64,000 nucleotides of DNA from contig JACDEE010000009.1 in assembly GCA_013816585.1 (NCBI GenBank), forward strand, positions 1 through 64,000, written 5' to 3'. This stretch comes from Sphingosinicella sp. (GTDB taxonomy: Bacteria > Pseudomonadota > Alphaproteobacteria > Sphingomonadales > Sphingomonadaceae). The position numbers and the translations under genes were made by a program. Below are positions 1-64,000 of this stretch, in pieces; position 1 is the first letter of the stretch; the number at the start of each line of letters is the position of its first letter. The notes under the pieces are model-generated. The model was not told the DNA's origin and did no database searches. It saw only the letters and a list, made by a program, of their open reading frames with translations.

Positions 1-121
1 CACGGTCGCCGGCTGAAGACCCTCCGCGGCCTTACACCCTACGAATATGTCGCCCGCGTCTGGACACAAGACCCGGCTCAATTCAAGATCGCTCCGTATC
101 GCCACACAACGGGACTAAACA
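1..121 (+). mobile_element. Right end of an IS481-family insertion sequence
   Basis: The window opens inside the 3' end of an IS481-family transposase gene. The last bases before the flanking DNA read GGGACTAAACA. On the other strand this is TGTTTAGTCCC, the TGT-starting type of terminal inverted repeat typical of the family, so the element is inferred to end at about 121. The other end and the target duplication lie outside the window. The element has landed inside the AIPR-type gene on the opposite strand. Confidence 0.75.
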
Positions 122-126
122 ACTAG
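1..126 (+). CDS. IS481-family transposase, C-terminal 41 residues (partial)
   Basis: Frame 1 reads HGRRLKTLRGLTPYEYV, then a tail ending in HTTGLNN and a TAG stop at 124-126. This is the usual C-terminal signature of IS481-family DDE transposases (LKTL-GLTPYE followed by a terminal GLN). The catalytic domain is upstream of the window. The last codons run past the inferred terminal repeat, so the stop is supplied by the target DNA. The fragment is too short to tell whether the full element is intact. Confidence 0.8.
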   Translation, partial: HGRRLKTLRGLTPYEYVARVWTQDPAQFKIAPYRHTTGLNN

Positions 127-1380
127 TATAATTTGCCCAAGCTTCACTGCATCAATACGATTTTCAGTCCTTTGATCGACGTACTGATCGTTCTTTCTCT
201 CATAATAGTAGCCTAGCGGCCGTAGCGAGTTCTCCAACTTGATTTGAATACTATCGTTCGACCGAATATCTCGGCTACGGATGGGCGTCTGGCTATTGGT
301 CGCCTCGGCGACTTCGTGGGTAAAATTTTTGTCTTTGGTTTCGATTATCCGGATCAATATCTTTACATCCAGAACCTTGTTCCTGCCGCCTCGCGCCGCC
401 TCGAATATCGCGTGAGACGTCTGGCCTCCATTAACGATCTGAGGGTTTAGCAATTCGGCTCGAGGATTTGAAGATCGAGGCTGATATGATAGCCGTTCGC
501 AAACTATAGTTATCCCGTTGTTCAAGTACCAAAACTTGGAGTTTTCCTTGCTTATTGCCGATGTAAAAATTTTCCTATTCACGTCATTTTGCTCACCGAG
601 GTAAACCCTAATGTTCTCCTCGAACAATGTATCATCTACTTCGTTAGGAAATTCTGGATCAGAAATAAAATTGAGTATTTCCTCGGCGCGAACAGTACCT
701 ATCAGACCATTAGCGAATCCATCTGCTCTGCTAAAATACTGATCTTCTACCAGAGCAATTGTATAAGTTCTGTCTTCGGATTGTGATCTCGACAGATGGT
801 GAGAAAACCAGATAAGGTCATGTTCTTTAACATTAGCCAGCTTATATGGCCTTAGGCTTTCTTCTAGTCTCTTACGTTGGGTCGAAACCAGCTGAGAGGC
901 ATTCGAGCATAAGTGAATGCTGATGGTGAAGACTCCCTCCTCCAAGGCCTCCCAAATAGCCTCGACTTTCTGATAAAGCAGAGGATTGCAGTTGGATTCT
1001 ATTCTTTCGTTTTTTTGAAGCACATCATCCAAAAAAGTAAGAATCTTATCTATCTCGCTCGAAGGGAACGTATCTTTTCGCTTTTCAAATTTATCAATAA
1101 ATTTGAATTGGAAGAGATGTATAACGCGGCTTTCGGGACGGCTGTCGATGTACACGGCATCGATACCCCGATCGTTGCCGCCGTCGGTGATGCTGGCGCG
1201 CACCTCATCGTCATCGATTTTGATGATCTTTGATATCGCGAAATAGCTGAAGGCTTCTCGGGCGGTGGTTAGCCCCAAGGATGATCGCGCCGCTTCTACG
1301 GAGCTTCTAACCTGACTCCAATCGAGCAACGTTGCGGGTAAGGTGGCGCTGGTCATTCTATAATGAACGACTGTAGGCAT
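115..1380 (-). pseudogene. AIPR (abortive infection/phage resistance) family protein, 3' end removed by IS481
   Basis: The 421-residue product has an N-terminal restriction-endonuclease-like patch (GGNDRGIDAVYID, then HLFQFKF, about residues 67-94) and an AIPR core with FWYLNNGITIVC and NPQIVNGGQT at about residues 285-325. AIPR proteins are usually longer, often more than 550 residues. Here homology stops at about LGQIIL; the final VV and the stop are encoded by the IS481 terminus at 115-123. The gene is visibly more AT-rich than its neighbours, which suggests transfer. The start is uncertain: ATG 1380 or ATG 1356, neither with a good ribosome site. A TTGACA box at 1390-1385 may be its promoter. 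Family members are linked to anti-phage activity; function of this truncated copy is doubtful. Confidence 0.75.
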
Positions 1381-1494
1381 CTGGTGTCAAGACGAGGCGC
1401 CCACGGAGCATTGCTCTGCTCGAACGTCCAAACCCTTCCTTTTACTGTCCCCAACATAGCCGCCGAGGGAGAAAATCTTCGCCCTTCATTCGCC

Positions 1495-4494
<3,000 letters not shown>

Positions 4495-4504
4495 AAGCTA
4501 TATT

Positions 4505-4519
4505 GTTCCAGATTTGTTC
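4505..4519 (-). promoter_or_regulatory. LexA (SOS) box upstream of uvrA
   Basis: The + strand reads GTTC-CAGATTT-GTTC, an exact match to the alphaproteobacterial LexA operator GTTC-N7-GTTC. It ends 11 bases before the uvrA start codon, a position where bound LexA would block transcription or the early transcript. The spacing and exact match make chance unlikely. Confidence 0.85.
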
Positions 4520-4759
4520 TAATTTCGCAAGCGCTATAAGGCGTCGACGCGGCCTTGCCGAAATGGGTTCGGAGCCCCTGAAAAGCAAGGCACGCCTGGG
4601 GTGCCGACCCGATGCCGTTCACCCGCTTTATGCCGACGTCCACACGCATCGCGGCTGATAACGAGTTGCCGCTATATTATGGCGCCGCCTGATCCGGCGC
4701 GTCGGTGCTGGAAAGCATCGTTCAGCCGGTATAACGATATGTCCCTGGGAGGATCGACC

Positions 4760-5515
4760 ATGCGGGGTTTCAAGGCGTTTTTACTTGGGGTGGCGCTCGC
4801 CATGCCCGCTTGCGGGTCGAGCGAACCGGCCAATATACCTGCTGCAGTCGCCTCGAACAGGCGCCCCGACATGAAACTGCAGGATGCCGGCCGAAAGCCA
4901 GTGGAAGTGATGAACTTCTTAGGCTTGCGAAAGGGCGATCGCGCGCTCGACGTCGTAAGCGGCGGCGGCGGTTATTATGCCGAATTGATGGGCAAAGCGG
5001 TCGGACCGACCGGTTCGGTGGTTGCCTGGGAGCCCGAAGCGTTCGTGGATGCTGCGGCGAAGATCAGGCTGAAGGATCTGCGCGAACGCGTCCCCAATGT
5101 GGAAGTGCTGACCAGCCCCTGGAACCCGATCCCGCTCAAGCCCAACAGCTTCGATTTCGTGCTGATGCATATGATCTATCACGAATTTTACTGGGAGAGC
5201 GCCCAATATAAAATCCCCCGGGTGGACCCGGACAAGGTGCTCCGCAACATCTTCGCCGCGACGAGGCCGGGCGGGGTGGTAGGCGTGGTCGATCACAGTG
5301 CAAAGCCTGGCGGCAACACCCGCAATGTGGTCGATAAATTGCACCGGATCGATCCAGCAGTCGTCCGCGCCGATTTCGTGCGCGCGGGCTTTGTCTTCGA
5401 AGGCGAATCTCCAGTGCTTCGAAACCCTGGGGACGATCTCACCAAGCTGATCTTCGACCCCGCGATCCGGGGCAAGACCGACCGGTTCGTCTATCGGTTC
5501 CGCAAGCCGAAATAA
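4760..5515 (+). CDS. Lipid-anchored methyltransferase-like protein (class I SAM fold)
   Basis: The 251-residue product starts with a signal of the lipoprotein type (MRGFKAFLLGVALAMPAC; lipid-attached Cys expected at residue 18). The mature part resembles a class I methyltransferase: a glycine-rich motif I (ALDVVSGGGGYYAELMG, about residues 61-77), an acidic strand after VVAWEPE, SFDFVLMHMIYHE as motif IV region, and RPGGVVGVVDHS. The ATG at 4760 is chosen over the longer frame start at 4601 because GGGAGG precedes it and the signal peptide starts there. SAM is not expected outside the cytoplasm, so either the Cys is not lipidated or the domain has another role. The substrate is unknown. Confidence 0.75.
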   Translation: MRGFKAFLLGVALAMPACGSSEPANIPAAVASNRRPDMKLQDAGRKPVEVMNFLGLRKGDRALDVVSGGGGYYAELMGKAVGPTGSVVAWEPEAFVDAAAKIRLKDLRERVPNVEVLTSPWNPIPLKPNSFDFVLMHMIYHEFYWESAQYKIPRVDPDKVLRNIFAATRPGGVVGVVDHSAKPGGNTRNVVDKLHRIDPAVVRADFVRAGFVFEGESPVLRNPGDDLTKLIFDPAIRGKTDRFVYRFRKPK

Positions 5516-5570
5516 GGGCGACGGCCAGATCAGGGTGGGCAACGGCAGATAATTAAGGACTTGCAAGCTG

Positions 5571-5599
5571 CTACAAATGTGGCATGTTACAAATGTAAC
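5571..5599 (+). promoter_or_regulatory. Tandem BlaI/MecI-type operators
   Basis: GTTACA-AA-TGTAAC (5586-5599) is a perfect dyad with the TACA-N2-TGTA core recognised by BlaI/MecI repressors. A second, weaker copy, CTACA-AA-TGTGG, lies at 5571-5582. Both sit 18-46 bases before the blaI-like start codon, so autoregulation of the repressor-protease operon is expected. Confidence 0.8.
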
Positions 5600-5616
5600 A
5601 AGGCGAATCGAGTCCC

Positions 5617-5991
5617 ATGATCAGTAATCTGCCGCGCCGCGAGCGCGAGATATTCGAAATTTTGTGCAGCGCGGGCGAGGCCAGCGCGGCCGACATCCGT
5701 AAGGAAATGGCGGACGCACCAAGCCATTCGGCGGTTCGCACGATGCTTGCCCGGCTGGAGGCCAAGGGCCTGGTCGCGCATCATGCCGTCGACCAGACCT
5801 ATATCTACAAGAGCGTGCTGAGGCCGGCCAAGGTGCGGGAATCGGCGCTGCACAATCTCGTCAAAACCTTTTTCGACGGCTCGGCGGCCAGCGCCGCGAC
5901 CGCTTTGCTGGGCCTGACCCAGAAATTGAAGCCCGAAGAGCTTGTGGCGCTTCAGGCAGCTATCGACGATGCAAAGGAACGCCGGTCATGA
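5617..5991 (+). CDS. BlaI/MecI/CopY-family transcriptional repressor
   Basis: The 124-residue protein is a full-length winged-helix repressor of the Penicillinase_R family. The N-terminus (LPRREREIFEILCSAGEAS) and the recognition helix (HSAVRTMLARLEAKGLVAH, about residues 36-54) are typical, followed by a C-terminal dimerisation helix region (FFDGSAASAATALLG). In this family the partner M56 membrane protease triggers cleavage and release of the repressor. The downstream gene here is exactly such a protease and overlaps by 4 bases. Tandem operator dyads precede the gene. No beta-lactamase gene is adjacent, so the regulated genes are unknown. Confidence 0.93.
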   Translation: MISNLPRREREIFEILCSAGEASAADIRKEMADAPSHSAVRTMLARLEAKGLVAHHAVDQTYIYKSVLRPAKVRESALHNLVKTFFDGSAASAATALLGLTQKLKPEELVALQAAIDDAKERRS

Positions 5992-7631
5992 GCTTTCCCT
6001 TCTTCCTGGAAATGGCCTGGAAATCCGCATTCATCGCGGGAGGCGCGTTATTGCTCGGCCTCTTCCTCAAATCGCGTTCGGCCGCCGACCGCGCCGCGGT
6101 CCTTCGGCTGGGCATTGGCCTGCTGCTGGCCCTGCCCCTGATCTCGCTGCTTCTACCAGCCCTGCAATGGGAGCTTGCCGCCGCGAGCGCCGAGGAGGTT
6201 CAGCCCACCCTGTTGAATTCAGCCCTGCTGGCCGACGCCGCGCCGGTTTCCCTGGACGCATCAATGGGTCCGGCGTCGCAGCCGACGATCTGGGACGATC
6301 CGAGCGGGCTGATCGCCATCGCTTATCTTGGGGGGTTCTTCATGGCCGCGCTTCGTCTGGGCGCGGGTCTGCTGACCCTGCATCGCTGGACGCGAGACGC
6401 GGCGCCCGCGACCTGCCCCGAATGGCTGGCCGCGTTCGAGCGGGTCGCTGATGACCGCAACGTCCGCCTGCTGGTTTCGGCCGACGCCCCCTCCCCGCTC
6501 AGCTGGGGCTGGTTCTCGCCGGCGATCCTGATCGACCGCGACACGCAGGACCGGCCCGAAGATGCGGATGCGATCCTGGAGCATGAAATGGCCCATGTCG
6601 TCCGCCACGATTGGCCGATGCTGATGCTGGCGCGCACCGCGTCGGTACTTTTTTGGTTCAATCCCCTGGTCTGGCTGCTGGAGCGCGCCTTCGTGCAGCA
6701 TTCCGAAGAAGCGGCCGATTGCCAGGCGCTGGGACGCGTCGAACCAACCTTTTACGCCCAGACCCTGCTGGGCTGCGCCAGTCACGCTTCAGGGTTTCCC
6801 CTGCCCGCCAACAGCATAGCCTCGCAGGGCCTTGCCCGCCGCGTCAGGGCAATCCTCGACAGCCGCGTGCGGTCAACCAAGTCGGGATCCTTCTGGACCT
6901 TTGGGGCCATGATCGGCTGCGTCCTGTTCGCCGCGCCGCTCGCCGCGCTGGAACTCACCCAGGCCATGCCGGAGCCTCCGCAGGCGCCGCCGGCCCCTAC
7001 AACGCCGTGGCCATCCCCGCCAGCACCCAAAGCCCCGGCCGCCCCGCTGGCCACCATCGCGCCGGTCGCGCCGTACGCCGCATTGGCCCCGCTTCCGCCC
7101 AAGCCAAAGAACATGTCGCAAAGGGAATATGAGAAGCTCGCCGCCGCGCATGCCGAGCTTCCGTCCGTGATCGCCGCCGCGATGAATTCACTCGACGCCG
7201 ACGAGATTGGCCGCATGACCGAGGAAGCCATGCACGAAGCCGCCGCCGTTTCGCGTGTCGAAGTGTCCGCCGCCATACGCCAGGCGCGACGCGAAGCCCG
7301 TAACGCCACGATGGAGGCCCAGCGCGCTACACGTGAAGCGATGCGCGAAGTCGAACGGTCGAAATCCCATGGTGCCGTCGGATTGGAAGCGGGCGCCAGG
7401 GACATGGAAGCCGGCGCCAGGGAGATGGCGCAGGCCGCACACAAATTGCGGACCAGCAAGGCCTTTCGCGAAAAGCAGATCGCCGAAGCTGCCGCGCGCG
7501 GCAAACATGTGACCCATGAGGAATTGATCGAAGCCGCGGACGGCCTCGAAGACGGCTCGGAAGGCCTTCGCGACGGCGCCCAGGGAATGCGTGAAGCCGC
7601 GGCCGAAATGCGCGCGCCAAGCATGCACTAA
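5988..7631 (+). CDS. M56-family membrane metallopeptidase (BlaR1/MecR1-like sensor) with helical C-terminal domain
   Basis: The 547-residue protein is predicted to sense an envelope signal and inactivate the BlaI-like repressor. Hydrophobic helices lie near residues 3-25, 36-60, 105-125 and 215-235. The zinc site H199-E-M-A-H203 is intact, with NPLVWLLERAF and HSEEAADCQAL following, as in M56 peptidases. After a last helix (about residues 300-325) comes a Pro/Ala linker (PPQAPPAPTTPWP) and a charged Ala/Glu/Arg-rich region predicted to be helical or coiled coil (residues 370-547). It lacks the penicillin-binding sensor domain of BlaR1, so the signal is probably not a beta-lactam. Its ATG overlaps the repressor stop. 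Confidence 0.9.
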   Translation: MSFPFFLEMAWKSAFIAGGALLLGLFLKSRSAADRAAVLRLGIGLLLALPLISLLLPALQWELAAASAEEVQPTLLNSALLADAAPVSLDASMGPASQPTIWDDPSGLIAIAYLGGFFMAALRLGAGLLTLHRWTRDAAPATCPEWLAAFERVADDRNVRLLVSADAPSPLSWGWFSPAILIDRDTQDRPEDADAILEHEMAHVVRHDWPMLMLARTASVLFWFNPLVWLLERAFVQHSEEAADCQALGRVEPTFYAQTLLGCASHASGFPLPANSIASQGLARRVRAILDSRVRSTKSGSFWTFGAMIGCVLFAAPLAALELTQAMPEPPQAPPAPTTPWPSPPAPKAPAAPLATIAPVAPYAALAPLPPKPKNMSQREYEKLAAAHAELPSVIAAAMNSLDADEIGRMTEEAMHEAAAVSRVEVSAAIRQARREARNATMEAQRATREAMREVERSKSHGAVGLEAGARDMEAGAREMAQAAHKLRTSKAFREKQIAEAAARGKHVTHEELIEAADGLEDGSEGLRDGAQGMREAAAEMRAPSMH

Positions 7632-7729
7632 GTGCGTTGCCGAGTACGCGGGACGCCCCCACCGCTACTCTCGTCAATTAATTACCCCACTCCTTCGCGC
7701 CGGGCCGCCGTAACAAGGCGGCGAGCGGC

Positions 7730-7755
7730 GGAACGCCTCGATTTCGCCATCCGTT
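7730..7755 (+). promoter_or_regulatory. EcfG-type general stress promoter
   Basis: GGAAC (7730-7734), 17 bases, CGTT (7752-7755) matches the alphaproteobacterial EcfG sigma-factor consensus exactly. The predicted start of transcription near 7763 gives a 40-base leader to the gene at 7803. Confidence 0.75.
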
Positions 7756-7802
7756 GACTGCACCTGGGACCGAATGTCCCAGGCCTTCAAAGGAGAGGCC
7801 CG

Positions 7803-8561
7803 ATGGCAGGCAACCGAGACCGTGAGCGCGGCAGCTATGGTCGCAGCGATTCAATCTTCGACGACGATCATGGGAATGGCAGGAACCAGCAAAGCGGCCG
7901 CGGCTTTTTCCAGCGAGCGGGCGAAGAGGTCCGATCCTGGCTGGGCGGTGATGACCGTGAGCGTATGCAGCACGGCAGCCGAAGCCGTTATGGCGATTAT
8001 CAGGCCAAAAGCGACGATCAAGGGCGGAGCTATGAAGGCTCGAGCGGCACTGGCTGGGTGCAAAGCTGGGGCGAGGCCGATCACAATCAAGGGCCGAACG
8101 AACCCTGGGGAGGCGGAAGCGACTGGAACTCAGGGAGTGGGTGGCCCGATGATATGGGCCAGGGGAGCCACGATCAATCTGCTCGTGGCAATTTACAATA
8201 TGACGATCATTATCGCAGCTGGCGCGAGCGGCAGATCAACGAGCTCGACCGCGAATATGACGAATATCGCCAGCACCGGCAGCAGCGCTTCGAAAGCGAA
8301 TTCGCCAGCTGGCGCGAGAGTCGCCGCCCTAATTCGGCGCGGAATCCGGGCGGAGCGACAGAGATCGCCAGCGGGCGCACCGGATCGCAGGGCCAGAGCG
8401 AAGGCAGCGGCACGACCAGTGCGCAAGGCGGCAGTCCGCGCAGTTCGTCGCCGGCCATGCCGTCAGGCGGTGCCACGACCGAAGGCGGAAGCAATCTGGC
8501 CCCGGATGCGAGCACGGGCGGCAGCGCCCGCCTGGCCAGTCCGCGCGGCCGCAAATCTTAG
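7803..8561 (+). CDS. Disordered hydrophilic protein with SWFGD-like motif
   Basis: The 252-residue protein is very polar and rich in Gly, Ser, Arg, Asp and Gln. It has two recognisable patches: FFQRAGEEVRSWLGGDD (about residues 36-52), a variant of the SWFGD motif found in sphingomonad proteins, and YDDHYRSWRERQINELDREY (about residues 131-150), followed by a coiled-coil-like DEYRQHRQQRFESEFASWR. The C-terminal third is low complexity. AAAGGAG lies 6 bases before ATG 7803, which decides the frame against a competing open frame from 7774. An exact EcfG-type promoter precedes it. The function is unknown; stress-related or surface roles are guesses. Confidence 0.75.
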   Translation: MAGNRDRERGSYGRSDSIFDDDHGNGRNQQSGRGFFQRAGEEVRSWLGGDDRERMQHGSRSRYGDYQAKSDDQGRSYEGSSGTGWVQSWGEADHNQGPNEPWGGGSDWNSGSGWPDDMGQGSHDQSARGNLQYDDHYRSWRERQINELDREYDEYRQHRQQRFESEFASWRESRRPNSARNPGGATEIASGRTGSQGQSEGSGTTSAQGGSPRSSSPAMPSGGATTEGGSNLAPDASTGGSARLASPRGRKS

Positions 8562-8620
8562 CGCAGCCAGTCGGCGGCCCACGCCTGCGTCGGCGGAGGG
8601 TTTAATCAAGGAGATGGAAC

Positions 8621-9224
8621 ATGTCTGAACATGGACGCTATGGAGCCGACATTGACTCCCGGAACCGCCCCTATTCGCATGACCGCGATCGCGGCCGGGG
8701 CGGCAACTACAGCCGCAACGGCGACAGCATCTTTGCTTATGGAGATCGCGACCGGCACCGGGAACATGACCAGAAGGAGGGAGGCGCCCGCTTTCAGCGA
8801 AGAGGATCGCCAATGGAGCGGGGGCTATGACCAGCCCAGCGAAACCTATGGTCGTGATGATCAGCGTGACGGCCTGCCGCTCGACGAGACCAGCCGCCTG
8901 ATCGCCTCCAACAAAGTCGAAGGCACTGCCGTTTATGGCAGCGACGAGGCGCGACTCGGCCACATCTATAATTTCATGGTCAATAAATATTCGGGCCGCG
9001 TCGAATATGCGGTGATGACCTATGGCGGCTTCCTGGGGATGGGACATCGTTATTATCCCCTGCCGTGGCGTATCCTGACCTACGATATTCGGATGGGCGG
9101 ATACCGGGTCAATATGGCCGAACGCGACCTTCGCGACGCTCCAAGCTTCGACCGGCAGAGCGAGCCGCGCTTCGACCGCCATTATGGCGAGCAAGTACTC
9201 GACTGGTACGGCCTCGATTATTGA
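8621..9224 (+). pseudogene. PRC-barrel domain protein, apparent single-base frameshift
   Basis: AAGGAG precedes ATG 8621, whose frame encodes a polar Arg/Asp/Gly-rich stretch (SRNRPYSHDRDRGRGG) and stops at 8830. The conserved PRC-barrel (LDETSRLIASNKVEGTAVYG ... YYPLPWRILTYDIRMGGY) is in the +1 frame and ends at 9224. In that frame the sequence before about 8790 looks like an out-of-frame shadow, so the two halves belong to one protein of about 200 residues joined between about 8771 and 8800 (AAGGAGGGAGGCGCCCGC). Either one base is extra here or the gene is broken. Related barrels occur as stress-associated proteins in sphingomonads. It follows the SWFGD-like gene by 59 bases and probably shares its promoter. 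Confidence 0.7.
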
Positions 9225-9344
9225 GGGCGACAGGTGGCCGCTGCAACCCGCACGGCCACCCCATTGCGACTAAAGGCCGAACGGCGGACCCAATATAGGG
9301 TGGAGGCGTTCTTCCCCGCAGATCAATGATTTGTCCGAGGTTCA

Positions 9345-10874
9345 ATGCGTTCCAGTTTGATTGGTGTTTCGATCGCCGCCCTCCTCGCCGTCACCGCCTG
9401 CGATAAAGGCCCCACGCTTTTAGGCGACGAGGCAGCGGATTCGGTCCAGCCGAACGAAGTTTCGCCCGATCAATTGCGCTCTGCCGTTTCCGACCAAAGG
9501 GTAAGGAAATTCTATGCCGCGCGCGATTGGAAGGCGGCGTGGAACGAAGATCAGGCGCGCGAGCTTACCGAAGCGCTTCGCGAAGCGCCTCGCCACGGCC
9601 TGGAGGCGGTCAAATTCCTTCGCGAAGGCGATGCGGCGAAGAGCCCGGCCGAGCGCGAAGCGGCGCTGACGCTGGCCGCGCTCAGCTATGCCAGCGCGCT
9701 CGCCAACGGCCAGGTCGATCCGCACAAGGTCTGGAAAATCTACAGCGTGCCCATGCCGAAAGTGGATATCGAAAAGGGCCTTGCCGAGGCGATCGGAAAG
9801 GGCGACGTCGGCCCCTGGCTGGCAGGCCTCGCGCCCCAGGATGCGGAATATCGCGCGCTTTCCGACGCCTTCGTTCGCTATTCGCAAGGTGCCAAAGGCG
9901 CGACTAGGCCGATACCTGCAGGAAGGGCGATCAAACCCGGATCGAGCGACCCGCGCTTTCCCCAGATCGTTGAGGCGTTGAAAGCCAATAACTATGTCCA
10001 GGGCGATCTTCCGCCCGACAAGACGCCCCAGCTCTACCGGCCACAGCTTGTCGCCGCCGTGAAGCAACTGCAGCAGGATTACGGGCAGGATGCGGACGGG
10101 GTGATTGGCAAGACGACGCTGGAAGCGCTCAACGCCGGAGCGGCCGAACGGGCGAGAACGCTGGCGCTGAACCTGGAAAGGCGGCGCTGGCTGGAACGAA
10201 ATCCTCCCAGGACCCGGATCGACGTCAATACAGCCGCGGCCTTCCTGAACTATTGGCGCGATGGCGCATCTGTCGACACGCGCCGGGTGGTGGTGGGGCA
10301 GACCGGCTGGGAAACGCCGGCGCTCGGCTCCCCGATCATGCGGCTGGTCGCGAACCCGCCCTGGAACGTGCCTGAATCGATCGAGCAGGACGAACTCATG
10401 GCCAAGGGCGCCGCCTATCTCGCGCGCAATAATTTCAGCCGCAAAGACGGCCGGCTGGTTCAGGCGGCTGGACCGGATGCAGCCCTGGGGCTGGTCAAGT
10501 TCGACATGGACAATCCGCACGCAATCTATCTTCACGATACGCCGGCCAAGGCCCTGTTCGCGACCAACGAACGGCATTCCAGCCATGGCTGCGTCCGGGT
10601 GCACAATGCGGTGCAGTTTGCGCGCCTTCTTGCCCAACATGACGGCAAGCTTGCCGAATTCGACAAGGCGCTCGCATCGGGCAAGGAAAGTTCGATCGAA
10701 CTGGGCGCGAAGATCCCGGTCCGCTTGCTCTACCACACCGCCTATGTCGAAAATGGACGGGTGCTGTTCCGTCCAGACCCCTATGGCTGGGACGAGGATC
10801 TCGCCAGGCAATTGGGAATGCAGCCCGGCAATCGGCGGGTCGTCCGAACCCATATCAGCGTGGCGGGCCCTTGA
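9345..10874 (+). CDS. L,D-transpeptidase of the YcbB type, lipid-anchored
   Basis: The 509-residue protein is predicted to make 3-3 cross-links in peptidoglycan. It has a lipoprotein signal (MRSSLIGVSIAALLAVTAC, lipidated Cys19), a scaffold region, a peptidoglycan-binding-like segment (LQQDYGQDADGVIGKTTLEAL, about residues 240-260), and a YkuD domain with HDTPAKALF and SHGCVRV, where C416 is the catalytic cysteine. The size and order fit E. coli YcbB. Its location in the periplasm beside other envelope genes fits. The ATG at 9345 starts the signal peptide. Confidence 0.92.
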   Translation: MRSSLIGVSIAALLAVTACDKGPTLLGDEAADSVQPNEVSPDQLRSAVSDQRVRKFYAARDWKAAWNEDQARELTEALREAPRHGLEAVKFLREGDAAKSPAEREAALTLAALSYASALANGQVDPHKVWKIYSVPMPKVDIEKGLAEAIGKGDVGPWLAGLAPQDAEYRALSDAFVRYSQGAKGATRPIPAGRAIKPGSSDPRFPQIVEALKANNYVQGDLPPDKTPQLYRPQLVAAVKQLQQDYGQDADGVIGKTTLEALNAGAAERARTLALNLERRRWLERNPPRTRIDVNTAAAFLNYWRDGASVDTRRVVVGQTGWETPALGSPIMRLVANPPWNVPESIEQDELMAKGAAYLARNNFSRKDGRLVQAAGPDAALGLVKFDMDNPHAIYLHDTPAKALFATNERHSSHGCVRVHNAVQFARLLAQHDGKLAEFDKALASGKESSIELGAKIPVRLLYHTAYVENGRVLFRPDPYGWDEDLARQLGMQPGNRRVVRTHISVAGP

Positions 10875-10944
10875 TGGCAACCGCCGGCAGCGAGGACCTT
10901 TCCGGACTTTCCTCCTCTCCGATTGAAGCGTTAAGTTGAGCGCG

Positions 10945-11805
10945 ATGAATCGATTTCCCCTTCTCGCTCTCCTCCTGGCTGTTGCTGCCTGCTCCCCGAT
11001 AAATGCTTTCGATACCCTGGTACCGAAGGATGGCGGAGCCCGGCTGGCAGCCAGGAATCAAGCGTTCGCCGCCGGCGATCGCGGCAAAGTGGATGTGTAC
11101 GCCCCCAAGGGAGCGACGGCTTCCGACAAACTGCCGGTGATCGTCTTTTTCTACGGCGGCTCGTGGAATAGCGGATCGAAGGACGGCTATGGTTTCGTCG
11201 GCCGTGCGCTGGCGGCGCAGGGTTTTGTCGTCGCGCTCCCCGATTACAGGCTGATCGAACAGGCGGCCTATCCGGCCTTCCTCCAAGACGGTGCTGCCGC
11301 GGTCCGGTGGATACGCGCCAATGCCGGCCGCTTCGGCGGGGATCCGGACCGGATCGTCCTCGCAGGTCATTCGGCCGGGGCCTATAATGCCATCATGCTG
11401 AGCGTCGATCCCCAATGGCTGGGCCGCGATCGCGCGGCGGTAAAAGGTCTGGTGGCGATGGCCGGGCCCTATTCCTTCCTGCCGCTGGATACCGAAGTCA
11501 CGCAGCAGACGTTCGGCGCCGTTGCCGATCTCGCCTCCACCCAGCCGGTCAATTTCGCGACCGCCGACGATCCGCCCGTATTGCTGATCGCCGGCGGCAA
11601 GGACCATCTCGTCTTTGGATCGAACAGCGTCGCGATGGCGATGAAATTGTCCGAAGCCGGAGTCCCGGTCGAGACGCGTGTCTATGAGGACCTCGGCCAT
11701 GTCGGAGTGGTCACCGCCCTGTCGACCCTGTTTCGCGGCAAGGCGCCGGTGCTAAAGGATGTGGCCGCGTTCGCTCACAAGATAACCCCGGCGCCCACAA
11801 GGTGA
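10945..11805 (+). CDS. Alpha/beta-hydrolase lipoprotein (carboxylesterase/BD-FAE type)
   Basis: The 286-residue product starts with a lipoprotein signal (NRFPLLALLLAVAAC). The catalytic elements are visible: FFYGGSW as oxyanion-hole loop, GHSAGAY as nucleophile elbow (Ser about residue 138), an Asp in IAGGKDHLV and a His in EDLGHVG. The fold is that of esterases of the hormone-sensitive lipase/kynurenine-formamidase side of the family. ATG 10945 is preferred; a TTG three codons upstream is possible. The substrate is unknown. Confidence 0.85.
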   Translation: MNRFPLLALLLAVAACSPINAFDTLVPKDGGARLAARNQAFAAGDRGKVDVYAPKGATASDKLPVIVFFYGGSWNSGSKDGYGFVGRALAAQGFVVALPDYRLIEQAAYPAFLQDGAAAVRWIRANAGRFGGDPDRIVLAGHSAGAYNAIMLSVDPQWLGRDRAAVKGLVAMAGPYSFLPLDTEVTQQTFGAVADLASTQPVNFATADDPPVLLIAGGKDHLVFGSNSVAMAMKLSEAGVPVETRVYEDLGHVGVVTALSTLFRGKAPVLKDVAAFAHKITPAPTR

Positions 11806-11878
11806 CCCGGGTCGACTGACAGTCACGCGCGGACATGCGGAAGCCGGCCGCCGGTCCCGCCGAAGGAGAATGGAGGTT

Positions 11879-12673
11879 ATGCGCCTCTCGATAGACGTCG
11901 AGCTTGATTATCATCTGCCGCAGCGGGCCGCCGTCCTTTTGGCGCTGGAGGCGGCGCAAACCCCCGACCAGCGCCTGGTCAGCGACAAATTGATCGTCGG
12001 CAGCGATACGCCGTTAACTCCCATTCCCGCCGAAGAGGGTATTGGCCGACGGACCTGGACGGGGGGCGAGGGACGCTTCACTGCACGTTACGAAGCCGTC
12101 GTTGACGTGGAGCGCGAGGCCGTGGACCTGGCGACGCTCCATACGGTGCCGCTCGGTGCGATTCCGGGTCCTGCCGTCGCCTATCTTTGGCCGAGCCGTT
12201 ATTGCGAATCCGAGCGCATGAAGCCGTTCGCGCTTGAACAATTCGGAAATTATCGCGGCGGTGCGCAGGTCGTCCAGGTGGCTGAATGGACTCGCGCGAA
12301 CCTTGAATATCGGCCGGGCTGCAGCGATTCGAGCACGACCGCCCACGACACCTTCCATGAAAAGAAAGGCATTTGCCGCGATTTTGCGCATGTCATGATC
12401 GGCCTTACCCGCGCGCTCGATATTCCGGCGCGGATGGTGAGCGCTTATGCCTGGGATCTAAGCCCGCCCGATTTCCACGCGGTGGTTGAGGTCTATCTGG
12501 CCGGGCCGGGGGGCGATGGCGCCTGGTATCTGGTCGATCCTTCAGGTCTCGCGCCGGTGGAAGGACTTGTCCGGATCGGGGTCGGCCGCGATGCCACCGA
12601 CATCAGCTTCATGACCATCTTCGGCACGGCTAACCTCAACCGACAGCGCGTGTGGGTCGAAAGATCGGCCTGA
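11879..12673 (+). CDS. Transglutaminase-like cysteine protease family protein
   Basis: The 264-residue protein has an N-terminal beta domain (bacterial transglutaminase-like N) and a transglutaminase core. The triad is intact: C166 in GICRDFAH, H200 in DFHAVVEVY and D220 in LVDPSG. ATG 11879 is chosen because AAGGAG lies 10 bases upstream, while the earlier ATG at 11870 has no room for one. Such proteins in bacteria are cytoplasmic or periplasmic peptidases or amidases of unknown substrate. A small acidic protein gene follows after 44 bases and may be co-transcribed. Confidence 0.9.
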   Translation: MRLSIDVELDYHLPQRAAVLLALEAAQTPDQRLVSDKLIVGSDTPLTPIPAEEGIGRRTWTGGEGRFTARYEAVVDVEREAVDLATLHTVPLGAIPGPAVAYLWPSRYCESERMKPFALEQFGNYRGGAQVVQVAEWTRANLEYRPGCSDSSTTAHDTFHEKKGICRDFAHVMIGLTRALDIPARMVSAYAWDLSPPDFHAVVEVYLAGPGGDGAWYLVDPSGLAPVEGLVRIGVGRDATDISFMTIFGTANLNRQRVWVERSA

Positions 12674-12717
12674 GCCCAATGACCCCCCGGAAGTTGATAA
12701 AGCCAAGGAGAGCCAAT

Positions 12718-12927
12718 GTGACGGATGAAACGCAGAAAGCGGCGGCGGGCGAAGCAAGGGAGGAAGAGGGGTCGCGACATGAGACCGCTCCGGACAAACC
12801 GGACATCCCGCTGAACCCGGAAGAACGCGCCTTTACCGGCCACCCCGATCATCCACCGGCCAGTCCGGATCAGCCGGTCGAGGGGAATGAGGAATTGTTG
12901 CGGCGCGAGGACGAACCCGGCGCCTAG
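12718..12927 (+). CDS. Small acidic hydrophilic protein, GTG start
   Basis: The 69-residue product is rich in Glu, Pro and Asp (DIPLNPEERAFTGHPDHPPA) and looks disordered. AAGGAG at 12705-12710 stands 7 bases before GTG 12718, so this start is preferred over the longer frame from 12652. No domain is recognised. It follows the transglutaminase gene closely. Confidence 0.6.
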   Translation: MTDETQKAAAGEAREEEGSRHETAPDKPDIPLNPEERAFTGHPDHPPASPDQPVEGNEELLRREDEPGA

Positions 12928-13188
12928 AGACCCGCGGCGATCCGGCGTCGTCCGATTATTTCGTCGCAAGCCCGTTGCACTCTGCCGGAGCCGCTGATTC
13001 TTGCCGCACCCCGGCCGCCCATGTGGCCGGGAGGTGACAGTCGGCAACCGCTTGAAACCTCATGAATCAAACTGGTTGCGGCCCGGCCCGATCTCTGATT
13101 CAAAGATAAATGGGGAACGGGTTTCGTGATTAAGCCTCCTGAAAACATTTGAGGCGCATGATCCCCGCAGGGTAAAAGGAGCGGGAGC

Positions 13189-13737
13189 ATGGGTACACAG
13201 GTCAAGCCACCGGACGGTGCGCTCACGATCGTCGAGTTAAAGGAGTTTGCGAGCTTTCCGAAGGGCACGCAGCGCTACATAAGGCGTTCGCTCGACGTGG
13301 GCCTCGGCCGGCGCGACGCGATGAAGCGCTGGTCGCGCGATGTCGGCGAAGCCGCCAGCATTCGTGCGCAGGAACGTATTTATCGCAGGCTCGATCATAT
13401 TCGCGACTATGTGCCCGACGATAGCGGGCTTGACGCGATGGAGCCAATGATGGGCCCCCTGATCACCATGACCGCCTTTGACCTGGGTCAGGACCGGCTC
13501 CACGATTTTGCTTCCTACCGCTTCCTGTACGAGCGGCTGATCGGCGCGGCGGTGCGGCCGTGGCTCCCCGCGGCGTTCTGTTCGGCGGCGGCTTTGCCCC
13601 ATCTGCATCCGGAAAAAAGGCGGCTGTTGCTGCAGTCGATCAGCGAAGCCGCGGCCACCGCTCCGGGCTGGTCCAACCGCGAACCGGCTTTCTATCCGGA
13701 ATGGGTTGAAAAGGTGGACGTCGAAGTCGCCGGCTGA
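13189..13737 (+). CDS. Conserved hypothetical protein, 182 residues
   Basis: The protein is soluble, with a basic N-terminal part (KGTQRYIRRSLDVGLGRRDAM) and a mostly helical remainder. No domain is recognised. AAAGGAGCGGGAGC precedes ATG 13189. The 261-base upstream gap carries no recognised promoter box: a GGAAC at 13115 lacks a matching CGTT. Confidence 0.7.
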   Translation: MGTQVKPPDGALTIVELKEFASFPKGTQRYIRRSLDVGLGRRDAMKRWSRDVGEAASIRAQERIYRRLDHIRDYVPDDSGLDAMEPMMGPLITMTAFDLGQDRLHDFASYRFLYERLIGAAVRPWLPAAFCSAAALPHLHPEKRRLLLQSISEAAATAPGWSNREPAFYPEWVEKVDVEVAG

Positions 13738-13932
13738 CGATCCCGATAGAGGGGAGGAAGCGGCTTTCGCAGGGCGTCTTCCCCCTCCCATCTTCCCGCT
13801 GCGCTTGCTTTTTTCGCCTTGAGCGCGCATAAGGGGACACATTGATCGACTCCCCAATCCTTATACTTCCGCACGCTTGCTCCTTTGGCGCCCGCAGTCT
13901 CAAATCGCCCTCTCCCAGCGAAAGCCCCCACC

Positions 13933-14139
13933 ATGTCTCAGCACGAATTCTATGTCGCTCGCGCGGAAGAAGCTCGACGCGATGCCGAAGCCGCAACCCT
14001 GGATAATGTTCGCGACCGTTGCCGCCGGTCCGAAGCCGCCTGGAGCGACATGGCCGCACGCGCTGAGCGCGGCGACAAGATGCGCGCCAAGCTGGATGCC
14101 GAAAAGAAAGCCGCCGCGGAAACCGTCGCAGCGGAATAA
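13933..14139 (+). CDS. Small helical protein, 68 residues
   Basis: The product (MSQHEFYVARAEEARRDAEA...) is a charged alpha-helical protein with Arg/Glu/Ala periodicity. ATG 13933 is chosen because the homology-like start MSQHEFY begins there; the longer frame from 13885 adds an unrelated Pro-rich stretch. No function is known. Confidence 0.6.
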   Translation: MSQHEFYVARAEEARRDAEAATLDNVRDRCRRSEAAWSDMAARAERGDKMRAKLDAEKKAAAETVAAE

Positions 14140-14172
14140 GCGGCTCCCGGACCATCTCCACGTTCGCCAGGA

Positions 14173-14634
14173 TCAGGCGGGCGCTGCCTCCACCGATATC
14201 TCGCTTTTAAGCGAATTGGCGATGAAGCATTTTTCATGCGCCTCATGGTGCAGGCGATCGAGCTCGTCGGTGGTCGGTTGCCTTCCGGCAAAATCGATCC
14301 GGGGCCGCAACAAGATCTTCGTCACCCCGATCTTGCCGCGATCATCCCTGCCCGTCGCGCCTTCAGCCTCATCGCGATAGGCCGCAACGTCGAACCCCGC
14401 GCCCTGGGCGAGCGATAGGAACCAGAGCATGTGGCAGGCGGAAGCCGAAGCCACCAGAGCTTCCTCGGGATCGACACCGGCCGGGTCGGAAAAGGGCAAG
14501 GGAACAACCGATGGCGACGAGGATCCAGGCACGATGGCCCCGCCATCGAAGCTCAATTCGTGCGCTCGGCTATATTTTCCGGACTTGAACTGGCCGTCGC
14601 TTTTCCAGCTGACCGTCGCAACATGATGGGCCAA
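14173..14634 (-). CDS. OsmC/Ohr-family peroxide detoxification protein, TTG start
   Basis: The 153-residue product fits the OsmC family of thiol peroxidases. The two redox cysteines are in ASACHMLWFL (about residue 74) and HEKCFIANSL (about residue 137). The start is TTG 14634: AAGGAG lies 8 bases before it and no ATG fits the conserved N-terminus (AHHVATVSW). The longer frame to 14838 is not supported. Upstream on its own strand lies a long leader region with a strong hairpin. Confidence 0.88.
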   Translation of the reverse strand: MAHHVATVSWKSDGQFKSGKYSRAHELSFDGGAIVPGSSSPSVVPLPFSDPAGVDPEEALVASASACHMLWFLSLAQGAGFDVAAYRDEAEGATGRDDRGKIGVTKILLRPRIDFAGRQPTTDELDRLHHEAHEKCFIANSLKSEISVEAAPA

Positions 14635-15482
14635 TTTCGATTCTCCTTGCACCGCCTCTTGGGCGCGTACCGGATACAGTAATGGGGGCTGGTGTCGCCA
14701 CCAACCCCCACTGTCCCGAAAACAGCAAGCTTTGCCTGGGTAGGGCAGGCTCCCCGTCTCGAGCGTTGGTCGCCATCCGGGCCAAAGCCCCGATGGTCCC
14801 CGTCGGAGCCTCTTGGCGAAATCGCTTTCGCCGAGCATTCCGATTTTCCGGCCTCTGCCGGGGTTGCCCCCGATGAGCTTCGGAACGGGTCGTTACCGAA
14901 GTTTCCCTCGGTTCTTCCCGGCGGACCCGTGCCAAAGCCAAAGCCATGGCGGTGCCCGTTTCGCATTGTCATTGCCCGAGAGCGCCGACTCTGCCAGGTG
15001 CTTTGGATCGGGTTGCTCCACATCCACCCGAGGCTCGCGCCCCCGGTTTTCGCTTCACGCCCCATCGTCCGGCGCCCTGCCTTTGTTTCCCAGCAATCAC
15101 CTTTTCGGGCGAAAGCCGTTCAAGCATCGGCCGCGTGACTTGGTGAAACCACCACCCGCTTCCGGATGGACCGTTTCGGCCACGAGTTGAAGCTGTCACA
15201 TAAATCGAGTCGCACCAAGCCGAATCGGGCTGTGGATAATGAGGATATCGGGTATAAGTCTTCAAGTCCGCGGACCATCGAAACCGAGTGTTCAGCGCCT
15301 TTATTTCCCTGTCGGGATTAGTATCAAGTCTGCGACGAACTGAAAAAAGCGCTTGCAAGTCATTGCATAACATACATTTTTCAGGCTGCGACCAACCGTT
15401 GGCCTCGTTGTTTTAGGTTAATGAAACCGGTGCGACAATGTCCGCGTTGATCTCGCAAGTAACCAAGCAAAAGGATCTTGTT
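14635..15482. other. 848-base region without a supported gene, strong hairpins
   Basis: Open frames here (for example 14553-15065 on the - strand) lack ribosome sites and show no family match. Two clear structures are present: GGGGG(C)TGGTG-TCGC-CACCA(A)CCCCC at 14684-14709 and GGCGAAA-TCGC-TTTCGCC at 14815-14832. The first lies 50 bases upstream of the osmC-like start and may be part of its leader. The part from 15180 to 15440 is more AT-rich and probably holds the promoter of the glycine-zipper gene. Confidence 0.5.
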
Positions 15483-15791
15483 ATGCGTAAACTTACGCTC
15501 GCTTTCGCCGCTGCCACCATGGCCCTTCCAATGGCCCTGCCGGCCCCCGTAATGGCCCAGAATGGGTATTATAACGGCAAGACCTGGCGCGGAGCTGATG
15601 GTCGGCTTTATTGTCGCAAGCGTAACGGCACGACCGGCCTGATCGTCGGCGGCGCTGCCGGTGCCCTCGCTGGCCGCGCGATCGATACGCGCGGTGAACG
15701 CACCACCGGCACCGTACTTGGTGCGGCTGCCGGCGCTCTCATCGGTCGTCACGTCGACCGTAACCGTGGTAGAGGACGTACCTGCCGCTAA
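15483..15791 (+). CDS. Secreted glycine-zipper (2TM) protein
   Basis: The 102-residue product has a signal peptide (MRKLTLAFAAATMALPMALPA..., cleavage after VMA expected), a short motif WRGADGRLYCRKRNGTTG, and two glycine-zipper segments (GLIVGGAAGALAGRAID and GTVLGAAAGALIGRHVD), as in the Rick_17kDa/outer-membrane 2TM family. The zipper helices probably sit in or on the outer membrane. A rho-independent terminator follows directly. The ATG at 15483 starts the signal peptide. Confidence 0.85.
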   Translation: MRKLTLAFAAATMALPMALPAPVMAQNGYYNGKTWRGADGRLYCRKRNGTTGLIVGGAAGALAGRAIDTRGERTTGTVLGAAAGALIGRHVDRNRGRGRTCR

Positions 15792-15813
15792 CGTGACCAA
15801 CCAACAATGAAGA

Positions 15814-15844
15814 ACGGGGCGCCAAATTGGCGCCCCGTTTTTTT
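15814..15844 (+). terminator. Rho-independent terminator after the glycine-zipper gene
   Basis: ACGGGGCGCCAA-A-TTGGCGCCCCGT forms a 12-base-pair arm (tip unpaired) followed by seven T residues. It lies 22 bases after the glycine-zipper stop. Confidence 0.92.
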
Positions 15845-15866
15845 GTATCGTGATGTCGCGATAAAA

Positions 15867-16556
15867 TCAGGCCGGCGTGCCTGCCGCAGCTGGCTTGCTG
15901 CTCTTGCGCGCGCCGCCAGCCTTCTTCGCTCCACCTGATTTAAGCGCCTTGGGCCTGGCGGTCTTTGTCGTGGCTCCGGTTCCTGCGGCCTGGGAAGCCT
16001 TGGCGGCGCGCGGCTTGCTCGCTTTCGCGGTTTTGGCCGTGGTCGTGCCGCTGCTGGCCGAGGCCTTCGTCCTGGACGAGGATCGGGCAGTGCTGCTTTT
16101 CTTCGCGTCGGCCGCTTTCCGTGTGCCGGTGGCTTTTTTCGCGCCCGAACTGCTCTTCGCCGCCGGCGAGGCCGACTTCGCCGCTGAACGGGTGCCCGAG
16201 CTGTTCGACCTGCCGGTCGTTCCGGCCAGCAAACGGCGAACAGCATCTGTGGCGGCGGTTACGATAGCCGCGCCAATCTTGCTCGCGCTGTCGGCAGCGG
16301 AATCGGCTGCATCCTGAGCATCCTTGCCCGCCTCTCGAACGGTCGAGCGGACCTTCTTGTTCGCGGTCAAGGCCGCGGCCGCGGTTACGAGCCCTGCCGC
16401 CAGCATGGACCGGGCCACCGGGTTCTGGGCCAGCTCGGCCGCCTTGTCGCCCGCGTCGCGCAACGCGCTGGACATGGTCGACGACTTGCCCTTCTTTGAC
16501 TTGCCCGTTCCGCTCATGGATGATTTGGATGCACCAGAAGGTTTCGACTTAGCCAT
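15867..16556 (-). CDS. Histone H1-like Lys/Ala/Ser-rich protein
   Basis: The 229-residue product has a short basic start (MAKSKPSGASKSS), a central partly hydrophobic segment (NPVARSMLAAGLVTAAAALTANKKVR, with the run broken by charged ends), and a C-terminal 110 residues made of Lys-Ala-Ser-Thr repeats like eukaryotic H1 tails. It may bind DNA or the membrane; neither is shown. GGAG stands 6 bases before ATG 16556. Upstream on its strand a degenerate stress-type box (GGAAC-N16-CGTC) is visible near 16597-16617, too weak to rely on. Confidence 0.75.
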   Translation of the reverse strand: MAKSKPSGASKSSMSGTGKSKKGKSSTMSSALRDAGDKAAELAQNPVARSMLAAGLVTAAAALTANKKVRSTVREAGKDAQDAADSAADSASKIGAAIVTAATDAVRRLLAGTTGRSNSSGTRSAAKSASPAAKSSSGAKKATGTRKAADAKKSSTARSSSRTKASASSGTTTAKTAKASKPRAAKASQAAGTGATTKTARPKALKSGGAKKAGGARKSSKPAAAGTPA

Positions 16557-16653
16557 TGCAGTCTCCAGCTTGGTTTGTAACTCTAGCGTAACAGACGTGC
16601 GGCGGCAGGAACAGTTCCCATTGCGAATCCCCCACGCAGGCCCCATCGGACTG

Positions 16654-16827
16654 CTAAGTGCCGGTATCATAAGGTTCTCCGTCGGGGTTGACCGCGCGCC
16701 GCCCCGGTCGGGTCGGTTGTTCCCCTTCGTCCCCTCGCCCTTTTTCGCGTTCGATTCCTTCCGGTATCTCGGCGTGGCGCGCCTCCTCGCTTTCGGGAAG
16801 CGGATGCCTTTTCCTGCCTTCGCCCAT
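16654..16827 (-). CDS. Small polar protein, 57 residues
   Basis: The product (MGEGRKRHPLPESEEARHAE...) is rich in Glu, Arg and Pro and looks disordered. GAGGGAG precedes ATG 16827, one base after the stop of the upstream small gene, so the two are translationally linked. No family is recognised. Confidence 0.5.
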   Translation of the reverse strand: MGEGRKRHPLPESEEARHAEIPEGIEREKGRGDEGEQPTRPGRRAVNPDGEPYDTGT

Positions 16828-16828
16828 T

Positions 16829-17080
16829 TCAGACTCCCTCGTCCTGATCGATCGGTCGTTGAGGATTTTCTCCCTGCGGCCGTGGGGCGCCCGCGGGCTC
16901 GGCACCACCTCCGGCCATCGGGTCGCTATCATAATCCTCTTGGGCATTGCCGCCGCCGCCGGCACCCGATCCCGCGCCATGCACTTCGCCGGTTCGCGGA
17001 TCGAAGCTTGCCCGCTTGCCGCGCTCGCTTTCCCGCGTTCCGCCCATTTTCCCCTCGGATTCCTTGCCCAGCTTCGCCAT
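16829..17080 (-). CDS. Small Gly/Glu-rich stress protein, 83 residues
   Basis: The product begins MAKLGKESEGKMGGTRESERGK and continues with a Gly/Ala-rich disordered tail. The KMGG-RESERGK pattern recalls small KGG/stress-induced proteins, but the match is weak. GGAG lies 8 bases before ATG 17080, and an exact EcfG-type promoter lies 29 bases upstream. It is the first gene of a two-gene unit. Confidence 0.6.
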   Translation of the reverse strand: MAKLGKESEGKMGGTRESERGKRASFDPRTGEVHGAGSGAGGGGNAQEDYDSDPMAGGGAEPAGAPRPQGENPQRPIDQDEGV

Positions 17081-17108
17081 CGTCTTGTCTCCAGATTTGC
17101 CGGACCAG

Positions 17109-17134
17109 AACGAACCGACGCCGATAGCCGTTCC
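17109..17134 (-). promoter_or_regulatory. EcfG-type general stress promoter
   Basis: Read on the - strand, GGAAC (17134-17130), 17 bases, CGTT (17112-17109) is an exact match. The predicted transcript starts near 17102, 22 bases before the small protein start at 17080. Confidence 0.75.
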
Positions 17135-17245
17135 GGAGCCGCACCGGACGGGCTCGCCGCCGCCGCGTTTCACCGCATGGCCTGCACCCTTTGCGTCCGC
17201 AGCGCGTTGAAGACGCAGCTATTTTTTTCCTCAAGGAGTCTGGAA

Positions 17246-17701
17246 ATGTTCGACAAGAGCCAGGATATTAATGTGCTCAACAGCTTGATTGAAACCACGC
17301 TCGACAGCGTCGATGGCTACCGGCGCTCGGCCGAGGAAGCCAGCTCCAGCCGCTTCAGCGGCGAGTTCCTGAGCCGCGCCAATGAGCGGGAACAAGTGGT
17401 ACGTCAATTGCAAGGCGATGTGCGCCGTCTCGGCGGAAACCCGGAAGATGATGGCAGCATACTCGCCGCGGCGCATCGCGCGTTCCTCACCATCCGTGAT
17501 CGCGCCATCGGAGGCGACGATCAGGCCGTGATCGCCGAAGTCGACCATGGCGAAAGCTATCTGCGCGGAAAATGGGAAGCCGCTTTGAAGAACGACAATC
17601 TGTCGCCCGAGACCCGCACCCTCATCACCACCTGCTGGACTTCGGTTCGCGAGGGCCAGGAGAAATGGCGCGCGATGCATGAAAATATGACCAATAGCTG
17701 A
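17246..17701 (+). CDS. DUF2383/PA2169-type four-helix-bundle protein
   Basis: The 151-residue protein is all-helical and resembles ferritin-like bundles of the DUF2383 family (INVLNSLIETTLDSVDGY at the N-terminus, EVDHGESYLRGKWEAAL in the third helix region, then a C-terminal helix). AAGGAG lies 7 bases before ATG 17246. Family members are often stress-induced; metal binding is not established. A terminator follows. Confidence 0.85.
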   Translation: MFDKSQDINVLNSLIETTLDSVDGYRRSAEEASSSRFSGEFLSRANEREQVVRQLQGDVRRLGGNPEDDGSILAAAHRAFLTIRDRAIGGDDQAVIAEVDHGESYLRGKWEAALKNDNLSPETRTLITTCWTSVREGQEKWRAMHENMTNS

Positions 17702-17721
17702 GCCTTGATCGGGAAAGGCTG

Positions 17722-17750
17722 AAGGGCGCGGCGAAAGCCGCGCCCTTTTT
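17722..17750 (+). terminator. Rho-independent terminator after the DUF2383 gene
   Basis: AAGGGCGCGGC-GAAA-GCCGCGCCCTT forms an 11-base-pair stem with a GNRA loop, followed by a T run to 17750. It lies 20 bases after the stop codon. Confidence 0.92.
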
Positions 17751-17791
17751 CATGAGGCCCGTTTCTAGGCTATTTTCTGTGAGGCCAATTT

Positions 17792-17959
17792 CTATAGCTG
17801 AAGTTCGGCTTCCGGGTCGGTAGAGGCCGGGTCCGGCGGGAAAGGCTCGTCGCCATCGTGCGGGTCATCCTGCCCGGGCACATCCGCTTTGCCGACGTCG
17901 GGCACGCCCTTTTCGGGCTCCCCCGCATCGGGATCTATCTTGCCGGGCCGGCTAGCCAT
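17792..17959 (-). CDS. Small acidic Pro/Asp-rich protein, 55 residues
   Basis: The product (MASRPGKIDPDAGEPEKGVP...) is acidic and disordered, ending in TDPEAELQL. It is the third of three small coupled frames: its ATG overlaps the end of the previous frame by 8 bases. The composition is like small sphingomonad proteins of unknown role. Confidence 0.55.
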   Translation of the reverse strand: MASRPGKIDPDAGEPEKGVPDVGKADVPGQDDPHDGDEPFPPDPASTDPEAELQL

Positions 17960-18104
17960 CGGCCCGGGCCGGTTCCTTGATAGTCTGGGCGGCCCGATTC
18001 CGGGCATTTTCCCGAAACAGCCGGCGTTCCTGCTGCTCGCGCTGCAATTGTTCGTCATACAGGCCCCTGGCCCGTCCCTGGTGATCGAGAATCTTGCGGG
18101 TCAT
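17952..18104 (-). CDS. Small charged helical protein, 50 residues
   Basis: The product (MTRKILDHQGRARGLYDEQL...) is Arg/Gln/Glu-rich and probably a single long helix. Its ATG overlaps the stop of the preceding frame as ATGA, which points to coupled translation. No family is recognised. Confidence 0.5.
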   Translation of the reverse strand: MTRKILDHQGRARGLYDEQLQREQQERRLFRENARNRAAQTIKEPARADG

Positions 18105-18262
18105 TCGGCGAGCGCCGCGGACGCCAGCTGGTCGGGGATGAGTGCGGCCTCTTGCGCGGCCTGCATCTGTTGCTGCGCCTGGAGCTGCTGACGCCTTTGC
18201 TCGCGCGCACCCGCACCGATGCTGCGGTCGCTTTGTCTGTCCTTCGTCCTGAAAAAGGCCAT
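18101..18262 (-). CDS. Small Gln/Ala-rich protein, 53 residues
   Basis: The product (MAFFRTKDRQSDRSIGAGAR...) has a basic start and a Gln-rich helical middle (RRQQLQAQQQMQAAQEAA). GGAGGAGGG lies 7 bases before ATG 18262, a strong ribosome site, so this heads the three-gene unit. A GGAAC at 18309-18305 on this strand lacks a proper -10 partner, so stress control is not claimed. Confidence 0.55.
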   Translation of the reverse strand: MAFFRTKDRQSDRSIGAGAREQRRQQLQAQQQMQAAQEAALIPDQLASAALAE

Positions 18263-18342
18263 CGGGCAACCCTCCTCCGCGCGGCAAAATCCGGCGTGCA
18301 GGATCAACGTTCCAACTGGTTAAATGTTGCAGCCGCGCAACG

Positions 18343-18894
18343 TCATTTAGTTGCCGCGCAGGCCGAACCGAATTTGTCCAGGAGCCCCGAGGGGGGAGGA
18401 TCATGGGGCCCCACAAGTTGCGTGCCGTATAATGCCGACATCTGTTTCGCATTTGTCAGCAATTGGGAGAAATCCCGGGGGATCGGAGCTTCGCCTGTAA
18501 CGCCCTCACCCTTCTTCTGGCTGCTCGGATTTGCGACCAAAGTGACGGGCTCGTCCCCCAGCCCAAAGGCAAACCGATCCTCGCTGGCGATCGGCGAAAA
18601 ACCGGGCACCCGGACTCGCAGGATCGCAGGACTGGAAAGGCAGGCGATGCTGATCAGCCGGCTTCCGTCGGCTTTGAGAAGATGAAGCGCCGGTCCATCT
18701 TTTTCGGCCTGGCTTTCCCAACGGACACCCTGATCCCGCTTGCTGGACGCGTCGTCCTGCCGCTCTACCTGCTGTACGATCGGAGGTCCGGAGGGCTCCG
18801 GCAGCGCTGCCGCATCGTTCGTTGCCGGAACAGGCCGTTCCCCACAGGCGGACAGGATTGTCAGCGCCGCGATCAATGCCTTTTTCTTCATCAT
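18343..18894 (-). CDS. Lipoprotein of unknown function, 183 residues
   Basis: The product starts with a lipoprotein signal (MMKKKALIAALTILSAC, lipidated Cys17). The mature part has RLISIACLSSPAILRVRVPGF and DRFAFGLGDEPVTL, and resembles in layout the two lipoproteins at 19.8-20.9 kb (short folded domain reporting a value from a conserved Cys region). The start is ATG 18894 or 18891; the long frame to 19212 runs antisense to the next gene and is not supported. Confidence 0.75.
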   Translation of the reverse strand: MMKKKALIAALTILSACGERPVPATNDAAALPEPSGPPIVQQVERQDDASSKRDQGVRWESQAEKDGPALHLLKADGSRLISIACLSSPAILRVRVPGFSPIASEDRFAFGLGDEPVTLVANPSSQKKGEGVTGEAPIPRDFSQLLTNAKQMSALYGTQLVGPHDPPPSGLLDKFGSACAATK

Positions 18895-18978
18895 CCCCAA
18901 GCGGGCGAAGCGCCGCTTCGTTCCGTGACGGGCCAAAGCGGTTGACGCGCCCGGCGGCCGGCGCCTTATGATGCGGCC

Positions 18979-19455
18979 ATGATAAATCCCGCGAGCGTCA
19001 ATGCCGTTGCAAGCATCATCCAGCTTTCGATCGCGCCCGTATTCCTGCTCGCCGGGATCGCTGGGATATTGAATGTACTCGCAGCGCGGCTGGCGCGGAT
19101 CGTCGACCGCGCGCGCAATCTGGAATCCGACGTTCCCACCGCCGATGCGCTGGTTCAGGAAGCTGAATTGAAGGAATTGGTGATACTCGACCGCCGGATG
19201 ACCATGGCGCATTGGGCGATCGGGCTCTGCACGTTCGCGGCCTTGCTGGTCTGCCTCGTGGTCATGTTGATGTTCGTGGCGGTGATCAGCGCACTTCAGT
19301 TCGCCGTGCCAGTATCCTTGCTGTTCATCGCCGCAATGGCGAGCGTGACCTTGGGGCTAATGCTCTTTCTGGCCGAAGTGACGATCGCCACGCGCTGGGT
19401 TCGGGTCAGCGAGCAATTCGTGCTGAAGGGCAAGCCCCGCTACGGATCGGAATGA
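18979..19455 (+). CDS. DUF2721 membrane protein
   Basis: The 158-residue protein has three hydrophobic helices (about residues 10-35, 78-107 and 110-134) with a charged loop LAARLARIVDRARNLE after the first, the pattern of the DUF2721 family. It probably sits in the inner membrane. The role is unknown. It starts 84 bases from the divergent lipoprotein gene. Confidence 0.85.
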   Translation: MINPASVNAVASIIQLSIAPVFLLAGIAGILNVLAARLARIVDRARNLESDVPTADALVQEAELKELVILDRRMTMAHWAIGLCTFAALLVCLVVMLMFVAVISALQFAVPVSLLFIAAMASVTLGLMLFLAEVTIATRWVRVSEQFVLKGKPRYGSE

Positions 19456-19472
19456 ACGGCAAGGGAAAGCGC

Positions 19473-19507
19473 AAAAAAGAAGGACCGCCGGACTTTCGTC
19501 CAGCGGC
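19473..19507 (-). terminator. Rho-independent terminator of the 18-codon unit
   Basis: On the - strand GCCGCTGGAC-GAAA-GTCCGGCGGT forms a 10-base-pair stem with a GNRA loop, followed by CCTTCTTTTTT. It ends a transcript that would start near 19647. Confidence 0.85.
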
Positions 19508-19561
19508 CCTCCCGACATGGTCAGCGGCCGGATGGCTCCAGCCCGGGAGACCTTAGAAAGC

Positions 19562-19618
19562 CTAGGCTTTCATCCCCCGAACGAGCAGAACCGACCTCTG
19601 TGCTGAACCATGAGACAT
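19562..19618 (-). CDS. Putative 18-residue protein with a perfect Shine-Dalgarno
   Basis: The frame MSHGSAQRSVLLVRGMKA starts at ATG 19618 and stops with TAG at 19564-19562. It is preceded by AAAGGAGGTGATCC, the full complement of the 16S rRNA 3' end, with 7 bases between GGAGG and ATG. A sigma-70-like promoter (19654-19682) lies upstream and a strong terminator (19473-19507) downstream, so the frame has all parts of a separate gene. The stop codon lies inside the palindrome GAAAGCCTAGGCTTTC (19556-19571). No homologue is recognised. It could also be the coding part of a dual-function small RNA. Confidence 0.55.
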   Translation of the reverse strand: MSHGSAQRSVLLVRGMKA

Positions 19619-19620
19619 CG

Positions 19621-19634
19621 GATCACCTCCTTTC
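19621..19634 (-). promoter_or_regulatory. Ribosome binding site matching the whole anti-Shine-Dalgarno
   Basis: The - strand reads AAAGGAGGTGATCC, a 14-base perfect complement of the bacterial 16S 3' terminus. It decides the start of the 18-codon frame. The flanking bases do not match 16S rRNA, so this is not a rRNA fragment. Confidence 0.75.
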
Positions 19635-19653
19635 GCTTGTTGAAGAGACCCCG

Positions 19654-19682
19654 ACTATGAGTCGCAGCGAATCGACGATCAA
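19654..19682 (-). promoter_or_regulatory. Possible sigma-70 promoter of the 18-codon unit
   Basis: On the - strand TTGATC (19682-19677), 17 bases, CATAGT (19659-19654) matches the -35 and -10 boxes at 4 of 6 positions each. The predicted start is near 19647, about 13 bases before the ribosome site. Confidence 0.4.
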
Positions 19683-19724
19683 GTCTTGTATTCATTTATT
19701 TTCTGGCTAAGATTTCATGCTTCG

Positions 19725-19751
19725 CGCCGGCCCCGGGGGACCGGCGTTTTT
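19725..19751 (+). terminator. Rho-independent terminator facing the + strand
   Basis: CGCCGG-CCCCGGGGGA-CCGGCG followed by TTTTT and ATTT. It would end + strand transcripts from the DUF2721 gene or from an unrecognised + strand RNA running opposite the 18-codon unit. Confidence 0.75.
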
Positions 19752-19753
19752 AT

Positions 19754-20281
19754 TTATCCGCGGCAATCTTCCACCACGCGCGCCGGCTCCGGCCAGGATG
19801 GAACGACCAGCATCGGCAGGCCCTGCGCTTCGATCGTGAAGCGTCCGCGGCTGAATATCATGGAATCCAGGATCGGGTCGTTCGCGGCGACACTGGCGAT
19901 CGCATAAGGCAACGGCTCGCGCTGAATCGTCGCGGGCAGCGACCGGGCGGTGAACGAAGTGCGGACGATCATCACTGGATTCGTCGGCACGCCTTCACGC
20001 CACAAAAAGACCTGCCGGCGCGCTCGGTCGCAGCGAAGAATGAGTTGCGCCTCGCTGTTGGCGGCCCCGAACATTGCCAGGGTTTCAGAGCCTTCGGCGC
20101 GATAATACCAATTCCCCGGGGTCAGGGGGAAATCTCGCCAGTCGCGCGCAGCGGGCGGGGGGGGAGGCAGAGGCAAAGCCGGGCGTTGCGGCGGGGGGGG
20201 TGGAGGAGGTGCCGACCGGGGGACGCAGGCGGCCACCATCAGGAAGCCGCCCGTCAAGAAGATACGCTTTACTCTCATCAT
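19754..20281 (-). CDS. Proline-rich lipoprotein, 175 residues
   Basis: The product has a lipoprotein signal (RIFLTGGFLMVAAC, Cys about residue 19), a Pro-rich linker (PPPPPPPQRPALPLPPPPP) and a folded domain with GNWYYRAEGSETLAMFG and LILRCDRARRQVFLW. The same domain layout is found in the next gene (LFSLRCDDRGGLLLNRHG), so the two are likely paralogues. The start is ATG 20281 or 20278. The role is unknown. Confidence 0.75.
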   Translation of the reverse strand: MMRVKRIFLTGGFLMVAACVPRSAPPPPPPPQRPALPLPPPPPAARDWRDFPLTPGNWYYRAEGSETLAMFGAANSEAQLILRCDRARRQVFLWREGVPTNPVMIVRTSFTARSLPATIQREPLPYAIASVAANDPILDSMIFSRGRFTIEAQGLPMLVVPSWPEPARVVEDCRG

Positions 20282-20348
20282 TTGGCTCCGCTCTGCCTGG
20301 CCGTCACTCGTTCAACCGAGCGAGCCCGCTTTTGCTCCCCGGGGAGCC

Positions 20349-20906
20349 TCAGCCGATCTTTTTTGAAGGTTCGGCCCGGGACCCGGTAGCTTCCGAGGTC
20401 GCGCAGGTAGCGACGAACTGGCCCACCAGGGGGCTGGCCGGCAGCGCAAGCTCCGGACTGTCGCCGACGACGATCCGGAAGGCGGGAGAGGCGCCAAGCT
20501 GTGCCAGCAATTCATCCTGCGCGGGAATGGCGGCGCGAAGCATTGGCAATGGACCTGGGACCGGATTGACGGCGAGCCGCCGCGAAGCCGCACCGATCGT
20601 CACCGCCATCATCTCCGTGCCCGTCGCCACGATGCCGTGGCGATTGAGAAGCAGGCCGCCGCGATCGTCGCAGCGCAGCGAGAACAGGGGTTCGGTATGG
20701 GGTGGCCCGAACTGGAGCGCGGGCCGTTCCTCCTGCATCATCTCGATCCACTGGCCGATCGTTGGCTGGCCTTCGTCGCGAAGCGGCGCGCGGACCGGCT
20801 CAACCACGTTATAAGCGCCATTGTCGTTTGCCGGCACGGCGTCCGGAGCCTCGCTGTCGGCGCAGGCGGCCAGCGCGGCCAGCAAGGTTAGCGGAAGCAG
20901 GCGCAT
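20349..20906 (-). CDS. Lipoprotein, 185 residues, paralogue of the neighbouring lipoprotein
   Basis: A lipoprotein signal (MRLLPLTLLAALAAC) starts at ATG 20906 after a GGGAGAAG ribosome site. The folded part has LFSLRCDDRGGLLLNRHG, MMAVTIGAASRRLAVNP and a conserved C-terminal Cys (QFVATCAT). It lies 67 bases upstream of the related gene on the same strand; the two were probably formed by duplication. No function is known. Confidence 0.75.
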   Translation of the reverse strand: MRLLPLTLLAALAACADSEAPDAVPANDNGAYNVVEPVRAPLRDEGQPTIGQWIEMMQEERPALQFGPPHTEPLFSLRCDDRGGLLLNRHGIVATGTEMMAVTIGAASRRLAVNPVPGPLPMLRAAIPAQDELLAQLGASPAFRIVVGDSPELALPASPLVGQFVATCATSEATGSRAEPSKKIG

Positions 20907-21096
20907 CAGATCTTCTCCCAGAGCATTCCTTCTGCCTTGCCTGCTACAGCGCGGGAAGGTCAATGGCCGGACCGATCACCCGCGTGGCCCGGACGCCTTT
21001 GACGGGGTCCAGTTGCGGTTTTGCGCAGTGCCTCCTTAAAACGCCGTTAGGGATAGGAAGCGTATCTTTTGCGCACGACTCCAGTGGGAAGAGGCC

Positions 21097-21480
21097 GTGC
21101 AAAAATTGCAATTCATGACAGACCCAGGCCGCAGCCAAGGCGCCAGCGCGGATGCGCCGGTGTTCCGAATTCCCCGCCGTCCCGTAAATTTGAGTGCGAA
21201 GTTGATCAGCGCCCGCCGAAATAATGAAGTCCAGATATTGAACCTATCCAATCGGGGAGCGCTGCTTCGCGGCGGACGAGGCCTCGCCGTGGGTGAAAAG
21301 GTCATCATCCACCGCGGAGAATTCGACCTTCCTGCCGAAGTCCGCTGGGTCCGGGGCGCCCGATTTGGAATTGCGTTCGAGGCGCCGCTTCGATCGGTCG
21401 GAATGGCTGCGTTCGGACAAGCACGTCCGGAAGACCGCCGCGATACGCGGGGACTGCTACGGCTATTTTACCCGCGCTGA
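21097..21480 (+). CDS. PilZ-domain protein (c-di-GMP receptor), GTG start
   Basis: The 127-residue protein is one PilZ domain with both binding motifs intact: RIPRR (RxxxR, about residues 24-28) and NLSNRG (D/NxSxxG, about residues 49-54), then the barrel strand EVRWVRGARFGIAFE. It should bind cyclic di-GMP in the cytoplasm. GTG 21097 follows a GGAAGAGG site; ATG 21115 is an alternative. No output partner is adjacent. Confidence 0.88.
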   Translation: MQKLQFMTDPGRSQGASADAPVFRIPRRPVNLSAKLISARRNNEVQILNLSNRGALLRGGRGLAVGEKVIIHRGEFDLPAEVRWVRGARFGIAFEAPLRSVGMAAFGQARPEDRRDTRGLLRLFYPR

Positions 21481-21495
21481 GACGGGCGCTTCGGA

Positions 21496-22155
21496 TCATT
21501 CCTCGATCTGAACGGGCGCGGGCACCAGCTCCAATATGTCCAGTCGCCCTTGGGAAATATCCCGCGGGATCACCAGGCGGAAACGCAGCGGGCCGACGCG
21601 CTCCAGCACCCCGGCGAGGTCGCGGCTTCGGTCGGTACCATAGGCCGTGGGCGGTGCGTTGCCGCTCGCCATCGAACCCAGAAAGACGAGCGATTTCTTG
21701 TCGTCCGAATCCAAGAGATAGCCGCTCGGTTTTTCCGTGCCGGTCTGCTTTGCAAGGAACAGAAGGCCGTCCTCCGCCCCGACGTAGCAGAAAAACTCCT
21801 TATAGGCGGCGAAGGCGGGAGTGCGACGAGCGGGAAGCGCGAACCTGATGGTGCGGCACATATAAGATCCGGGCGAAGGGGCCGGAAAAGGGAGCGCGGC
21901 ATCCGGGGCGAGCAACCGGCCTTCCGCTGCCACCGCCCGGCCGAACCCCGCCTTGCCCGCATTTTCCAGCGCCCGCTGCCACGCCAGGCGGACATTTGCG
22001 ACCAGGGCCACATCGGCCGGATCGGCCTCCCTGCGCCAACCCACCGCTTCCGGCGGAGCGGCCGCAGGGCGCGACGCGGCAGGGGGCGGAGCGGTCTGGC
22101 AGGCCGACAGCATGGAGGCCAGAAGGACTGCCGGAAAAAGAACTCTCGTCACCAA
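21496..22155 (-). CDS. DUF4893 lipoprotein
   Basis: The 219-residue product has a lipoprotein signal (VLFPAVLLASMLSAC), an Ala/Pro linker, and a DUF4893 domain (WQRALENAGKAGFG, SYMCRTIRFAL, LVFLGSMASGN, RFRLVIPRDISQGRLDILELVP). The family is common in sphingomonads and has no known function. The two internal cysteines (CRTI and FFCYVG) may pair. It ends 15 bases from the convergent PilZ gene. Confidence 0.85.
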   Translation of the reverse strand: MVTRVLFPAVLLASMLSACQTAPPPAASRPAAAPPEAVGWRREADPADVALVANVRLAWQRALENAGKAGFGRAVAAEGRLLAPDAALPFPAPSPGSYMCRTIRFALPARRTPAFAAYKEFFCYVGAEDGLLFLAKQTGTEKPSGYLLDSDDKKSLVFLGSMASGNAPPTAYGTDRSRDLAGVLERVGPLRFRLVIPRDISQGRLDILELVPAPVQIEE

Positions 22156-22241
22156 AAGCTCCCTTGCTCGGTGTGGACACCGGCCGTGAGTATAGCAATC
22201 GTGCCTTAGGGAAAAGTTACCGCTACGGTTTCGACGCCCGA

Positions 22242-24446
<2,205 letters not shown>

Positions 24447-24568
24447 AGTATAACATATGGGCATTCATCCCGATCTGCGCCAGCTCCGGCTTTCCGGATT
24501 CAGGCGGCACCCGGAACCAATGGGCCGGCATTGCACTAAGGTGCGATAGCCTGTGCAGGAGGGATTTC

Positions 24569-25084
24569 GTGCGCCATTGCCCCTTTTCTATACTTGCCAT
24601 TCTCGCGCTCGCCACTGCCTGTCAAAAGCAGGCGTCCGAACCGGAGCTGAGCGCCGAGGAGGTGGCCGCGCAGCTGGCTTCGGTAAAGGTCGATCCAGGC
24701 CAATGGGAATCGACCACCCGGATTCTCTCCTCCACCGGCCCGCTTCCAAAACAAGTGCTCGACAAGATGGTCGGCCAGGAAACGCGGGCGGCCAATTGCA
24801 TCACGCCCGAACAGGCGGCACGGCCCAACGCCAATTTTCTTGCCGCGCAGCAGGGCAGCGACTGCACCTACCAGGATTTCCGGATGCAGAATGGAAAGCT
24901 CAGCGGGCGAATGACCTGCACCGGAGGGCAATTGCCCGGCAAGATGAGGACCACGATGAGCGGCGATTACGGCCCCCGGAATTACGACATGGTAATGGAT
25001 ATGGAAACGGCGGGGCTTCCCGGAGGGGCCACGATGCGGATAAAGGCCAGGACCGAGGGGCGGCGCGTCGGCAATTGCGGCTGA
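24569..25084 (+). CDS. DUF3617 lipoprotein, GTG start
   Basis: The 171-residue product has a lipoprotein signal (CPFSILAILALATAC) and a DUF3617 domain: VDPGQWESTTRI near the start of the mature part, then conserved cysteines in AANCITPEQA, SDCTYQDF, MTCTGG and VGNCG. AGGAGGG stands before GTG 24569. The family is a periplasmic protein of unknown role found in sphingomonads and relatives. Confidence 0.88.
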   Translation: MRHCPFSILAILALATACQKQASEPELSAEEVAAQLASVKVDPGQWESTTRILSSTGPLPKQVLDKMVGQETRAANCITPEQAARPNANFLAAQQGSDCTYQDFRMQNGKLSGRMTCTGGQLPGKMRTTMSGDYGPRNYDMVMDMETAGLPGGATMRIKARTEGRRVGNCG

Positions 25085-25124
25085 ATGCGTCGTCGCCCGC
25101 GCACATTTTTGAGGAGACTTGAAC

Positions 25125-25517
25125 ATGATCGGTTATGTCACGATCGGCACCAACGACCTCGAAAAGTCGCGCGCTTATTACGATGCCCTGCTCGCCGACA
25201 TCGGCGCGAAGCGGGTTATGGAATTGCCCGACGGATTCACCTTGTACGGCACCAGCCTCGGCCGGCCTTCCCTGGCCGTTACGCCGCCTTATGATGGCGG
25301 CAAGGCGAGTGCTGGCAATGGCAATATGGTTGCCCTGGCCATGGACAGCCGCGAGAAAGTCGATGCGCTCCACGCGAAAGCGCTTGAGCTGGGCGGAAGC
25401 TGCGAAGGCCCGCCGGGCCTTCGGAACGAGGAAGGCGACGGGGCTTTTTACGGGGCCTATTTCCGCGATCTGGACGGCAACAAGCTTTGCGCCTTCCGGT
25501 TCGGCCCGCCGGCGTGA
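25125..25517 (+). CDS. VOC-family (glyoxalase/dioxygenase fold) protein
   Basis: The 130-residue protein is a single glyoxalase-like unit (MIGYVTIGTNDLEKSRAYYDAL ... YFRDLDGNKLCAFRF). ATG 25125 has GAGGAG 8 bases upstream. Only part of the usual metal site can be recognised, so the activity cannot be assigned. The next gene starts inside its stop codon. Confidence 0.85.
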   Translation: MIGYVTIGTNDLEKSRAYYDALLADIGAKRVMELPDGFTLYGTSLGRPSLAVTPPYDGGKASAGNGNMVALAMDSREKVDALHAKALELGGSCEGPPGLRNEEGDGAFYGAYFRDLDGNKLCAFRFGPPA

Positions 25518-25834
25518 AGCCTCAGTCATTTGCGATTGTCTGGAGCTACAAGGTAGCGGACGAACATCGTGTAGCGTTCGAACGGGCCTATGGACCCGCC
25601 GGCGATTGGGCTGAACTGTTCGGGACTTCGCAAGGCTATTTGCGCACCGACCTGATGGTGTCGGACGAAGGCCGATATCTGACGATCGATCATTGGCGGT
25701 CGCAGGAAGATTTTCACGCGTTCCAGGCGCGGTCGGGCGCGGACTATCTTGCGCTGGACGCCCGCACGGAGGGCTGGACGCTGTCGGAAGAGCGGCTCGG
25801 CCAGTTCATGATGCTGGAGGAAGAGGCAGGCTGA
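25514..25834 (+). CDS. ABM-type dimeric alpha/beta-barrel protein, GTG start
   Basis: The 106-residue product (KPQSFAIVWSYKVADEHRVAFERAYG) has the ferredoxin-like pattern of antibiotic-biosynthesis-monooxygenase/EthD-like proteins, including GYLRTDLMVSDEGRYLTIDHWRS. GTG 25514 overlaps the VOC stop (GTGA), so both are one unit. Its 3' end overlaps the convergent MBL gene by 29 bases. Substrate unknown. Confidence 0.8.
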   Translation: MKPQSFAIVWSYKVADEHRVAFERAYGPAGDWAELFGTSQGYLRTDLMVSDEGRYLTIDHWRSQEDFHAFQARSGADYLALDARTEGWTLSEERLGQFMMLEEEAG

Positions 25835-26882
25835 AGACCTGTCCGGCCTCGGTCGCGACGAACCGGCCGGGCGCAATTCCCCGCGCGCGCTTCATCGCCT
25901 CCAGCTTCTGCCTCGGCTCGTCGATCGGTTCGAAAGTCAGCTGGAACGTTCCCCAGTGGATAGCGAGCGCGGCCTCGGGCTTCAGCATTTCGAAAATGCG
26001 AACGGCTTCCTCGGGATTGACGTGGTTGGTCTTCATGAAGTCGCGCGGCTCGTAGGCGCCGATCGGAAGGATGGCGAGACGCACCGGCCCTCGCGCGGCC
26101 TCCAAAGGCCATTTTCCATCGCCAAGACCCGTGTCGCCGGCGAAGAAGATATTGCCGCCGGGAAGCTCGATCGTGAAGGCCGACCAGAGCGCGCGGTTCC
26201 GGTCCGTGCCCCATCGCGAACTCCAATGGTGATTGCGCTCGGCTATGACGCGCGCCGGGCCGACCTTCGCCGCCTCGGTCCAGTCGAGCGCCGTGGCTTC
26301 AATACCCTGGTCGCGTAGAATCGCGTCGTTGCCGAGGCTGGTGATGATCGCGGGCCGGTCGCGCGCCCACAGAAGCTTCAGCGTCGGCAAATCCATATGG
26401 TCGTAATGATTGTGGCTGATGACGATCAGGTCGATCCTGGGCAGATCTTCGAGCCTGATGCCCGGCGCCCGCACCCGCTTCGGGCCGATGAACGAGAAAG
26501 GCGAAGCGCGTTCGGACCAGACCGGATCGGTCAGGATATTGAGGCCCTCGGTCTGGATGAGCACCGTCGCGTGCCCGATCCAGATGACGCGCATCTCCTT
26601 TCCTTCCACGCTCCGCGCCGGGACTGTGGGGATGACAGGGACGTGTTCGGGCCATTCGGCGCGCCCGTTGTCGGTCGCCCAGCGGTTGAAGAAGGTCCGC
26701 GGACTGCCCCCTTCATGGCTCGCAAAGCCCGGATTGAAAAATCGCTTGCCGTCGAAATGACCGCTTTCCGGCCCGCGATAATAAAGGCGGTCGAGAAAGG
26801 GCGGCACCAGGCTCGGCGCAAAGCAGAAGGCCACGGCGGCGAACAGCAGGAACGTGCCCGTCCGTTTCAGCAGGGTCCGCAT
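25806..26882 (-). CDS. MBL-fold hydrolase of the NAPE-PLD/UlaG type, membrane-anchored
   Basis: The 358-residue protein has an N-terminal hydrophobic anchor (GTFLLFAAVAFCFAPSLVPPF) and a metallo-beta-lactamase domain: WIGHATVLIQ, the metal ligands HNHYDHMD, later HHWSSRW, FAGDTG and a C-terminal IHWGTF. This set is that of the NAPE-PLD-like branch, which cleaves phosphodiester bonds in lipids. ATG 26882 is chosen because the upstream gene stops at 26893. The periplasmic-side anchor suggests work at the envelope. Confidence 0.9.
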   Translation of the reverse strand: MRTLLKRTGTFLLFAAVAFCFAPSLVPPFLDRLYYRGPESGHFDGKRFFNPGFASHEGGSPRTFFNRWATDNGRAEWPEHVPVIPTVPARSVEGKEMRVIWIGHATVLIQTEGLNILTDPVWSERASPFSFIGPKRVRAPGIRLEDLPRIDLIVISHNHYDHMDLPTLKLLWARDRPAIITSLGNDAILRDQGIEATALDWTEAAKVGPARVIAERNHHWSSRWGTDRNRALWSAFTIELPGGNIFFAGDTGLGDGKWPLEAARGPVRLAILPIGAYEPRDFMKTNHVNPEEAVRIFEMLKPEAALAIHWGTFQLTFEPIDEPRQKLEAMKRARGIAPGRFVATEAGQVFSLPLPPAS

Positions 26883-26892
26883 TTCCCTGGGC

Positions 26893-27336
26893 TTAGGGCC
26901 GGGGATCGATGCCGAAGCCGGCCGGCGCGCGGCCTTCATCATGCTCTTCGTGATACATGTCCATCACCAAGTCGAAGCGCCCCGGAGCGGCGGCGCCGCA
27001 ATCGAGCGGGTAGACGTCGATGATGGTCCCGAATGCACCCGTACCGGCCGAACCGCGCGTGCCGACCCGCGGCCGCGCCCCGTCGGCGCAGCGAAGGCGC
27101 GCTATGTAGGCGCGTTCGCCGTCGGGACCGCCCGCCCGCACCGGGTTGGCGGCCGTCCCCAGCGGATGCGCGGAGGCGGCCGCAACCGCGCGCTCCAGTT
27201 CCTCGTCGGAAACGCCAAGGCCCATCTGGGCCAAAATCTCCTCCGGAGGCATTGTCCTCTCGCCAAGCTTTTGCATCGCGGAGGCGGGCGACGCGATCAG
27301 GCCGGCGCCTGTCAACATTGCAACGATTATGCGCAC
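26893..27336 (-). CDS. Secreted protein of unknown function, GTG start
   Basis: The 147-residue product has a signal peptide (RIIVAMLTGAGLIASPASA). The mature part has AYIARLRCADGARPRVGTR and a second Cys in YPLDCGAA, so one disulfide is likely. GTG 27336 has AGGAAA upstream; ATG 27318 is possible. It lies 10 bases before the MBL gene on the same strand and probably shares its transcript. Confidence 0.65.
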   Translation of the reverse strand: MRIIVAMLTGAGLIASPASAMQKLGERTMPPEEILAQMGLGVSDEELERAVAAASAHPLGTAANPVRAGGPDGERAYIARLRCADGARPRVGTRGSAGTGAFGTIIDVYPLDCGAAAPGRFDLVMDMYHEEHDEGRAPAGFGIDPRP

Positions 27337-27464
27337 TGATGATTTCCTAATGAAGTTCGCGTGCCATCCGCCTCTTATTATCGCAAGGAGTGGGGCCAAG
27401 TACATCCCGGGCTCGACTTAACGAGACACCAAGGGTTAAGCAGGCCCGATTCAAAAGGACATCC

Positions 27465-30296
27465 ATGACCTTGCTTCGCAGCTTCCTGCCTGCCTTCCTC
27501 CTTCTCTTCGCCCTCCCCCTTCAGGCCGCCCCGGTTCCCGGCGATGGCGGTTGGTTCTATCGGGGTAGCGACATTCCGCCCGACCGGGCCTGGACGTTCG
27601 GTACCTTGCCCAATGGCCTCCGTTACGCCGTGCGCCGAAACGCGCTTCCCGCGGGTCAGGTCGCGATCCGGGTCCGGATCGACGCCGGATCGCTGCACGA
27701 AGAAGATAAAGAGCGTGGCTGGGCGCATATCATCGAGCATATGGCGTTTCGAGGCACAAAGAGCTTCGAGGCGAGCGAGGCGCGGCATATCTGGGAGAAG
27801 CTGGGCGCCAGCTTCGGCAGCGACACCAATGCCAGCACCACGCCTACCGAGACCGTCTATATGCTGGACCTTCCGGATGCGGATCGCGGCGACCTCGACC
27901 TCAGCCTCAAGGTCATTGCCGAGATGATGGACAATGCGCGCTTCGATCCGTCGGCCGTGGCCGCCGAGCGCAAGATCGTGCTGGCGGAAAAGGAGCGGCG
28001 CCCGGAACTTGGCTACCGGATGGTGGAAACCAGCTGGCCGCTTCAATTTGCGGGCCTGAAGATTGCCGACCGGATGCCGATCGGCACCGAAGCCACGATC
28101 GAAAGCGCGAGCGCGGAGGGCCTTCGTGCCTTTTACGAGCGCTGGTACCGGCCTGACCGGGCGACTGTGGTGATCACCGGGGACGCCGATCCCAAGCTCA
28201 TGGTAGAGCTGATCGAGGCGCATTTCGGCGGCTGGAAGGCTGAGGGCCCGACCCCTCGAGAGCCCGATTACGGAAAGATCGCCAGGGTCGAAAGCCGCGT
28301 CGCCACATTGGCTTACCCGGCCGCGCCATACAGTGCCTCATTGATGTGGCTGCGGCCTTATGAAAAACTACCCAACACCAAGTTGCGGGAGAAGGACGAT
28401 CTCGCGCGCTCACTCGCCACGCGGATCCTCAATCGGCGGCTGGAAGCCAAGGCAAGGGGAGAGGCCTCGTTCGTCGGCGCCTCTATCGGCCAATCGCGCC
28501 AGACCGATATCGCCGAATATACCCAGCTGTCCGTTCTGGCGCGCGACGACAAATGGCAAAGCGCACTGGCCGAAAGCTTCGCCATCATCAGCGATGCGCT
28601 CGCCAGCCCGCCCAGTCAGGCGGAGATCGCGCGCGAAATCAGCAATCTTCGCACCTCGGGCACTTCCGCGGTGGAGGGCGAAGCCACGGTCAAGTCGCCT
28701 CAGCGCGCCCAGCAGATGGTGAACGCGCTGGACGGCAATAGCGTGGTGGCCACCGCCGCATCCTCGCTTGCCCTGATCGAGGAATTCGTGCCGCAGATGC
28801 AACCGGTGGTGGTTGGTGCCGCGATGCGCGAATTGTTCACCGGCTCAGGCCCTCGGATGGTGCTGCTCAGCCCCCAGAACGTATCACAAGCCGTGGCTGA
28901 GGCGGCGCTGACGGCCGCCGAGAAATCCGCTCCCGCGACCCGAGTGGCGGACCGCGCCGTCACGTTCGACGATCTTCCGAAGCTCGGGCCACCCGGGCGC
29001 GAAATCTCGCGCCAACGGATCGAGGATATGGACGTCACGATCGTCCGATTCGCCAATGGTTCAAGCCTCGTTTTCAAGCGGACCGACTATGAAAAAGGGT
29101 CGGTGCAGGTAGCGCTGCGCTTCGGCAAGGGCCTGGCCGCGCTTCCCACCGACCGGCCCTCGCTGCACGCCTTGGGCGGGATCATCTCGCAAACCGGCAT
29201 AGGCAATCTGGATCTCGACGCAATGGAGCGTCTGCTGACCGGCCGCAAGATGTCGATGAGCTTCGGGGTCCAGGAAGAAACGCTGGTGCTGTACGGGGTC
29301 ACCAACGGCACCGAGCTTGGCGACCAGATGCGGTTGCTTGCGACCAAGCTTGCTTTTCCGCGCTGGGATCCCGCCTTGTTCGCCCGGACGAAGACCGGTG
29401 CCTTGCAGGGCTATGATCTGGTTTACGCCGCGGCGGCGTCGCGCGGAGGCCGTGAATTCGGCAAGCTGGCGCATGGCGGCGACAAAAGATGGGCTCCGCT
29501 GGAAAAACAGATGATCGAAACGCTCACCCTGGCCGACCTGACCCGGTTCTTCGATCCGCTGCTGGCCGCCGGGCCGATCGAGGCGATCATCGTCGGCGAC
29601 GTCGACCTCGAAACGGCCGTGGAGGCCATGCGTCGTTCGGCGGCGGGCTTGCCACCCCGCGCCGAAGTGTCGATTCTGGAAGCGTCCCGCCGGGTCCTAC
29701 CTCCCACGCCGAATCCAGCGCCGTTGACCCTCACTCACCAGGGCGATCCGGCCCAGGCGTTCGCGCTGATTGGCTGGTCGACATTTGGCGGTCTCGACCG
29801 GATCAAGGAACGGCGCGCGCTGAGCATCGCCGCCAATTTGTTCCAGGTGCGCTTGTTCGACCGCTTCCGCGAGGTCGAAGGGGCCAGCTATTCCCCGAGC
29901 GCGCGATCGAGCAATTCCAGCATTTTCCCCGATTGGGGCATTTTCTACGCCGCCTCCGAACTTCGACCGGCAAGCGCACCCGATTTCTTCCGGGCCGCGC
30001 GCGAAATCATTGCCGATCTCGGTGCCAGGCCGGTCGAGCAGGACGAGTTCGAACGGGCGATCAACCCGGTGAACAGCGGCATCCAGCGGCGCCTCCGGAC
30101 CAACAGCTATTGGATGGGGGCCCTGGAAGACTGGACTTCGGAGCCGAGAGCGATCGAGGACGTCAGATCCTATGTCTCCGATTACGGGAATTTGACCGCC
30201 GAAGACGTTCGCGCGGCGGTCGCGGCTCATGTGACCGAAGCTGGCGACTGGTCCATGCTCGTTCTCCCCGCTAAAGCGCAAGCCGGTGGCAAGTGA
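27465..30296 (+). CDS. M16-family zinc peptidase, two-repeat
   Basis: The 943-residue secreted protein has a signal peptide (MTLLRSFLPAFLLLFALPLQA) and the inverted zinc motif HIIEH (about residues 90-94) in a complete first M16 domain, followed by a second, inactive half as in pitrilysin-type peptidases. LYAVRRNA-like and ETVYMLDL patches match the family. ATG 27465 is chosen at the signal peptide. It probably degrades peptides in the periplasm. The two-component pair follows after 10 bases. Confidence 0.92.
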   Translation: MTLLRSFLPAFLLLFALPLQAAPVPGDGGWFYRGSDIPPDRAWTFGTLPNGLRYAVRRNALPAGQVAIRVRIDAGSLHEEDKERGWAHIIEHMAFRGTKSFEASEARHIWEKLGASFGSDTNASTTPTETVYMLDLPDADRGDLDLSLKVIAEMMDNARFDPSAVAAERKIVLAEKERRPELGYRMVETSWPLQFAGLKIADRMPIGTEATIESASAEGLRAFYERWYRPDRATVVITGDADPKLMVELIEAHFGGWKAEGPTPREPDYGKIARVESRVATLAYPAAPYSASLMWLRPYEKLPNTKLREKDDLARSLATRILNRRLEAKARGEASFVGASIGQSRQTDIAEYTQLSVLARDDKWQSALAESFAIISDALASPPSQAEIAREISNLRTSGTSAVEGEATVKSPQRAQQMVNALDGNSVVATAASSLALIEEFVPQMQPVVVGAAMRELFTGSGPRMVLLSPQNVSQAVAEAALTAAEKSAPATRVADRAVTFDDLPKLGPPGREISRQRIEDMDVTIVRFANGSSLVFKRTDYEKGSVQVALRFGKGLAALPTDRPSLHALGGIISQTGIGNLDLDAMERLLTGRKMSMSFGVQEETLVLYGVTNGTELGDQMRLLATKLAFPRWDPALFARTKTGALQGYDLVYAAAASRGGREFGKLAHGGDKRWAPLEKQMIETLTLADLTRFFDPLLAAGPIEAIIVGDVDLETAVEAMRRSAAGLPPRAEVSILEASRRVLPPTPNPAPLTLTHQGDPAQAFALIGWSTFGGLDRIKERRALSIAANLFQVRLFDRFREVEGASYSPSARSSNSSIFPDWGIFYAASELRPASAPDFFRAAREIIADLGARPVEQDEFERAINPVNSGIQRRLRTNSYWMGALEDWTSEPRAIEDVRSYVSDYGNLTAEDVRAAVAAHVTEAGDWSMLVLPAKAQAGGK

Positions 30297-30306
30297 AGCA
30301 CAGATA

Positions 30307-31452
30307 ATGGCAGCACCGGCAAAGAGCCGGGACGCAAAGGGCGCCGGGCCGCTAAAGCTCCAGCAGCAGCCCTTTTTCGACGACAAGAATCGTGCCTTCT
30401 GGTATCTTCAGTCGGCCGGCTGGGCGGGCTATTTCGTGCTTCGGACCCTGTCGGGCCTCGCCAACGCTTTCGGATTCAGCTTCGTCATCCACACCCTGCT
30501 GCTGACCGCCGCCGGTTATTCGCTGACCTTGCTGATGGCGGCAGCCTATCGCCGCCTCATCCGGCTGAAGCCGATCATCACCTGGGTGACCTCGATCATC
30601 ATCGTGCTGATCGCGTCGGCCAGTTTCTCAGCGATCGAGACGTGGAGCCACGCGACCTTCGTCAATCCGGGCCTCAGACCCGAGGGCTTTGCTTTCCTCG
30701 GCGCAATCCTGCTCGATTTCTCGCTGCTCGCCGCCTGGTCGGCGCTTTATTACGGCATCAATTATTATCTGCTGCTGGAAGAGCAGACCGACCGGCTGCT
30801 GCGGCTGGAGCATCAGGCAAGCGCCGCGCAACTCGCGATGCTGCGCTATCAGCTCAATCCGCATTTCCTGTTCAACACCCTGAACTCGATCTCCACCCTC
30901 GTGCTCCTCAAGCAGACCGAGCGCGCCAACGCGATGCTTTCGCGCCTCTCTTCCTTCCTTCGCTACACCCTGGTCAACGAGCCGATGGGACAGGTGACGG
31001 TCGAGCAGGAGGTCGAGACGCTGAAACTCTATCTCGAGATCGAAAAGATGCGCTTCGAAGACCGATTGCGCCCGCATTTCGCGATCGACCCGCAGGCCGC
31101 GAATGCTCGCCTCCCGTCGCTTCTACTGCAGCCGTTGGTGGAAAATGCGATCAAATATGCGGTTACCCCGCAAGAAGGCGGCGCCGACATCGCGGTCGAG
31201 GCGCGCCGGCTGGGAGACAAGATTCAGCTGACCGTCACCGACACCGGATCGGGGGCTGGAGCGAGCCCGGAAGGGCAGGCGCTCAGCCTCGGCCAGACCT
31301 CCACGGGCGTCGGACTACCGAATATTCGGGACCGTCTGGCGCAGGCCTATGGCGCCGAACATCGTTTTGAGACTCAAACGAACATAAACGGGGGCTTTAG
31401 CGTTATCATCGAAATCCCCTATCAGGTGGAACCAGCCGAGGAGCCCAAATGA
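30307..31452 (+). CDS. LytS/AlgZ-type sensor histidine kinase
   Basis: The 381-residue protein has four predicted membrane helices in the N-terminal half (about residues 25-155) and a His_kinase domain with H186 in YQLNPHFLFNTLNS, the phospho-acceptor. The ATPase part has QPLVENAIKYAV (N box) and TDTGSGAG. ATG 30307 is chosen; GTG 30286 lies inside the M16 gene. The response regulator gene overlaps by 4 bases. The signal sensed is unknown. Confidence 0.92.
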   Translation: MAAPAKSRDAKGAGPLKLQQQPFFDDKNRAFWYLQSAGWAGYFVLRTLSGLANAFGFSFVIHTLLLTAAGYSLTLLMAAAYRRLIRLKPIITWVTSIIIVLIASASFSAIETWSHATFVNPGLRPEGFAFLGAILLDFSLLAAWSALYYGINYYLLLEEQTDRLLRLEHQASAAQLAMLRYQLNPHFLFNTLNSISTLVLLKQTERANAMLSRLSSFLRYTLVNEPMGQVTVEQEVETLKLYLEIEKMRFEDRLRPHFAIDPQAANARLPSLLLQPLVENAIKYAVTPQEGGADIAVEARRLGDKIQLTVTDTGSGAGASPEGQALSLGQTSTGVGLPNIRDRLAQAYGAEHRFETQTNINGGFSVIIEIPYQVEPAEEPK

Positions 31453-32249
31453 CCATCCGCACGATCCTGGTCGACGACGAACCGCTCGCCATTCAGGGCC
31501 TGCAGCTACGCCTCGAACGCCATGAAGATGTGGAGATAGTCGAGACCTGCTCGAACGGCCGCGAGGCGATCCGGGCGATCAAGACGAACAAGCCTGACCT
31601 TGTCTTCCTCGACATCCAGATGCCCGGCTTTGACGGCTTCTCGGTGATCCAGGGGTTGATGGAAGTGGAGCCTCCCCTTTTCGTCTTCGTGACCGCTTAT
31701 TCGGATCATGCGCTTCGCGGCTTCGAAACCGGTGCGGTCGATTATCTGATGAAACCGGTCGAGGAGGATCGCTTGGCAGATACGCTGGACCGCGTTCGCC
31801 AGCGCCTCGCCGAAAAGCGCGGCGCCGAGGAAGTGGGCCGATTGAAGGAAGTGCTGGCGGAAGTCGCACCCGACCAGGTGGACAATGTGGAGGGCGTCGA
31901 AGACGCGCACAGCTCCAACCGATATGAAAAGCTGATCAACATCAAGGATCGCGGCCAGATTTTCCGGGTCGATGTGGACACAATCGAAAAGATCGACGCC
32001 GCCGGTGACTATATGTGCATCTATACCGGCGATAACACCCTGATCCTGCGCGAAACGATGAAGGATCTGGAAAAGCGGCTCGACCCGCGCCGGTTCCAGC
32101 GCGTCCATCGTTCCACCATCGTCAATCTGGACCTGGTCCGACAGGTGAAGCCGCACACCAATGGCGAATGCTTCCTGGTGCTCGATTCGGGCAGCCAGGT
32201 GAAGGTCAGCCGGTCCTATCGCGACGTGGTGGCGCGCTTCGTTCATTAG
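31449..32249 (+). CDS. LytTR-family response regulator
   Basis: The 266-residue protein has a receiver domain with the acidic pair D9-D10 and phospho-site D55 in FLDIQMPG, and K105-like lysine in MKPVEEDRL, a linker, and a LytTR DNA-binding domain (FRVDVDTIEKIDAAGDYMCI ... RRFQRVHRSTIVNL). It is the partner of the kinase just upstream, with which it shares ATGA. Target genes are not identified. Confidence 0.95.
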   Translation: MTIRTILVDDEPLAIQGLQLRLERHEDVEIVETCSNGREAIRAIKTNKPDLVFLDIQMPGFDGFSVIQGLMEVEPPLFVFVTAYSDHALRGFETGAVDYLMKPVEEDRLADTLDRVRQRLAEKRGAEEVGRLKEVLAEVAPDQVDNVEGVEDAHSSNRYEKLINIKDRGQIFRVDVDTIEKIDAAGDYMCIYTGDNTLILRETMKDLEKRLDPRRFQRVHRSTIVNLDLVRQVKPHTNGECFLVLDSGSQVKVSRSYRDVVARFVH

Positions 32250-32441
32250 GTGCTGATCGCTGTGCTCCTGCTTCACCCGCAGCAGCACCGGCCGCGACAC
32301 CTATCACTCGTCGATTTGCGATCCACCGGAAGTTTTCGAGCCGCTTCAATATCTTGCGTGAAACCGCGGAATTCTGCGGAAAATAATCGCACTTTAGCGG
32401 CATGAATCGTGAAGACGTAGGCTTTTGGCCGGTCTAAAGCG

Positions 32442-32459
32442 CTCCCGCATTTGCGGGAG
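32442..32459 (+). promoter_or_regulatory. Hairpin that can cover the ribosome site
   Basis: CTCCCGC-ATTT-GCGGGAG forms a 7-base-pair stem whose 3' arm holds the GGGAG ribosome site of the next gene (start 32466). This arrangement could limit translation until the stem opens. Confidence 0.45.
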
Positions 32460-32465
32460 AACATG

Positions 32466-33236
32466 ATGACTTCGCCGACGGAAAAAGCCCAGAATTTTGC
32501 TTCTCTACACAAGGTCGGCGACCCGCTTATCCTGTTCAACGCCTGGGATCCGGGCAGCGCGAAGATCGTGGCCGGGGCGGGCGCGAAGGCCATCGCCACC
32601 GGCAGCTGGTCGGTCGCCGCCGCCTTTGGGTATGAAGATGGCGAAGCCTTGCCCCGCGACCTTGCGATCGAGAATATCGCCCGCATCGCGCGTGCGGTCG
32701 ACCTTCCGGTCAGCATCGATCTGGAAGGTGGCTATGGAGATGCGCCGGATGCGGTCGCAGAAAGCGCGGCGCTGGCGATCGAGGCCGGCGCGATCGGCTG
32801 CAATTTCGAGGATCGCCGGGTGGGGAGCGACGGGCTCCATTCGATCGAAGAACAGGTGAAGCGCATCGCCGCGATTCGCGCCGCTTCCGACGCGGTCGGC
32901 GTTCCGTTCTTCATCAACGCGCGCACGGACTATTTCCTGCAGAGCAAGCCGGAAGAACATGCCGCCCATATCGAAGCCGCGCTCGAGCGTGGCCGGGCCT
33001 ATGCGGAGGCGGGCGCCAACGGACTGTTCGTCCCGGGCCTGGGCGACGAGCAACTGATTGCCGCGATCTGCGCGGAAAGTCCGATCCCGGTGAATATCAT
33101 GGTCTGGACGAACACGCCGCCCCTGAAGCGCCTGGCCGAGCTGGGCGTGGCGCGCATCAGCCATGCAGGCGCGCCCTGGGCCCTGGCAATGGAGGCGCTG
33201 GCCGAAGCGTCTCGCGGGGTATATTCTCCCGGCTGA
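32466..33236 (+). CDS. Isocitrate lyase/PEP mutase superfamily protein
   Basis: The 256-residue TIM-barrel protein has the superfamily marks FNAWDPGSAKIVAGAGAKAI at the N-terminus, SIDLEGGYGD (metal ligands), CNFEDRR and INARTDYFL. It lacks the lyase signature KKCGH, so it is more likely a C-C or C-P bond lyase or carboxyvinyl mutase of unknown substrate. ATG 32466 is chosen with GGGAGA 5 bases upstream; ATG 32463 is alternative. A VOC gene follows closely. Confidence 0.88.
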   Translation: MTSPTEKAQNFASLHKVGDPLILFNAWDPGSAKIVAGAGAKAIATGSWSVAAAFGYEDGEALPRDLAIENIARIARAVDLPVSIDLEGGYGDAPDAVAESAALAIEAGAIGCNFEDRRVGSDGLHSIEEQVKRIAAIRAASDAVGVPFFINARTDYFLQSKPEEHAAHIEAALERGRAYAEAGANGLFVPGLGDEQLIAAICAESPIPVNIMVWTNTPPLKRLAELGVARISHAGAPWALAMEALAEASRGVYSPG

Positions 33237-33254
33237 CGAACAGGGGAGAATTTC

Positions 33255-33632
33255 ATGGCGAGCGTAACCGGACTTGGCGGAATCTTCTACAAGGTGGAGG
33301 ATCCCGACCGTACCCGTGCCTGGTATCAGGAAAAGCTCGGGGTCGGCGGCGAATGGGGCGCGATGTTTCCCTGGAAGGCCGACGAGGGCGGGGAGGCCTA
33401 TAGCCTGTTTTCGCCGTTCAAGGCCGCATCGGATTATTTCGATCCGAGCGAGGCCCGCTTCATGGTCAATCTGCGCGTCGACGATCTGGCTGCAATGATC
33501 GAGGAATTGAAGGGTAAAGACGTCGAGATCCTCGGTACCCAATATGAAGATTATGGCAAGTTCGCCTGGATCCTCGACTGCGACGGAATCAAGATCGAAT
33601 TATGGGAACAGGTCGGTCCGGTCCCCGCCTGA
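33255..33632 (+). CDS. VOC-family protein
   Basis: The 125-residue product (LGGIFYKVEDPDRTRAWYQE, then FMVNLRVDDLAAMIEEL and WILDCDGIKIELWE) is a complete glyoxalase-fold unit. GGGGAG stands before ATG 33255, 18 bases after the PEP-mutase-like gene. The terminal ELWE suggests a metal-ligand Glu. Substrate unknown. Confidence 0.88.
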   Translation: MASVTGLGGIFYKVEDPDRTRAWYQEKLGVGGEWGAMFPWKADEGGEAYSLFSPFKAASDYFDPSEARFMVNLRVDDLAAMIEELKGKDVEILGTQYEDYGKFAWILDCDGIKIELWEQVGPVPA

Positions 33633-33663
33633 CGTTACCCGTCCGACCTCAGGTCCTCAGTCT

Positions 33664-34887
33664 TCAGATTCGGGCCTTGCGCCGCCCCGATTTTCGCGCG
33701 GGCGACCCCGATTTCAGGACATTTCTCCTGAACAGGCCTGCGCTTACCTTGATCGTCAGCCAGACCCACAAGGCCTGCCACAGGGTCGCGGCGAGATGCG
33801 GCCACAATTCGGGTGTCTGGGCCGCGCGAGCGACCATCGCGAGCGGAGAGCTGAAGGGAAATATCGCCGCGCCGATGCCGATCGGGCTGTTGAACGGTCC
33901 GACCGCAAAGGATGCGAGCATGAATATCAGCACCTGGCCAATCGTCACGGGCATCGACAAGGTCTGCACCTCGCGCACCGACGAAGCCTGGGACCCAATC
34001 CCTAAAAACAAGGCGCCCAGCAGCAGGTAATTGGCCGCATAATAGACGAAGACGAGGATGACGAAGAGCGGCCATCCAACGGCAGGCGCAGGAAGCCCTC
34101 CATCGGCGGGCGGCAGGAGGACGAGCCCCAGAAAGGCCGCCGACGCCCAGACCATCACCCCCACCAGCGACACCGCGAGCATGGCGAAGAGCTTGCCGAG
34201 GAAAATGGCGTCGATCGGAAGCGCCGCCGCCAGCACTTCGATAATCTTGTTCGATTTCTCTTCGATCAGGTTCGAAAGGAGCATGCCGGCCAGCAGGATG
34301 GTGAGCATGAAAAGGAGCAATTGCCCCATGCGGGCGGTGATCGCGCGCAAGGAAGCCCGCGAGCCGGCGGAATCACCCACCTTCGTAGTCCGGATTTCGA
34401 CCGGATGCTGGGCGATACCGGCACGGGCGAGCGCGCGATGCGTCCGCGCATCTTCGATGATCAGCCCCATCTGCCGGCGGACCGCACCATCCTCGTTGAT
34501 CGATCCGGTGAGCCTGGGGGTCGAAAGGTCACCGCTCAGCACGGCGACAATACGCTTGTCGCCGGAAGCGAGGAGATGCCTGACCTGGGCGTCGACGTCG
34601 GGCCCGGGTTCAGCGCGGACAAGTTCGGGAAGTTTTCTTTCGCCAAAGGCCGGCCCGATGCGCTCATGCGCTTCGGCGAGCGATTTGAACGCGTCCTGGG
34701 GCGCGATCACCGCCACCGTCGACTGAAGATCGTCCCGCGCCATCTGCTCGCTCAGATTCCCGAATAGGATAGATATCCCGATCACCAGCAACGGTCCTGC
34801 TAGGAACAGCAGGAAGGTCTTGGAAAAGACCGTCGCCGTGAAATCCCGGCGCGCGATCACATAGGCCGATTGAACCAGACCCATCAT
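33664..34887 (-). CDS. ABC-2 exporter permease, NatB-like
   Basis: The 407-residue protein has one N-terminal helix (FLLFLAGPLLVIGISILFG), a long extracytoplasmic loop (about residues 50-190), and five more helices, the layout of NatB/YhaP ABC-2 permeases. The conserved LIEEKSNKIIEVLAAALP follows the second helix. ATG 34887 overlaps the ATPase stop as ATGA; the longer frame to 35232 is antisense and unsupported. Substrate may be Na+ or a drug; not decided by sequence. Confidence 0.9.
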   Translation of the reverse strand: MMGLVQSAYVIARRDFTATVFSKTFLLFLAGPLLVIGISILFGNLSEQMARDDLQSTVAVIAPQDAFKSLAEAHERIGPAFGERKLPELVRAEPGPDVDAQVRHLLASGDKRIVAVLSGDLSTPRLTGSINEDGAVRRQMGLIIEDARTHRALARAGIAQHPVEIRTTKVGDSAGSRASLRAITARMGQLLLFMLTILLAGMLLSNLIEEKSNKIIEVLAAALPIDAIFLGKLFAMLAVSLVGVMVWASAAFLGLVLLPPADGGLPAPAVGWPLFVILVFVYYAANYLLLGALFLGIGSQASSVREVQTLSMPVTIGQVLIFMLASFAVGPFNSPIGIGAAIFPFSSPLAMVARAAQTPELWPHLAATLWQALWVWLTIKVSAGLFRRNVLKSGSPARKSGRRKARI

Positions 34888-35831
34888 ATGACCTTTTCTT
34901 GCGGTGCGGCGTCCGCCTGCATCTCGCGCGCAGCGGCTTCTCCAGCGATGGCGACGAACGCGTCGTGAAGGCCGGGCCGTTCGATCGACAATTCCTCGAT
35001 CCCCGCGCCACCTTCGATCAGCGCCTTGAGCAAGGGCTCGATGCCGCCTGCGGGAAGTTCGAACTGCCAGACGCCGTCTGCCTGCGCAGCATTTCCGGGC
35101 AATGATGCTCGCCACGCGCCTTCCGCCGCCCGAGTCTTCAGCCTGACCTGCGGGCGGAGCCGATCGCGCGCATCGGCAACGCGGCCTTCGAAGCGCAACT
35201 TGCCGGCTGCAATGATCGCGATTCGCTCGCACAGCCGCTCGGCATGCGCGATCACGTGTGTGGAAAAGATGATCGTCGCGCCCTGGGCGGCTTCCTCGCG
35301 GATCATGTTTTCGAGCCGTCCCTGGTTGATCGCGTCGAGTCCGGAAAACGGTTCGTCGAGCACGATCAATTTGGGGCGATGGACGATGGTGCCGAACAAT
35401 TGCACCGTCTGCGCCATTCCCTTGGACAGGCTCTTGATCGGCTTGTTCACATAATCGCCAAGGCCGTTGGCGTTCAGCATTTTCTCGCCGCGCTCGCGTC
35501 CAACGGTCAGCGGAAGGCTCCTCAGGGCACCCATGAACGCGATCGCTTCGCGCGCGGTCATGTTGGGATAGAGCCCACGTTCCTCAGGAAGATAGCCGAC
35601 CAAGGTCGCCGCCTCGATCGGCCGTTCGTAGCCAAGCAAGGTGCGGTGACCGCGATCCGGATCGATAATCCCCAGCAACATGCGCAAGGTGGTGGTTTTG
35701 CCCGCGCCATTGGGGCCTAATATTCCGTAGATGGATCCTTCTGGGACTTCTATGTCTATGCCGTCGACCGCGGTCTTGCCGTCGAAAGCCTTGAAAAGCC
35801 CTCGAGCTTCGATAGCCAGTCCGCTCTGCAC
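34884..35831 (-). CDS. ABC exporter ATP-binding protein, NatA-like
   Basis: The 315-residue protein has Walker A GPNGAGKTTT (about residues 38-47), signature SLSKGMAQ, Walker B LIVLDEPFSGLD, and STHVIAHAERL as H-loop. The C-terminal 90 residues are the accessory region typical of NatA/DrrA. It pairs with the permease just downstream. Start ATG 35831. Confidence 0.94.
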   Translation of the reverse strand: MQSGLAIEARGLFKAFDGKTAVDGIDIEVPEGSIYGILGPNGAGKTTTLRMLLGIIDPDRGHRTLLGYERPIEAATLVGYLPEERGLYPNMTAREAIAFMGALRSLPLTVGRERGEKMLNANGLGDYVNKPIKSLSKGMAQTVQLFGTIVHRPKLIVLDEPFSGLDAINQGRLENMIREEAAQGATIIFSTHVIAHAERLCERIAIIAAGKLRFEGRVADARDRLRPQVRLKTRAAEGAWRASLPGNAAQADGVWQFELPAGGIEPLLKALIEGGAGIEELSIERPGLHDAFVAIAGEAAAREMQADAAPQEKVI

Positions 35832-35870
35832 TTTAGATCCTCTTGTCTTTCAAGATGCTAGCGAACCCCG

Positions 35871-36932
35871 ATGACCCATGGCAACCCCCTGCTGCGAGAC
35901 CGACTGAACGAGGAAGCCCGTGCCTTGGGGTTCAGCGCGATCGGCGTCGCGCGCGCCGATTGCGCACCGCTGACAGCGCAGCGGCTGAGCCAGTGGCTTT
36001 CGGACGGCGCCCATGGCGACATGATCTGGATGGAAGAGACCGCGGGTCGGCGCGGATCGCCATCCGCCTTGTGGCCCGAGGTCCAATCGATCATTTCGCT
36101 GGGCATGAGCTATGCGCCGACGCTCGACCCGCTGGCGCTCGCGCAGCAGACCGAACATGGCCGTATTTCCGTCTACGCGCAGGGCGCCGATTATCATGAT
36201 GTGATCAAAAAGGCGCTGAAGGCACTCGCGCGGTGGCTGGTGGCCGAGGCGCAGTGCGACCTGAAGGTGTTCGTCGATACCGCGCCGGTGATGGAAAAGC
36301 CGCTCGCCGAAGCCGCGGGCCTCGGCTGGCAGGGGAAGCATACCAACCTCGTCAGCCGAAAGGATGGCAGCTGGCTCTTCCTCGGCGCGATTTATACGAC
36401 GCTCGAGCTGGAACCGGACACGCCGCATAAAATCCATTGCGGTAGCTGCTCGGCCTGTCTCGACGCCTGCCCGACCAACGCCTTTCCAGCGCCCTACCGG
36501 CTCGATGCCCGGCGCTGCATTTCCTACCTCACGATCGAACATAAAGGCCCGATCCCGCATGAATTCAGGGAGGCGATCGGAAATCGCATCTATGGCTGCG
36601 ACGATTGCCTGGCGGTTTGCCCGTGGAACCGCTTTGCCGATGCGGCGCGAAGGAACCAGGCATTCGTCCCCCGCGCCGAACTGACCGCGCCCGCTTTGGC
36701 CGACCTGCTGGCGCTGGACGATATGGCATTCCGTCAGGTGTTCGCCGGGTCGCCGATCAAGCGCATCGGACGGGGGCGGATGGTCCGCAACGCAGCCATC
36801 GCCGCGGGCAATAGCGGCCAACCAGGCTTGATCCCGCAGCTCCAGGCGCTCACCGCCGATCCCGACCCCGTGGTTTCCGAAGCGGCCGGCTGGGCGGTGG
36901 AAAAGCTCAGCGCACCTGCTGCCGCGCGTTGA
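35871..36932 (+). CDS. queG: Epoxyqueuosine reductase QueG
   Basis: The 353-residue protein catalyses the last step of tRNA queuosine synthesis, reducing epoxyqueuosine with a cobalamin cofactor. Two 4Fe-4S ligand sets are seen: [12 protein letters not shown] (from about residue 190) and CDDCLAVCP (from about residue 243). [15 protein letters not shown] and ISLGMSYAP are typical, and a HEAT-like tail ends the protein. ATG 35871 starts the usual N-terminus. Its end overlaps the convergent lipoprotein gene by 26 bases. Confidence 0.96.
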
Positions 36933-37299
36933 GTGCGGCGACGCAGGAGGCCCGATCCATGTCGCGGCCGTCGGGCATCCGCGCATCGACATAGGTCACC
37001 ACCGGCTCTCCGCCCGCCTGACGCGGATAAAGATAGGCGTCGAGCACGCAGACGGGGCCGACGAATTGAAGTTTGCGCGCCGTACCTTCTCGTATGTCGA
37101 GAATGACCGGGCCCAATTGGCCGACGAGCAAACGCTGGTTCGCGCCGATCACGCTCTCGAGGCCGGCAATGCTGATCGGGGGTGGCTGATCCGCCTGGGC
37201 AGGAGGCCGGTCGCCGCTCGATACGCAGGCGCCCAGCAGCAACGTCGTCAACAGCAGCAATGGCTGCGCGTATTTTGGCCGTGGCCCCCCTGTCAGCAT
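36907..37299 (-). CDS. Lipoprotein of unknown function, 130 residues
   Basis: A lipoprotein signal ends in [12 protein letters not shown] (Cys about residue 24). The mature part has [21 protein letters not shown] and two cysteines ([11 protein letters not shown] and DRASCVAAL) that may form a disulfide. GCGGAGGA stands before ATG 37299. Similar short lipoproteins sit next to queG-like genes in related genomes only as far as memory suggests; no function is known. Confidence 0.75.
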
Positions 37300-37426
37300 C
37301 ATTCCTCCGCTTTCCCTTGTGAAACCCATCGCTTAAGCGCTCCGGGCCGTCAATCGCTTCGGTTGACGCTGACTATCTACGGCGGCTAGGCCACGCGCTT
37401 TCTGTCTCCCCTCGAAGGTAAATTTC

Positions 37427-38422
37427 TTGACCGAGCCAAATTATGACGTTGTCGCGATCGGCAATGCGATCGTCGATGTCATCGCACAGACCGACCACGA
37501 TTTCATCGAGCGCGAGCAGATGACCGCGGGATCTATGCGACTGATCGATGCCGATTTCGCCAAGGGACTTTACGACCGGATGGGACCGGGCCGCGAAATA
37601 AGCGGCGGGTCCGCCGCTAATACGGTTGCCGGAATGGCCGCCATGGGCGCGCGCTGCGCATTCGTAGGACAGGTGGCCGCCGATCAATTGGGTGAGGTCT
37701 TCACGCATGATCTGCGCGCGGCGGGCGTCGACTTCGATATTCCCGCGCGCGTGGGCGAGCCGCCCACGGGCCGCGTCCTGATCCTGGTCACGCCGGACGG
37801 CCAGCGCACGATGAATACCTTCCTCGGCGCCTCGCATTATCTGCCGGTCGCGGCGTTGGACGATGGCCTGATCGCCGCGGGCGCCATACTTTATCTCGAA
37901 GGCTATATGTGGGATCCGGAGGAGCCGCGCGCGGCAATGCGGTCCGCTATTCTGACCGCGCGCCAGGCTGGTCGGCGTGTGGCCTTCACCTTGTCGGCCG
38001 TCTTCGTGATCGACCGCTACCGGACCGATTTCCAGGCTTTGATCGACGATGGCCTGATCGACATTTTGTTCGCCAATGAAGAAGAGATAATGGCGCTGAC
38101 CGAAGCAGCCGATTACGAAGCCGCCGTGGCCGCGGTCCAGGACAAGGTTCCCCTGCTGGTGGTCACGCGCAGCGAGAAGGGAGCGATTGCCATTCACAAT
38201 GGCGAACGCGTCTCGGTTCCCGCCGAGCCGGTTGAAAAGGTGGTCGATACCACGGGAGCCGGCGATCTGTTCGCGGCCGGCTTCCTCACCGGCCAGGCAC
38301 AGGGCCGATCCGTCGAAGATTGCCTCCGCATGGGCGCCATCGCGGCGGCCGAAGTCATCTCCCATTACGGCGCGCGGCCCGAAGCCGACCTGAAGGCGCT
38401 TGTGGCCAGCAAACTCGGCTGA
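37427..38422 (+). CDS. PfkB-family sugar/nucleoside kinase, adenosine-kinase-like, TTG start
   Basis: The 331-residue protein has the two PfkB signatures: the N-terminal SGGSAANTVAGMAAMGARC region (about residues 61-79) and DTTGAGDLFAAG (D274-D280, D280 as catalytic base). The arrangement and AIVDVIAQ start fit the adenosine kinase-like branch common in alphaproteobacteria. TTG 37427 has AAGG upstream. A two-way terminator separates it from the permease gene. Confidence 0.88.
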   Translation: MTEPNYDVVAIGNAIVDVIAQTDHDFIEREQMTAGSMRLIDADFAKGLYDRMGPGREISGGSAANTVAGMAAMGARCAFVGQVAADQLGEVFTHDLRAAGVDFDIPARVGEPPTGRVLILVTPDGQRTMNTFLGASHYLPVAALDDGLIAAGAILYLEGYMWDPEEPRAAMRSAILTARQAGRRVAFTLSAVFVIDRYRTDFQALIDDGLIDILFANEEEIMALTEAADYEAAVAAVQDKVPLLVVTRSEKGAIAIHNGERVSVPAEPVEKVVDTTGAGDLFAAGFLTGQAQGRSVEDCLRMGAIAAAEVISHYGARPEADLKALVASKLG

Positions 38423-38443
38423 TCCCTCCGCCATTTCAGCATA

Positions 38444-38471
38444 AAAAAGGGAGGCCGCAGCCTCCCTTTTT
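38444..38471. terminator. Bidirectional rho-independent terminator
   Basis: AAAAAGGGAGGC-CGCA-GCCTCCCTTTTT is a 12-base-pair stem with A and T runs on both sides, so it can end both the kinase (+) and the permease (-) transcripts. Confidence 0.93.
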
Positions 38472-38478
38472 CTTGTGC

Positions 38479-40005
38479 CTAGTCCCTCGTTCCCGGGACC
38501 GGCGGCTCGATGTCCGCAATTTCGGGCTCGTGGACTTCCATCTGCCCCTGGCCAACGTGGCTCCTGCCGCGGCTATAGGCGAAATAGACAATGAGTCCGA
38601 TGATCGCCCAGCCGAAGAACATCAGCTTGGTATCGGTGGAGAGGCTGATGAACAGATAGATGCAGCCCAGCACCGCGATCGGCGCCACCAGCCAGATGGC
38701 CGGGGTACGGAACGGCCGGTTGCGCGCTGGATCGGTGCGGCGAAGCACGAACACCGCGATCGCCACCATCGCGAACGCGAACAAGGTGCCCGAATTCGAA
38801 ATATCGGCCAGCTTCCCGACCGGGAAGAAAGCGGCGAACAACGCAACGAAGACACCGGTAATGATCGTCACCACGTGCGGCGTGCGATATTTCGGGTGCA
38901 CCTTCGAAAAAGCGGCTGGAAGCAATCCGTCGCGGCTCATCACGAAGAAGATGCGGGTCTGACCGAACATCATCATCAGGATGACCGAGGGAAGAGCGAT
39001 ACCGGCAGCAAGGCCGATCAGGTTCCCGACCTGGGTCCAGCCGATGCTGCGCATCGTCCAGGCCAACGCCTCCTTGGAGCAGGCAACCGCATTGTCACCG
39101 ATCGCCGAGCAGGCGGCGGTAAGCTCGGAACTTCCGGTGGCAAGCGCCAGTCCGTCCGCACCGGTAACGGGTTGAGCGCCGACGCTGCCGATCACTCCGG
39201 CTGCCACGAGAATGTAGAAGACCGTGCAGATTGCGAGCGAACCGATCAGGCCGATCGGCATGTTGCGCTGGGGGTTCTTGGTCTCCTCGGCGGCGGTCGA
39301 AACGGCATCGAAGCCGACATAGGCAAAGAAGATAGAAGCGGCGGCGGCCGAAATACCCATGAAGCCCGTCGGAGCAAAGGGTTCGAAATTCTCCATCTTC
39401 ATGACCGGAAGGGCCAGGATGCAGAATAGCAGCAAGGCGGTGATCTTGATCACCACCAGAACCGCGTTCACTGCCGCGCTTTCCTTGGTGCCGATGACCA
39501 GCAGCCAGGTGACGAGCAAGGCGATCGCCATGGCCGGAAGGTTGATCATCCCGCCATCATAGGGGCCGAGCACGAACATTTTGGGTATGTCGATCGACAG
39601 CGCATTCTCCAACAGGCCGACAATGTAGCCGGACCACCCAACCGAGACCGCGCCGGCGGCGACCGCATATTCGAGAACGAGCGCCCAGCCGACCATCCAG
39701 GCGATCAATTCGCCCATCACGGCATAGGAATAGGTATAAGCCGATCCGGAAACGGGGACCATCGACGACATTTCCGCATAGCAGAGCGCCGCCACGGCAC
39801 AGACGAAACCGGCGATGATGAAACTGACCATCATTCCAGGACCGGCCTTTTGGGCGGCCTCGGCGGTCAGAACGAAAATGCCTGTGCCGATAACTGCGCC
39901 AACGCCCAGCATGGTGAGCTGAAAAGCCCCCAGCGAGCGATGCAGCGATTTCTTTTCGGCGGTGGCAAGAATGGCGTCGAGAGACTTGATACGCCCGAAA
40001 ATCAT
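38479..40005 (-). CDS. APC-superfamily amino acid permease (CAT type)
   Basis: The 508-residue inner-membrane protein has twelve or more hydrophobic helices. LTMLGVGAVIGTGIFVLTA (helix 1) carries the GxGxF substrate motif, and FFAYVGFDAVSTAAEETKNP is the CAT-branch helix 6 motif. AAGGGG lies 6 bases before ATG 40005, preferred over ATG 40011 and 40038. Likely cation-coupled uptake of basic or neutral amino acids. Confidence 0.93.
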   Translation of the reverse strand: MIFGRIKSLDAILATAEKKSLHRSLGAFQLTMLGVGAVIGTGIFVLTAEAAQKAGPGMMVSFIIAGFVCAVAALCYAEMSSMVPVSGSAYTYSYAVMGELIAWMVGWALVLEYAVAAGAVSVGWSGYIVGLLENALSIDIPKMFVLGPYDGGMINLPAMAIALLVTWLLVIGTKESAAVNAVLVVIKITALLLFCILALPVMKMENFEPFAPTGFMGISAAAASIFFAYVGFDAVSTAAEETKNPQRNMPIGLIGSLAICTVFYILVAAGVIGSVGAQPVTGADGLALATGSSELTAACSAIGDNAVACSKEALAWTMRSIGWTQVGNLIGLAAGIALPSVILMMMFGQTRIFFVMSRDGLLPAAFSKVHPKYRTPHVVTIITGVFVALFAAFFPVGKLADISNSGTLFAFAMVAIAVFVLRRTDPARNRPFRTPAIWLVAPIAVLGCIYLFISLSTDTKLMFFGWAIIGLIVYFAYSRGRSHVGQGQMEVHEPEIADIEPPVPGTRD

Positions 40006-40117
40006 TTCCATCCCCTTAGGATATCGCGATCCCTGCACCGCGAACTATTGTGTTTCGAGGGCGGAACCTAACCGCTAAATCGCGGCCCGCCTAGTCATAA
40101 TGGGAGAGGTGCTCTTC

Positions 40118-40495
40118 CTAGCGGGAAAGCATGGGTCCAAGAGGCTTTCCGCCAAGGATATGGACATGGAGATGCGGCACCTCCTGCCCGCTGCCGGCGC
40201 CTACATTGGCGAGCAACCTGTACCCCGGTTCCACCAGCCCCGCCCCGCGCGCGACCTTGCCGACAGCCCGGGTGAAACCCGCAATTTCATCAGTGGAAGC
40301 CCGCTCCGAAAAATCATCCCACGACACATATGCCCCCTTGGGGATCACCAATATATGGACCGGGGCCTGCGGATTGATGTCGTTGAAGGCGAGCGAATAC
40401 TCGTCTTCGTGAACCTTGCCGCACGGAATCTCGCCGCGCAGAATCCGTGCGAAGATATTGCTGTCATCATAGGGCTGAGTTGCGTCTATCGGCAT
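40118..40495 (-). CDS. HIT-family purine nucleoside phosphoramidase (HinT-like)
   Basis: The 125-residue protein has the HIT motif HLHVHIL near the C-terminus (His triad with nucleophile) and the usual NIFARILRGEIPCGKVHEDE start. It hydrolyses AMP-linked amines. ATG 40495 has AAAGAG 6 bases upstream; ATG 40516 and 40501 are alternatives. It is divergent from the SspB-like gene. Confidence 0.93.
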   Translation of the reverse strand: MPIDATQPYDDSNIFARILRGEIPCGKVHEDEYSLAFNDINPQAPVHILVIPKGAYVSWDDFSERASTDEIAGFTRAVGKVARGAGLVEPGYRLLANVGAGSGQEVPHLHVHILGGKPLGPMLSR

Positions 40496-40592
40496 CTTCA
40501 TCTCTTTTTTGGGCATGACGGACTGCTAATCCTGCCGGGCAGTCGGCGCAACGGCGCTTGACCCATTGGTCCGCCGCGCTACGAGTCAGCCT

Positions 40593-41075
40593 ATGAGTGA
40601 CGACGCCCCAGACAGCCTGATTCCCTATGACGAGATCGTCCAGGAGGCGCTCCGCGCGGTGGTCGGCCGCGTTCTGGGCGAGGTGGAAAGCACTGGCGTG
40701 CTTCCGGGCAAACATCATTTCTATATCACCTTCAAGACCAATGCCTCCGGCGTCGATATTCCGCGCCATTTGAGCGAGCGGTTCCCCGACGAGATGACGA
40801 TCGTCATCCAGAATCGCTTCTGGGATCTCAAGGTGGAGGAGGACGGGTTCCAGGTCGGCCTCAGCTTCAATCAGGCCCCGTCCAAATTGATCATTCCGTT
40901 CGCCGCGATCACCGGCTTTGTCGATCCGGCGGTGAATTTCGCCCTCCAGTTCCAGGCACAGGCCGACGAGGCGGGGCCGCAGGATCATGAGGAAGCGGAG
41001 AACGACCATCCGATCGCCGAACCGGTCGAGGATGGATCGAACGTCGTTTCGGTCGACTTCAGCCGCAAGAAATAA
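40593..41075 (+). CDS. SspB-like ClpXP adaptor (alphaproteobacterial type)
   Basis: The 160-residue protein has the SspB fold start (LIPYDEIVQEALRAVVGRVL), a middle HHFYITFKTNASGVDIP, and an acidic linker ending in NVVSVDFSRKK, the ClpX-docking tail typical of SspB. It hands ssrA-tagged proteins to ClpXP. ATG 40593 is chosen; the frame opens at 40566. A short hairpin follows. Confidence 0.9.
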   Translation: MSDDAPDSLIPYDEIVQEALRAVVGRVLGEVESTGVLPGKHHFYITFKTNASGVDIPRHLSERFPDEMTIVIQNRFWDLKVEEDGFQVGLSFNQAPSKLIIPFAAITGFVDPAVNFALQFQAQADEAGPQDHEEAENDHPIAEPVEDGSNVVSVDFSRKK

Positions 41076-41105
41076 GCCGGCTGCCGGCGGCGGCCTGGCA
41101 CGCCA

Positions 41106-41127
41106 AAAGGGGATTAGCCCCTTTCCT
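41106..41127 (+). terminator. Weak hairpin terminator after the SspB-like gene
   Basis: AAAGGGG-ATTAG-CCCCTTT is a 7-base-pair stem followed by CCTT, 31 bases after the stop codon. The short T run makes it a weak terminator. Confidence 0.45.
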
Positions 41128-41187
41128 TCATCCGATCTTTGGAACAAGGGAAATTACGATTTCTCGCACCAACGATAGAGAAGGTGA

Positions 41188-42579
41188 ATGACCAGCTACC
41201 GCACCGAAACCGACAGCTTTGGCCCCATCGAAGTTCCCGCCGATTGCTATTGGGGCGCGCAGACCCAGCGTTCGATCGGGAATTTCCCCTTTGGACGGCT
41301 TGAGGTCATGCCGGCCGGGATCGTCCACGCTCTGGGATTCGTCAAACAGGCGGCGGCGCGGGTCAATGCGCGAAGCGGCGGCCTCGACGCCTCGCTCGCC
41401 GAGGCGATCCAGCAGGCCGCCGCCGAAGTAGCGTCCGGGGCGCTCGACGACCAATTTCCGCTGGTGATCTGGCAGACGGGGTCGGGCACCCAGTCCAATA
41501 TGAACGCGAATGAGGTGATTGCCGGGCGCGCCAACGAAGTTCTTTCCGGCAAGCGCGGCGGGAAGGAACCAGTCCACCCCAACGATCACGTCAACCAGGG
41601 CCAGTCGTCGAACGATTCCTTCCCCACCGCGATGCACGTCGCCGCTGCCATTGCCGTGCACACGCGCCTGCTGCCGGCTTTGCACATGATCCGCGGCCGG
41701 CTGGAAACGCAGGCCCGTGAATGGGACTGGATCGTGAAGATCGGCCGGACCCATTTGCAGGATGCTACTCCGCTCAGCCTCGGCCAGGAATTTTCCGGTT
41801 ACGCCGCGCAAATCGCTTATGGGATCGATCGCGTGGAAGGCGTGCTTCCCCGGCTTCACCAGCTTGCGCAGGGCGGTACCGCGGTCGGAACCGGGCTGAA
41901 CGCCCCTGCTGGATTTGCGGAGGCTTTCGCCGAAGAGATCGCCAAGCTTACCCGGCTGCCTTTCGAAACCGCGCCGAACAAGTTTGAGGCCCTGGCCGCG
42001 CATGATACGATGGTCGAGCTTTCGGGCGTGCTGAATGTGCTCGCGGTATCGCTGACCAAGATCGCCAATGACATTCGCCTTCTGGGCTCCGGTCCGCGAT
42101 CGGGCTTTGCCGAACTTCGTCTGCCCGAGAACGAACCCGGAAGTTCGATCATGCCCGGCAAAGTCAATCCGACCCAGGCCGAAATGCTGACGATGGTCGC
42201 GGCGCAGGTCATGGGCAACCATGTCGCGGTGACCGTCGGCGGACTTCAGGGCCATCTGGAACTGAATGTGTTCAAACCGCTGATCGGCGCCAATGTGCTT
42301 CGTTCGATCGAATTGCTCGCCACCGGAATGGAAAGCTTCACCGAACGCTGCCTGGAAGGGATCGAGCCCGACGAAATCCGTATCAGCGAGCTGATGGAGC
42401 GTTCATTGATGCTGGTGACGGCGCTGGCGCCCGAAATCGGCTATGACAATGCCGCCAAGCTTGCCAAGTACGCCCATCAGAAGGGCCTGACCCTGAAACA
42501 GGCGGGGCTCGAATTGGGCCTTGTTGATGAAGCGACGTTCGACCGGGTCGTGCGGCCGGAGGACATGCTCGGCCGCTAG
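41188..42579 (+). CDS. fumC: Fumarate hydratase, class II
   Basis: The 463-residue protein is the iron-free fumarase of the citrate cycle. [15 protein letters not shown] (from about residue 318) is the superfamily signature with the catalytic Ser; [10 protein letters not shown] and [14 protein letters not shown] are the other substrate-binding motifs. Length and start fit FumC. The stop overlaps the convergent PagL-like gene by 4 bases. Confidence 0.98.
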
Positions 42580-43106
42580 CGGAGGCGGTAGTTCAACCGC
42601 ACGCCGATCGTGTCCAGGCCGGGATTCTGGCTGCTGAACAAAGTGGCGTGGCTGAGATGAACCCAGCTTGCTTCCACCGAAAACCGTTCGCTCGCCTGAT
42701 AGCCAAGCCCGAGTTCGGGCTCGAACAGCAGTCGCGATCCGTAGTCGATGCGATTCTCGCCGGGCTCGACCCGGCCTGGGTTGGTGTGGACGGCGAGGCC
42801 GATACCGGGACGGACATAGAATTTATGGCCTATTTTCCAGCTGATCCCGGCAGCGGCGAAATGCGTGTCGCCGGACATGTTGACCGAAGCCAGGACATAG
42901 GGCGCCGGGCTGCCGACCGCCTTTAGGAAGCGCAGCCGGTCCCCGCGCCAGCCAAGCTCCAGATCCACGCCTTCCTCGATCCCGCTCTGCGTGACCAGGT
43001 CCACATCATGGGCATAGATTCCTCCGAAAATCTCCGAAGCGGAGGCCATTGCGGGCGCGCAAAGCGCCGCGACAACAAGCAGGATCGAACAAGGCTTCAC
43101 GGACAT
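42576..43106 (-). CDS. PagL-like lipid A deacylase / acyloxyacyl hydrolase
   Basis: The 176-residue outer-membrane protein has a signal peptide ([17 protein letters not shown]), an eight-strand barrel pattern, and the catalytic pair in [16 protein letters not shown] (His and Ser), with a terminal VRLNYRLR. PagL removes the 3-O acyl chain of lipid A. ATG 43106 begins the signal. It fits the envelope theme of the window. Confidence 0.88.
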
Positions 43107-43165
43107 TCCCTCCTGGGGCGCTGATCTAAGTTACTGAAGAAATTGGCTGGCACGGTTTCGGCTAA

Positions 43166-43190
43166 GGAACATTCCTGGCGCATTCCGGTT
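43166..43190 (+). promoter_or_regulatory. Near-consensus EcfG-type promoter
   Basis: GGAAC (43166-43170), 16 bases, GGTT (43187-43190): one mismatch in the -10 box (G for C). The transcript would start near 43198, 26 bases before the DDAH-like gene. Confidence 0.4.
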
Positions 43191-43223
43191 TCATCAGGAC
43201 AGCATATTTCGGGCGGGACCATC

Positions 43224-44138
43224 ATGCTCTTCGACCTTCCGGCCGCCGAATCTCCAATCGGCGACAGCCTCATCGACTATCGCCTCGACCAGAGATGGGG
43301 AGTCGATTCCGAATATGGACGGCTGACCGACGTCATGGTGTCACCGCCACCCTATCTTCAGTTGGAACCTTGCCAATCCGCTTCGGTCGCGAGCCTGGCA
43401 AAAGGCATCGAACTTTGTTCGGAACGGGCCCAGCGGCAGCACCGGGCGCTGCTCCGGGCGCTGCGCGACGAGGGTGTCCGCTGCGCCACTATTCCGGTCG
43501 CCGAGGAAATGCCGGACCTGAGCTTCGTTCGCGACGCCTGCCTGATGACTCCTTGGGGCCTGCTGGATCTGAAACCGGCCGCGACGTTCGAGACGGCCTA
43601 TGTCCGCGATCATGTGCGCGGCTGGGGAATTCCCTATCTCGGCAGTATCGGCGGAGGCGCGGTCGAAGGCGGCGACGTCTGCCTGCTGCGCCCCGGAACG
43701 GTGGCGATCGGCTGGTCGGGAGAGCGCACCGACAAGCAGGGCGCGCTTGCCTTGGCGAAATTGTTCGAGGATCGTGGCTGGGCGGCCATCCTCACTCATT
43801 TCGATCGTTATTTCACGCATCTGGATAACCTGTTCGCGCCGGTAGGAAGAAACCGCGCGCTGGCCTGTGTCGAGGCGTTGGATCCTGCCTTTCTGGGCCA
43901 GATAAAGGCTCTCGGCGTGGATCTGGTGCCGGTCACCCCTGCCGAAGTCCAGCGACTGGGGACCAATATCCTTGCCCTCGGCGGGGGATCAATCCTGTCG
44001 GCGGCGGACAATAATCGGATCAATCTGGAACTGGCCCGGCTCGGTCATCATGTGATCGCCGTCAATGTGGATCAGTTCACTCAAGGCGGCGGGGGCATAA
44101 GGCGGCTCACCATGCCGCTGGCGCGCGTCGCGGGCTAA
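43224..44138 (+). CDS. DDAH/amidinotransferase-fold protein lacking the catalytic cysteine
   Basis: The 304-residue protein has the guanidine-hydrolase fold: FVRDACLMTPWGLL (substrate carboxylate binding), GGGAVEGGDV (Glu/Asp), and YFTHLDNLF (catalytic His). At the C-terminus, where family members read GGG-x-RC-L-T with the nucleophile Cys, this one reads GGGGIRRLTMPL, with R294 in the Cys position (codon CGG). A hydrolase without the thiol should be inactive toward arginine derivatives. It may be a binding protein, or use another nucleophile. ATG 43224 is chosen after a near-consensus stress promoter. Confidence 0.85.
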   Translation: MLFDLPAAESPIGDSLIDYRLDQRWGVDSEYGRLTDVMVSPPPYLQLEPCQSASVASLAKGIELCSERAQRQHRALLRALRDEGVRCATIPVAEEMPDLSFVRDACLMTPWGLLDLKPAATFETAYVRDHVRGWGIPYLGSIGGGAVEGGDVCLLRPGTVAIGWSGERTDKQGALALAKLFEDRGWAAILTHFDRYFTHLDNLFAPVGRNRALACVEALDPAFLGQIKALGVDLVPVTPAEVQRLGTNILALGGGSILSAADNNRINLELARLGHHVIAVNVDQFTQGGGGIRRLTMPLARVAG

Positions 44139-44695
44139 GCGCCCGCCTGCCAGACCTTGATCGCGTCGATGGGCGAAAGCAGCATCAGCACGTTGAGCGT
44201 CAGATTGTCCCGGATCGTCCAGAGCGTCAGCAGCTCGAAGAACAGGGCGAGCGAAATCGTGGCCCAGACCGGCAGCCGGCGCGCGAGGAGAAAACCGAAT
44301 GTCATCCAGCCAAGGTCCGCAAGGCTGTTGAGGACGCTGTCGCCATTATAGCCGAAGGCGAAAGTCGCCTCGCGATAGCGGTCGATGATGAACTGGCTGT
44401 TTTCCAGCAATTCCCATCCTGCCTCGATCGCCACCGCCCCCAGATAGCGTTCGCCCGTTGGGTTGCGCCGAAGCAGCAGCCAGCCGAGCGCGTAGAACAG
44501 GAAGCCGTGGATGATGTGGCTGGGCGTGTACCAGTCCGCGATATGCTGGCTATTGTCGGCGCTCTGCACCGCCCCCGTCCAAAGCTTTACCGTTCCGCAA
44601 GTACAGATAGGCGGGCGGCCCATCCATAAAAGGATCAAGGCCATCGCCGCGGCAAGGCCGATCGCGATCAGCCAGTGACGTCTTTCGATCCTCAT
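44135..44695 (-). CDS. DUF2585 (UPF0314) membrane protein
   Basis: The 186-residue protein has hydrophobic helices near residues 8-25, 60-78, 125-140 and 143-160, and the family patch WYTPSHIIHGFLFYALGW plus NSQFIIDRYREATFAFGYNGDSVLNSL. It is an inner-membrane protein of unknown role. ATG 44695 overlaps the upstream DUF1697 stop as ATGA, and its own stop overlaps the DDAH-like gene by 4 bases. Confidence 0.9.
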   Translation of the reverse strand: MRIERRHWLIAIGLAAAMALILLWMGRPPICTCGTVKLWTGAVQSADNSQHIADWYTPSHIIHGFLFYALGWLLLRRNPTGERYLGAVAIEAGWELLENSQFIIDRYREATFAFGYNGDSVLNSLADLGWMTFGFLLARRLPVWATISLALFFELLTLWTIRDNLTLNVLMLLSPIDAIKVWQAGA

Positions 44696-45228
44696 TCCGC
44701 GAGCATCTCCTGCAATTTCTGCACGGTCCGCCAGTTCCGCCCGGTGACGGTCGAGCCGACCAGACGGTCGAGCAAAGCCGGAGACAATTTCGTGGCCCCG
44801 GCGCCCGCGGCATAATGGATCCACAAGGCGTCGCCGACCAGTTTCAGACTTTCGCCGTCTCTCGCTTTTTCCCGCAGGGTCTCCGCCGCGTCGAGTCTGG
44901 GCTTGGCTTTGGATAGGCAGAGCATCAGCCGGTTGGGTTCCTGCTCGGCAGCTACAGGGAACGGATTTCCGCCGACATAAGCCGGCCAGTCGGCGGCGCG
45001 CCGCACGATGACGGGGATCGAGAGGCCGAACTTTCTGGCGATCAGCGCCTCGAGGTCGCTTTCGTGCACGCCGGCCGCGCCTTTGGCGCGGAACACGACA
45101 TTCCCGCTCTGGATATAAGTTTGCACATCGGCCCAGCCGAGTTCCGCAATATGGGCCCTGAGTTCCGCCATCGGCACTTTGTTCTTGCCGCTGACATTGA
45201 TGCCGCGAAGCAGAGCGATGAACTTCAT
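44692..45228 (-). CDS. DUF1697 protein
   Basis: The 178-residue soluble protein starts with the family pattern MKFIALLRGINVSGKNKVPM and has VQTYIQSGNVVF. ATG 45228 is the conserved start; the frame opens at 45285. No function is known for the family. It is translationally coupled to the DUF2585 gene. Confidence 0.9.
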   Translation of the reverse strand: MKFIALLRGINVSGKNKVPMAELRAHIAELGWADVQTYIQSGNVVFRAKGAAGVHESDLEALIARKFGLSIPVIVRRAADWPAYVGGNPFPVAAEQEPNRLMLCLSKAKPRLDAAETLREKARDGESLKLVGDALWIHYAAGAGATKLSPALLDRLVGSTVTGRNWRTVQKLQEMLAE

Positions 45229-45365
45229 ATTTCGTGTCACTACCGAATTGATCTCCGTTCCGCTCGTAGAAATTTGACGCGGCACGCGGGGCGTTGCCGC
45301 GGATTTCTAACCTTGCCCCACGAAGCCCGCTTGACGCGCGGCCGTTCCCCAAGCCAGTAGCTGCC

Positions 45366-45998
45366 ATGGCGAGCGGCAATCCATTCCAACGGCGCGGACT
45401 TCTTTTCATCCTGTCCAGCCCCAGCGGCGCCGGCAAATCGACCATTGCGCGCATGTTGCTGCGCCAGGATGACGGTATCGCTTTGTCGGTTTCGGCGACG
45501 ACCAGACCGCCCCGCGCAGGTGAAGTCGACGGCAAGGATTATCATTTCGTCAGCAACGACAAATTCGATTCGATGGTCGCCAACGGCGAATTCCTCGAAT
45601 GGGCCCATGTCTTCGGCTATCGCTACGGCACGCTGGACAGCGAAGTGCGCAAGTCGATCGAGGGCGGGCGCGACGTTTTGCTCGACATCGACTGGCAGGG
45701 CACCCAGCAATTGAAGCAGGTCGATCCGGACATCGTCCGGGTTTTCATCCTGCCGCCTTCGATGCAGGAACTGGAGCGGCGGCTTCGGTCGCGCGGCACC
45801 GACAGCGACGAAGTGATTGCGAGCCGGATGGCGCGGGCCTCGGCCGAAATCAGCCATTGGGCCGAATATGATTATGTTCTGATCAATAATGATGCGGACA
45901 AATGCGTCTCGCTCACCCATTCGATCCTGAAGGCGGAACGGTTGAAGGCCACGCGCCGCGTCTTCCTGCACGATTTCGTCCGCGGCCTGATCGGCTGA
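45366..45998 (+). CDS. gmk: Guanylate kinase
   Basis: The 210-residue enzyme phosphorylates GMP to GDP. The P-loop is SSPSGAGKST (residues 17-26), followed by SATTRPPRAGEVDGKDY (GMP binding) and the R-rich lid SRMARASAEISH. ATG 45366 begins the conserved N-terminus; the frame opens at 45294. Start of the convergent DUF1697 unit is divergent from it. Confidence 0.97.
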   Translation: MASGNPFQRRGLLFILSSPSGAGKSTIARMLLRQDDGIALSVSATTRPPRAGEVDGKDYHFVSNDKFDSMVANGEFLEWAHVFGYRYGTLDSEVRKSIEGGRDVLLDIDWQGTQQLKQVDPDIVRVFILPPSMQELERRLRSRGTDSDEVIASRMARASAEISHWAEYDYVLINNDADKCVSLTHSILKAERLKATRRVFLHDFVRGLIG

Positions 45999-46075
45999 CG
46001 TCAGTTCTTTTGCCGCCGGCCTTTGCCCGCGCCTGGCTTCTGTCCTACGCTCCGGCAAAACAGGAGGGCGAAACT

Positions 46076-46651
46076 ATGGTACGCGTCATTATCGGCTCGG
46101 CCGCCGCGGCCATTGCGATGTTCATCATCGGCTTCGTCTTCTTCGCAACGCCGCTCGCGAAACTCGGCATGGCGAGCCTCGACGACGCCCAGGCCGCCAA
46201 TGTGCAGCAGGTGCTGGCCGCCAACCTCCCCAAGACCGGCACCTATTCGATCCCGGGCGTGGATACGCCGGCCCAGACCAACATGTATTCGCAAGGACCG
46301 ATAGCGACCGTCCATTACAATGTTCGTGGCTTTGCCGCGATGGACCCCGCCGCTTTGGTCGGCGGCCTCGTGTTCAATTTCGTGGTCGCATTGATCATCG
46401 GCGCTGCCCTGATCGGGATCGACCGGCGCGTGCCGGATTTCAGCTCGCGGGCCAAACTGGTGATGATCTTCGCGGTGGCCGCCTCCGCCTATCTGCGCCT
46501 GGGCGAGCCGATCTACTGGCATCACGACTGGCCGCATTTCATTTACCTGTTCATCGCCGACGCAGCGATACTGAGCGTCGGCGGCCTCGTCATCGCCCGC
46601 TGGTTCCTCCACCGCGGCAAAGAAGAACCGGCAGCCCCTTCGGAGGTTTAG
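46076..46651 (+). CDS. Membrane protein of unknown function, 191 residues
   Basis: Three or four hydrophobic helices are predicted (VIIGSAAAAIAMFIIGFVFFA, LVGGLVFNFVVALIIGAALIG, AKLVMIFAVAASAYLRL and FIYLFIADAAILSVGGLVIA). After the first helix lies a polar loop. AGGAGGG precedes ATG 46076. No family name is given with confidence. Its 3' end overlaps the convergent ATP12 gene by 4 bases. Confidence 0.75.
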   Translation: MVRVIIGSAAAAIAMFIIGFVFFATPLAKLGMASLDDAQAANVQQVLAANLPKTGTYSIPGVDTPAQTNMYSQGPIATVHYNVRGFAAMDPAALVGGLVFNFVVALIIGAALIGIDRRVPDFSSRAKLVMIFAVAASAYLRLGEPIYWHHDWPHFIYLFIADAAILSVGGLVIARWFLHRGKEEPAAPSEV

Positions 46652-47337
46652 AGCAGAGTGAGAAACCGATGGGCGGCAGCGAAATCCTGCCGCCGCGCCC
46701 CCAGCACCTTGGCGGCCTCCGCATCCTCGCCCCATTGTTCGGCCTGCCAGACCTCGTCCAGCGATATGGTGGTCCAGGCGGAATCGAGATCCACCTGATG
46801 TTCGGCGAGCGCCAGCGCGACGATCAGCGATCCGCCGATGGTGACAAGCGGCGCGAGGCCCGCCAGCTCGAAAGGCGCGCGCGTTTTGACTGCCTGATCC
46901 AGCCGCTTCAGCGTCTCTCCAGGCTGCGGCCGGTGCATTATCCCGTGGATGATTTCGAACTCCACGTCGAAGCGCCGCCGCGCCCAGACCAACAGGGGGT
47001 CCCACAGCTCCGACTGCCGGGCCATCAGAGGCGCCGGGTTGTCGGCGCGATAACAAAGCAGGTCGCTTTCGCCATATAAGGACAGGCTTCTCGCGAAGGT
47101 CTCCGGATCAGGCGACACCCGGTCGATCGCCGCGTTGGCAAGGCCCGTCAGCGGCATCGACCGGGGGTCGATCTTCTCCCCTTGGCTGTTCCATTCCTGT
47201 GCGACGGCCTCCGCGAGTTTTTCGATCGGCAGGATGAGCGGCTGCCGGGCCGGAGTCTTGACCGGGTGATCGTCCAGCAGAATTTCAAAGCCCGTTTCTG
47301 AAGGCCGCGCGGAGGCCGACCGGTAGAAGCGTTTCAT
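46648..47337 (-). CDS. ATP12-family F1-ATPase assembly chaperone
   Basis: The 229-residue protein matches the ATP12 family, which binds the F1 alpha subunit during assembly. Seen: FYRSASARPSETGFEILLDDHPVKTP at the N-terminus (in two parts), AVAQEWNSQGEKIDP, LCYRADNPAPLMARQ and WARRRFDVEF. The ATG overlaps the upstream small gene stop as ATGA. Confidence 0.92.
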   Translation of the reverse strand: MKRFYRSASARPSETGFEILLDDHPVKTPARQPLILPIEKLAEAVAQEWNSQGEKIDPRSMPLTGLANAAIDRVSPDPETFARSLSLYGESDLLCYRADNPAPLMARQSELWDPLLVWARRRFDVEFEIIHGIMHRPQPGETLKRLDQAVKTRAPFELAGLAPLVTIGGSLIVALALAEHQVDLDSAWTTISLDEVWQAEQWGEDAEAAKVLGARRQDFAAAHRFLTLL

Positions 47338-47561
47338 TGTTCGGGCGGCGTCCGCCATTTGCGGGCGAGCCAGCGGGGCGCCCCGAAACTTGCCACCAGC
47401 CCGATCAAGGCGATCGGAAATCCGACGATCGAACCCCCTTCGACGAACTTGTCCGACTGCCACACAAGTAGCCCGATCAATACCATGATGGTACCACCGA
47501 TCCGCGACAGGTTCATCAGGATGAAGCGGTGGCGCCAGGTCGCTTCGTCAATCTCATTCAT
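47334..47561 (-). CDS. Small two-helix membrane protein, 75 residues
   Basis: Two hydrophobic stretches (IGGTIMVLIGLLVW and IVGFPIALIGLVASF) lie between a charged N-terminus and the tail WLARKWRTPPEQ. It starts with overlap to the phosphatase gene (4 bases) and ends with overlap to ATP12, so all three are one unit. Role unknown. Confidence 0.8.
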   Translation of the reverse strand: MNEIDEATWRHRFILMNLSRIGGTIMVLIGLLVWQSDKFVEGGSIVGFPIALIGLVASFGAPRWLARKWRTPPEQ

Positions 47562-48232
47562 GAATGAATTCCTGTGAGGGTGCGGGAGAAGGCCAGAATT
47601 TCCGAAGGCGTTTCGGCGACGTGATGGGCCCCGGCGCGGATCAGCTGCTCGGCCTCGTGATAGCCCCAGGTGACGCCGATTGCGGTCACTCCGGCGGCCC
47701 GAGCCATCGCCATGTCGAAACTGGTATCCCCGATCATGATTGTCGTCTCGGGGGAAGCGCCCGCATCCGACATCGCCTGTTCGACCATCGAGGGATTGGG
47801 CTTTGACGGGTGCCGGTCGGCAGTCTGGAGCGTGACGAAGCGCGAATGGAGCCCATGATGTTCGAGGCAGAGGTTCAGGCCCCGGTCGGATTTTCCGGTA
47901 GCGACTCCCAGCAGCCAGCCTTCCTCGTCCAACGCATCGATTAAAGCCGGAATGCCGTCATAAAGAGGCTCTTCGACCAGGCCATCTGCGCGGAGCCCAT
48001 GAAAGGCGCGCTTATACTCGTCGGCGAGGCTGTGATGCTCGTCGGACGCGGCGTCCGGAAGCATCGCCTGCATGGCCTCCACCAGGCTGAGCCCGACCAC
48101 CTGGCGGGTCCGCGCGCGGTCAGGGCGTTCCCGTCCGGCCCGTTCGAAGCAAAGCTCCATGGCGAGGCAGATATTGGACTGGCTGTCGACCAGGGTGCCG
48201 TCGCAATCGAAAATGGCGAGACGGTCAGACAC
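47558..48232 (-). CDS. HAD phosphatase, phosphoglycolate-phosphatase type, GTG start
   Basis: The 224-residue protein has HAD motif I FDCDGT (D9 and D11), motif II VATGKS, motif III region KPNPSM and motif IV IGDTSFDMAMA. These fit Gph-like phosphatases. The start is GTG 48232, overlapping the PaiB stop by 8 bases. Substrate not proved. Confidence 0.9.
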   Translation of the reverse strand: MSDRLAIFDCDGTLVDSQSNICLAMELCFERAGRERPDRARTRQVVGLSLVEAMQAMLPDAASDEHHSLADEYKRAFHGLRADGLVEEPLYDGIPALIDALDEEGWLLGVATGKSDRGLNLCLEHHGLHSRFVTLQTADRHPSKPNPSMVEQAMSDAGASPETTIMIGDTSFDMAMARAAGVTAIGVTWGYHEAEQLIRAGAHHVAETPSEILAFSRTLTGIHS

Positions 48233-48827
48233 AAGCGGATCGCATCAAGGCCGCCATTTCGGACTTTCCGGCCGCGTCCAGCGCCGCCGCCGCGCTTTCA
48301 ATTTCCGCCGGGGACTTGTTCTGCCCCACTTTGCGCGTGCCTTTCAGGTCTTCGACAGTCATTTCGAAGCCGCAAATCGCCTTTTGCATCCCGTCGAACA
48401 GGCCGGCGCTCATCTTGCCTCGAGTCCAAGGCTTTTTGGGCACGAGCCGCGCCTCGTGCATCGCAGATAACGTATCGAGGATCTGGACCAGATCGGCCCC
48501 GCTCACGCGGCGCACGATACCCGTCACCTCCACCGCTACATAATTCCAGGTCGGCACCTGATCGTCGCTGCCATACCAATCCGGGCTGACATAGGCGTCG
48601 GCGCCGGCGATACTCGCCAAAACCTGCGCCCCGTCCAGATGCGCGGTCAGTCGATTGGCCCGCGCCAGGTGAAAGCGCAAATTGCCTTCCGCGGTCACAA
48701 TCAGGGGAGCGTGCGCGACCATTGGTCCTTCGGGCGTCTGAATGAACAGATGCGCGAACGAAACCTGATCGATGAAGGTCAGCATGGCGCCGCGGTCGGT
48801 CCAGTTTGTGTAGCGGAATGGATACAT
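48225..48827 (-). CDS. PaiB-family FMN-binding protein
   Basis: The 200-residue protein has the flavin-reductase-like split barrel of PaiB (MYPFRYTNWTDRGAML, then VAHAPLIVTAEGNLRFHLARAN and VSPDWYGSDDQVPTWNYVAVE). PaiB proteins were first described as transcriptional or protease-production regulators in Bacillus. It is in the same strand run as the RluA-like and Gph-like genes. Confidence 0.92.
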   Translation of the reverse strand: MYPFRYTNWTDRGAMLTFIDQVSFAHLFIQTPEGPMVAHAPLIVTAEGNLRFHLARANRLTAHLDGAQVLASIAGADAYVSPDWYGSDDQVPTWNYVAVEVTGIVRRVSGADLVQILDTLSAMHEARLVPKKPWTRGKMSAGLFDGMQKAICGFEMTVEDLKGTRKVGQNKSPAEIESAAAALDAAGKSEMAALMRSACV

Positions 48828-49945
48828 CAGGCCCTCCCCCGGCTCCGCCGTTCCCCCTTGCGGTCCTTGCGCCGGGCCTTGGCGGCCTGCGTCACCGCCT
48901 TGCGCTTGCCTTCCGCGGTCTCGGAATATTTTATGTCGTCCAGCGGCAGGTCGCCGAGCGACAGGTCAAAGCCCATCGTCTCCATGCTTTCCGCCATGTG
49001 CGAAGGAAGGTCGGCGGTCACGTCGATCTGGCCGCCATCGGGATGATCGATCCTAAGGCGCCGGGCGTGGAGGTGAAGCTTGCGGCTGATCGTGCCCGTC
49101 AAAAACGCATCCTGCCCTCCATATTTGCCGTCGCCGACGATCGGGTGGCCGATCGCCGCCATATGGACGCGAAGCTGGTGCGTGCGCCCGGTATGCGGCT
49201 GCAGCTCCACCCAGGCGGCGCGGTCGCCGGCGCGCTCGATCACCCGGTAGCGAGTGCGGGAGGCAAGACCCTCCGCCTCGTCGACATGCATCTTTTCCCC
49301 GCCCGTTCCGGGCTGCTTGGCGATCGGCAGGTCGATGAAGCCATCGCGTATCTCGGGCACATCGACCACCAAAGCCCAATAGACCTTGCGCACGGTGCGG
49401 CTGGAAAAGGCCTTGGAGAAAAAGGCCGCGGCGCGCGCGGTACGCGCCAGCAGCAACACGCCCGAAGTATCCTTGTCGAGCCGGTGGACGAGCTTGGGGC
49501 GGGGCGCATCACCTTCGGCGAGGCCGTCGAGCAGCCCATCCAGATGGACATTGGTCTTGGTGCCGCCCTGCGTCGCGAGCCCGGCGGGCTTGTTGACAAC
49601 GATCGCCGCGGGGTCGCGGTGGATCACCATTTCGTTCACATAAGCGATCTCGTCGTCGCTGAGGCTGGCTTTTTCGCGCTTGGGACGCGCCTTTTCCTCA
49701 GGGACCGCTTCGGCCGGGGGAACCCGTATGACCTGGCCCGCTTCGATCCGGTCGCCCGGAGCGGCGCGCTTGCCATCGACGCGAAGCTGGCCGGTACGCG
49801 ACCAGCGCGAGACCAGATTGAAATTCGCGTCGGGAAGATTGCGCTTGAACCAGCGGTCGAGCCGAATGCCGTCATCCTCCGCGTCCACAACGAACTGGCG
49901 AACCTGGTCAGAAGCGATGCGGTCCGAAGCACCGGGCGCCGTCAT
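48827..49945 (-). CDS. RluA-family pseudouridine synthase with S4 domain
   Basis: The 372-residue enzyme isomerises uridine in rRNA. It has an N-terminal S4 RNA-binding domain (about residues 15-75) and the catalytic HRLDKDTSGVLL with D157. RVHMAAIGHPIVGDGKYG is motif III. A basic tail (KARRKDRKGERRSRGRA) ends the protein. ATG 49945 is chosen; the crcB gene overlaps by 4 bases. It is close to RluC but the exact target is not certain. Confidence 0.92.
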   Translation of the reverse strand: MTAPGASDRIASDQVRQFVVDAEDDGIRLDRWFKRNLPDANFNLVSRWSRTGQLRVDGKRAAPGDRIEAGQVIRVPPAEAVPEEKARPKREKASLSDDEIAYVNEMVIHRDPAAIVVNKPAGLATQGGTKTNVHLDGLLDGLAEGDAPRPKLVHRLDKDTSGVLLLARTARAAAFFSKAFSSRTVRKVYWALVVDVPEIRDGFIDLPIAKQPGTGGEKMHVDEAEGLASRTRYRVIERAGDRAAWVELQPHTGRTHQLRVHMAAIGHPIVGDGKYGGQDAFLTGTISRKLHLHARRLRIDHPDGGQIDVTADLPSHMAESMETMGFDLSLGDLPLDDIKYSETAEGKRKAVTQAAKARRKDRKGERRSRGRA

Positions 49946-50319
49946 GCCGCCGTCCTTGAAAGCCAGAAGCCCAACATCAGGAGAAGCAATGATCCGGCCA
50001 CCGAGGCCGCCGCGTAGAGGGATGCAATCATCATTTGGCCGCGCTCCAGCATGGCGAACAGGTCTAGGCTGAAGGCGGAGAAAGTGGTGAAGCCGCCCAG
50101 CAGGCCGACGGCCAGCAGCAACCATAAGGGGCGGTCGGCCGATCCTTCGGCGGTAAAAATTCCGACCGCTATCCCCATCAGCAATCCGCCCAGCAGATTG
50201 ACGATCAACGTGCCCCAGGGAAACTCCGGGCCCATTCGCTGGAGCGCGGCCCGGCCGATCTGATAGCGCAAGGCCGATCCGACGGCGCCCCCGCACATGA
50301 CTAAAATAAGATTTGGCAT
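49942..50319 (-). CDS. crcB: Fluoride exporter CrcB (Fluc)
   Basis: The 125-residue inner-membrane protein has four helices and the Fluc marks GGAVGSALRYQIGR, FPWGTLIVNLLGG and LGGFTTFSAFSLD (with Phe/Ser selectivity residues). It exports fluoride as a dual-topology dimer. The gene follows the hypothetical gene at 50412; no crcB riboswitch was seen upstream. Confidence 0.95.
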   Translation of the reverse strand: MPNLILVMCGGAVGSALRYQIGRAALQRMGPEFPWGTLIVNLLGGLLMGIAVGIFTAEGSADRPLWLLLAVGLLGGFTTFSAFSLDLFAMLERGQMMIASLYAAASVAGSLLLLMLGFWLSRTAA

Positions 50320-50411
50320 TGGCGGCGATGTAGCGATGGAGCGCAGCTTGCGCCAGTGCGGGATATCAGTGCGGGGTGGCGGTGAGGAATGGGGGGACCG
50401 GCAGGCCATCC

Positions 50412-50771
50412 TTATCCCCGCCAATAGGCAAACGTCTCCTGCTGGACCTGGCGGATGAAGCGGTCGGCTTCGGGACCTTCCCAGGGCCCCTCATATCCCC
50501 GAACGCGCCCGCCGCCCGCAACCCACCAGCCTTGCCCGGGAAGCCGATCGCTCTGCCTGACGACCAGAACCGCAAGTTCCGGCTCCCCCCGCGCTTCCGC
50601 CTCGTCGTCCACATTCCCCAGCAAGGCGCAGAGCGCGCGCATCTTGGGCCTCGAAAAGACATAGCCCAATTGCTCGAGCACCTCGGCATAAGTGAGCGCG
50701 GTTCCGCCCTTGGCCGCCCCGACCAGGATCGCGCGCACATCTTGTGGATCGGCGAGCGTCACCGCGCTCAA
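50412..50771 (-). CDS. Conserved hypothetical protein, 119 residues
   Basis: The product (LADPQDVRAILVGAAKGGTA..., ALTYAEVLEQLGYVFSRPKMR, LPGQGWWVAGGG and FIRQVQQETFAYWRG) is a soluble protein with helix-turn pattern in its first half. Related proteins may be mislabelled as pyrophosphokinases in databases; nothing here supports that. Its ATG overlaps the lipoprotein stop (ATGA). Confidence 0.75.
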   Translation of the reverse strand: MSAVTLADPQDVRAILVGAAKGGTALTYAEVLEQLGYVFSRPKMRALCALLGNVDDEAEARGEPELAVLVVRQSDRLPGQGWWVAGGGRVRGYEGPWEGPEADRFIRQVQQETFAYWRG

Positions 50772-51265
50772 TCCTGGATCGAAAGAATGCCGTCCGTTCC
50801 CTTGCCCCCGGGCCCAAGCCGTAGCCTGAACCGAGAATTGTCGTCCGTGTCGTGGCCGTTCAGGACGACGACCGAACCTTCGCGGGCTTCGCTGTCGATC
50901 TTGAAATCGGTTCGCGCCGGATCGAGATACCAGTCCACGATCTTGGCCGGAGCGTCTAGGCTGGAGAAACGAAGTACGACCGCGTCATCCTGGTCGCCGC
51001 TACCGCCTTTGATCTGAATTCCGCCGACCTTCGAGCCCGGGTAGATAAGCTCACTATCCCCCTCGACCGAGGCCCGATTGCGGACGCTCTTGGGAATGTT
51101 GACCTTGATATCCACTCCGGGTGCCTTGACCGTGACCATATCCTCTTCGGCCTGGGCCCCGGCCGAAACGTCGGCGGCCTCGACACTGTCATTGGCGCCG
51201 ATTCTGGCCTCGCAGCCCCCCAGCGCAAGCACGCCTACCAGCAACAAATTCCTCGATATCGTCAT
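50768..51265 (-). CDS. Lipoprotein of unknown function, 165 residues
   Basis: A lipoprotein signal (MTISRNLLLVGVLALGGC, Cys18) starts at ATG 51265. The mature part is Asp/Gly-rich, with VKAPGVDIKVNIPKSVRNR and LRFSSLDAPAKIVDWYLDPA. No cysteines remain after the lipid anchor. Start ATG 51331 is rejected because the signal begins at 51265. Confidence 0.8.
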   Translation of the reverse strand: MTISRNLLLVGVLALGGCEARIGANDSVEAADVSAGAQAEEDMVTVKAPGVDIKVNIPKSVRNRASVEGDSELIYPGSKVGGIQIKGGSGDQDDAVVLRFSSLDAPAKIVDWYLDPARTDFKIDSEAREGSVVVLNGHDTDDNSRFRLRLGPGGKGTDGILSIQD

Positions 51266-51380
51266 TTCCCACTCCTTTGCCGGGCGACCCTTTATCGCAT
51301 CCCCTGCTCCGCGCCAAATTGGACGCACCATCCAATCGGCGTGCCTTGTGGCGGGGTCTGCCCATCCCTAACTGCCCGCC

Positions 51381-52292
51381 ATGGATAATGATCAGGCGCG
51401 CGTCAGGGGCGGGCTCTTCCTCGGGTTCGGCGCCTATCTGCTCTGGGGCATATTACCGCTCTATTTCAAAGCGCTGGCGAGCATCGATCCGGTCGAGATC
51501 GTCGCCCACCGGGTGGTCTGGTCGCTGATCTTCCTTGCCGCGTTGCTCAGCTTCTGGAAGCGCTGGCCGGCTCTCCGCGCCGCCGCCTCCGCGCCCAAAG
51601 TGCTCGGGATGCTGACCATCACCGCCTTGCTGATCGGCACCAATTGGCTGGTCTATATCTGGGCCGTGCTCAACGGCCACGTGCTGGCCGGCAGCCTCGG
51701 CTATTATCTCAATCCGTTGGTCAATGTGCTGCTGGGCGTGGTGCTGCTGAAGGAAAGGCTCAGCCGGCCGCAAATGGGCGCGGTGGCGCTAGCCACTGCC
51801 GGGGTAATCATCCTCGCCCTGGGCGCGGGCGACGGCCTCTGGATCAGCCTGACCCTGGCCTTCAGCTTCGCGCTTTACGGTTTCCTTCGGAAGATAACAC
51901 CGGTGGAAGCGATCGAGGGTCTTTCGCTGGAAACCGCGATCATCGCTCCTTTGGCCATGGGCTGGCTGATCTGGCTGGGCGCCACCGACAATATCAGCTT
52001 CGGGGCCGATAGCGTCACGACCCTGTTGCTGGTCCTCACGGGCGCGGTCAGCGCAGTGCCGCTTTTGCTGTTCACCGCCGCCGCCAAGCGCCTTCCTTAT
52101 TCGACGCTCGGCTTCCTCCAATATATTGCGCCTTCGATCCAGTTTCTGCTGGCGGTGGGGATATTTCGGGAGAAACTCACTACAGCGCATATCTTCTGCT
52201 TCGCCGCCATCTGGACCGCGCTGGCGATCTTCGCCTTCGAAGGCGTCCGGCTGAGCCGCGCGGCATCGCGCGAGAGGGCCGCCGCGTTGTAA
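51381..52292 (+). CDS. rarD: RarD-family EamA transporter
   Basis: The 303-residue protein has ten hydrophobic helices and the RarD start (GLFLGFGAYLLWGILPLYFKAL), with VEIVAHRVVWSLIF and NPLVNVLLGVVLLKERLSR. Members are drug/metabolite transporters; the substrate is not known. ATG 51381. Confidence 0.93.
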   Translation: MDNDQARVRGGLFLGFGAYLLWGILPLYFKALASIDPVEIVAHRVVWSLIFLAALLSFWKRWPALRAAASAPKVLGMLTITALLIGTNWLVYIWAVLNGHVLAGSLGYYLNPLVNVLLGVVLLKERLSRPQMGAVALATAGVIILALGAGDGLWISLTLAFSFALYGFLRKITPVEAIEGLSLETAIIAPLAMGWLIWLGATDNISFGADSVTTLLLVLTGAVSAVPLLLFTAAAKRLPYSTLGFLQYIAPSIQFLLAVGIFREKLTTAHIFCFAAIWTALAIFAFEGVRLSRAASRERAAAL

Positions 52293-52341
52293 GGCTGGCT
52301 CTGGGCTTGCTTCGGCGGCCCCGCCCGCGCATCATGCGGCA

Positions 52342-52563
52342 ATGCTCAATATATTATCTTTGCTGATCGGCGCCGTCGCCCTCTTCCTCGGCATCTTCGC
52401 CTTCGTGCCGTTCCTCGGCTGGGCCTATTGGTTCATCATTCCGATGGCCCTGGTGGGCGTCGGTCTCGGAATGCTGTCTCGAAGCAAGAGCGGCCGCAAT
52501 CTCAACCTCGTCGTGATCGTGGTGGGTGTGCTGCGGCTGATGCTCGGTGGCGGGATCATCTAG
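52342..52563 (+). CDS. Small membrane protein, 73 residues
   Basis: The product has three hydrophobic stretches separated by short turns (MLNILSLLIGAVALFLGIFA, YWFIIPMALVGVGLGML, LNLVVIVVGVLRLMLGG) with one basic turn, SRSKSGRN. It lies 49 bases after rarD. Role unknown. Confidence 0.75.
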   Translation: MLNILSLLIGAVALFLGIFAFVPFLGWAYWFIIPMALVGVGLGMLSRSKSGRNLNLVVIVVGVLRLMLGGGII

Positions 52564-52612
52564 TTCAGCAAAGCCACCCGGCACAAGACCCGCCCCCGCT
52601 GGTTATGGCGGG

Positions 52613-53394
52613 GTGAATTGGGAACTTATCGGATTGGCAACGGGCGCGAGCGCCGCGTCGGGCCTCGCCACCGGGGTGGGCGCGCTCCCCGTATTTGTGA
52701 TCCGCCGCATTTCCGAGCGGCTCGAGGCGGGCTTTCTGGGTTTTGCGGCAGGCGTAATGCTCGCCGCCTCTTTCTTCTCCCTCCTCCTCCCCGCGCTTGA
52801 ATCCGCTGAAGAGCGTAGCGGAAGCGCGGCCGGAGTGGCCGTGACGGTAGCGGCGGCCGTGTTGCTGGGGGCCGGGGCGCTCCATCTCCTGAACAATGCC
52901 GCGCCGCACGAACATTTCATCACCGGACCGACCGAGCGGGGCGCGCGTTCCCGTTTGAGCCGCATCTGGTTGTTCGTCATCGCCATTTCACTGCACAATT
53001 TCCCCGAAGGACTGGCTGTCGGGGTCGGCTTGGCGGCGGCGATATGGCGCAGGGCTGGGCGATCGCGCTCGGCATCGGAACCCAGAATATTCCGGAGGGG
53101 CTGGCGGTGGCGGTGGCGCTTTCGTCGGTCGGCTATGGCCGCCTTTTCTCTTTTCTCGTGGCCTTGGGAACGGGTCTGATCGAGCCGGTAGGCGGTTTCC
53201 TTGGCATTTCGGCGGTGACCTGGTCCTCGGCCTTGCTTCCTTGGGGCCTTGGCTTTGCCGGAGGCGCGATGATCTGGGTGGTGAGTTCCGAAATCATCCC
53301 GGAAACGCACCGGGCCGGCTATCAGGATATCGCAACAGGGGCCCTGATGACCGGGTTCTCCGCAATGATGTTCCTGGACTGGACGTTGGGGTAA
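52613..53394 (+). pseudogene. ZIP-family metal transporter, one-base frameshift
   Basis: The frame from GTG 52613 gives helices 1-4 and HNFPEGLAVGVGLAA, then goes out of frame. From 53032 the -1 frame continues with GGGDMAQGWAIALGIGTQNIPEGLAVAVAL and the remaining helices to 53394. Inserting one base after 53031 (TT|GGCGGC) restores VGVGFGGGDMAQG, the ZIP pattern with both metal motifs (HNFPEG and QNIPEG). So either one base was lost in the assembly or the gene is freshly broken. If intact, it would carry Zn2+ or similar ions, about 260 residues. Confidence 0.85.
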
Positions 53395-53489
53395 AAGGCC
53401 AAGGGTGCCGGGACGAGCGTCGGCAGCTCGATCAAGCCGGTTGCAACCGGCGCTGGCCGGGGGAATGATCCGATGAGAAGGAGTCGCCG

Positions 53490-54092
53490 ATGAAACATGA
53501 TCCCCGCATCGATGCCTATATCGAACGCAAGGCGGATTTCGCGAAACCGATCCTGAAGCATCTTCGCCAGGCGGTACATGCCGCCTGCCCGGCCGCCGAG
53601 GAAACGATCAAATGGGGCGCTCCGGCCTTCATCTACAAGGGCGAGATCCTGGCCATCATGGCCGGGTTCAAGCAACATGTCGCGTTCAACCTTTGGCGCG
53701 GTACGCAGGTGACCGGCGAAACCGGCAAGGAAAAGACGGGAATGGGCCAGTTTGGCCGCCTGACCTCCCTCCAGGATCTTCCCGACCGCCCAAGCTTCGA
53801 GGCGATCATCCACAAGGCGATGGCACTGGCCGATTCCGGCGTGAAAGCGCCCAGCACTAAAAAGGGGGAACCCAAGTCGCCCACGGAGACGCCCGACGAT
53901 CTGCAGCAGGCCCTCGCCGCCAATCAAAAGGCCGCCGTGATTTTCGAGGGCTTCAGCCCCAGCGCCCGGCGCGAATATGTGGAATGGGTGGCCGACGCCA
54001 AGCAGGCGGCAACGCGCGAGCGCCGGATCGCGCAGGCGGTCGAGTGGATAGCCGAAGGCAAGAAACGAAACTGGAAATATGAACAATGCTGA
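53490..54092 (+). CDS. YdeI/DUF1801-type protein
   Basis: The 200-residue protein has a DUF1801 N-terminal domain (FAKPILKHLRQAVHAACP, ETIKWGAPAFIYKGEIL, AFNLWRG) and a YdeI-type C-terminal tail (FEGFSPSARREYVEWVADAK, RIAQAVEWIAEGKKRNWKYE). GAAGGAG stands before ATG 53490. Role unknown. The next lipoprotein gene overlaps by 7 bases. Confidence 0.9.
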   Translation: MKHDPRIDAYIERKADFAKPILKHLRQAVHAACPAAEETIKWGAPAFIYKGEILAIMAGFKQHVAFNLWRGTQVTGETGKEKTGMGQFGRLTSLQDLPDRPSFEAIIHKAMALADSGVKAPSTKKGEPKSPTETPDDLQQALAANQKAAVIFEGFSPSARREYVEWVADAKQAATRERRIAQAVEWIAEGKKRNWKYEQC

Positions 54093-54736
54093 CCCGCCTG
54101 ACCCCTCCTGCTATTTCCCTGCCCGCTTTATGCCTGCCCGCTTTATGCCTGCTGACGGCGTCCTGCGGCGGGACCGATTCGCAGTCGAACGAGGCGGCGC
54201 AGCGGCCTGAAGCGGCTCAAACTTCCGGTCCCACCGCGGAACGACCCCCGGCGACGCCCGCCCCGCCCCAATCCGGACCCTCCGAGCCCGGCCCATCCCA
54301 ATCTGGCCCAGCGGCACCCGGGACCCCAAGCGGGCTGCCCGACGACCGGACGCCCGTATCGGAAGCGCCCTTCACGCCGAAAAGCGCGCAAGGCGCGGGC
54401 CAGGTTCTGCAGACCTATTTCGCTCTGATCGAGGCCGGAAAATATGATGCCGCCTGGAAGCTGCGCTGGAAGGGCGAAGGCGATGATCCCAAAAGCGCCC
54501 GCGACTTTGCGGCGAGCTTTGCCCGTTATGCCGAATATCATGCCAATATCGGGGCGCCCGGGGCGATTTCCGGGGCGGCGGGTTCGCTTTATGTGAACGT
54601 ACCGGTCCAGCTTTACGGCCGCATGCGGGACGGCAAATCCTTCTCCAGCGCCGGAATCGTAACCTTGAGACGGGTCAATGACGTCCCGGGGTCATCGGCT
54701 GAACAAAGAAGTTGGCGGATCTACTCGCGGGATTGA
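54086..54736 (+). CDS. Proline-rich lipoprotein, 216 residues
   Basis: The signal carries a duplicated LPALC unit (SLPALCLPALCLLTASC, from a 15-base direct repeat near 54120-54150). After a long Pro/Gly/Ser-rich linker comes a folded domain (AGQVLQTYFALIEAGKYDAAW ... VNVPVQLYGRMRDGK). This is like small NTF2-fold lipoproteins in sphingomonads. No function is known. Confidence 0.75.
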   Translation: MLTRLTPPAISLPALCLPALCLLTASCGGTDSQSNEAAQRPEAAQTSGPTAERPPATPAPPQSGPSEPGPSQSGPAAPGTPSGLPDDRTPVSEAPFTPKSAQGAGQVLQTYFALIEAGKYDAAWKLRWKGEGDDPKSARDFAASFARYAEYHANIGAPGAISGAAGSLYVNVPVQLYGRMRDGKSFSSAGIVTLRRVNDVPGSSAEQRSWRIYSRD

Positions 54737-54751
54737 GGCATTGGAGGCCAG

Positions 54752-55141
54752 ATGAAAGGACAAAAAGTGAAGAAGCTGATCATGATGACCGCCGGCCTCG
54801 CCGTCTTGGCCAGCCTTGCCGCCTGCGACGATGGCGCGCCAGCACCCAACGTCAAAAAGATCCAGGTGGCCGATAGCGGCGCCTATCTCGACAAGCTTCG
54901 CGGGCTTAGCCCGCAGAATCGCGATCTGGTGCTGCGGCGCGCGGTGCAGGATGCGGATCTCACCTGCAAGCGCGTGAAAAGCAGCGCCGAAAGCGGCCGT
55001 TACGAAAATATGGTGATGTGGACTTTGCGCTGCGAAGGCGACGACGATTGGGCGGTATTCATCGCGCCGTCCGGCGACGCCCAGGTGCGAAGCTGCGGGG
55101 ATCTTGGGCAGCTTGGGCTTCCGACCTGCAAGCTGAACTGA
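54752..55141 (+). CDS. Lipoprotein of unknown function, 129 residues
   Basis: A lipoprotein signal ends in LAVLASLAAC (Cys about residue 25). The mature part has DSGAYLDKLRGLSPQNRDLVL and four cysteines (DLTCKRV, TLRCEGD, VRSCGD, LPTCKLN). GGAGG precedes ATG 54752. It follows the previous lipoprotein gene by 15 bases. Confidence 0.75.
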   Translation: MKGQKVKKLIMMTAGLAVLASLAACDDGAPAPNVKKIQVADSGAYLDKLRGLSPQNRDLVLRRAVQDADLTCKRVKSSAESGRYENMVMWTLRCEGDDDWAVFIAPSGDAQVRSCGDLGQLGLPTCKLN

Positions 55142-55182
55142 TCCCGGCCTAACTGGCCGAGCCGCCTAACCGAGCGAGACGC

Positions 55183-55392
55183 TCAACCGACGGGCTCGAC
55201 GATCTCGGTGAAAGCATAGGCATCGCGTATGTTCGCGTTGAAATAGCGACCCTTGCTGAAGGCGGCGCGGAAGCGTTCGGCCTCCAGCGGCGGGACATCG
55301 TGATAGATGTAACGGCGACCGGTAGTGAACAATATGTCCAGTTTCGCCTTGTCGATATCATAATGCGCGGCGCGGATGACGGTTGAAGGCAT
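55183..55392 (-). CDS. KTSC-domain protein, 69 residues
   Basis: The product (PSTVIRAAHYDIDKAKLDIL ... RYIYHDVPPLEAERFRAAFSKGRYFNANIRD) is a complete KTSC domain with the Lys/Gly/Phe-rich C-terminal loop. ATG 55392 is the domain start; the frame opens at 55542. KTSC domains are found alone or with RNA-linked domains; the role is not known. Confidence 0.85.
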   Translation of the reverse strand: MPSTVIRAAHYDIDKAKLDILFTTGRRYIYHDVPPLEAERFRAAFSKGRYFNANIRDAYAFTEIVEPVG

Positions 55393-55447
55393 GATCCTAC
55401 GAAGCGGTTGCGGGCAATCGGCTCGCCTGACTAAAATCGCGCCCGGT

Positions 55448-55720
55448 TCAATCGCACTTGCGGGTTTCGCGAACCTCGCCGTCGCGGCCGGTCCGCGTGA
55501 CCGTGCAATTGCCGGCCCTATATTCCTCGGTCCAGCTTCCATCGGGATTGACCGTGCGCGCCACGCGCGGCACGCGCTTCCCGTTTTTCAGCTCATAGGG
55601 CCAGGCTTCGGGCGTGTTGCGATCCCCGCCCCTCCTGTCTGGGGCCGCCGTCCAGGCCGCGGCGCCAAGCGCACCAACGGCGACCATGCCGATAGCCGAT
55701 TTCAGATAAATAGATTTCAT
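55448..55720 (-). CDS. Small secreted protein, paralogue of the next gene
   Basis: The 90-residue product has a signal peptide (YLKSAIGMVAVGALGAAAWTA) and ends in GNCTVTRTGRDGEVRETRKCD, with two cysteines. The gene at 55768 ends the same way (GNCSTVRTGREGEVREVQKCN), so these are tandem paralogues. Start ATG 55720. Role unknown. Confidence 0.75.
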   Translation of the reverse strand: MKSIYLKSAIGMVAVGALGAAAWTAAPDRRGGDRNTPEAWPYELKNGKRVPRVARTVNPDGSWTEEYRAGNCTVTRTGRDGEVRETRKCD

Positions 55721-55767
55721 GGCTCTACTCCTCGTTCGAAGGAGCGGGGTCGGCGAAGCTTAGTGCG

Positions 55768-56031
55768 TTAGTTGCACTTCTGGACTTCGCGTACTTCGCC
55801 CTCGCGGCCGGTACGAACGGTCGAGCAATTGCCTTGCTTGATCTCTTCGACCCACGATCCGTCGGCCTGTTGCACGCGATTACCCGCTTTGGGTATGCGC
55901 CGACCGCTCTTGTCGAGATCGTACGAGAAGCTCGACGGAGTCTTGGCCGTTTTACCCGCATTTTGCGCCGTGGCCGGAGCCCCCGCGCTGAGGGCCATGG
56001 CTGCAGCGGCTGTCATCAATAGGATTTTCAA
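55768..56031 (-). CDS. Small secreted protein, tandem paralogue, TTG start
   Basis: The 87-residue product (KILLMTAAAAMALSAGAPATAQ signal in two parts, then SYDLDKSGRRIPKAGNRVQQ, and a two-cysteine tail) is 47 bases upstream of its paralogue. AAAGG stands 8 bases before TTG 56031. The frame opens far upstream at 56265, but that part is out-of-place coding of the opposite strand type. Role unknown. Confidence 0.7.
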   Translation of the reverse strand: MKILLMTAAAAMALSAGAPATAQNAGKTAKTPSSFSYDLDKSGRRIPKAGNRVQQADGSWVEEIKQGNCSTVRTGREGEVREVQKCN

Positions 56032-56155
56032 GACAGTCACCTTTCCATTCAACATCACGTATATAGGCCTAAACGATTGAAATACCAATAAGCTGCACTT
56101 CGCTTCGTCGATTCCGACATGAAATGAGGTATTTAGCGAGGGCGGAGCCAGCGGC

Positions 56156-56359
56156 TCAACGGCCTGGGCCCACATGCACCACTTCATTTCTTTCTTCCAG
56201 AGGTTCGGTATCGAACAGATCGCCTCCCAACAGCAGGAAAAGCGCCAGCAGGACGAGGAGCCCAAGTGCCGCGAAAGTCAGTACCGTTCCGCGACTGCGC
56301 TCCCTCTCCACGATAGGAGACACGTCCGGGGTTGGTTCGTCTGAATTCCGATCCGGCAT
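56156..56359 (-). CDS. Small single-pass membrane protein, 67 residues
   Basis: An acidic/polar N-terminus (PDRNSDEPTPDVSPIVERER) precedes one helix (GTVLTFAALGLLVLLALFLLLG) and a short acidic tail DLFDTEPLEERNE. GGAG lies 6 bases before ATG 56359, and an exact EcfG-type promoter is 22 bases upstream. The same layout recurs in the 57186 gene (helix followed by DIFGAAESVEK). Confidence 0.75.
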   Translation of the reverse strand: MPDRNSDEPTPDVSPIVERERSRGTVLTFAALGLLVLLALFLLLGGDLFDTEPLEERNEVVHVGPGR

Positions 56360-56380
56360 TTATCACTCCATTCATGAACG

Positions 56381-56406
56381 AACGCGGTATCGATCGGGCA
56401 GGTTCC
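56381..56406 (-). promoter_or_regulatory. EcfG-type general stress promoter
   Basis: On the - strand GGAAC (56406-56402), 17 bases, CGTT (56384-56381): exact match. The start would be near 56374, 15 bases before ATG 56359. Confidence 0.75.
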
Positions 56407-56460
56407 TCTAGGGGCTGAACCATGACGCCTACGTTACAATGCTCGAACCGGCACGGCGGC

Positions 56461-56485
56461 GGAACGGGATTCACTCAAAGGGGTT
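56461..56485 (+). promoter_or_regulatory. Near-consensus EcfG-type promoter of the iron-permease-like gene
   Basis: GGAAC (56461-56465), 16 bases, GGTT (56482-56485): one base off CGTT. The start would be near 56493, 28 bases before ATG 56521. It is arranged back to back with the promoter of the small membrane protein. Confidence 0.5.
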
Positions 56486-56520
56486 AGTGCCCGGCACGGG
56501 GAAAAGTAAGGATTCGACGA

Positions 56521-56931
56521 ATGGACCGCTTCTTCACCCGTATTGCAACGGGCAGTTCCAACATGATGGGGCGGCCCCTGGCGTTCATCGCCGCCACCCT
56601 GCTCTGCATCATCTGGGCGGTCAGCGGGCCGATTTTCAATTATTCCGACACGTGGCAACTCGTCATCAACACCGCGACCACGGTGTTGACCTTTCTGATG
56701 GTGTTCCTGATCCAGAATTCCCAGAATCGCGACGCCGCCGCGATGCAGGCGAAGCTCGACGAGCTGATCCGATCGATGGACAAAGCGCGTGGACAGTTCA
56801 TCGGGATCGAGCATCTGACCGATAACCAGATCGAGGATATTCGTGCCGCGCTGGAACGGGAGGCGGGAAAAGAGCCCGGCAGGGCGAATACCGCGGATGA
56901 GAGCGTCGACCGGCTGCTGAATCGCTATTGA
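56521..56931 (+). CDS. Low-affinity iron permease family protein
   Basis: The 136-residue protein has two hydrophobic helices (PLAFIAATLLCIIWAVSGPIF and INTATTVLTFLMVFLIQNSQNRD), the family core, then a cytoplasmic helix (AKLDELIRSMDKARGQFIGIEHL). The name comes from yeast Fet4-like proteins; bacterial members have unknown function. AAGGA precedes ATG 56521. Confidence 0.88.
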   Translation: MDRFFTRIATGSSNMMGRPLAFIAATLLCIIWAVSGPIFNYSDTWQLVINTATTVLTFLMVFLIQNSQNRDAAAMQAKLDELIRSMDKARGQFIGIEHLTDNQIEDIRAALEREAGKEPGRANTADESVDRLLNRY

Positions 56932-56964
56932 TCGAGCAGCCTGCCGTTGGTGCCGGTCCCGGCC

Positions 56965-57186
56965 TTAATTACCGTTAGTCGTGACCTGCACGTCCACCTT
57001 CTCCACGCTTTCGGCGGCACCGAAAATATCCTCGCGGAAGACGAACAGCAGGAACAGGATCAGCAAGATAAGCACGGCGATCGCAATGCCTCCGCCGCCA
57101 CTGCGGGGTTCGGTGTGGACCACCGTGGTGGTGTGATGCGGGGTCGGATCGGCGGAAACGGGATCGGGGTCGCGATTATCGGTCAT
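56965..57186 (-). CDS. Small single-pass membrane protein, 73 residues
   Basis: Layout as the 56359 gene: polar Asp/Pro/Thr/His-rich start (TDNRDPDPVSADPTPHHTT), one helix (IAIAVLILLILFLLFVF) and an acidic tail REDIFGAAESVEKVDVQ. The two are likely paralogues. AAGGAG lies 8 bases before ATG 57186 and an exact EcfG-type promoter is upstream. Confidence 0.75.
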   Translation of the reverse strand: MTDNRDPDPVSADPTPHHTTTVVHTEPRSGGGGIAIAVLILLILFLLFVFREDIFGAAESVEKVDVQVTTNGN

Positions 57187-57218
57187 GCCGGCCACTCCTT
57201 TATTTGATGTCCGTAACG

Positions 57219-57243
57219 AACGCCATCAGAGGGCCGGAGTTCC
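57219..57243 (-). promoter_or_regulatory. EcfG-type general stress promoter
   Basis: On the - strand GGAAC (57243-57239), 16 bases, CGTT (57222-57219): exact match with 16-base spacing. The start would be near 57211, 25 bases before ATG 57186. Confidence 0.72.
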
Positions 57244-57438
57244 CTGCCGAGGCCGCGCGGGAAAGGCGGCCGGGCGACGAGGGTCGTTCAGAACCCTTGG
57301 CGGCCGCGCCAGCGATAGCCGTATCAGCAAAGGCGCGGCTGGGTGTAATAATCGTTGCGATTGGCGCGATAGCCCCAGGCGTTTCCATAAGGCGCGCGTC
57401 TTTGCGAAGCTTTAGGGATATTTAGCTAGACCGGGGGC

Positions 57439-57966
57439 ATGTCTAAGCCCTGGAATCCCCGCTTTGTGCAGGCACGCCCTTATCGTCCCCGACGGCGGCG
57501 CTCCCGTCTCTCGTGGGGTGAAATCCGGCTGACGCTGCTGGGCGGCGTGGCGATCGGCCTCGTCTATTTCTCTTATGGCGGCGGCGAGCTGGCGCTTCCC
57601 GGCACCCACGGCGAAGTGGGGGTGACCTCGGGCGGCGCGCGCGTCGAGGATCCCTGGGCAGCGAGCATCACCGATGGCGACACGTTCCGCTATCATGGAC
57701 AAAAGATCCGGATTGCCGACATCGACACGCCAGAGGTGGACGGACGCTGCGAATATGAAAGCACCCTTGCGGCAAAGGCGACCGACCGAATGGAGACATT
57801 GCTGCACGCGGGCCCATTCGAAATGCTGCCGAACTCCGGCCGCGACGAGGATGTATATGGCCGCAAGCTCCGCATCGTCACGCGCGGCGGGCAAAGCCTT
57901 GGCGATCAGCTGGTGGCGGAAGGACTCGCGCGGACCTGGTCCGGAAGACGGGAGCCCTGGTGCTAA
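57439..57966 (+). CDS. Thermonuclease-like (SNase-fold) protein
   Basis: The 175-residue product has a basic N-terminus (RPYRPRRRRSRLSWGE), one helix (RLTLLGGVAIGLVYFSYG) as signal anchor, and an SNase domain with ITDGDTFRYHGQKIRIADIDTPE and DVYGRKLRIVTR. The key Asp/Arg pattern looks present. It may degrade nucleic acid outside the cytoplasm. ATG 57439. Confidence 0.88.
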   Translation: MSKPWNPRFVQARPYRPRRRRSRLSWGEIRLTLLGGVAIGLVYFSYGGGELALPGTHGEVGVTSGGARVEDPWAASITDGDTFRYHGQKIRIADIDTPEVDGRCEYESTLAAKATDRMETLLHAGPFEMLPNSGRDEDVYGRKLRIVTRGGQSLGDQLVAEGLARTWSGRREPWC

Positions 57967-58071
57967 ACCACCCTCGGCAAGGGCTCGCTTAGCTTAGAAT
58001 AGGCCAATTTAAGCTATTGAGCCATTTCCTCGTTATGTTATGTTGTTACATATCAGTGAAGGAGAAGTGCC

Positions 58072-58510
58072 ATGAGGAAGCGCCTTTCAGTCCCTTTCCC
58101 CGCCGTCTCGGCCGGGCATCCTCCGATCAGCGAACTCAACACCACGCCCTTGATCGACGTCATGCTGGTGCTGCTGGTGATGTTCATCATCACCGTGCCC
58201 ATGATGACCCACAAGGTGGCGGTCGATCTTCCGCAGGAAGGTCCGCCCACGACGCCGGTTGAACCGCGCATCTATAATCTGGATCTCGATGCCGCCGGAG
58301 CGATCAGCCTCAACGGACATCCGCTGACCCTGGCCGAACTGCCCGACGCTGGATGCGATCCGCAACCAACCGGAAAGCATTCTCCTGCTCCGCGCCGACG
58401 GCGAAACGCCCTATGACCGCCTCGACCACGTTATGGCGACCGTGAAGCGGGCGGGGATTACGCGGCTTGGAATGCAGGGGAATGAGCGATTTGTGCCGGC
58501 TTTGGATTAA
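58072..58510 (+). pseudogene. ExbD/TolR-family protein, one-base frameshift
   Basis: AAGGAG precedes ATG 58072. The first frame has the ExbD helix with its key Asp (NTTPLIDVMLVLLVMFIITVP) and a periplasmic start (NLDLDAAGAISLNGHPLTLAEL), then breaks. In the +1 frame the sequence continues LDAIRNQPESILLLRADGE ... VMATVKRAGITRLGMQG to a stop at 58510. Removing one C from CCC at 58342-58344 restores LAELPTLDAIRNQ. So one extra base is present, by error or mutation. If intact (about 145 residues), it would be a proton-channel partner of ExbB/TolQ, none of which is near. Confidence 0.85.
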
Positions 58511-58654
58511 GCTGTGACCGTCGATCCCAGAACCGGTTGGTTGAGGTCGCCACCTTACACAGAGACTTGCGTGTTACCCAAATGTTCCATATTCGTTTCT
58601 GCGAAACCGATGGTCGTGACCTCGGTGTTAAATTGAGTGACGGGACCGCTCAGG

Positions 58655-59857
58655 ATGAAGTTCGTATCGCTTTTTTCGGGTGCCGGGGGGCTCGATCTCG
58701 GTCTGGAGCAGGCGGGATGGGATTGTCTTTTTGCCACGGATTTTGATCCCGCCGCTATAGCAACTCTAAACGCAAATCGTGGATTTCGGCTCGATGGGGG
58801 ACGGGCAGCATTTGGTCGCTCAGTCATTGAGCAAGCCGATATTCGCCAACTTTCAGGCGAAGATATGTTGGCAAAGATTGGTATGCCAAAAGGCTCGATC
58901 CCGCTTCTGGCTGGAGGGCCGCCCTGTCAATCCTGGAGCAGCGCTGGGCAGCAAAGGGGTTTCGAAGATCCGCGTGGCCGCTTGGTCGATGATTATCTCC
59001 GAATTGCAGCCGAGATCGATGCTCGCTGGTTAATGTTCGAAAATGTCCGCGGACTGCTTACTGCCCGTGGAATCGACGGTGTTCCGGGGAGCGCGCTTGC
59101 TCGTGTTCGCCAAAGTTTATTTCAGCACGGTTGGCAAACCAGGGTCGAGCTCCTCAACGCAGCAGATTACGGTATTCCGCAGCGGCGGGTGCGCCTGATC
59201 CTCATTGGTTACCGAACCGGAGACGCCCCGGAGCTTCCGAGGCGTACGCATGCCTCTGTCCCTGGGAGCGGGCTGCGCGCTTGGGTTTCGCTTGAGTCTT
59301 GTCTGGGTTCCATTCGCAGGCCAGATCCTGAGGAAGTTATACGGGCTACCGGCAAAATGGCATTGGACCTTCAGGACCTGCCCGCAGGAACGGGTGCCAA
59401 GAGTCCCGGGAAGGCTGAGGCAACACGACCAGGGGGCCATTGGGGATATAAGCAGGGCGCGTTCATTGCAGACCCTCGATTACCTAATCGGACGGTAACA
59501 GCGAGCGCCCAACAGGATTGGGTGCGGGATCCAGAGCTAGGGCTTCGTCGCCTGTCGCCGCGCGAATGTGCCGCAATTCAGACGTTCCCTGCGAATTGGG
59601 TGTTCTGTGGTAAGCGTACTGATCAATATCGCCTCGTTGGGAACGCAGTTCCGCCCAAGCTTGCCTGTCGCCTAGGTGAAGCCCTTGCCGATCATGTCAG
59701 CCAGGATGGCGCCGAACGCGTCGAAATATGGGAGGGATTGAACCCTCTGCCGAAACGCTTGCAAGGCGCAATCAGCTATACGATGCGAGACGAACTACGA
59801 AATGGCGCTTCGCGTCGGGCCGCCGTCAAGCGCCCTCTCACCACCGCAATTCTATAG
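58655..59857 (+). CDS. DNA (cytosine-5) methyltransferase
   Basis: The 400-residue enzyme methylates cytosine C5. Motif I FSGAGGLDLGLEQAGW, motif IV GGPPCQSWSSAG with nucleophile C91, motif VI FENVRGLL, motif VIII QRRVRLILIG and motif X VGNAVPPKLA are in order. The target-recognition stretch (about residues 190-290) decides the site and is not matched here. ATG 58655 is chosen; GTG 58637 is possible. Codons are more AT-rich than those of the neighbours. The endonuclease gene follows after 4 bases. Confidence 0.95.
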   Translation: MKFVSLFSGAGGLDLGLEQAGWDCLFATDFDPAAIATLNANRGFRLDGGRAAFGRSVIEQADIRQLSGEDMLAKIGMPKGSIPLLAGGPPCQSWSSAGQQRGFEDPRGRLVDDYLRIAAEIDARWLMFENVRGLLTARGIDGVPGSALARVRQSLFQHGWQTRVELLNAADYGIPQRRVRLILIGYRTGDAPELPRRTHASVPGSGLRAWVSLESCLGSIRRPDPEEVIRATGKMALDLQDLPAGTGAKSPGKAEATRPGGHWGYKQGAFIADPRLPNRTVTASAQQDWVRDPELGLRRLSPRECAAIQTFPANWVFCGKRTDQYRLVGNAVPPKLACRLGEALADHVSQDGAERVEIWEGLNPLPKRLQGAISYTMRDELRNGASRRAAVKRPLTTAIL

Positions 59858-59861
59858 CCGC

Positions 59862-60776
59862 ATGGTTGTTACCGATGCCCTCGCCTCCTACCACCGTGAA
59901 CAAGCGAGACGTGCGGCGGAGATTTACGTCGAAGACCTAACGAAACAGGACGCGGCGAACGATTGGCATGCCGCTAACGTTATTTCTCGGCGCAAGATTT
60001 TGGCCGCATTGCGGGCGACCGACTTCCTTAGGGATATATCTAAGGGGCTCGCGGAAAGTGGGGCACACTTGACTGTCCTTCGGCACACCTTGGCGCCGCC
60101 TATCAGCCAAGACCAATTCGCGCTTTTATGTACCGCTTATTCGAAATCGTCGGAAAAATCGGGCAGAGCGGTGTCTTCAAATTCCGTGAAAGCGGTCGCA
60201 GCAACAATTGAGGCTGCACGAGATGAGAAGCTCGCTCGTTGGATTGAGCGGGGAACAGAGCCCACAGCGTTAGAATTAAAGGAATTGCTACGGTCGGTCA
60301 GCCCGATGCTCAGTCAGCAGATCGTAGCTACACTTCGTCGCGGCCGCCTGTCTGCTGCGCAAGAAGGAGCCATCGTTGACTTACTTGTTGCAAAGGGATG
60401 GGAGCAACAGCGAAGCGCGCTTGTTCAAGCGCTAGATGACGTCCCCGTAAATCGCTTCATGCACAAAACGAGATTCGCGACGAAGAACCGACCTCAAGAG
60501 GTCGATATCGCGTGCGGGCTGGGAAAGACCATCGTCTTAGCGATGGAGTGCAAGGTCACGAACGACCGGACCAATTCCGTGAAGCGCGTAAACGACGTCC
60601 TTAAAAAGGCAACGGCGTGGCAAGATCATTGGGGCTCTTTTGTACGAACTGCCGCCCTCTTGCAGGGGGTGGTGAGCTACAAGGATGTGGATCGACTGCT
60701 GGCGTCAAATGTTCAAGTATTCTGGTCACATGACCTTGATGCTTTCGCAGAATGGATTGATCAAAACGTTGCCTAA
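59862..60776 (+). CDS. Type II restriction endonuclease, XamI-like
   Basis: The 304-residue protein shows a PD-(D/E)xK-type site: EVDIACGLGKTIVLAMECK (about residues 205-223), with D and E-x-K. The N-terminal part (RRAAEIYVEDLTKQDAANDW, LTVLRHTLAPPISQDQFALL) and the C-terminal part (TNDRTNSVKRVNDVLKKA, like the TNTNKRRKEEA of XamI) suggest the XamI family, whose site is GTCGAC. The assignment is by remembered similarity, so moderate. ATG 59862 is 4 bases after the methyltransferase stop; ATG 59802 inside that gene is an alternative. Lower GC content than the flanking genes suggests acquisition. Confidence 0.7.
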   Translation: MVVTDALASYHREQARRAAEIYVEDLTKQDAANDWHAANVISRRKILAALRATDFLRDISKGLAESGAHLTVLRHTLAPPISQDQFALLCTAYSKSSEKSGRAVSSNSVKAVAATIEAARDEKLARWIERGTEPTALELKELLRSVSPMLSQQIVATLRRGRLSAAQEGAIVDLLVAKGWEQQRSALVQALDDVPVNRFMHKTRFATKNRPQEVDIACGLGKTIVLAMECKVTNDRTNSVKRVNDVLKKATAWQDHWGSFVRTAALLQGVVSYKDVDRLLASNVQVFWSHDLDAFAEWIDQNVA

Positions 60777-60889
60777 CCTACTAAGGAGGCGGCGTTTCTT
60801 TCCCACTCGCTAGTGCAGCGGAATTCTCCGACGCGCTCGGCGAGGGGCGCTGGGTAGGGACGAGCTACTTGTTTTCGCTCACCTCATAG

Positions 60890-61942
60890 TTACTCCGCCG
60901 CCACCCCAGCTTGCGTAAACATGTCGGCGCTGGGTTCGATCTCCGGCGCGTCGTTCGCCGCGTTTGCGGTTTTCCGCCGGTCGAAATTCTCCCAGACCTC
61001 GTTCCAGTTTCCGCGGGTGGCGGCTTTTGAATATTCGGTGGCGCGGGTTTCGAAGAAGTTCGCGTGTTCGACGCCGTTCAGAAGCGGAGCGAGCCAGGGG
61101 AGCGGGTGGTCGTCGATCATGAACATCGGCTTCAGGCCCAATTGACCGAGCCGCCAGTCGGCGATGTAGCGGATATATTTCTTGATCTCCTTCGGAGTCA
61201 TTCCCGGCACCGGGCCCTGTTCGAAGGCGAGGTCGATGAACGCATCCTCAAGCCCCACGGTGGTGTGGCAGACGTCGCGAATGTCGCTTTTGACCGCGGC
61301 GGTCAGGCAGTCGCGTTCCTTGACGAAGGCATGAAATAGCCGGGTGATACCTTCGCAATGGAGGCTTTCGTCACGGACCGACCAGGTGACGATCTGGCCC
61401 ATGCCCTTCATCTTGTTGAAGCGCGGGAAGTTCATCAGCATCGCGAAGCTGGCGAATAGCTGCAGGCCTTCGGTGAAGCCGCCGAACATGGCCAGAGTGC
61501 GCGCGATATCCTCGTCCGTATCGACGCCGAACGTGGCGAGATAATCGTGTTTGTCCTTCATCTCCTTATATTGAAGGAACATGCCATATTCGCTTTCGGG
61601 CATGCCGATCGTGTCGAGCAGATGCGAATAAGCGGCGATGTGCACCGTTTCCATGTTCGAAAACGCGGTCAGCATCATCTTGATTTCGGTCGGCTTGAAC
61701 ACCCGGCCATATTTGTCGTGATAGCAATCCTGCACCTCGACATCGGCCTGGGTGAAGAAGCGGAAGATCTGCGTCAGCAGATTGCGCTCATGATCGGTCA
61801 GCTTCTGCGCCCAATCGCGGCAATCCTCGCCCAGCGGCACTTCCTCCGGCATCCAGTGGATTTGCTGCTGCCGCTTCCAGAATTCAAACGCCCACGGATA
61901 TTCGAACGGCTTATATTGCTTGCGGGCTTCGGTAAGGGACAT
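60890..61942 (-). CDS. nrdB: Ribonucleoside-diphosphate reductase, beta subunit
   Basis: The 350-residue class Ia small subunit holds the diiron-tyrosyl radical centre. Family patches seen: YPWAFEFWKRQQQIHWMPEEV, FSNMETVHIAAYSHLLDTIG with Glu/His ligands, RDESLHCEGITRLFHAF and the C-terminal tail. It makes dNTPs with NrdA, whose gene lies 400 bases upstream on the same strand. Confidence 0.96.
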   Translation of the reverse strand: MSLTEARKQYKPFEYPWAFEFWKRQQQIHWMPEEVPLGEDCRDWAQKLTDHERNLLTQIFRFFTQADVEVQDCYHDKYGRVFKPTEIKMMLTAFSNMETVHIAAYSHLLDTIGMPESEYGMFLQYKEMKDKHDYLATFGVDTDEDIARTLAMFGGFTEGLQLFASFAMLMNFPRFNKMKGMGQIVTWSVRDESLHCEGITRLFHAFVKERDCLTAAVKSDIRDVCHTTVGLEDAFIDLAFEQGPVPGMTPKEIKKYIRYIADWRLGQLGLKPMFMIDDHPLPWLAPLLNGVEHANFFETRATEYSKAATRGNWNEVWENFDRRKTANAANDAPEIEPSADMFTQAGVAAE

Positions 61943-61945
61943 GAA

Positions 61946-62221
61946 TTATCTCCGCCGGGAAGAACGGGCGCCGACCCCAAGGAAGACGACGCCAATGAAG
62001 AAACCGAAATCGTACCAGCCGCCATTATTGGGAACGGCATAGACCGACACGTCGGGCATGAAGAGCGACAGCAGCCAGGCCACCGGGAAGATGAAGCCGT
62101 GCCAGACACCCAGCAGGAAACCCGGAGCGCCCGGTTCAACCACCGCGCCGGTTTGCGCGGCGCAGGCCGAAAGCAGCATCAGGCCGGCAGCCAGAATGCC
62201 GGAAGCGGGGAAATGATACAA
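61946..62221 (-). CDS. Small lipoprotein with membrane helices between nrdA and nrdB
   Basis: The product has a probable lipoprotein signal (YHFPASGILAAGLMLLSAC) if started at TTG 62221, then EPGAPGFLLGVWHGFIFPVAWLLSLF and a second hydrophobic stretch WYDFGFFIGVVFLGVG, ending in SSRRR. Without TTG 62221 the next ATG (62179) leaves too short a signal. The frame is open further upstream to 62374. The role in the nrd unit is not known; the stop is 4 bases before nrdB. Confidence 0.65.
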   Translation of the reverse strand: MYHFPASGILAAGLMLLSACAAQTGAVVEPGAPGFLLGVWHGFIFPVAWLLSLFMPDVSVYAVPNNGGWYDFGFFIGVVFLGVGARSSRRR

Positions 62222-62355
62222 AGCGAGCCGCCGATGCGGCCGGTGGTTCGCCAACCCATTTCCCCGCCCGGAGCCGCGCCAAGGGAGTGAGGCGCGGACA
62301 GGTCCCCCCGCCTGGGGACAAGGTGAGGTAGTATAAGAGAGGTTCGATTTCACGG

Positions 62356-64000
62356 TTACTGGCACGCCAGGCACTCGTCATAATCGGTTGTATTGGCGGC
62401 CAGCTCGATCTGTTTCAGATCGGGCGTATTGTCCGCCTCCACTCCGCCTGCAAAGCCCGCGCGCTGCACGGATTTGGACCGCAGATAGTAAAGCGACTTG
62501 ATGCCCAGCTCCCACGCGCGGAAGTGGAGCATCAGAAGATCCCATTTGTCGACGTCGGCCGGGATGAACAGATTGAGCGACTGGGCCTGGTCGATGAAGG
62601 GCGTCCGATCGGCCGCAAGCTCGATCAGCCAGCGCTGGTCGATTTCGAAGCTGGTCTTGAACGTGTCCTTTTCTTCCGGAGTCAGGAAGTCGAGATGCTG
62701 GACCGATCCGGATTGCTCCAGGATCGAATTCCACACCGTGTCCGAATTCTTGGACTTTTCGATCAGCAGCTTTTCAAGGTGCGGATTGCGGATCGAGAAG
62801 CTGCCCGACAAGGTTTTGTGCGTATAGACATTGCCCGGGATCGGCTCGATGCAGGCGGAGGTTCCGCCGCAGATGATGCTGATCGAAGCAGTCGGCGCGA
62901 TCGCCATCTTGCAGCTGAACCGTTCCATCACGCCCATGTCGGCCGCATCGGGGCAAGGCCCGCGCTCATTGGCCAGCATCATCGAGGCTTCGGCAGCCTG
63001 CGCGCTGATATGCTTGAAGATCTTGAAGTTCCAGGATTTGGCCATCGCGCCTTCGAAGGCAAGGCTGCGTGCCTGCAGGAAGGAATGGAAGCCCATGACT
63101 CCGAGGCCCACGCTGCGTTCGCGCTCGGCCGAATATTTGGCGCGTGCCATTTCTTCGGGCGCGCGCTCGATATAATCGGACAGGACATTGTCGAGGAAAC
63201 GCATGATGTCCTCGATGAACATCCTGTCGCCATTCCAATCGTCCCAGGTTTCCAGGTTGAGCGACGAGAGGCAGCAGACCGCGGTGCGATCCTTGCCCAG
63301 ATGGTCGCGGCCCGTGGGAAGCGTGATTTCCGAACAGAGGTTGGAGGTCGAAACCTTGAGGCCCAAATCGCGGTGATGCTTGGGCATCGACCGGTTCACC
63401 TGATCGACGAAGATGATATAGGGCTCGCCCGTCGCCAGCCGGGTTTCGACCAGTTTCTGGAACAGCGACCGCGCATCAACGGTCGCGCGTTCCGACCCGT
63501 CCTTGGGCGAACGAAGCACCCATTCCTCGCCGGCGCGAACCGCCTCCATGAACGCGTCGGTGACGAGCACGCCGTGATGGAGGTTCAGCGCCTTGCGGTT
63601 GAAATCGCCCGATGGTTTGCGGATTTCCAGGAATTCCTCGATTTCCGGATGTGAAACATCGAGATAGACCGCGGCCGAGCCCCGGCGAAGCGAACCCTGG
63701 CTGATCGCCAGCGTCAGCGAATCCATCACGCGCACGAACGGAATGATGCCGCTGGTCTTGCCGTTGAGGCCGACCGGCTCGCCAATGCCGCGAACGCTGC
63801 CCCAATAAGTGCCGATACCGCCGCCGCGGCTGGCCAGCCAGACATTCTCGTTCCAGGTGCCGACGATACCCTCGAGGCTGTCGTCGACGCTGTTCAGATA
63901 GCAGGAAATGGGAAGGCCGCGCCCGGTGCCGCCGTTCGAAAGGACGGGCGTCGAAGGCATGAACCACAGCTTCGACATATAATCATAGACGCGCTGGGCG
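62356..64000 (-). CDS. nrdA: Ribonucleoside-diphosphate reductase, alpha subunit (3' part)
   Basis: The frame is open past the window edge; only the C-terminal 548 residues are seen. Substrate-site and loop motifs are ASRGGGIGTYWGSVRGIGE, CLSSLNLETWDDWN and SICGGTSACIEPIPGNVYTHKTLSG region. The tail CLACQ holds the redox cysteines that take electrons from thioredoxin or glutaredoxin. The apparent ATG at 63978 is inside the gene because the reading frame and homology continue upstream. Confidence 0.95.
   Translation of the reverse strand, partial: AQRVYDYMSKLWFMPSTPVLSNGGTGRGLPISCYLNSVDDSLEGIVGTWNENVWLASRGGGIGTYWGSVRGIGEPVGLNGKTSGIIPFVRVMDSLTLAISQGSLRRGSAAVYLDVSHPEIEEFLEIRKPSGDFNRKALNLHHGVLVTDAFMEAVRAGEEWVLRSPKDGSERATVDARSLFQKLVETRLATGEPYIIFVDQVNRSMPKHHRDLGLKVSTSNLCSEITLPTGRDHLGKDRTAVCCLSSLNLETWDDWNGDRMFIEDIMRFLDNVLSDYIERAPEEMARAKYSAERERSVGLGVMGFHSFLQARSLAFEGAMAKSWNFKIFKHISAQAAEASMMLANERGPCPDAADMGVMERFSCKMAIAPTASISIICGGTSACIEPIPGNVYTHKTLSGSFSIRNPHLEKLLIEKSKNSDTVWNSILEQSGSVQHLDFLTPEEKDTFKTSFEIDQRWLIELAADRTPFIDQAQSLNLFIPADVDKWDLLMLHFRAWELGIKSLYYLRSKSVQRAGFAGGVEADNTPDLKQIELAANTTDYDECLACQ

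Follow-up and report, generated by a model that had tools for sequence, protein, structure and literature searches.

A small RNA gene of Sphingosinicella with a 15-nt complement of the 16S rRNA tail and an 18-codon reading frame, a candidate 30S-capturing relative of CC2171

We analysed a stretch of 64,000 nucleotides from the genome of Sphingosinicella sp. (contig JACDEE010000009.1), which is called the window here. On its minus strand, at 19683-19478, lies a small RNA gene that is made up of a leader with a complement of the 16S rRNA tail, an open reading frame (ORF) of 18 codons and an intrinsic terminator (Table 1). The original prediction of a compact gene with leader, ORF, stop codon and terminator is borne out, the feature being larger than was claimed. 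The terminator with a GNRA loop is there, the loop being GAAA, and in the terminator scan of the locus 0.7 terminator-like sites are expected by chance in that stretch. The promoter that had been claimed stands in part: the scan of the locus found no sigma-70 consensus, and the element CTTG-N16-GACTCA is present and conserved. Searches for tRNA and tmRNA found none, and across the window no match to an Rfam family attains the gathering score of that family.

Table 1. Features of the small RNA gene and of its neighbours in the window
Feature	Position	Strand	Basis or remark
Promoter element CTTG-N16-GACTCA	19658..19683	-	conserved in relatives
GANTC (CcrM methylation) sites	19663-19659 and 19673-19669	-	in the promoter element
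Leader CAACAA motif	19637..19642	-	similar leaders in class-wide relatives (by eye, unscored)
15-nt complement of the free 16S 3' tail, SD core inside	19620..19634	-	genome's own 16S ends
18-codon ORF MSHGSAQRSVLLVRGMKA, ATG at 19618, stop TAG	19562..19618	-	frame length kept in relatives
Long hairpin, codons 3-18 as ascending arm, descending arm ending GCTGACCATG	19516..19612	-	predicted fold
Intrinsic terminator, GAAA loop and T run	19478..19513	-	terminator scan
Lipoprotein-like proline-rich ORF, no Pfam match	19754-20281	-	upstream of the RNA gene
DUF2721 gene, convergent with the RNA gene	18979-19455	+	downstream side

The complement in the leader, GAAAGGAGGTGATCC, pairs perfectly with the 3' ends of the genome's own 16S rRNAs, GGATCACCTCCTTTCT, and one G separates it from the ATG. 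The perfect complement that had been described is real and exceptional, and its length of 14 nt is to be corrected to 15 nt. In the whole genome, the exact 14-mer AAAGGAGGTGATCC is present at this locus only, apart from its occurrence antisense to two 16S 3' ends. The computed energy of the duplex between the RNA leader and the 16S tail is -29.9 kcal/mol, as compared with a best value of -14.7 kcal/mol, a median of -7.6 kcal/mol and a longest perfect run of 7 nt for the 49 non-overlapping window ORFs of at least 150 aa, a set of reading frames rather than of curated genes.

A scan of 385 genomes of the class (Alphaproteobacteria), in which the 5-nt spacer between GAAAGGAGGTG and DTGTC was left unconstrained, gave 77 sites in 75 genomes from 44 families, the genomes being partly related and hence not independent. 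The spacer reads A63/G14 at position 1, T76/C1 at position 2, C77 at position 3 and C62/T9/G4/A2 at position 4, while position 5 varies (A39, G25, C7, T6). Positions 1-4 complement the 16S tail, with wobble pairs kept by G at position 1 and by T at position 4; thus all the 77 sites extend the SD toward the start as 16S complement, 70 of them with no broken pair and seven with one. Position 5 faces the foot of helix 45 of the 16S rRNA, up to which the complement extends. A stricter pattern for the leader and start was found in 50 of 86 genomes of the class versus none of 213 other Pseudomonadota genomes, and a reversed control pattern had no match. The comparison thus indicates that the extension of the SD as 16S complement is conserved across the class, with the bias that the SD core is part of the models and patterns by which the class loci were found, and that some of the patterns also demand DTGTC. 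A plain coincidence of a strong ribosome-binding site was rejected, since the spacer past the SD core is kept as 16S complement with position 5 free, and no long ORF of the window (n=49) comes near the duplex energy of the leader.

In the same genus, blastn with the 221-base region found the locus in all 24 genomes at 75-89% identity, with the block GCGAAAGGAGGTGATCCGATGTCTCATGGTTCAGC unchanged in the 24 loci; outside the family, the same search at E 0.001 gave no match in the 16 genomes from the rest of the order. When named genomes were scanned with a pattern, at least 119 stretches were returned, mostly from Sphingomonadales genera by title, and the rest, among the matches listed, belong to broad-titled MAGs and to Candidatus Phycosocius. 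Moreover, 27 stretches of viral contigs (L310-L336) have the leader-start pattern.

In a permissive Rfam search (271 bases against 4227 families), the window RNA matched RF01867 (CC2171, a Caulobacter sRNA) with 57 bits and an E value of 1.7e-11. The match is full-length, covering model positions 1-159 of 159 with the closing helix and the terminator included, and it stays below the gathering cut-off of 75 bits, as does a second copy in the same genome (57.0 and 60.3 bits, respectively); six members of the kind of that second copy score 60-74 bits. Over the class, RF01867 was matched in 85 of the 385 genomes, in 13 of them above the cut-off (at most seven candidates per genome were scored, with stricter filters), and the strict pattern in 84 of the 385, while among 14 control genomes RF01867 matched Caulobacter vibrioides only. 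Within the order, the matches fall in 13 of 60 genomes, all of the organism's own family (13 of its 14), and in none of the 46 genomes of other families. The distribution is thus wide across the class but patchy. We regard the window RNA as a remote homologue of CC2171 that lies below the cut-off, sharing with it the leader, the start TGTCTCAT, the closing helix and the terminator, as seen in alignments with members of the kind of the second copy. The CC2171 model differs in that its consensus has GUG where the window has AUG and is of the MSHC peptide type, and in that the family is filed as an sRNA, with no ORF mentioned in the material consulted.

The second copy is diverged and lies outside the window, at G000:C8:103028-103182 (L002, L032). 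Its ORF is MSHCLMPLAADLLGSASDSGARA, with a peptide that begins MSHC... as against MSHGSA... in the window copy, and it is preceded by a heat-shock-like promoter, CTTGAAA and then CCCACAT. We call the kind of the window copy family A and that of the second copy family B. Note also that a MAG record titled Candidatus Kuenenia (L082, CALQFM020000040.1) has a family-B copy whose RNA is that of the alphaproteobacterial genome G344, so the title looks wrong. Kinship with CC2171 and the second copy were absent from the original prediction, as were the ORF as a hairpin arm, the GANTC promoter and the conserved upstream gene that are described below.

Some of this family has been recorded before. For M. 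huakuii, PMC5596092 assigns the RNA MH_s33 to RF01867 and gives coordinates for its transcript, and a table of the Rfam 15 paper includes CC2171 among the structures improved with R-scape. According to the passages concerned of Schrader 2014 (PMC4117421), most of 133 Caulobacter ncRNAs are intergenic and ribosome profiling showed their regions to be untranslated, with two earlier ncRNAs being translated, which are not named in that text. The main text of the peptide survey PMC5521070 has neither CC2171 nor Caulobacter. Our literature search found no description of CC2171 as coding, as having an ORF or as having a complement of the 16S tail, and a search with six forms of the leader-start sequence matched no paper. 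What is new here is the presence of CC2171 relatives in many alphaproteobacterial families, the selected frame and the complement of the whole 16S tail, together with the hairpin arm, the unconserved peptide and the promoters that are treated below.

The reading frame is kept along with the RNA. Its length in family A is 18 codons for 121 of the 136 non-redundant members and lies between 15 and 20 codons overall, and its stop is TAA in 81, TGA in 34 and TAG in 21 of the 136; in family B, 22 of 23 copies have an ORF of 17-25 codons. The original prediction had named relatives that conserve the RNA and not the frame as the observation that would speak against it, and the relatives keep both, with the one exception of L034 among the 23 family-B copies, where the frame meets no stop codon over the stretch read and the ORF accordingly seems to have been lost or shifted. 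At 48 distinct sites of the class (the listed SD-pattern matches with loci given), frame 0 gives an ORF of 14-35 codons in 47 (interquartile range 23-26), as compared with closure at 14-35 codons in 18 of 47 and 13 of 48 sites for the other two frames. Of 68 loci taken from the class-wide RF01867 matches, 67 have an SD and an NTG start (ATG, GTG and TTG being allowed) at the expected place; the remaining one, L249, was set aside as a false match. A frame and stop conserved in this way are left unexplained if the RNA acts through its complement on 16S maturation or decay, as a chaperone or a protector of the 3' end, and its translation is incidental. This reading would account for a complement that is kept up to the boundary of the tail and not at the next base, and we consider it very improbable.

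Next, we consider whether the frame is conserved for its product, that is, whether the locus is an ordinary small-protein gene, whose 18-codon peptide would be made at a high level from an unusually strong ribosome-binding site. This agrees with the conservation of frame and stop, with the SD and NTG start at the 67 of 68 loci and with the sites that have a detectable terminator (199 of 262 short-ORF sites), which start with ATG in 154, GTG in 40 and TTG in 5 and have Ser2 in 197 of the 199, figures that are biased as many of the loci were fetched by patterns requiring DTGTC. The stops of these 199 sites are TAA in 97, TGA in 66 and TAG in 36. The base pattern of the codons is against it. Among 95 distinct 18-codon ORFs, the commonest base of codon 7 has frequencies of 0.53, 0.51 and 0.97 at positions 1-3, and the same holds for codons 12, 14 and 15, where the third base is fixed (0.98, 0.97 and 0.94) with the first two varying. 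A fixed third base with varying first two is the reverse of what protein selection gives, and on this ground protein-level conservation was rejected for family A, and the very small protein that had been proposed as the product is not supported. In addition, the peptides differ between types (MSHGSA.., MSHC.., MSSE..), with little shared across the types past Met-Ser, and a start codon that lies 1 nt from a 15-nt duplex would disfavour maximal expression. We therefore consider an ordinary peptide gene to be distinctly unlikely. The apparent selection is on an ORF of this size more than on its product, although Ser2 and the motifs kept within clades in some peptides (TWxxAS-like, EQPS) may leave room for some peptide function.

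The EQPS of the rhizobial-type peptides was discarded as evidence for a protein, because the same bases can form an apical hairpin with a CARC loop, and in another group the CARC bases fall after the stop, as judged by eye. Also by eye, the rhizobial-type members L214, L218, L221, L230, L244 and L254 have the look of an apical G-CARC-C tetraloop, which lies within the ORF (EQP) in some members and just 3' of the stop in L230. In L217 and L261, ORFs of 55-56 codons with signal-peptide-like starts take the place of the short ORF, as though such a small protein for export had taken over the strong leader.

The bases of the ORF find their partners after the stop codon. The window RNA has a fold z of -6.5, with none of 200 shuffles as stable, and the apical loop of the predicted fold holds the stop, both in this RNA and in those most closely related to it. 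Over family A (135 of 136 RNAs scored), on average 75.6% of the bases in codons 3-18 find a partner 3' of the stop, versus 0.5% of the ORF bases from codon 3 that pair with other ORF bases; the stop codon itself is wholly unpaired in 49 of the 135 folds and wholly paired in 28. The ORF of the Sphingomonadales type is thus modelled as the ascending arm of a hairpin. Outside Sphingomonadales (57 of 63 loci scored), the pairing of the ORF with downstream bases is weaker, 0.40 versus 0.21 for shuffled sequences, with a mean z of 1.5.

Two kinds of comparison suggest that the arms co-evolve. For 49 class-wide representatives with different codons 2-4, the mean helix score of an RNA with its own partner segment is 16.1, as compared with 12.7 for permuted partners (sd 0.3, maximum 13.7 of 100), a control that mixes base compositions, and with 13.0 when the 3' segment is shuffled in place (sd 0.4, maximum 13.9 of 100), which gives the same result; without the viral stretches the score is 16.3 versus 13.0 shuffled (n=45). 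As an example of arms that differ between types, family B pairs CATTGTC with GACAATG, and family A pairs CATGGT with ACCATG. An alignment of 36 rows of family A has 34 consensus pairs, 5 of them with two-sided changes; the six consensus pairs drawn around the SD and the start are probably not meaningful. It is also noted that L051, L066, L081, L086 and other Sphingomonas loci have an extra hairpin after the stop (such as GGGGGGTATCCTCCCCC, then TCAACG), and the CCTCC within it could act as a competitor in binding the leader's GGAGG.

Of the 136 family-A loci, 90 have the promoter element CTTG-N16-GANTCA, where shuffled sequences give a mean of 0.3 and a maximum of 2, and so do all the 24 non-redundant same-genus loci, the window's included; one promoter scan used the 133 of the 136 loci that have upstream sequence, and L020 was omitted as redundant with L018. 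It is found in none of 28 family-B, 26 GTG-MSH and 63 other loci. The middle base of the GANTC is A, C or T in family A, and this variation is to be expected of a CcrM site, not of an invariant word. With a GANTC conserved in the promoter, as expected of the GcrA/CcrM type, family A has a candidate GcrA/CcrM-regulated promoter. GcrA binds methylated GANTC sites, for which a subset YGAKTCK is proposed in the relevant part of PMC7987155; the window's upstream site, CGATTCG, fits this subset and its -10 site, CGACTCA, does not. Family B is of another kind, having an RpoH-like promoter in 18 of 28 loci with a laxer pattern (shuffled mean 1.0, maximum 5) and in 8 of 23 with a stricter heat-shock pattern, as compared with 5 of 136 family-A loci versus 4.1 shuffled. 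At the other end of the gene, a strict scan detects a terminator in 7 of 24 same-genus loci, and a laxer scan in the 199 of 262 sites given above.

Upstream of the RNA on the same strand, a lipoprotein-like gene is present in 112 of 121 family-A loci (those with at least 900 nt upstream), from which it follows that family A is syntenic; the nearest such gene is 67 nt from the RNA and the median distance is about 150 nt. The largest neighbour cluster (79 ORFs from 56 loci) includes this gene, which is found at none of 21 family-B and 27 other class loci. The genes on the downstream side vary; a rough motif detects a DUF2721-like one at 3 of the 24 same-genus loci. No conserved co-directional downstream gene was found, and in the window the downstream DUF2721 gene is convergent, in agreement with the original statement that no neighbour fits as a regulated gene. 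By its orientation, an attenuator or leader peptide was rejected in the window. A leader peptide for a neighbouring gene could be argued for from the same-strand branched-chain-aminotransferase-like gene that lies downstream in 21 of 226 loci (by eye), but the conserved neighbour of family A is upstream, and it is absent from family B and from the other class loci, so that we regard this reading as scarcely credible.

On the plus strand, a hairpin can be read at about 19725-19751, with TTTTTATTTAT after it (within 19725-19757); the strict terminator scan, requiring a stem of at least 7 pairs, missed this hairpin. An antisense terminator was found in 1 of 24 same-genus loci with the same 7-pair minimum, which misses the weaker hairpin of the window. 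The antisense transcript carrying an anti-SD sequence that had been suggested is thus left unsupported, with the scan being blind to the window hairpin too. The mRNA of DUF2721 could run to the plus-strand hairpin and so be antisense to the RNA.

Alternatively, the RNA may be a trans-acting sRNA, either plain or of dual function, for which the 3' end of the upstream mRNA could be a further source. The descending arm or the apical loop would then pair with target mRNAs, and the main use of the ORF and the strong SD would be in the stability or the timing of the RNA. The family is classed as an sRNA by Rfam, the RNA has a terminator and a promoter-like element of its own, the descending arm CCGCTGACCATG is strongly conserved in family A, and the lipoprotein-like gene upstream makes processing from an mRNA possible; as the family-A promoter element lies between that gene and the RNA, the gene leaves our estimate as it was. 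However, the conservation of the arm is explained by its pairing with the ORF, and the arms change together between the types, unlike a seed for pairing with targets. The extended 16S complement, moreover, is left unexplained. We thus take the sRNA reading to be rather unlikely. The dual-function RNA of the original prediction is plausible insofar as the comparison finds an apparently conserved frame on a small candidate transcript; it is the small protein as product that finds no support.

We prefer to a peptide gene a regulatory RNA that captures 30S subunits and is gated by translation. In this model, to which we give about an even chance, the RNA is a structured one of the CC2171 kind and at the same time a regulatory mini-mRNA in which translation and folding are mutually exclusive. 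The model builds on the complement with its conservation, on the constraint on the frame and on the predicted hairpin with its co-variation; from these we infer that the RNA is transcribed here, that its ORF is translated, and that in the cell it pairs with the full tail and excludes folding by translation and vice versa. The leader would pair with the whole single-stranded 16S 3' tail and would hold the 30S subunit tighter than ordinary mRNAs do. With the start codon 1 nt past the complement and the hairpin beginning one codon later, a competition is implied: the 30S subunit would dock by its tail, and initiation would cost the start-proximal pairs with the rRNA. Translation of the short ORF would then melt the ascending arm and release the descending arm, while without translation the RNA would fold shut on itself. 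The function would lie in this either/or of fold and translation and not in the peptide, and the RNA would report or buffer how many 30S subunits are free or initiating. The regulatory output would be its form, closed or opened, which would act through the stability of the RNA, through sequestering 30S subunits or through exposing the descending arm. As a more tentative extension, which we consider possible rather than probable, the genome would have an RNA sensor or buffer of the 30S pool in two copies, one of the CcrM type and one of the heat-shock type, with each switched by the translation of its own arm.

It is useful to compare this RNA with known systems. The rnTrpL/peTrpL of S. meliloti, as described in PMC10117765, is also a small RNA with an ORF of 14-15 codons, and E. 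coli Spot 42 is a similar dual-function case going by a reference title in that paper. Those two are reported to be functional from experiments, and the window RNA differs from them in that its ORF is predicted to be a hairpin arm and its leader complements the 16S tail to the end. In S. aureus, the part of PMC13009471 on initiation complexes describes extended SD helices, with the SD pairing extending toward the start and G:U accepted for A:U; about 30% of initiation sites are estimated there to use the extended pairing, and bS21 would hinder the extension in E. coli. The extended SD of S. aureus has a longer spacing, by contrast with the 15 nt and the 1-nt gap to the start of the window RNA, and it occurs at many sites, whereas here it belongs to one kind of gene with one or two copies per genome.

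With these results, a family recorded in Rfam just as an sRNA of Caulobacter gains relatives in many families of Alphaproteobacteria. If the RNA acts on 30S subunits, the cell cycle and heat stress would be coupled to the supply of ribosomes in a new way, and if the model is true, the ribosome pool would be under an RNA-based control that works through the anti-Shine-Dalgarno tail.
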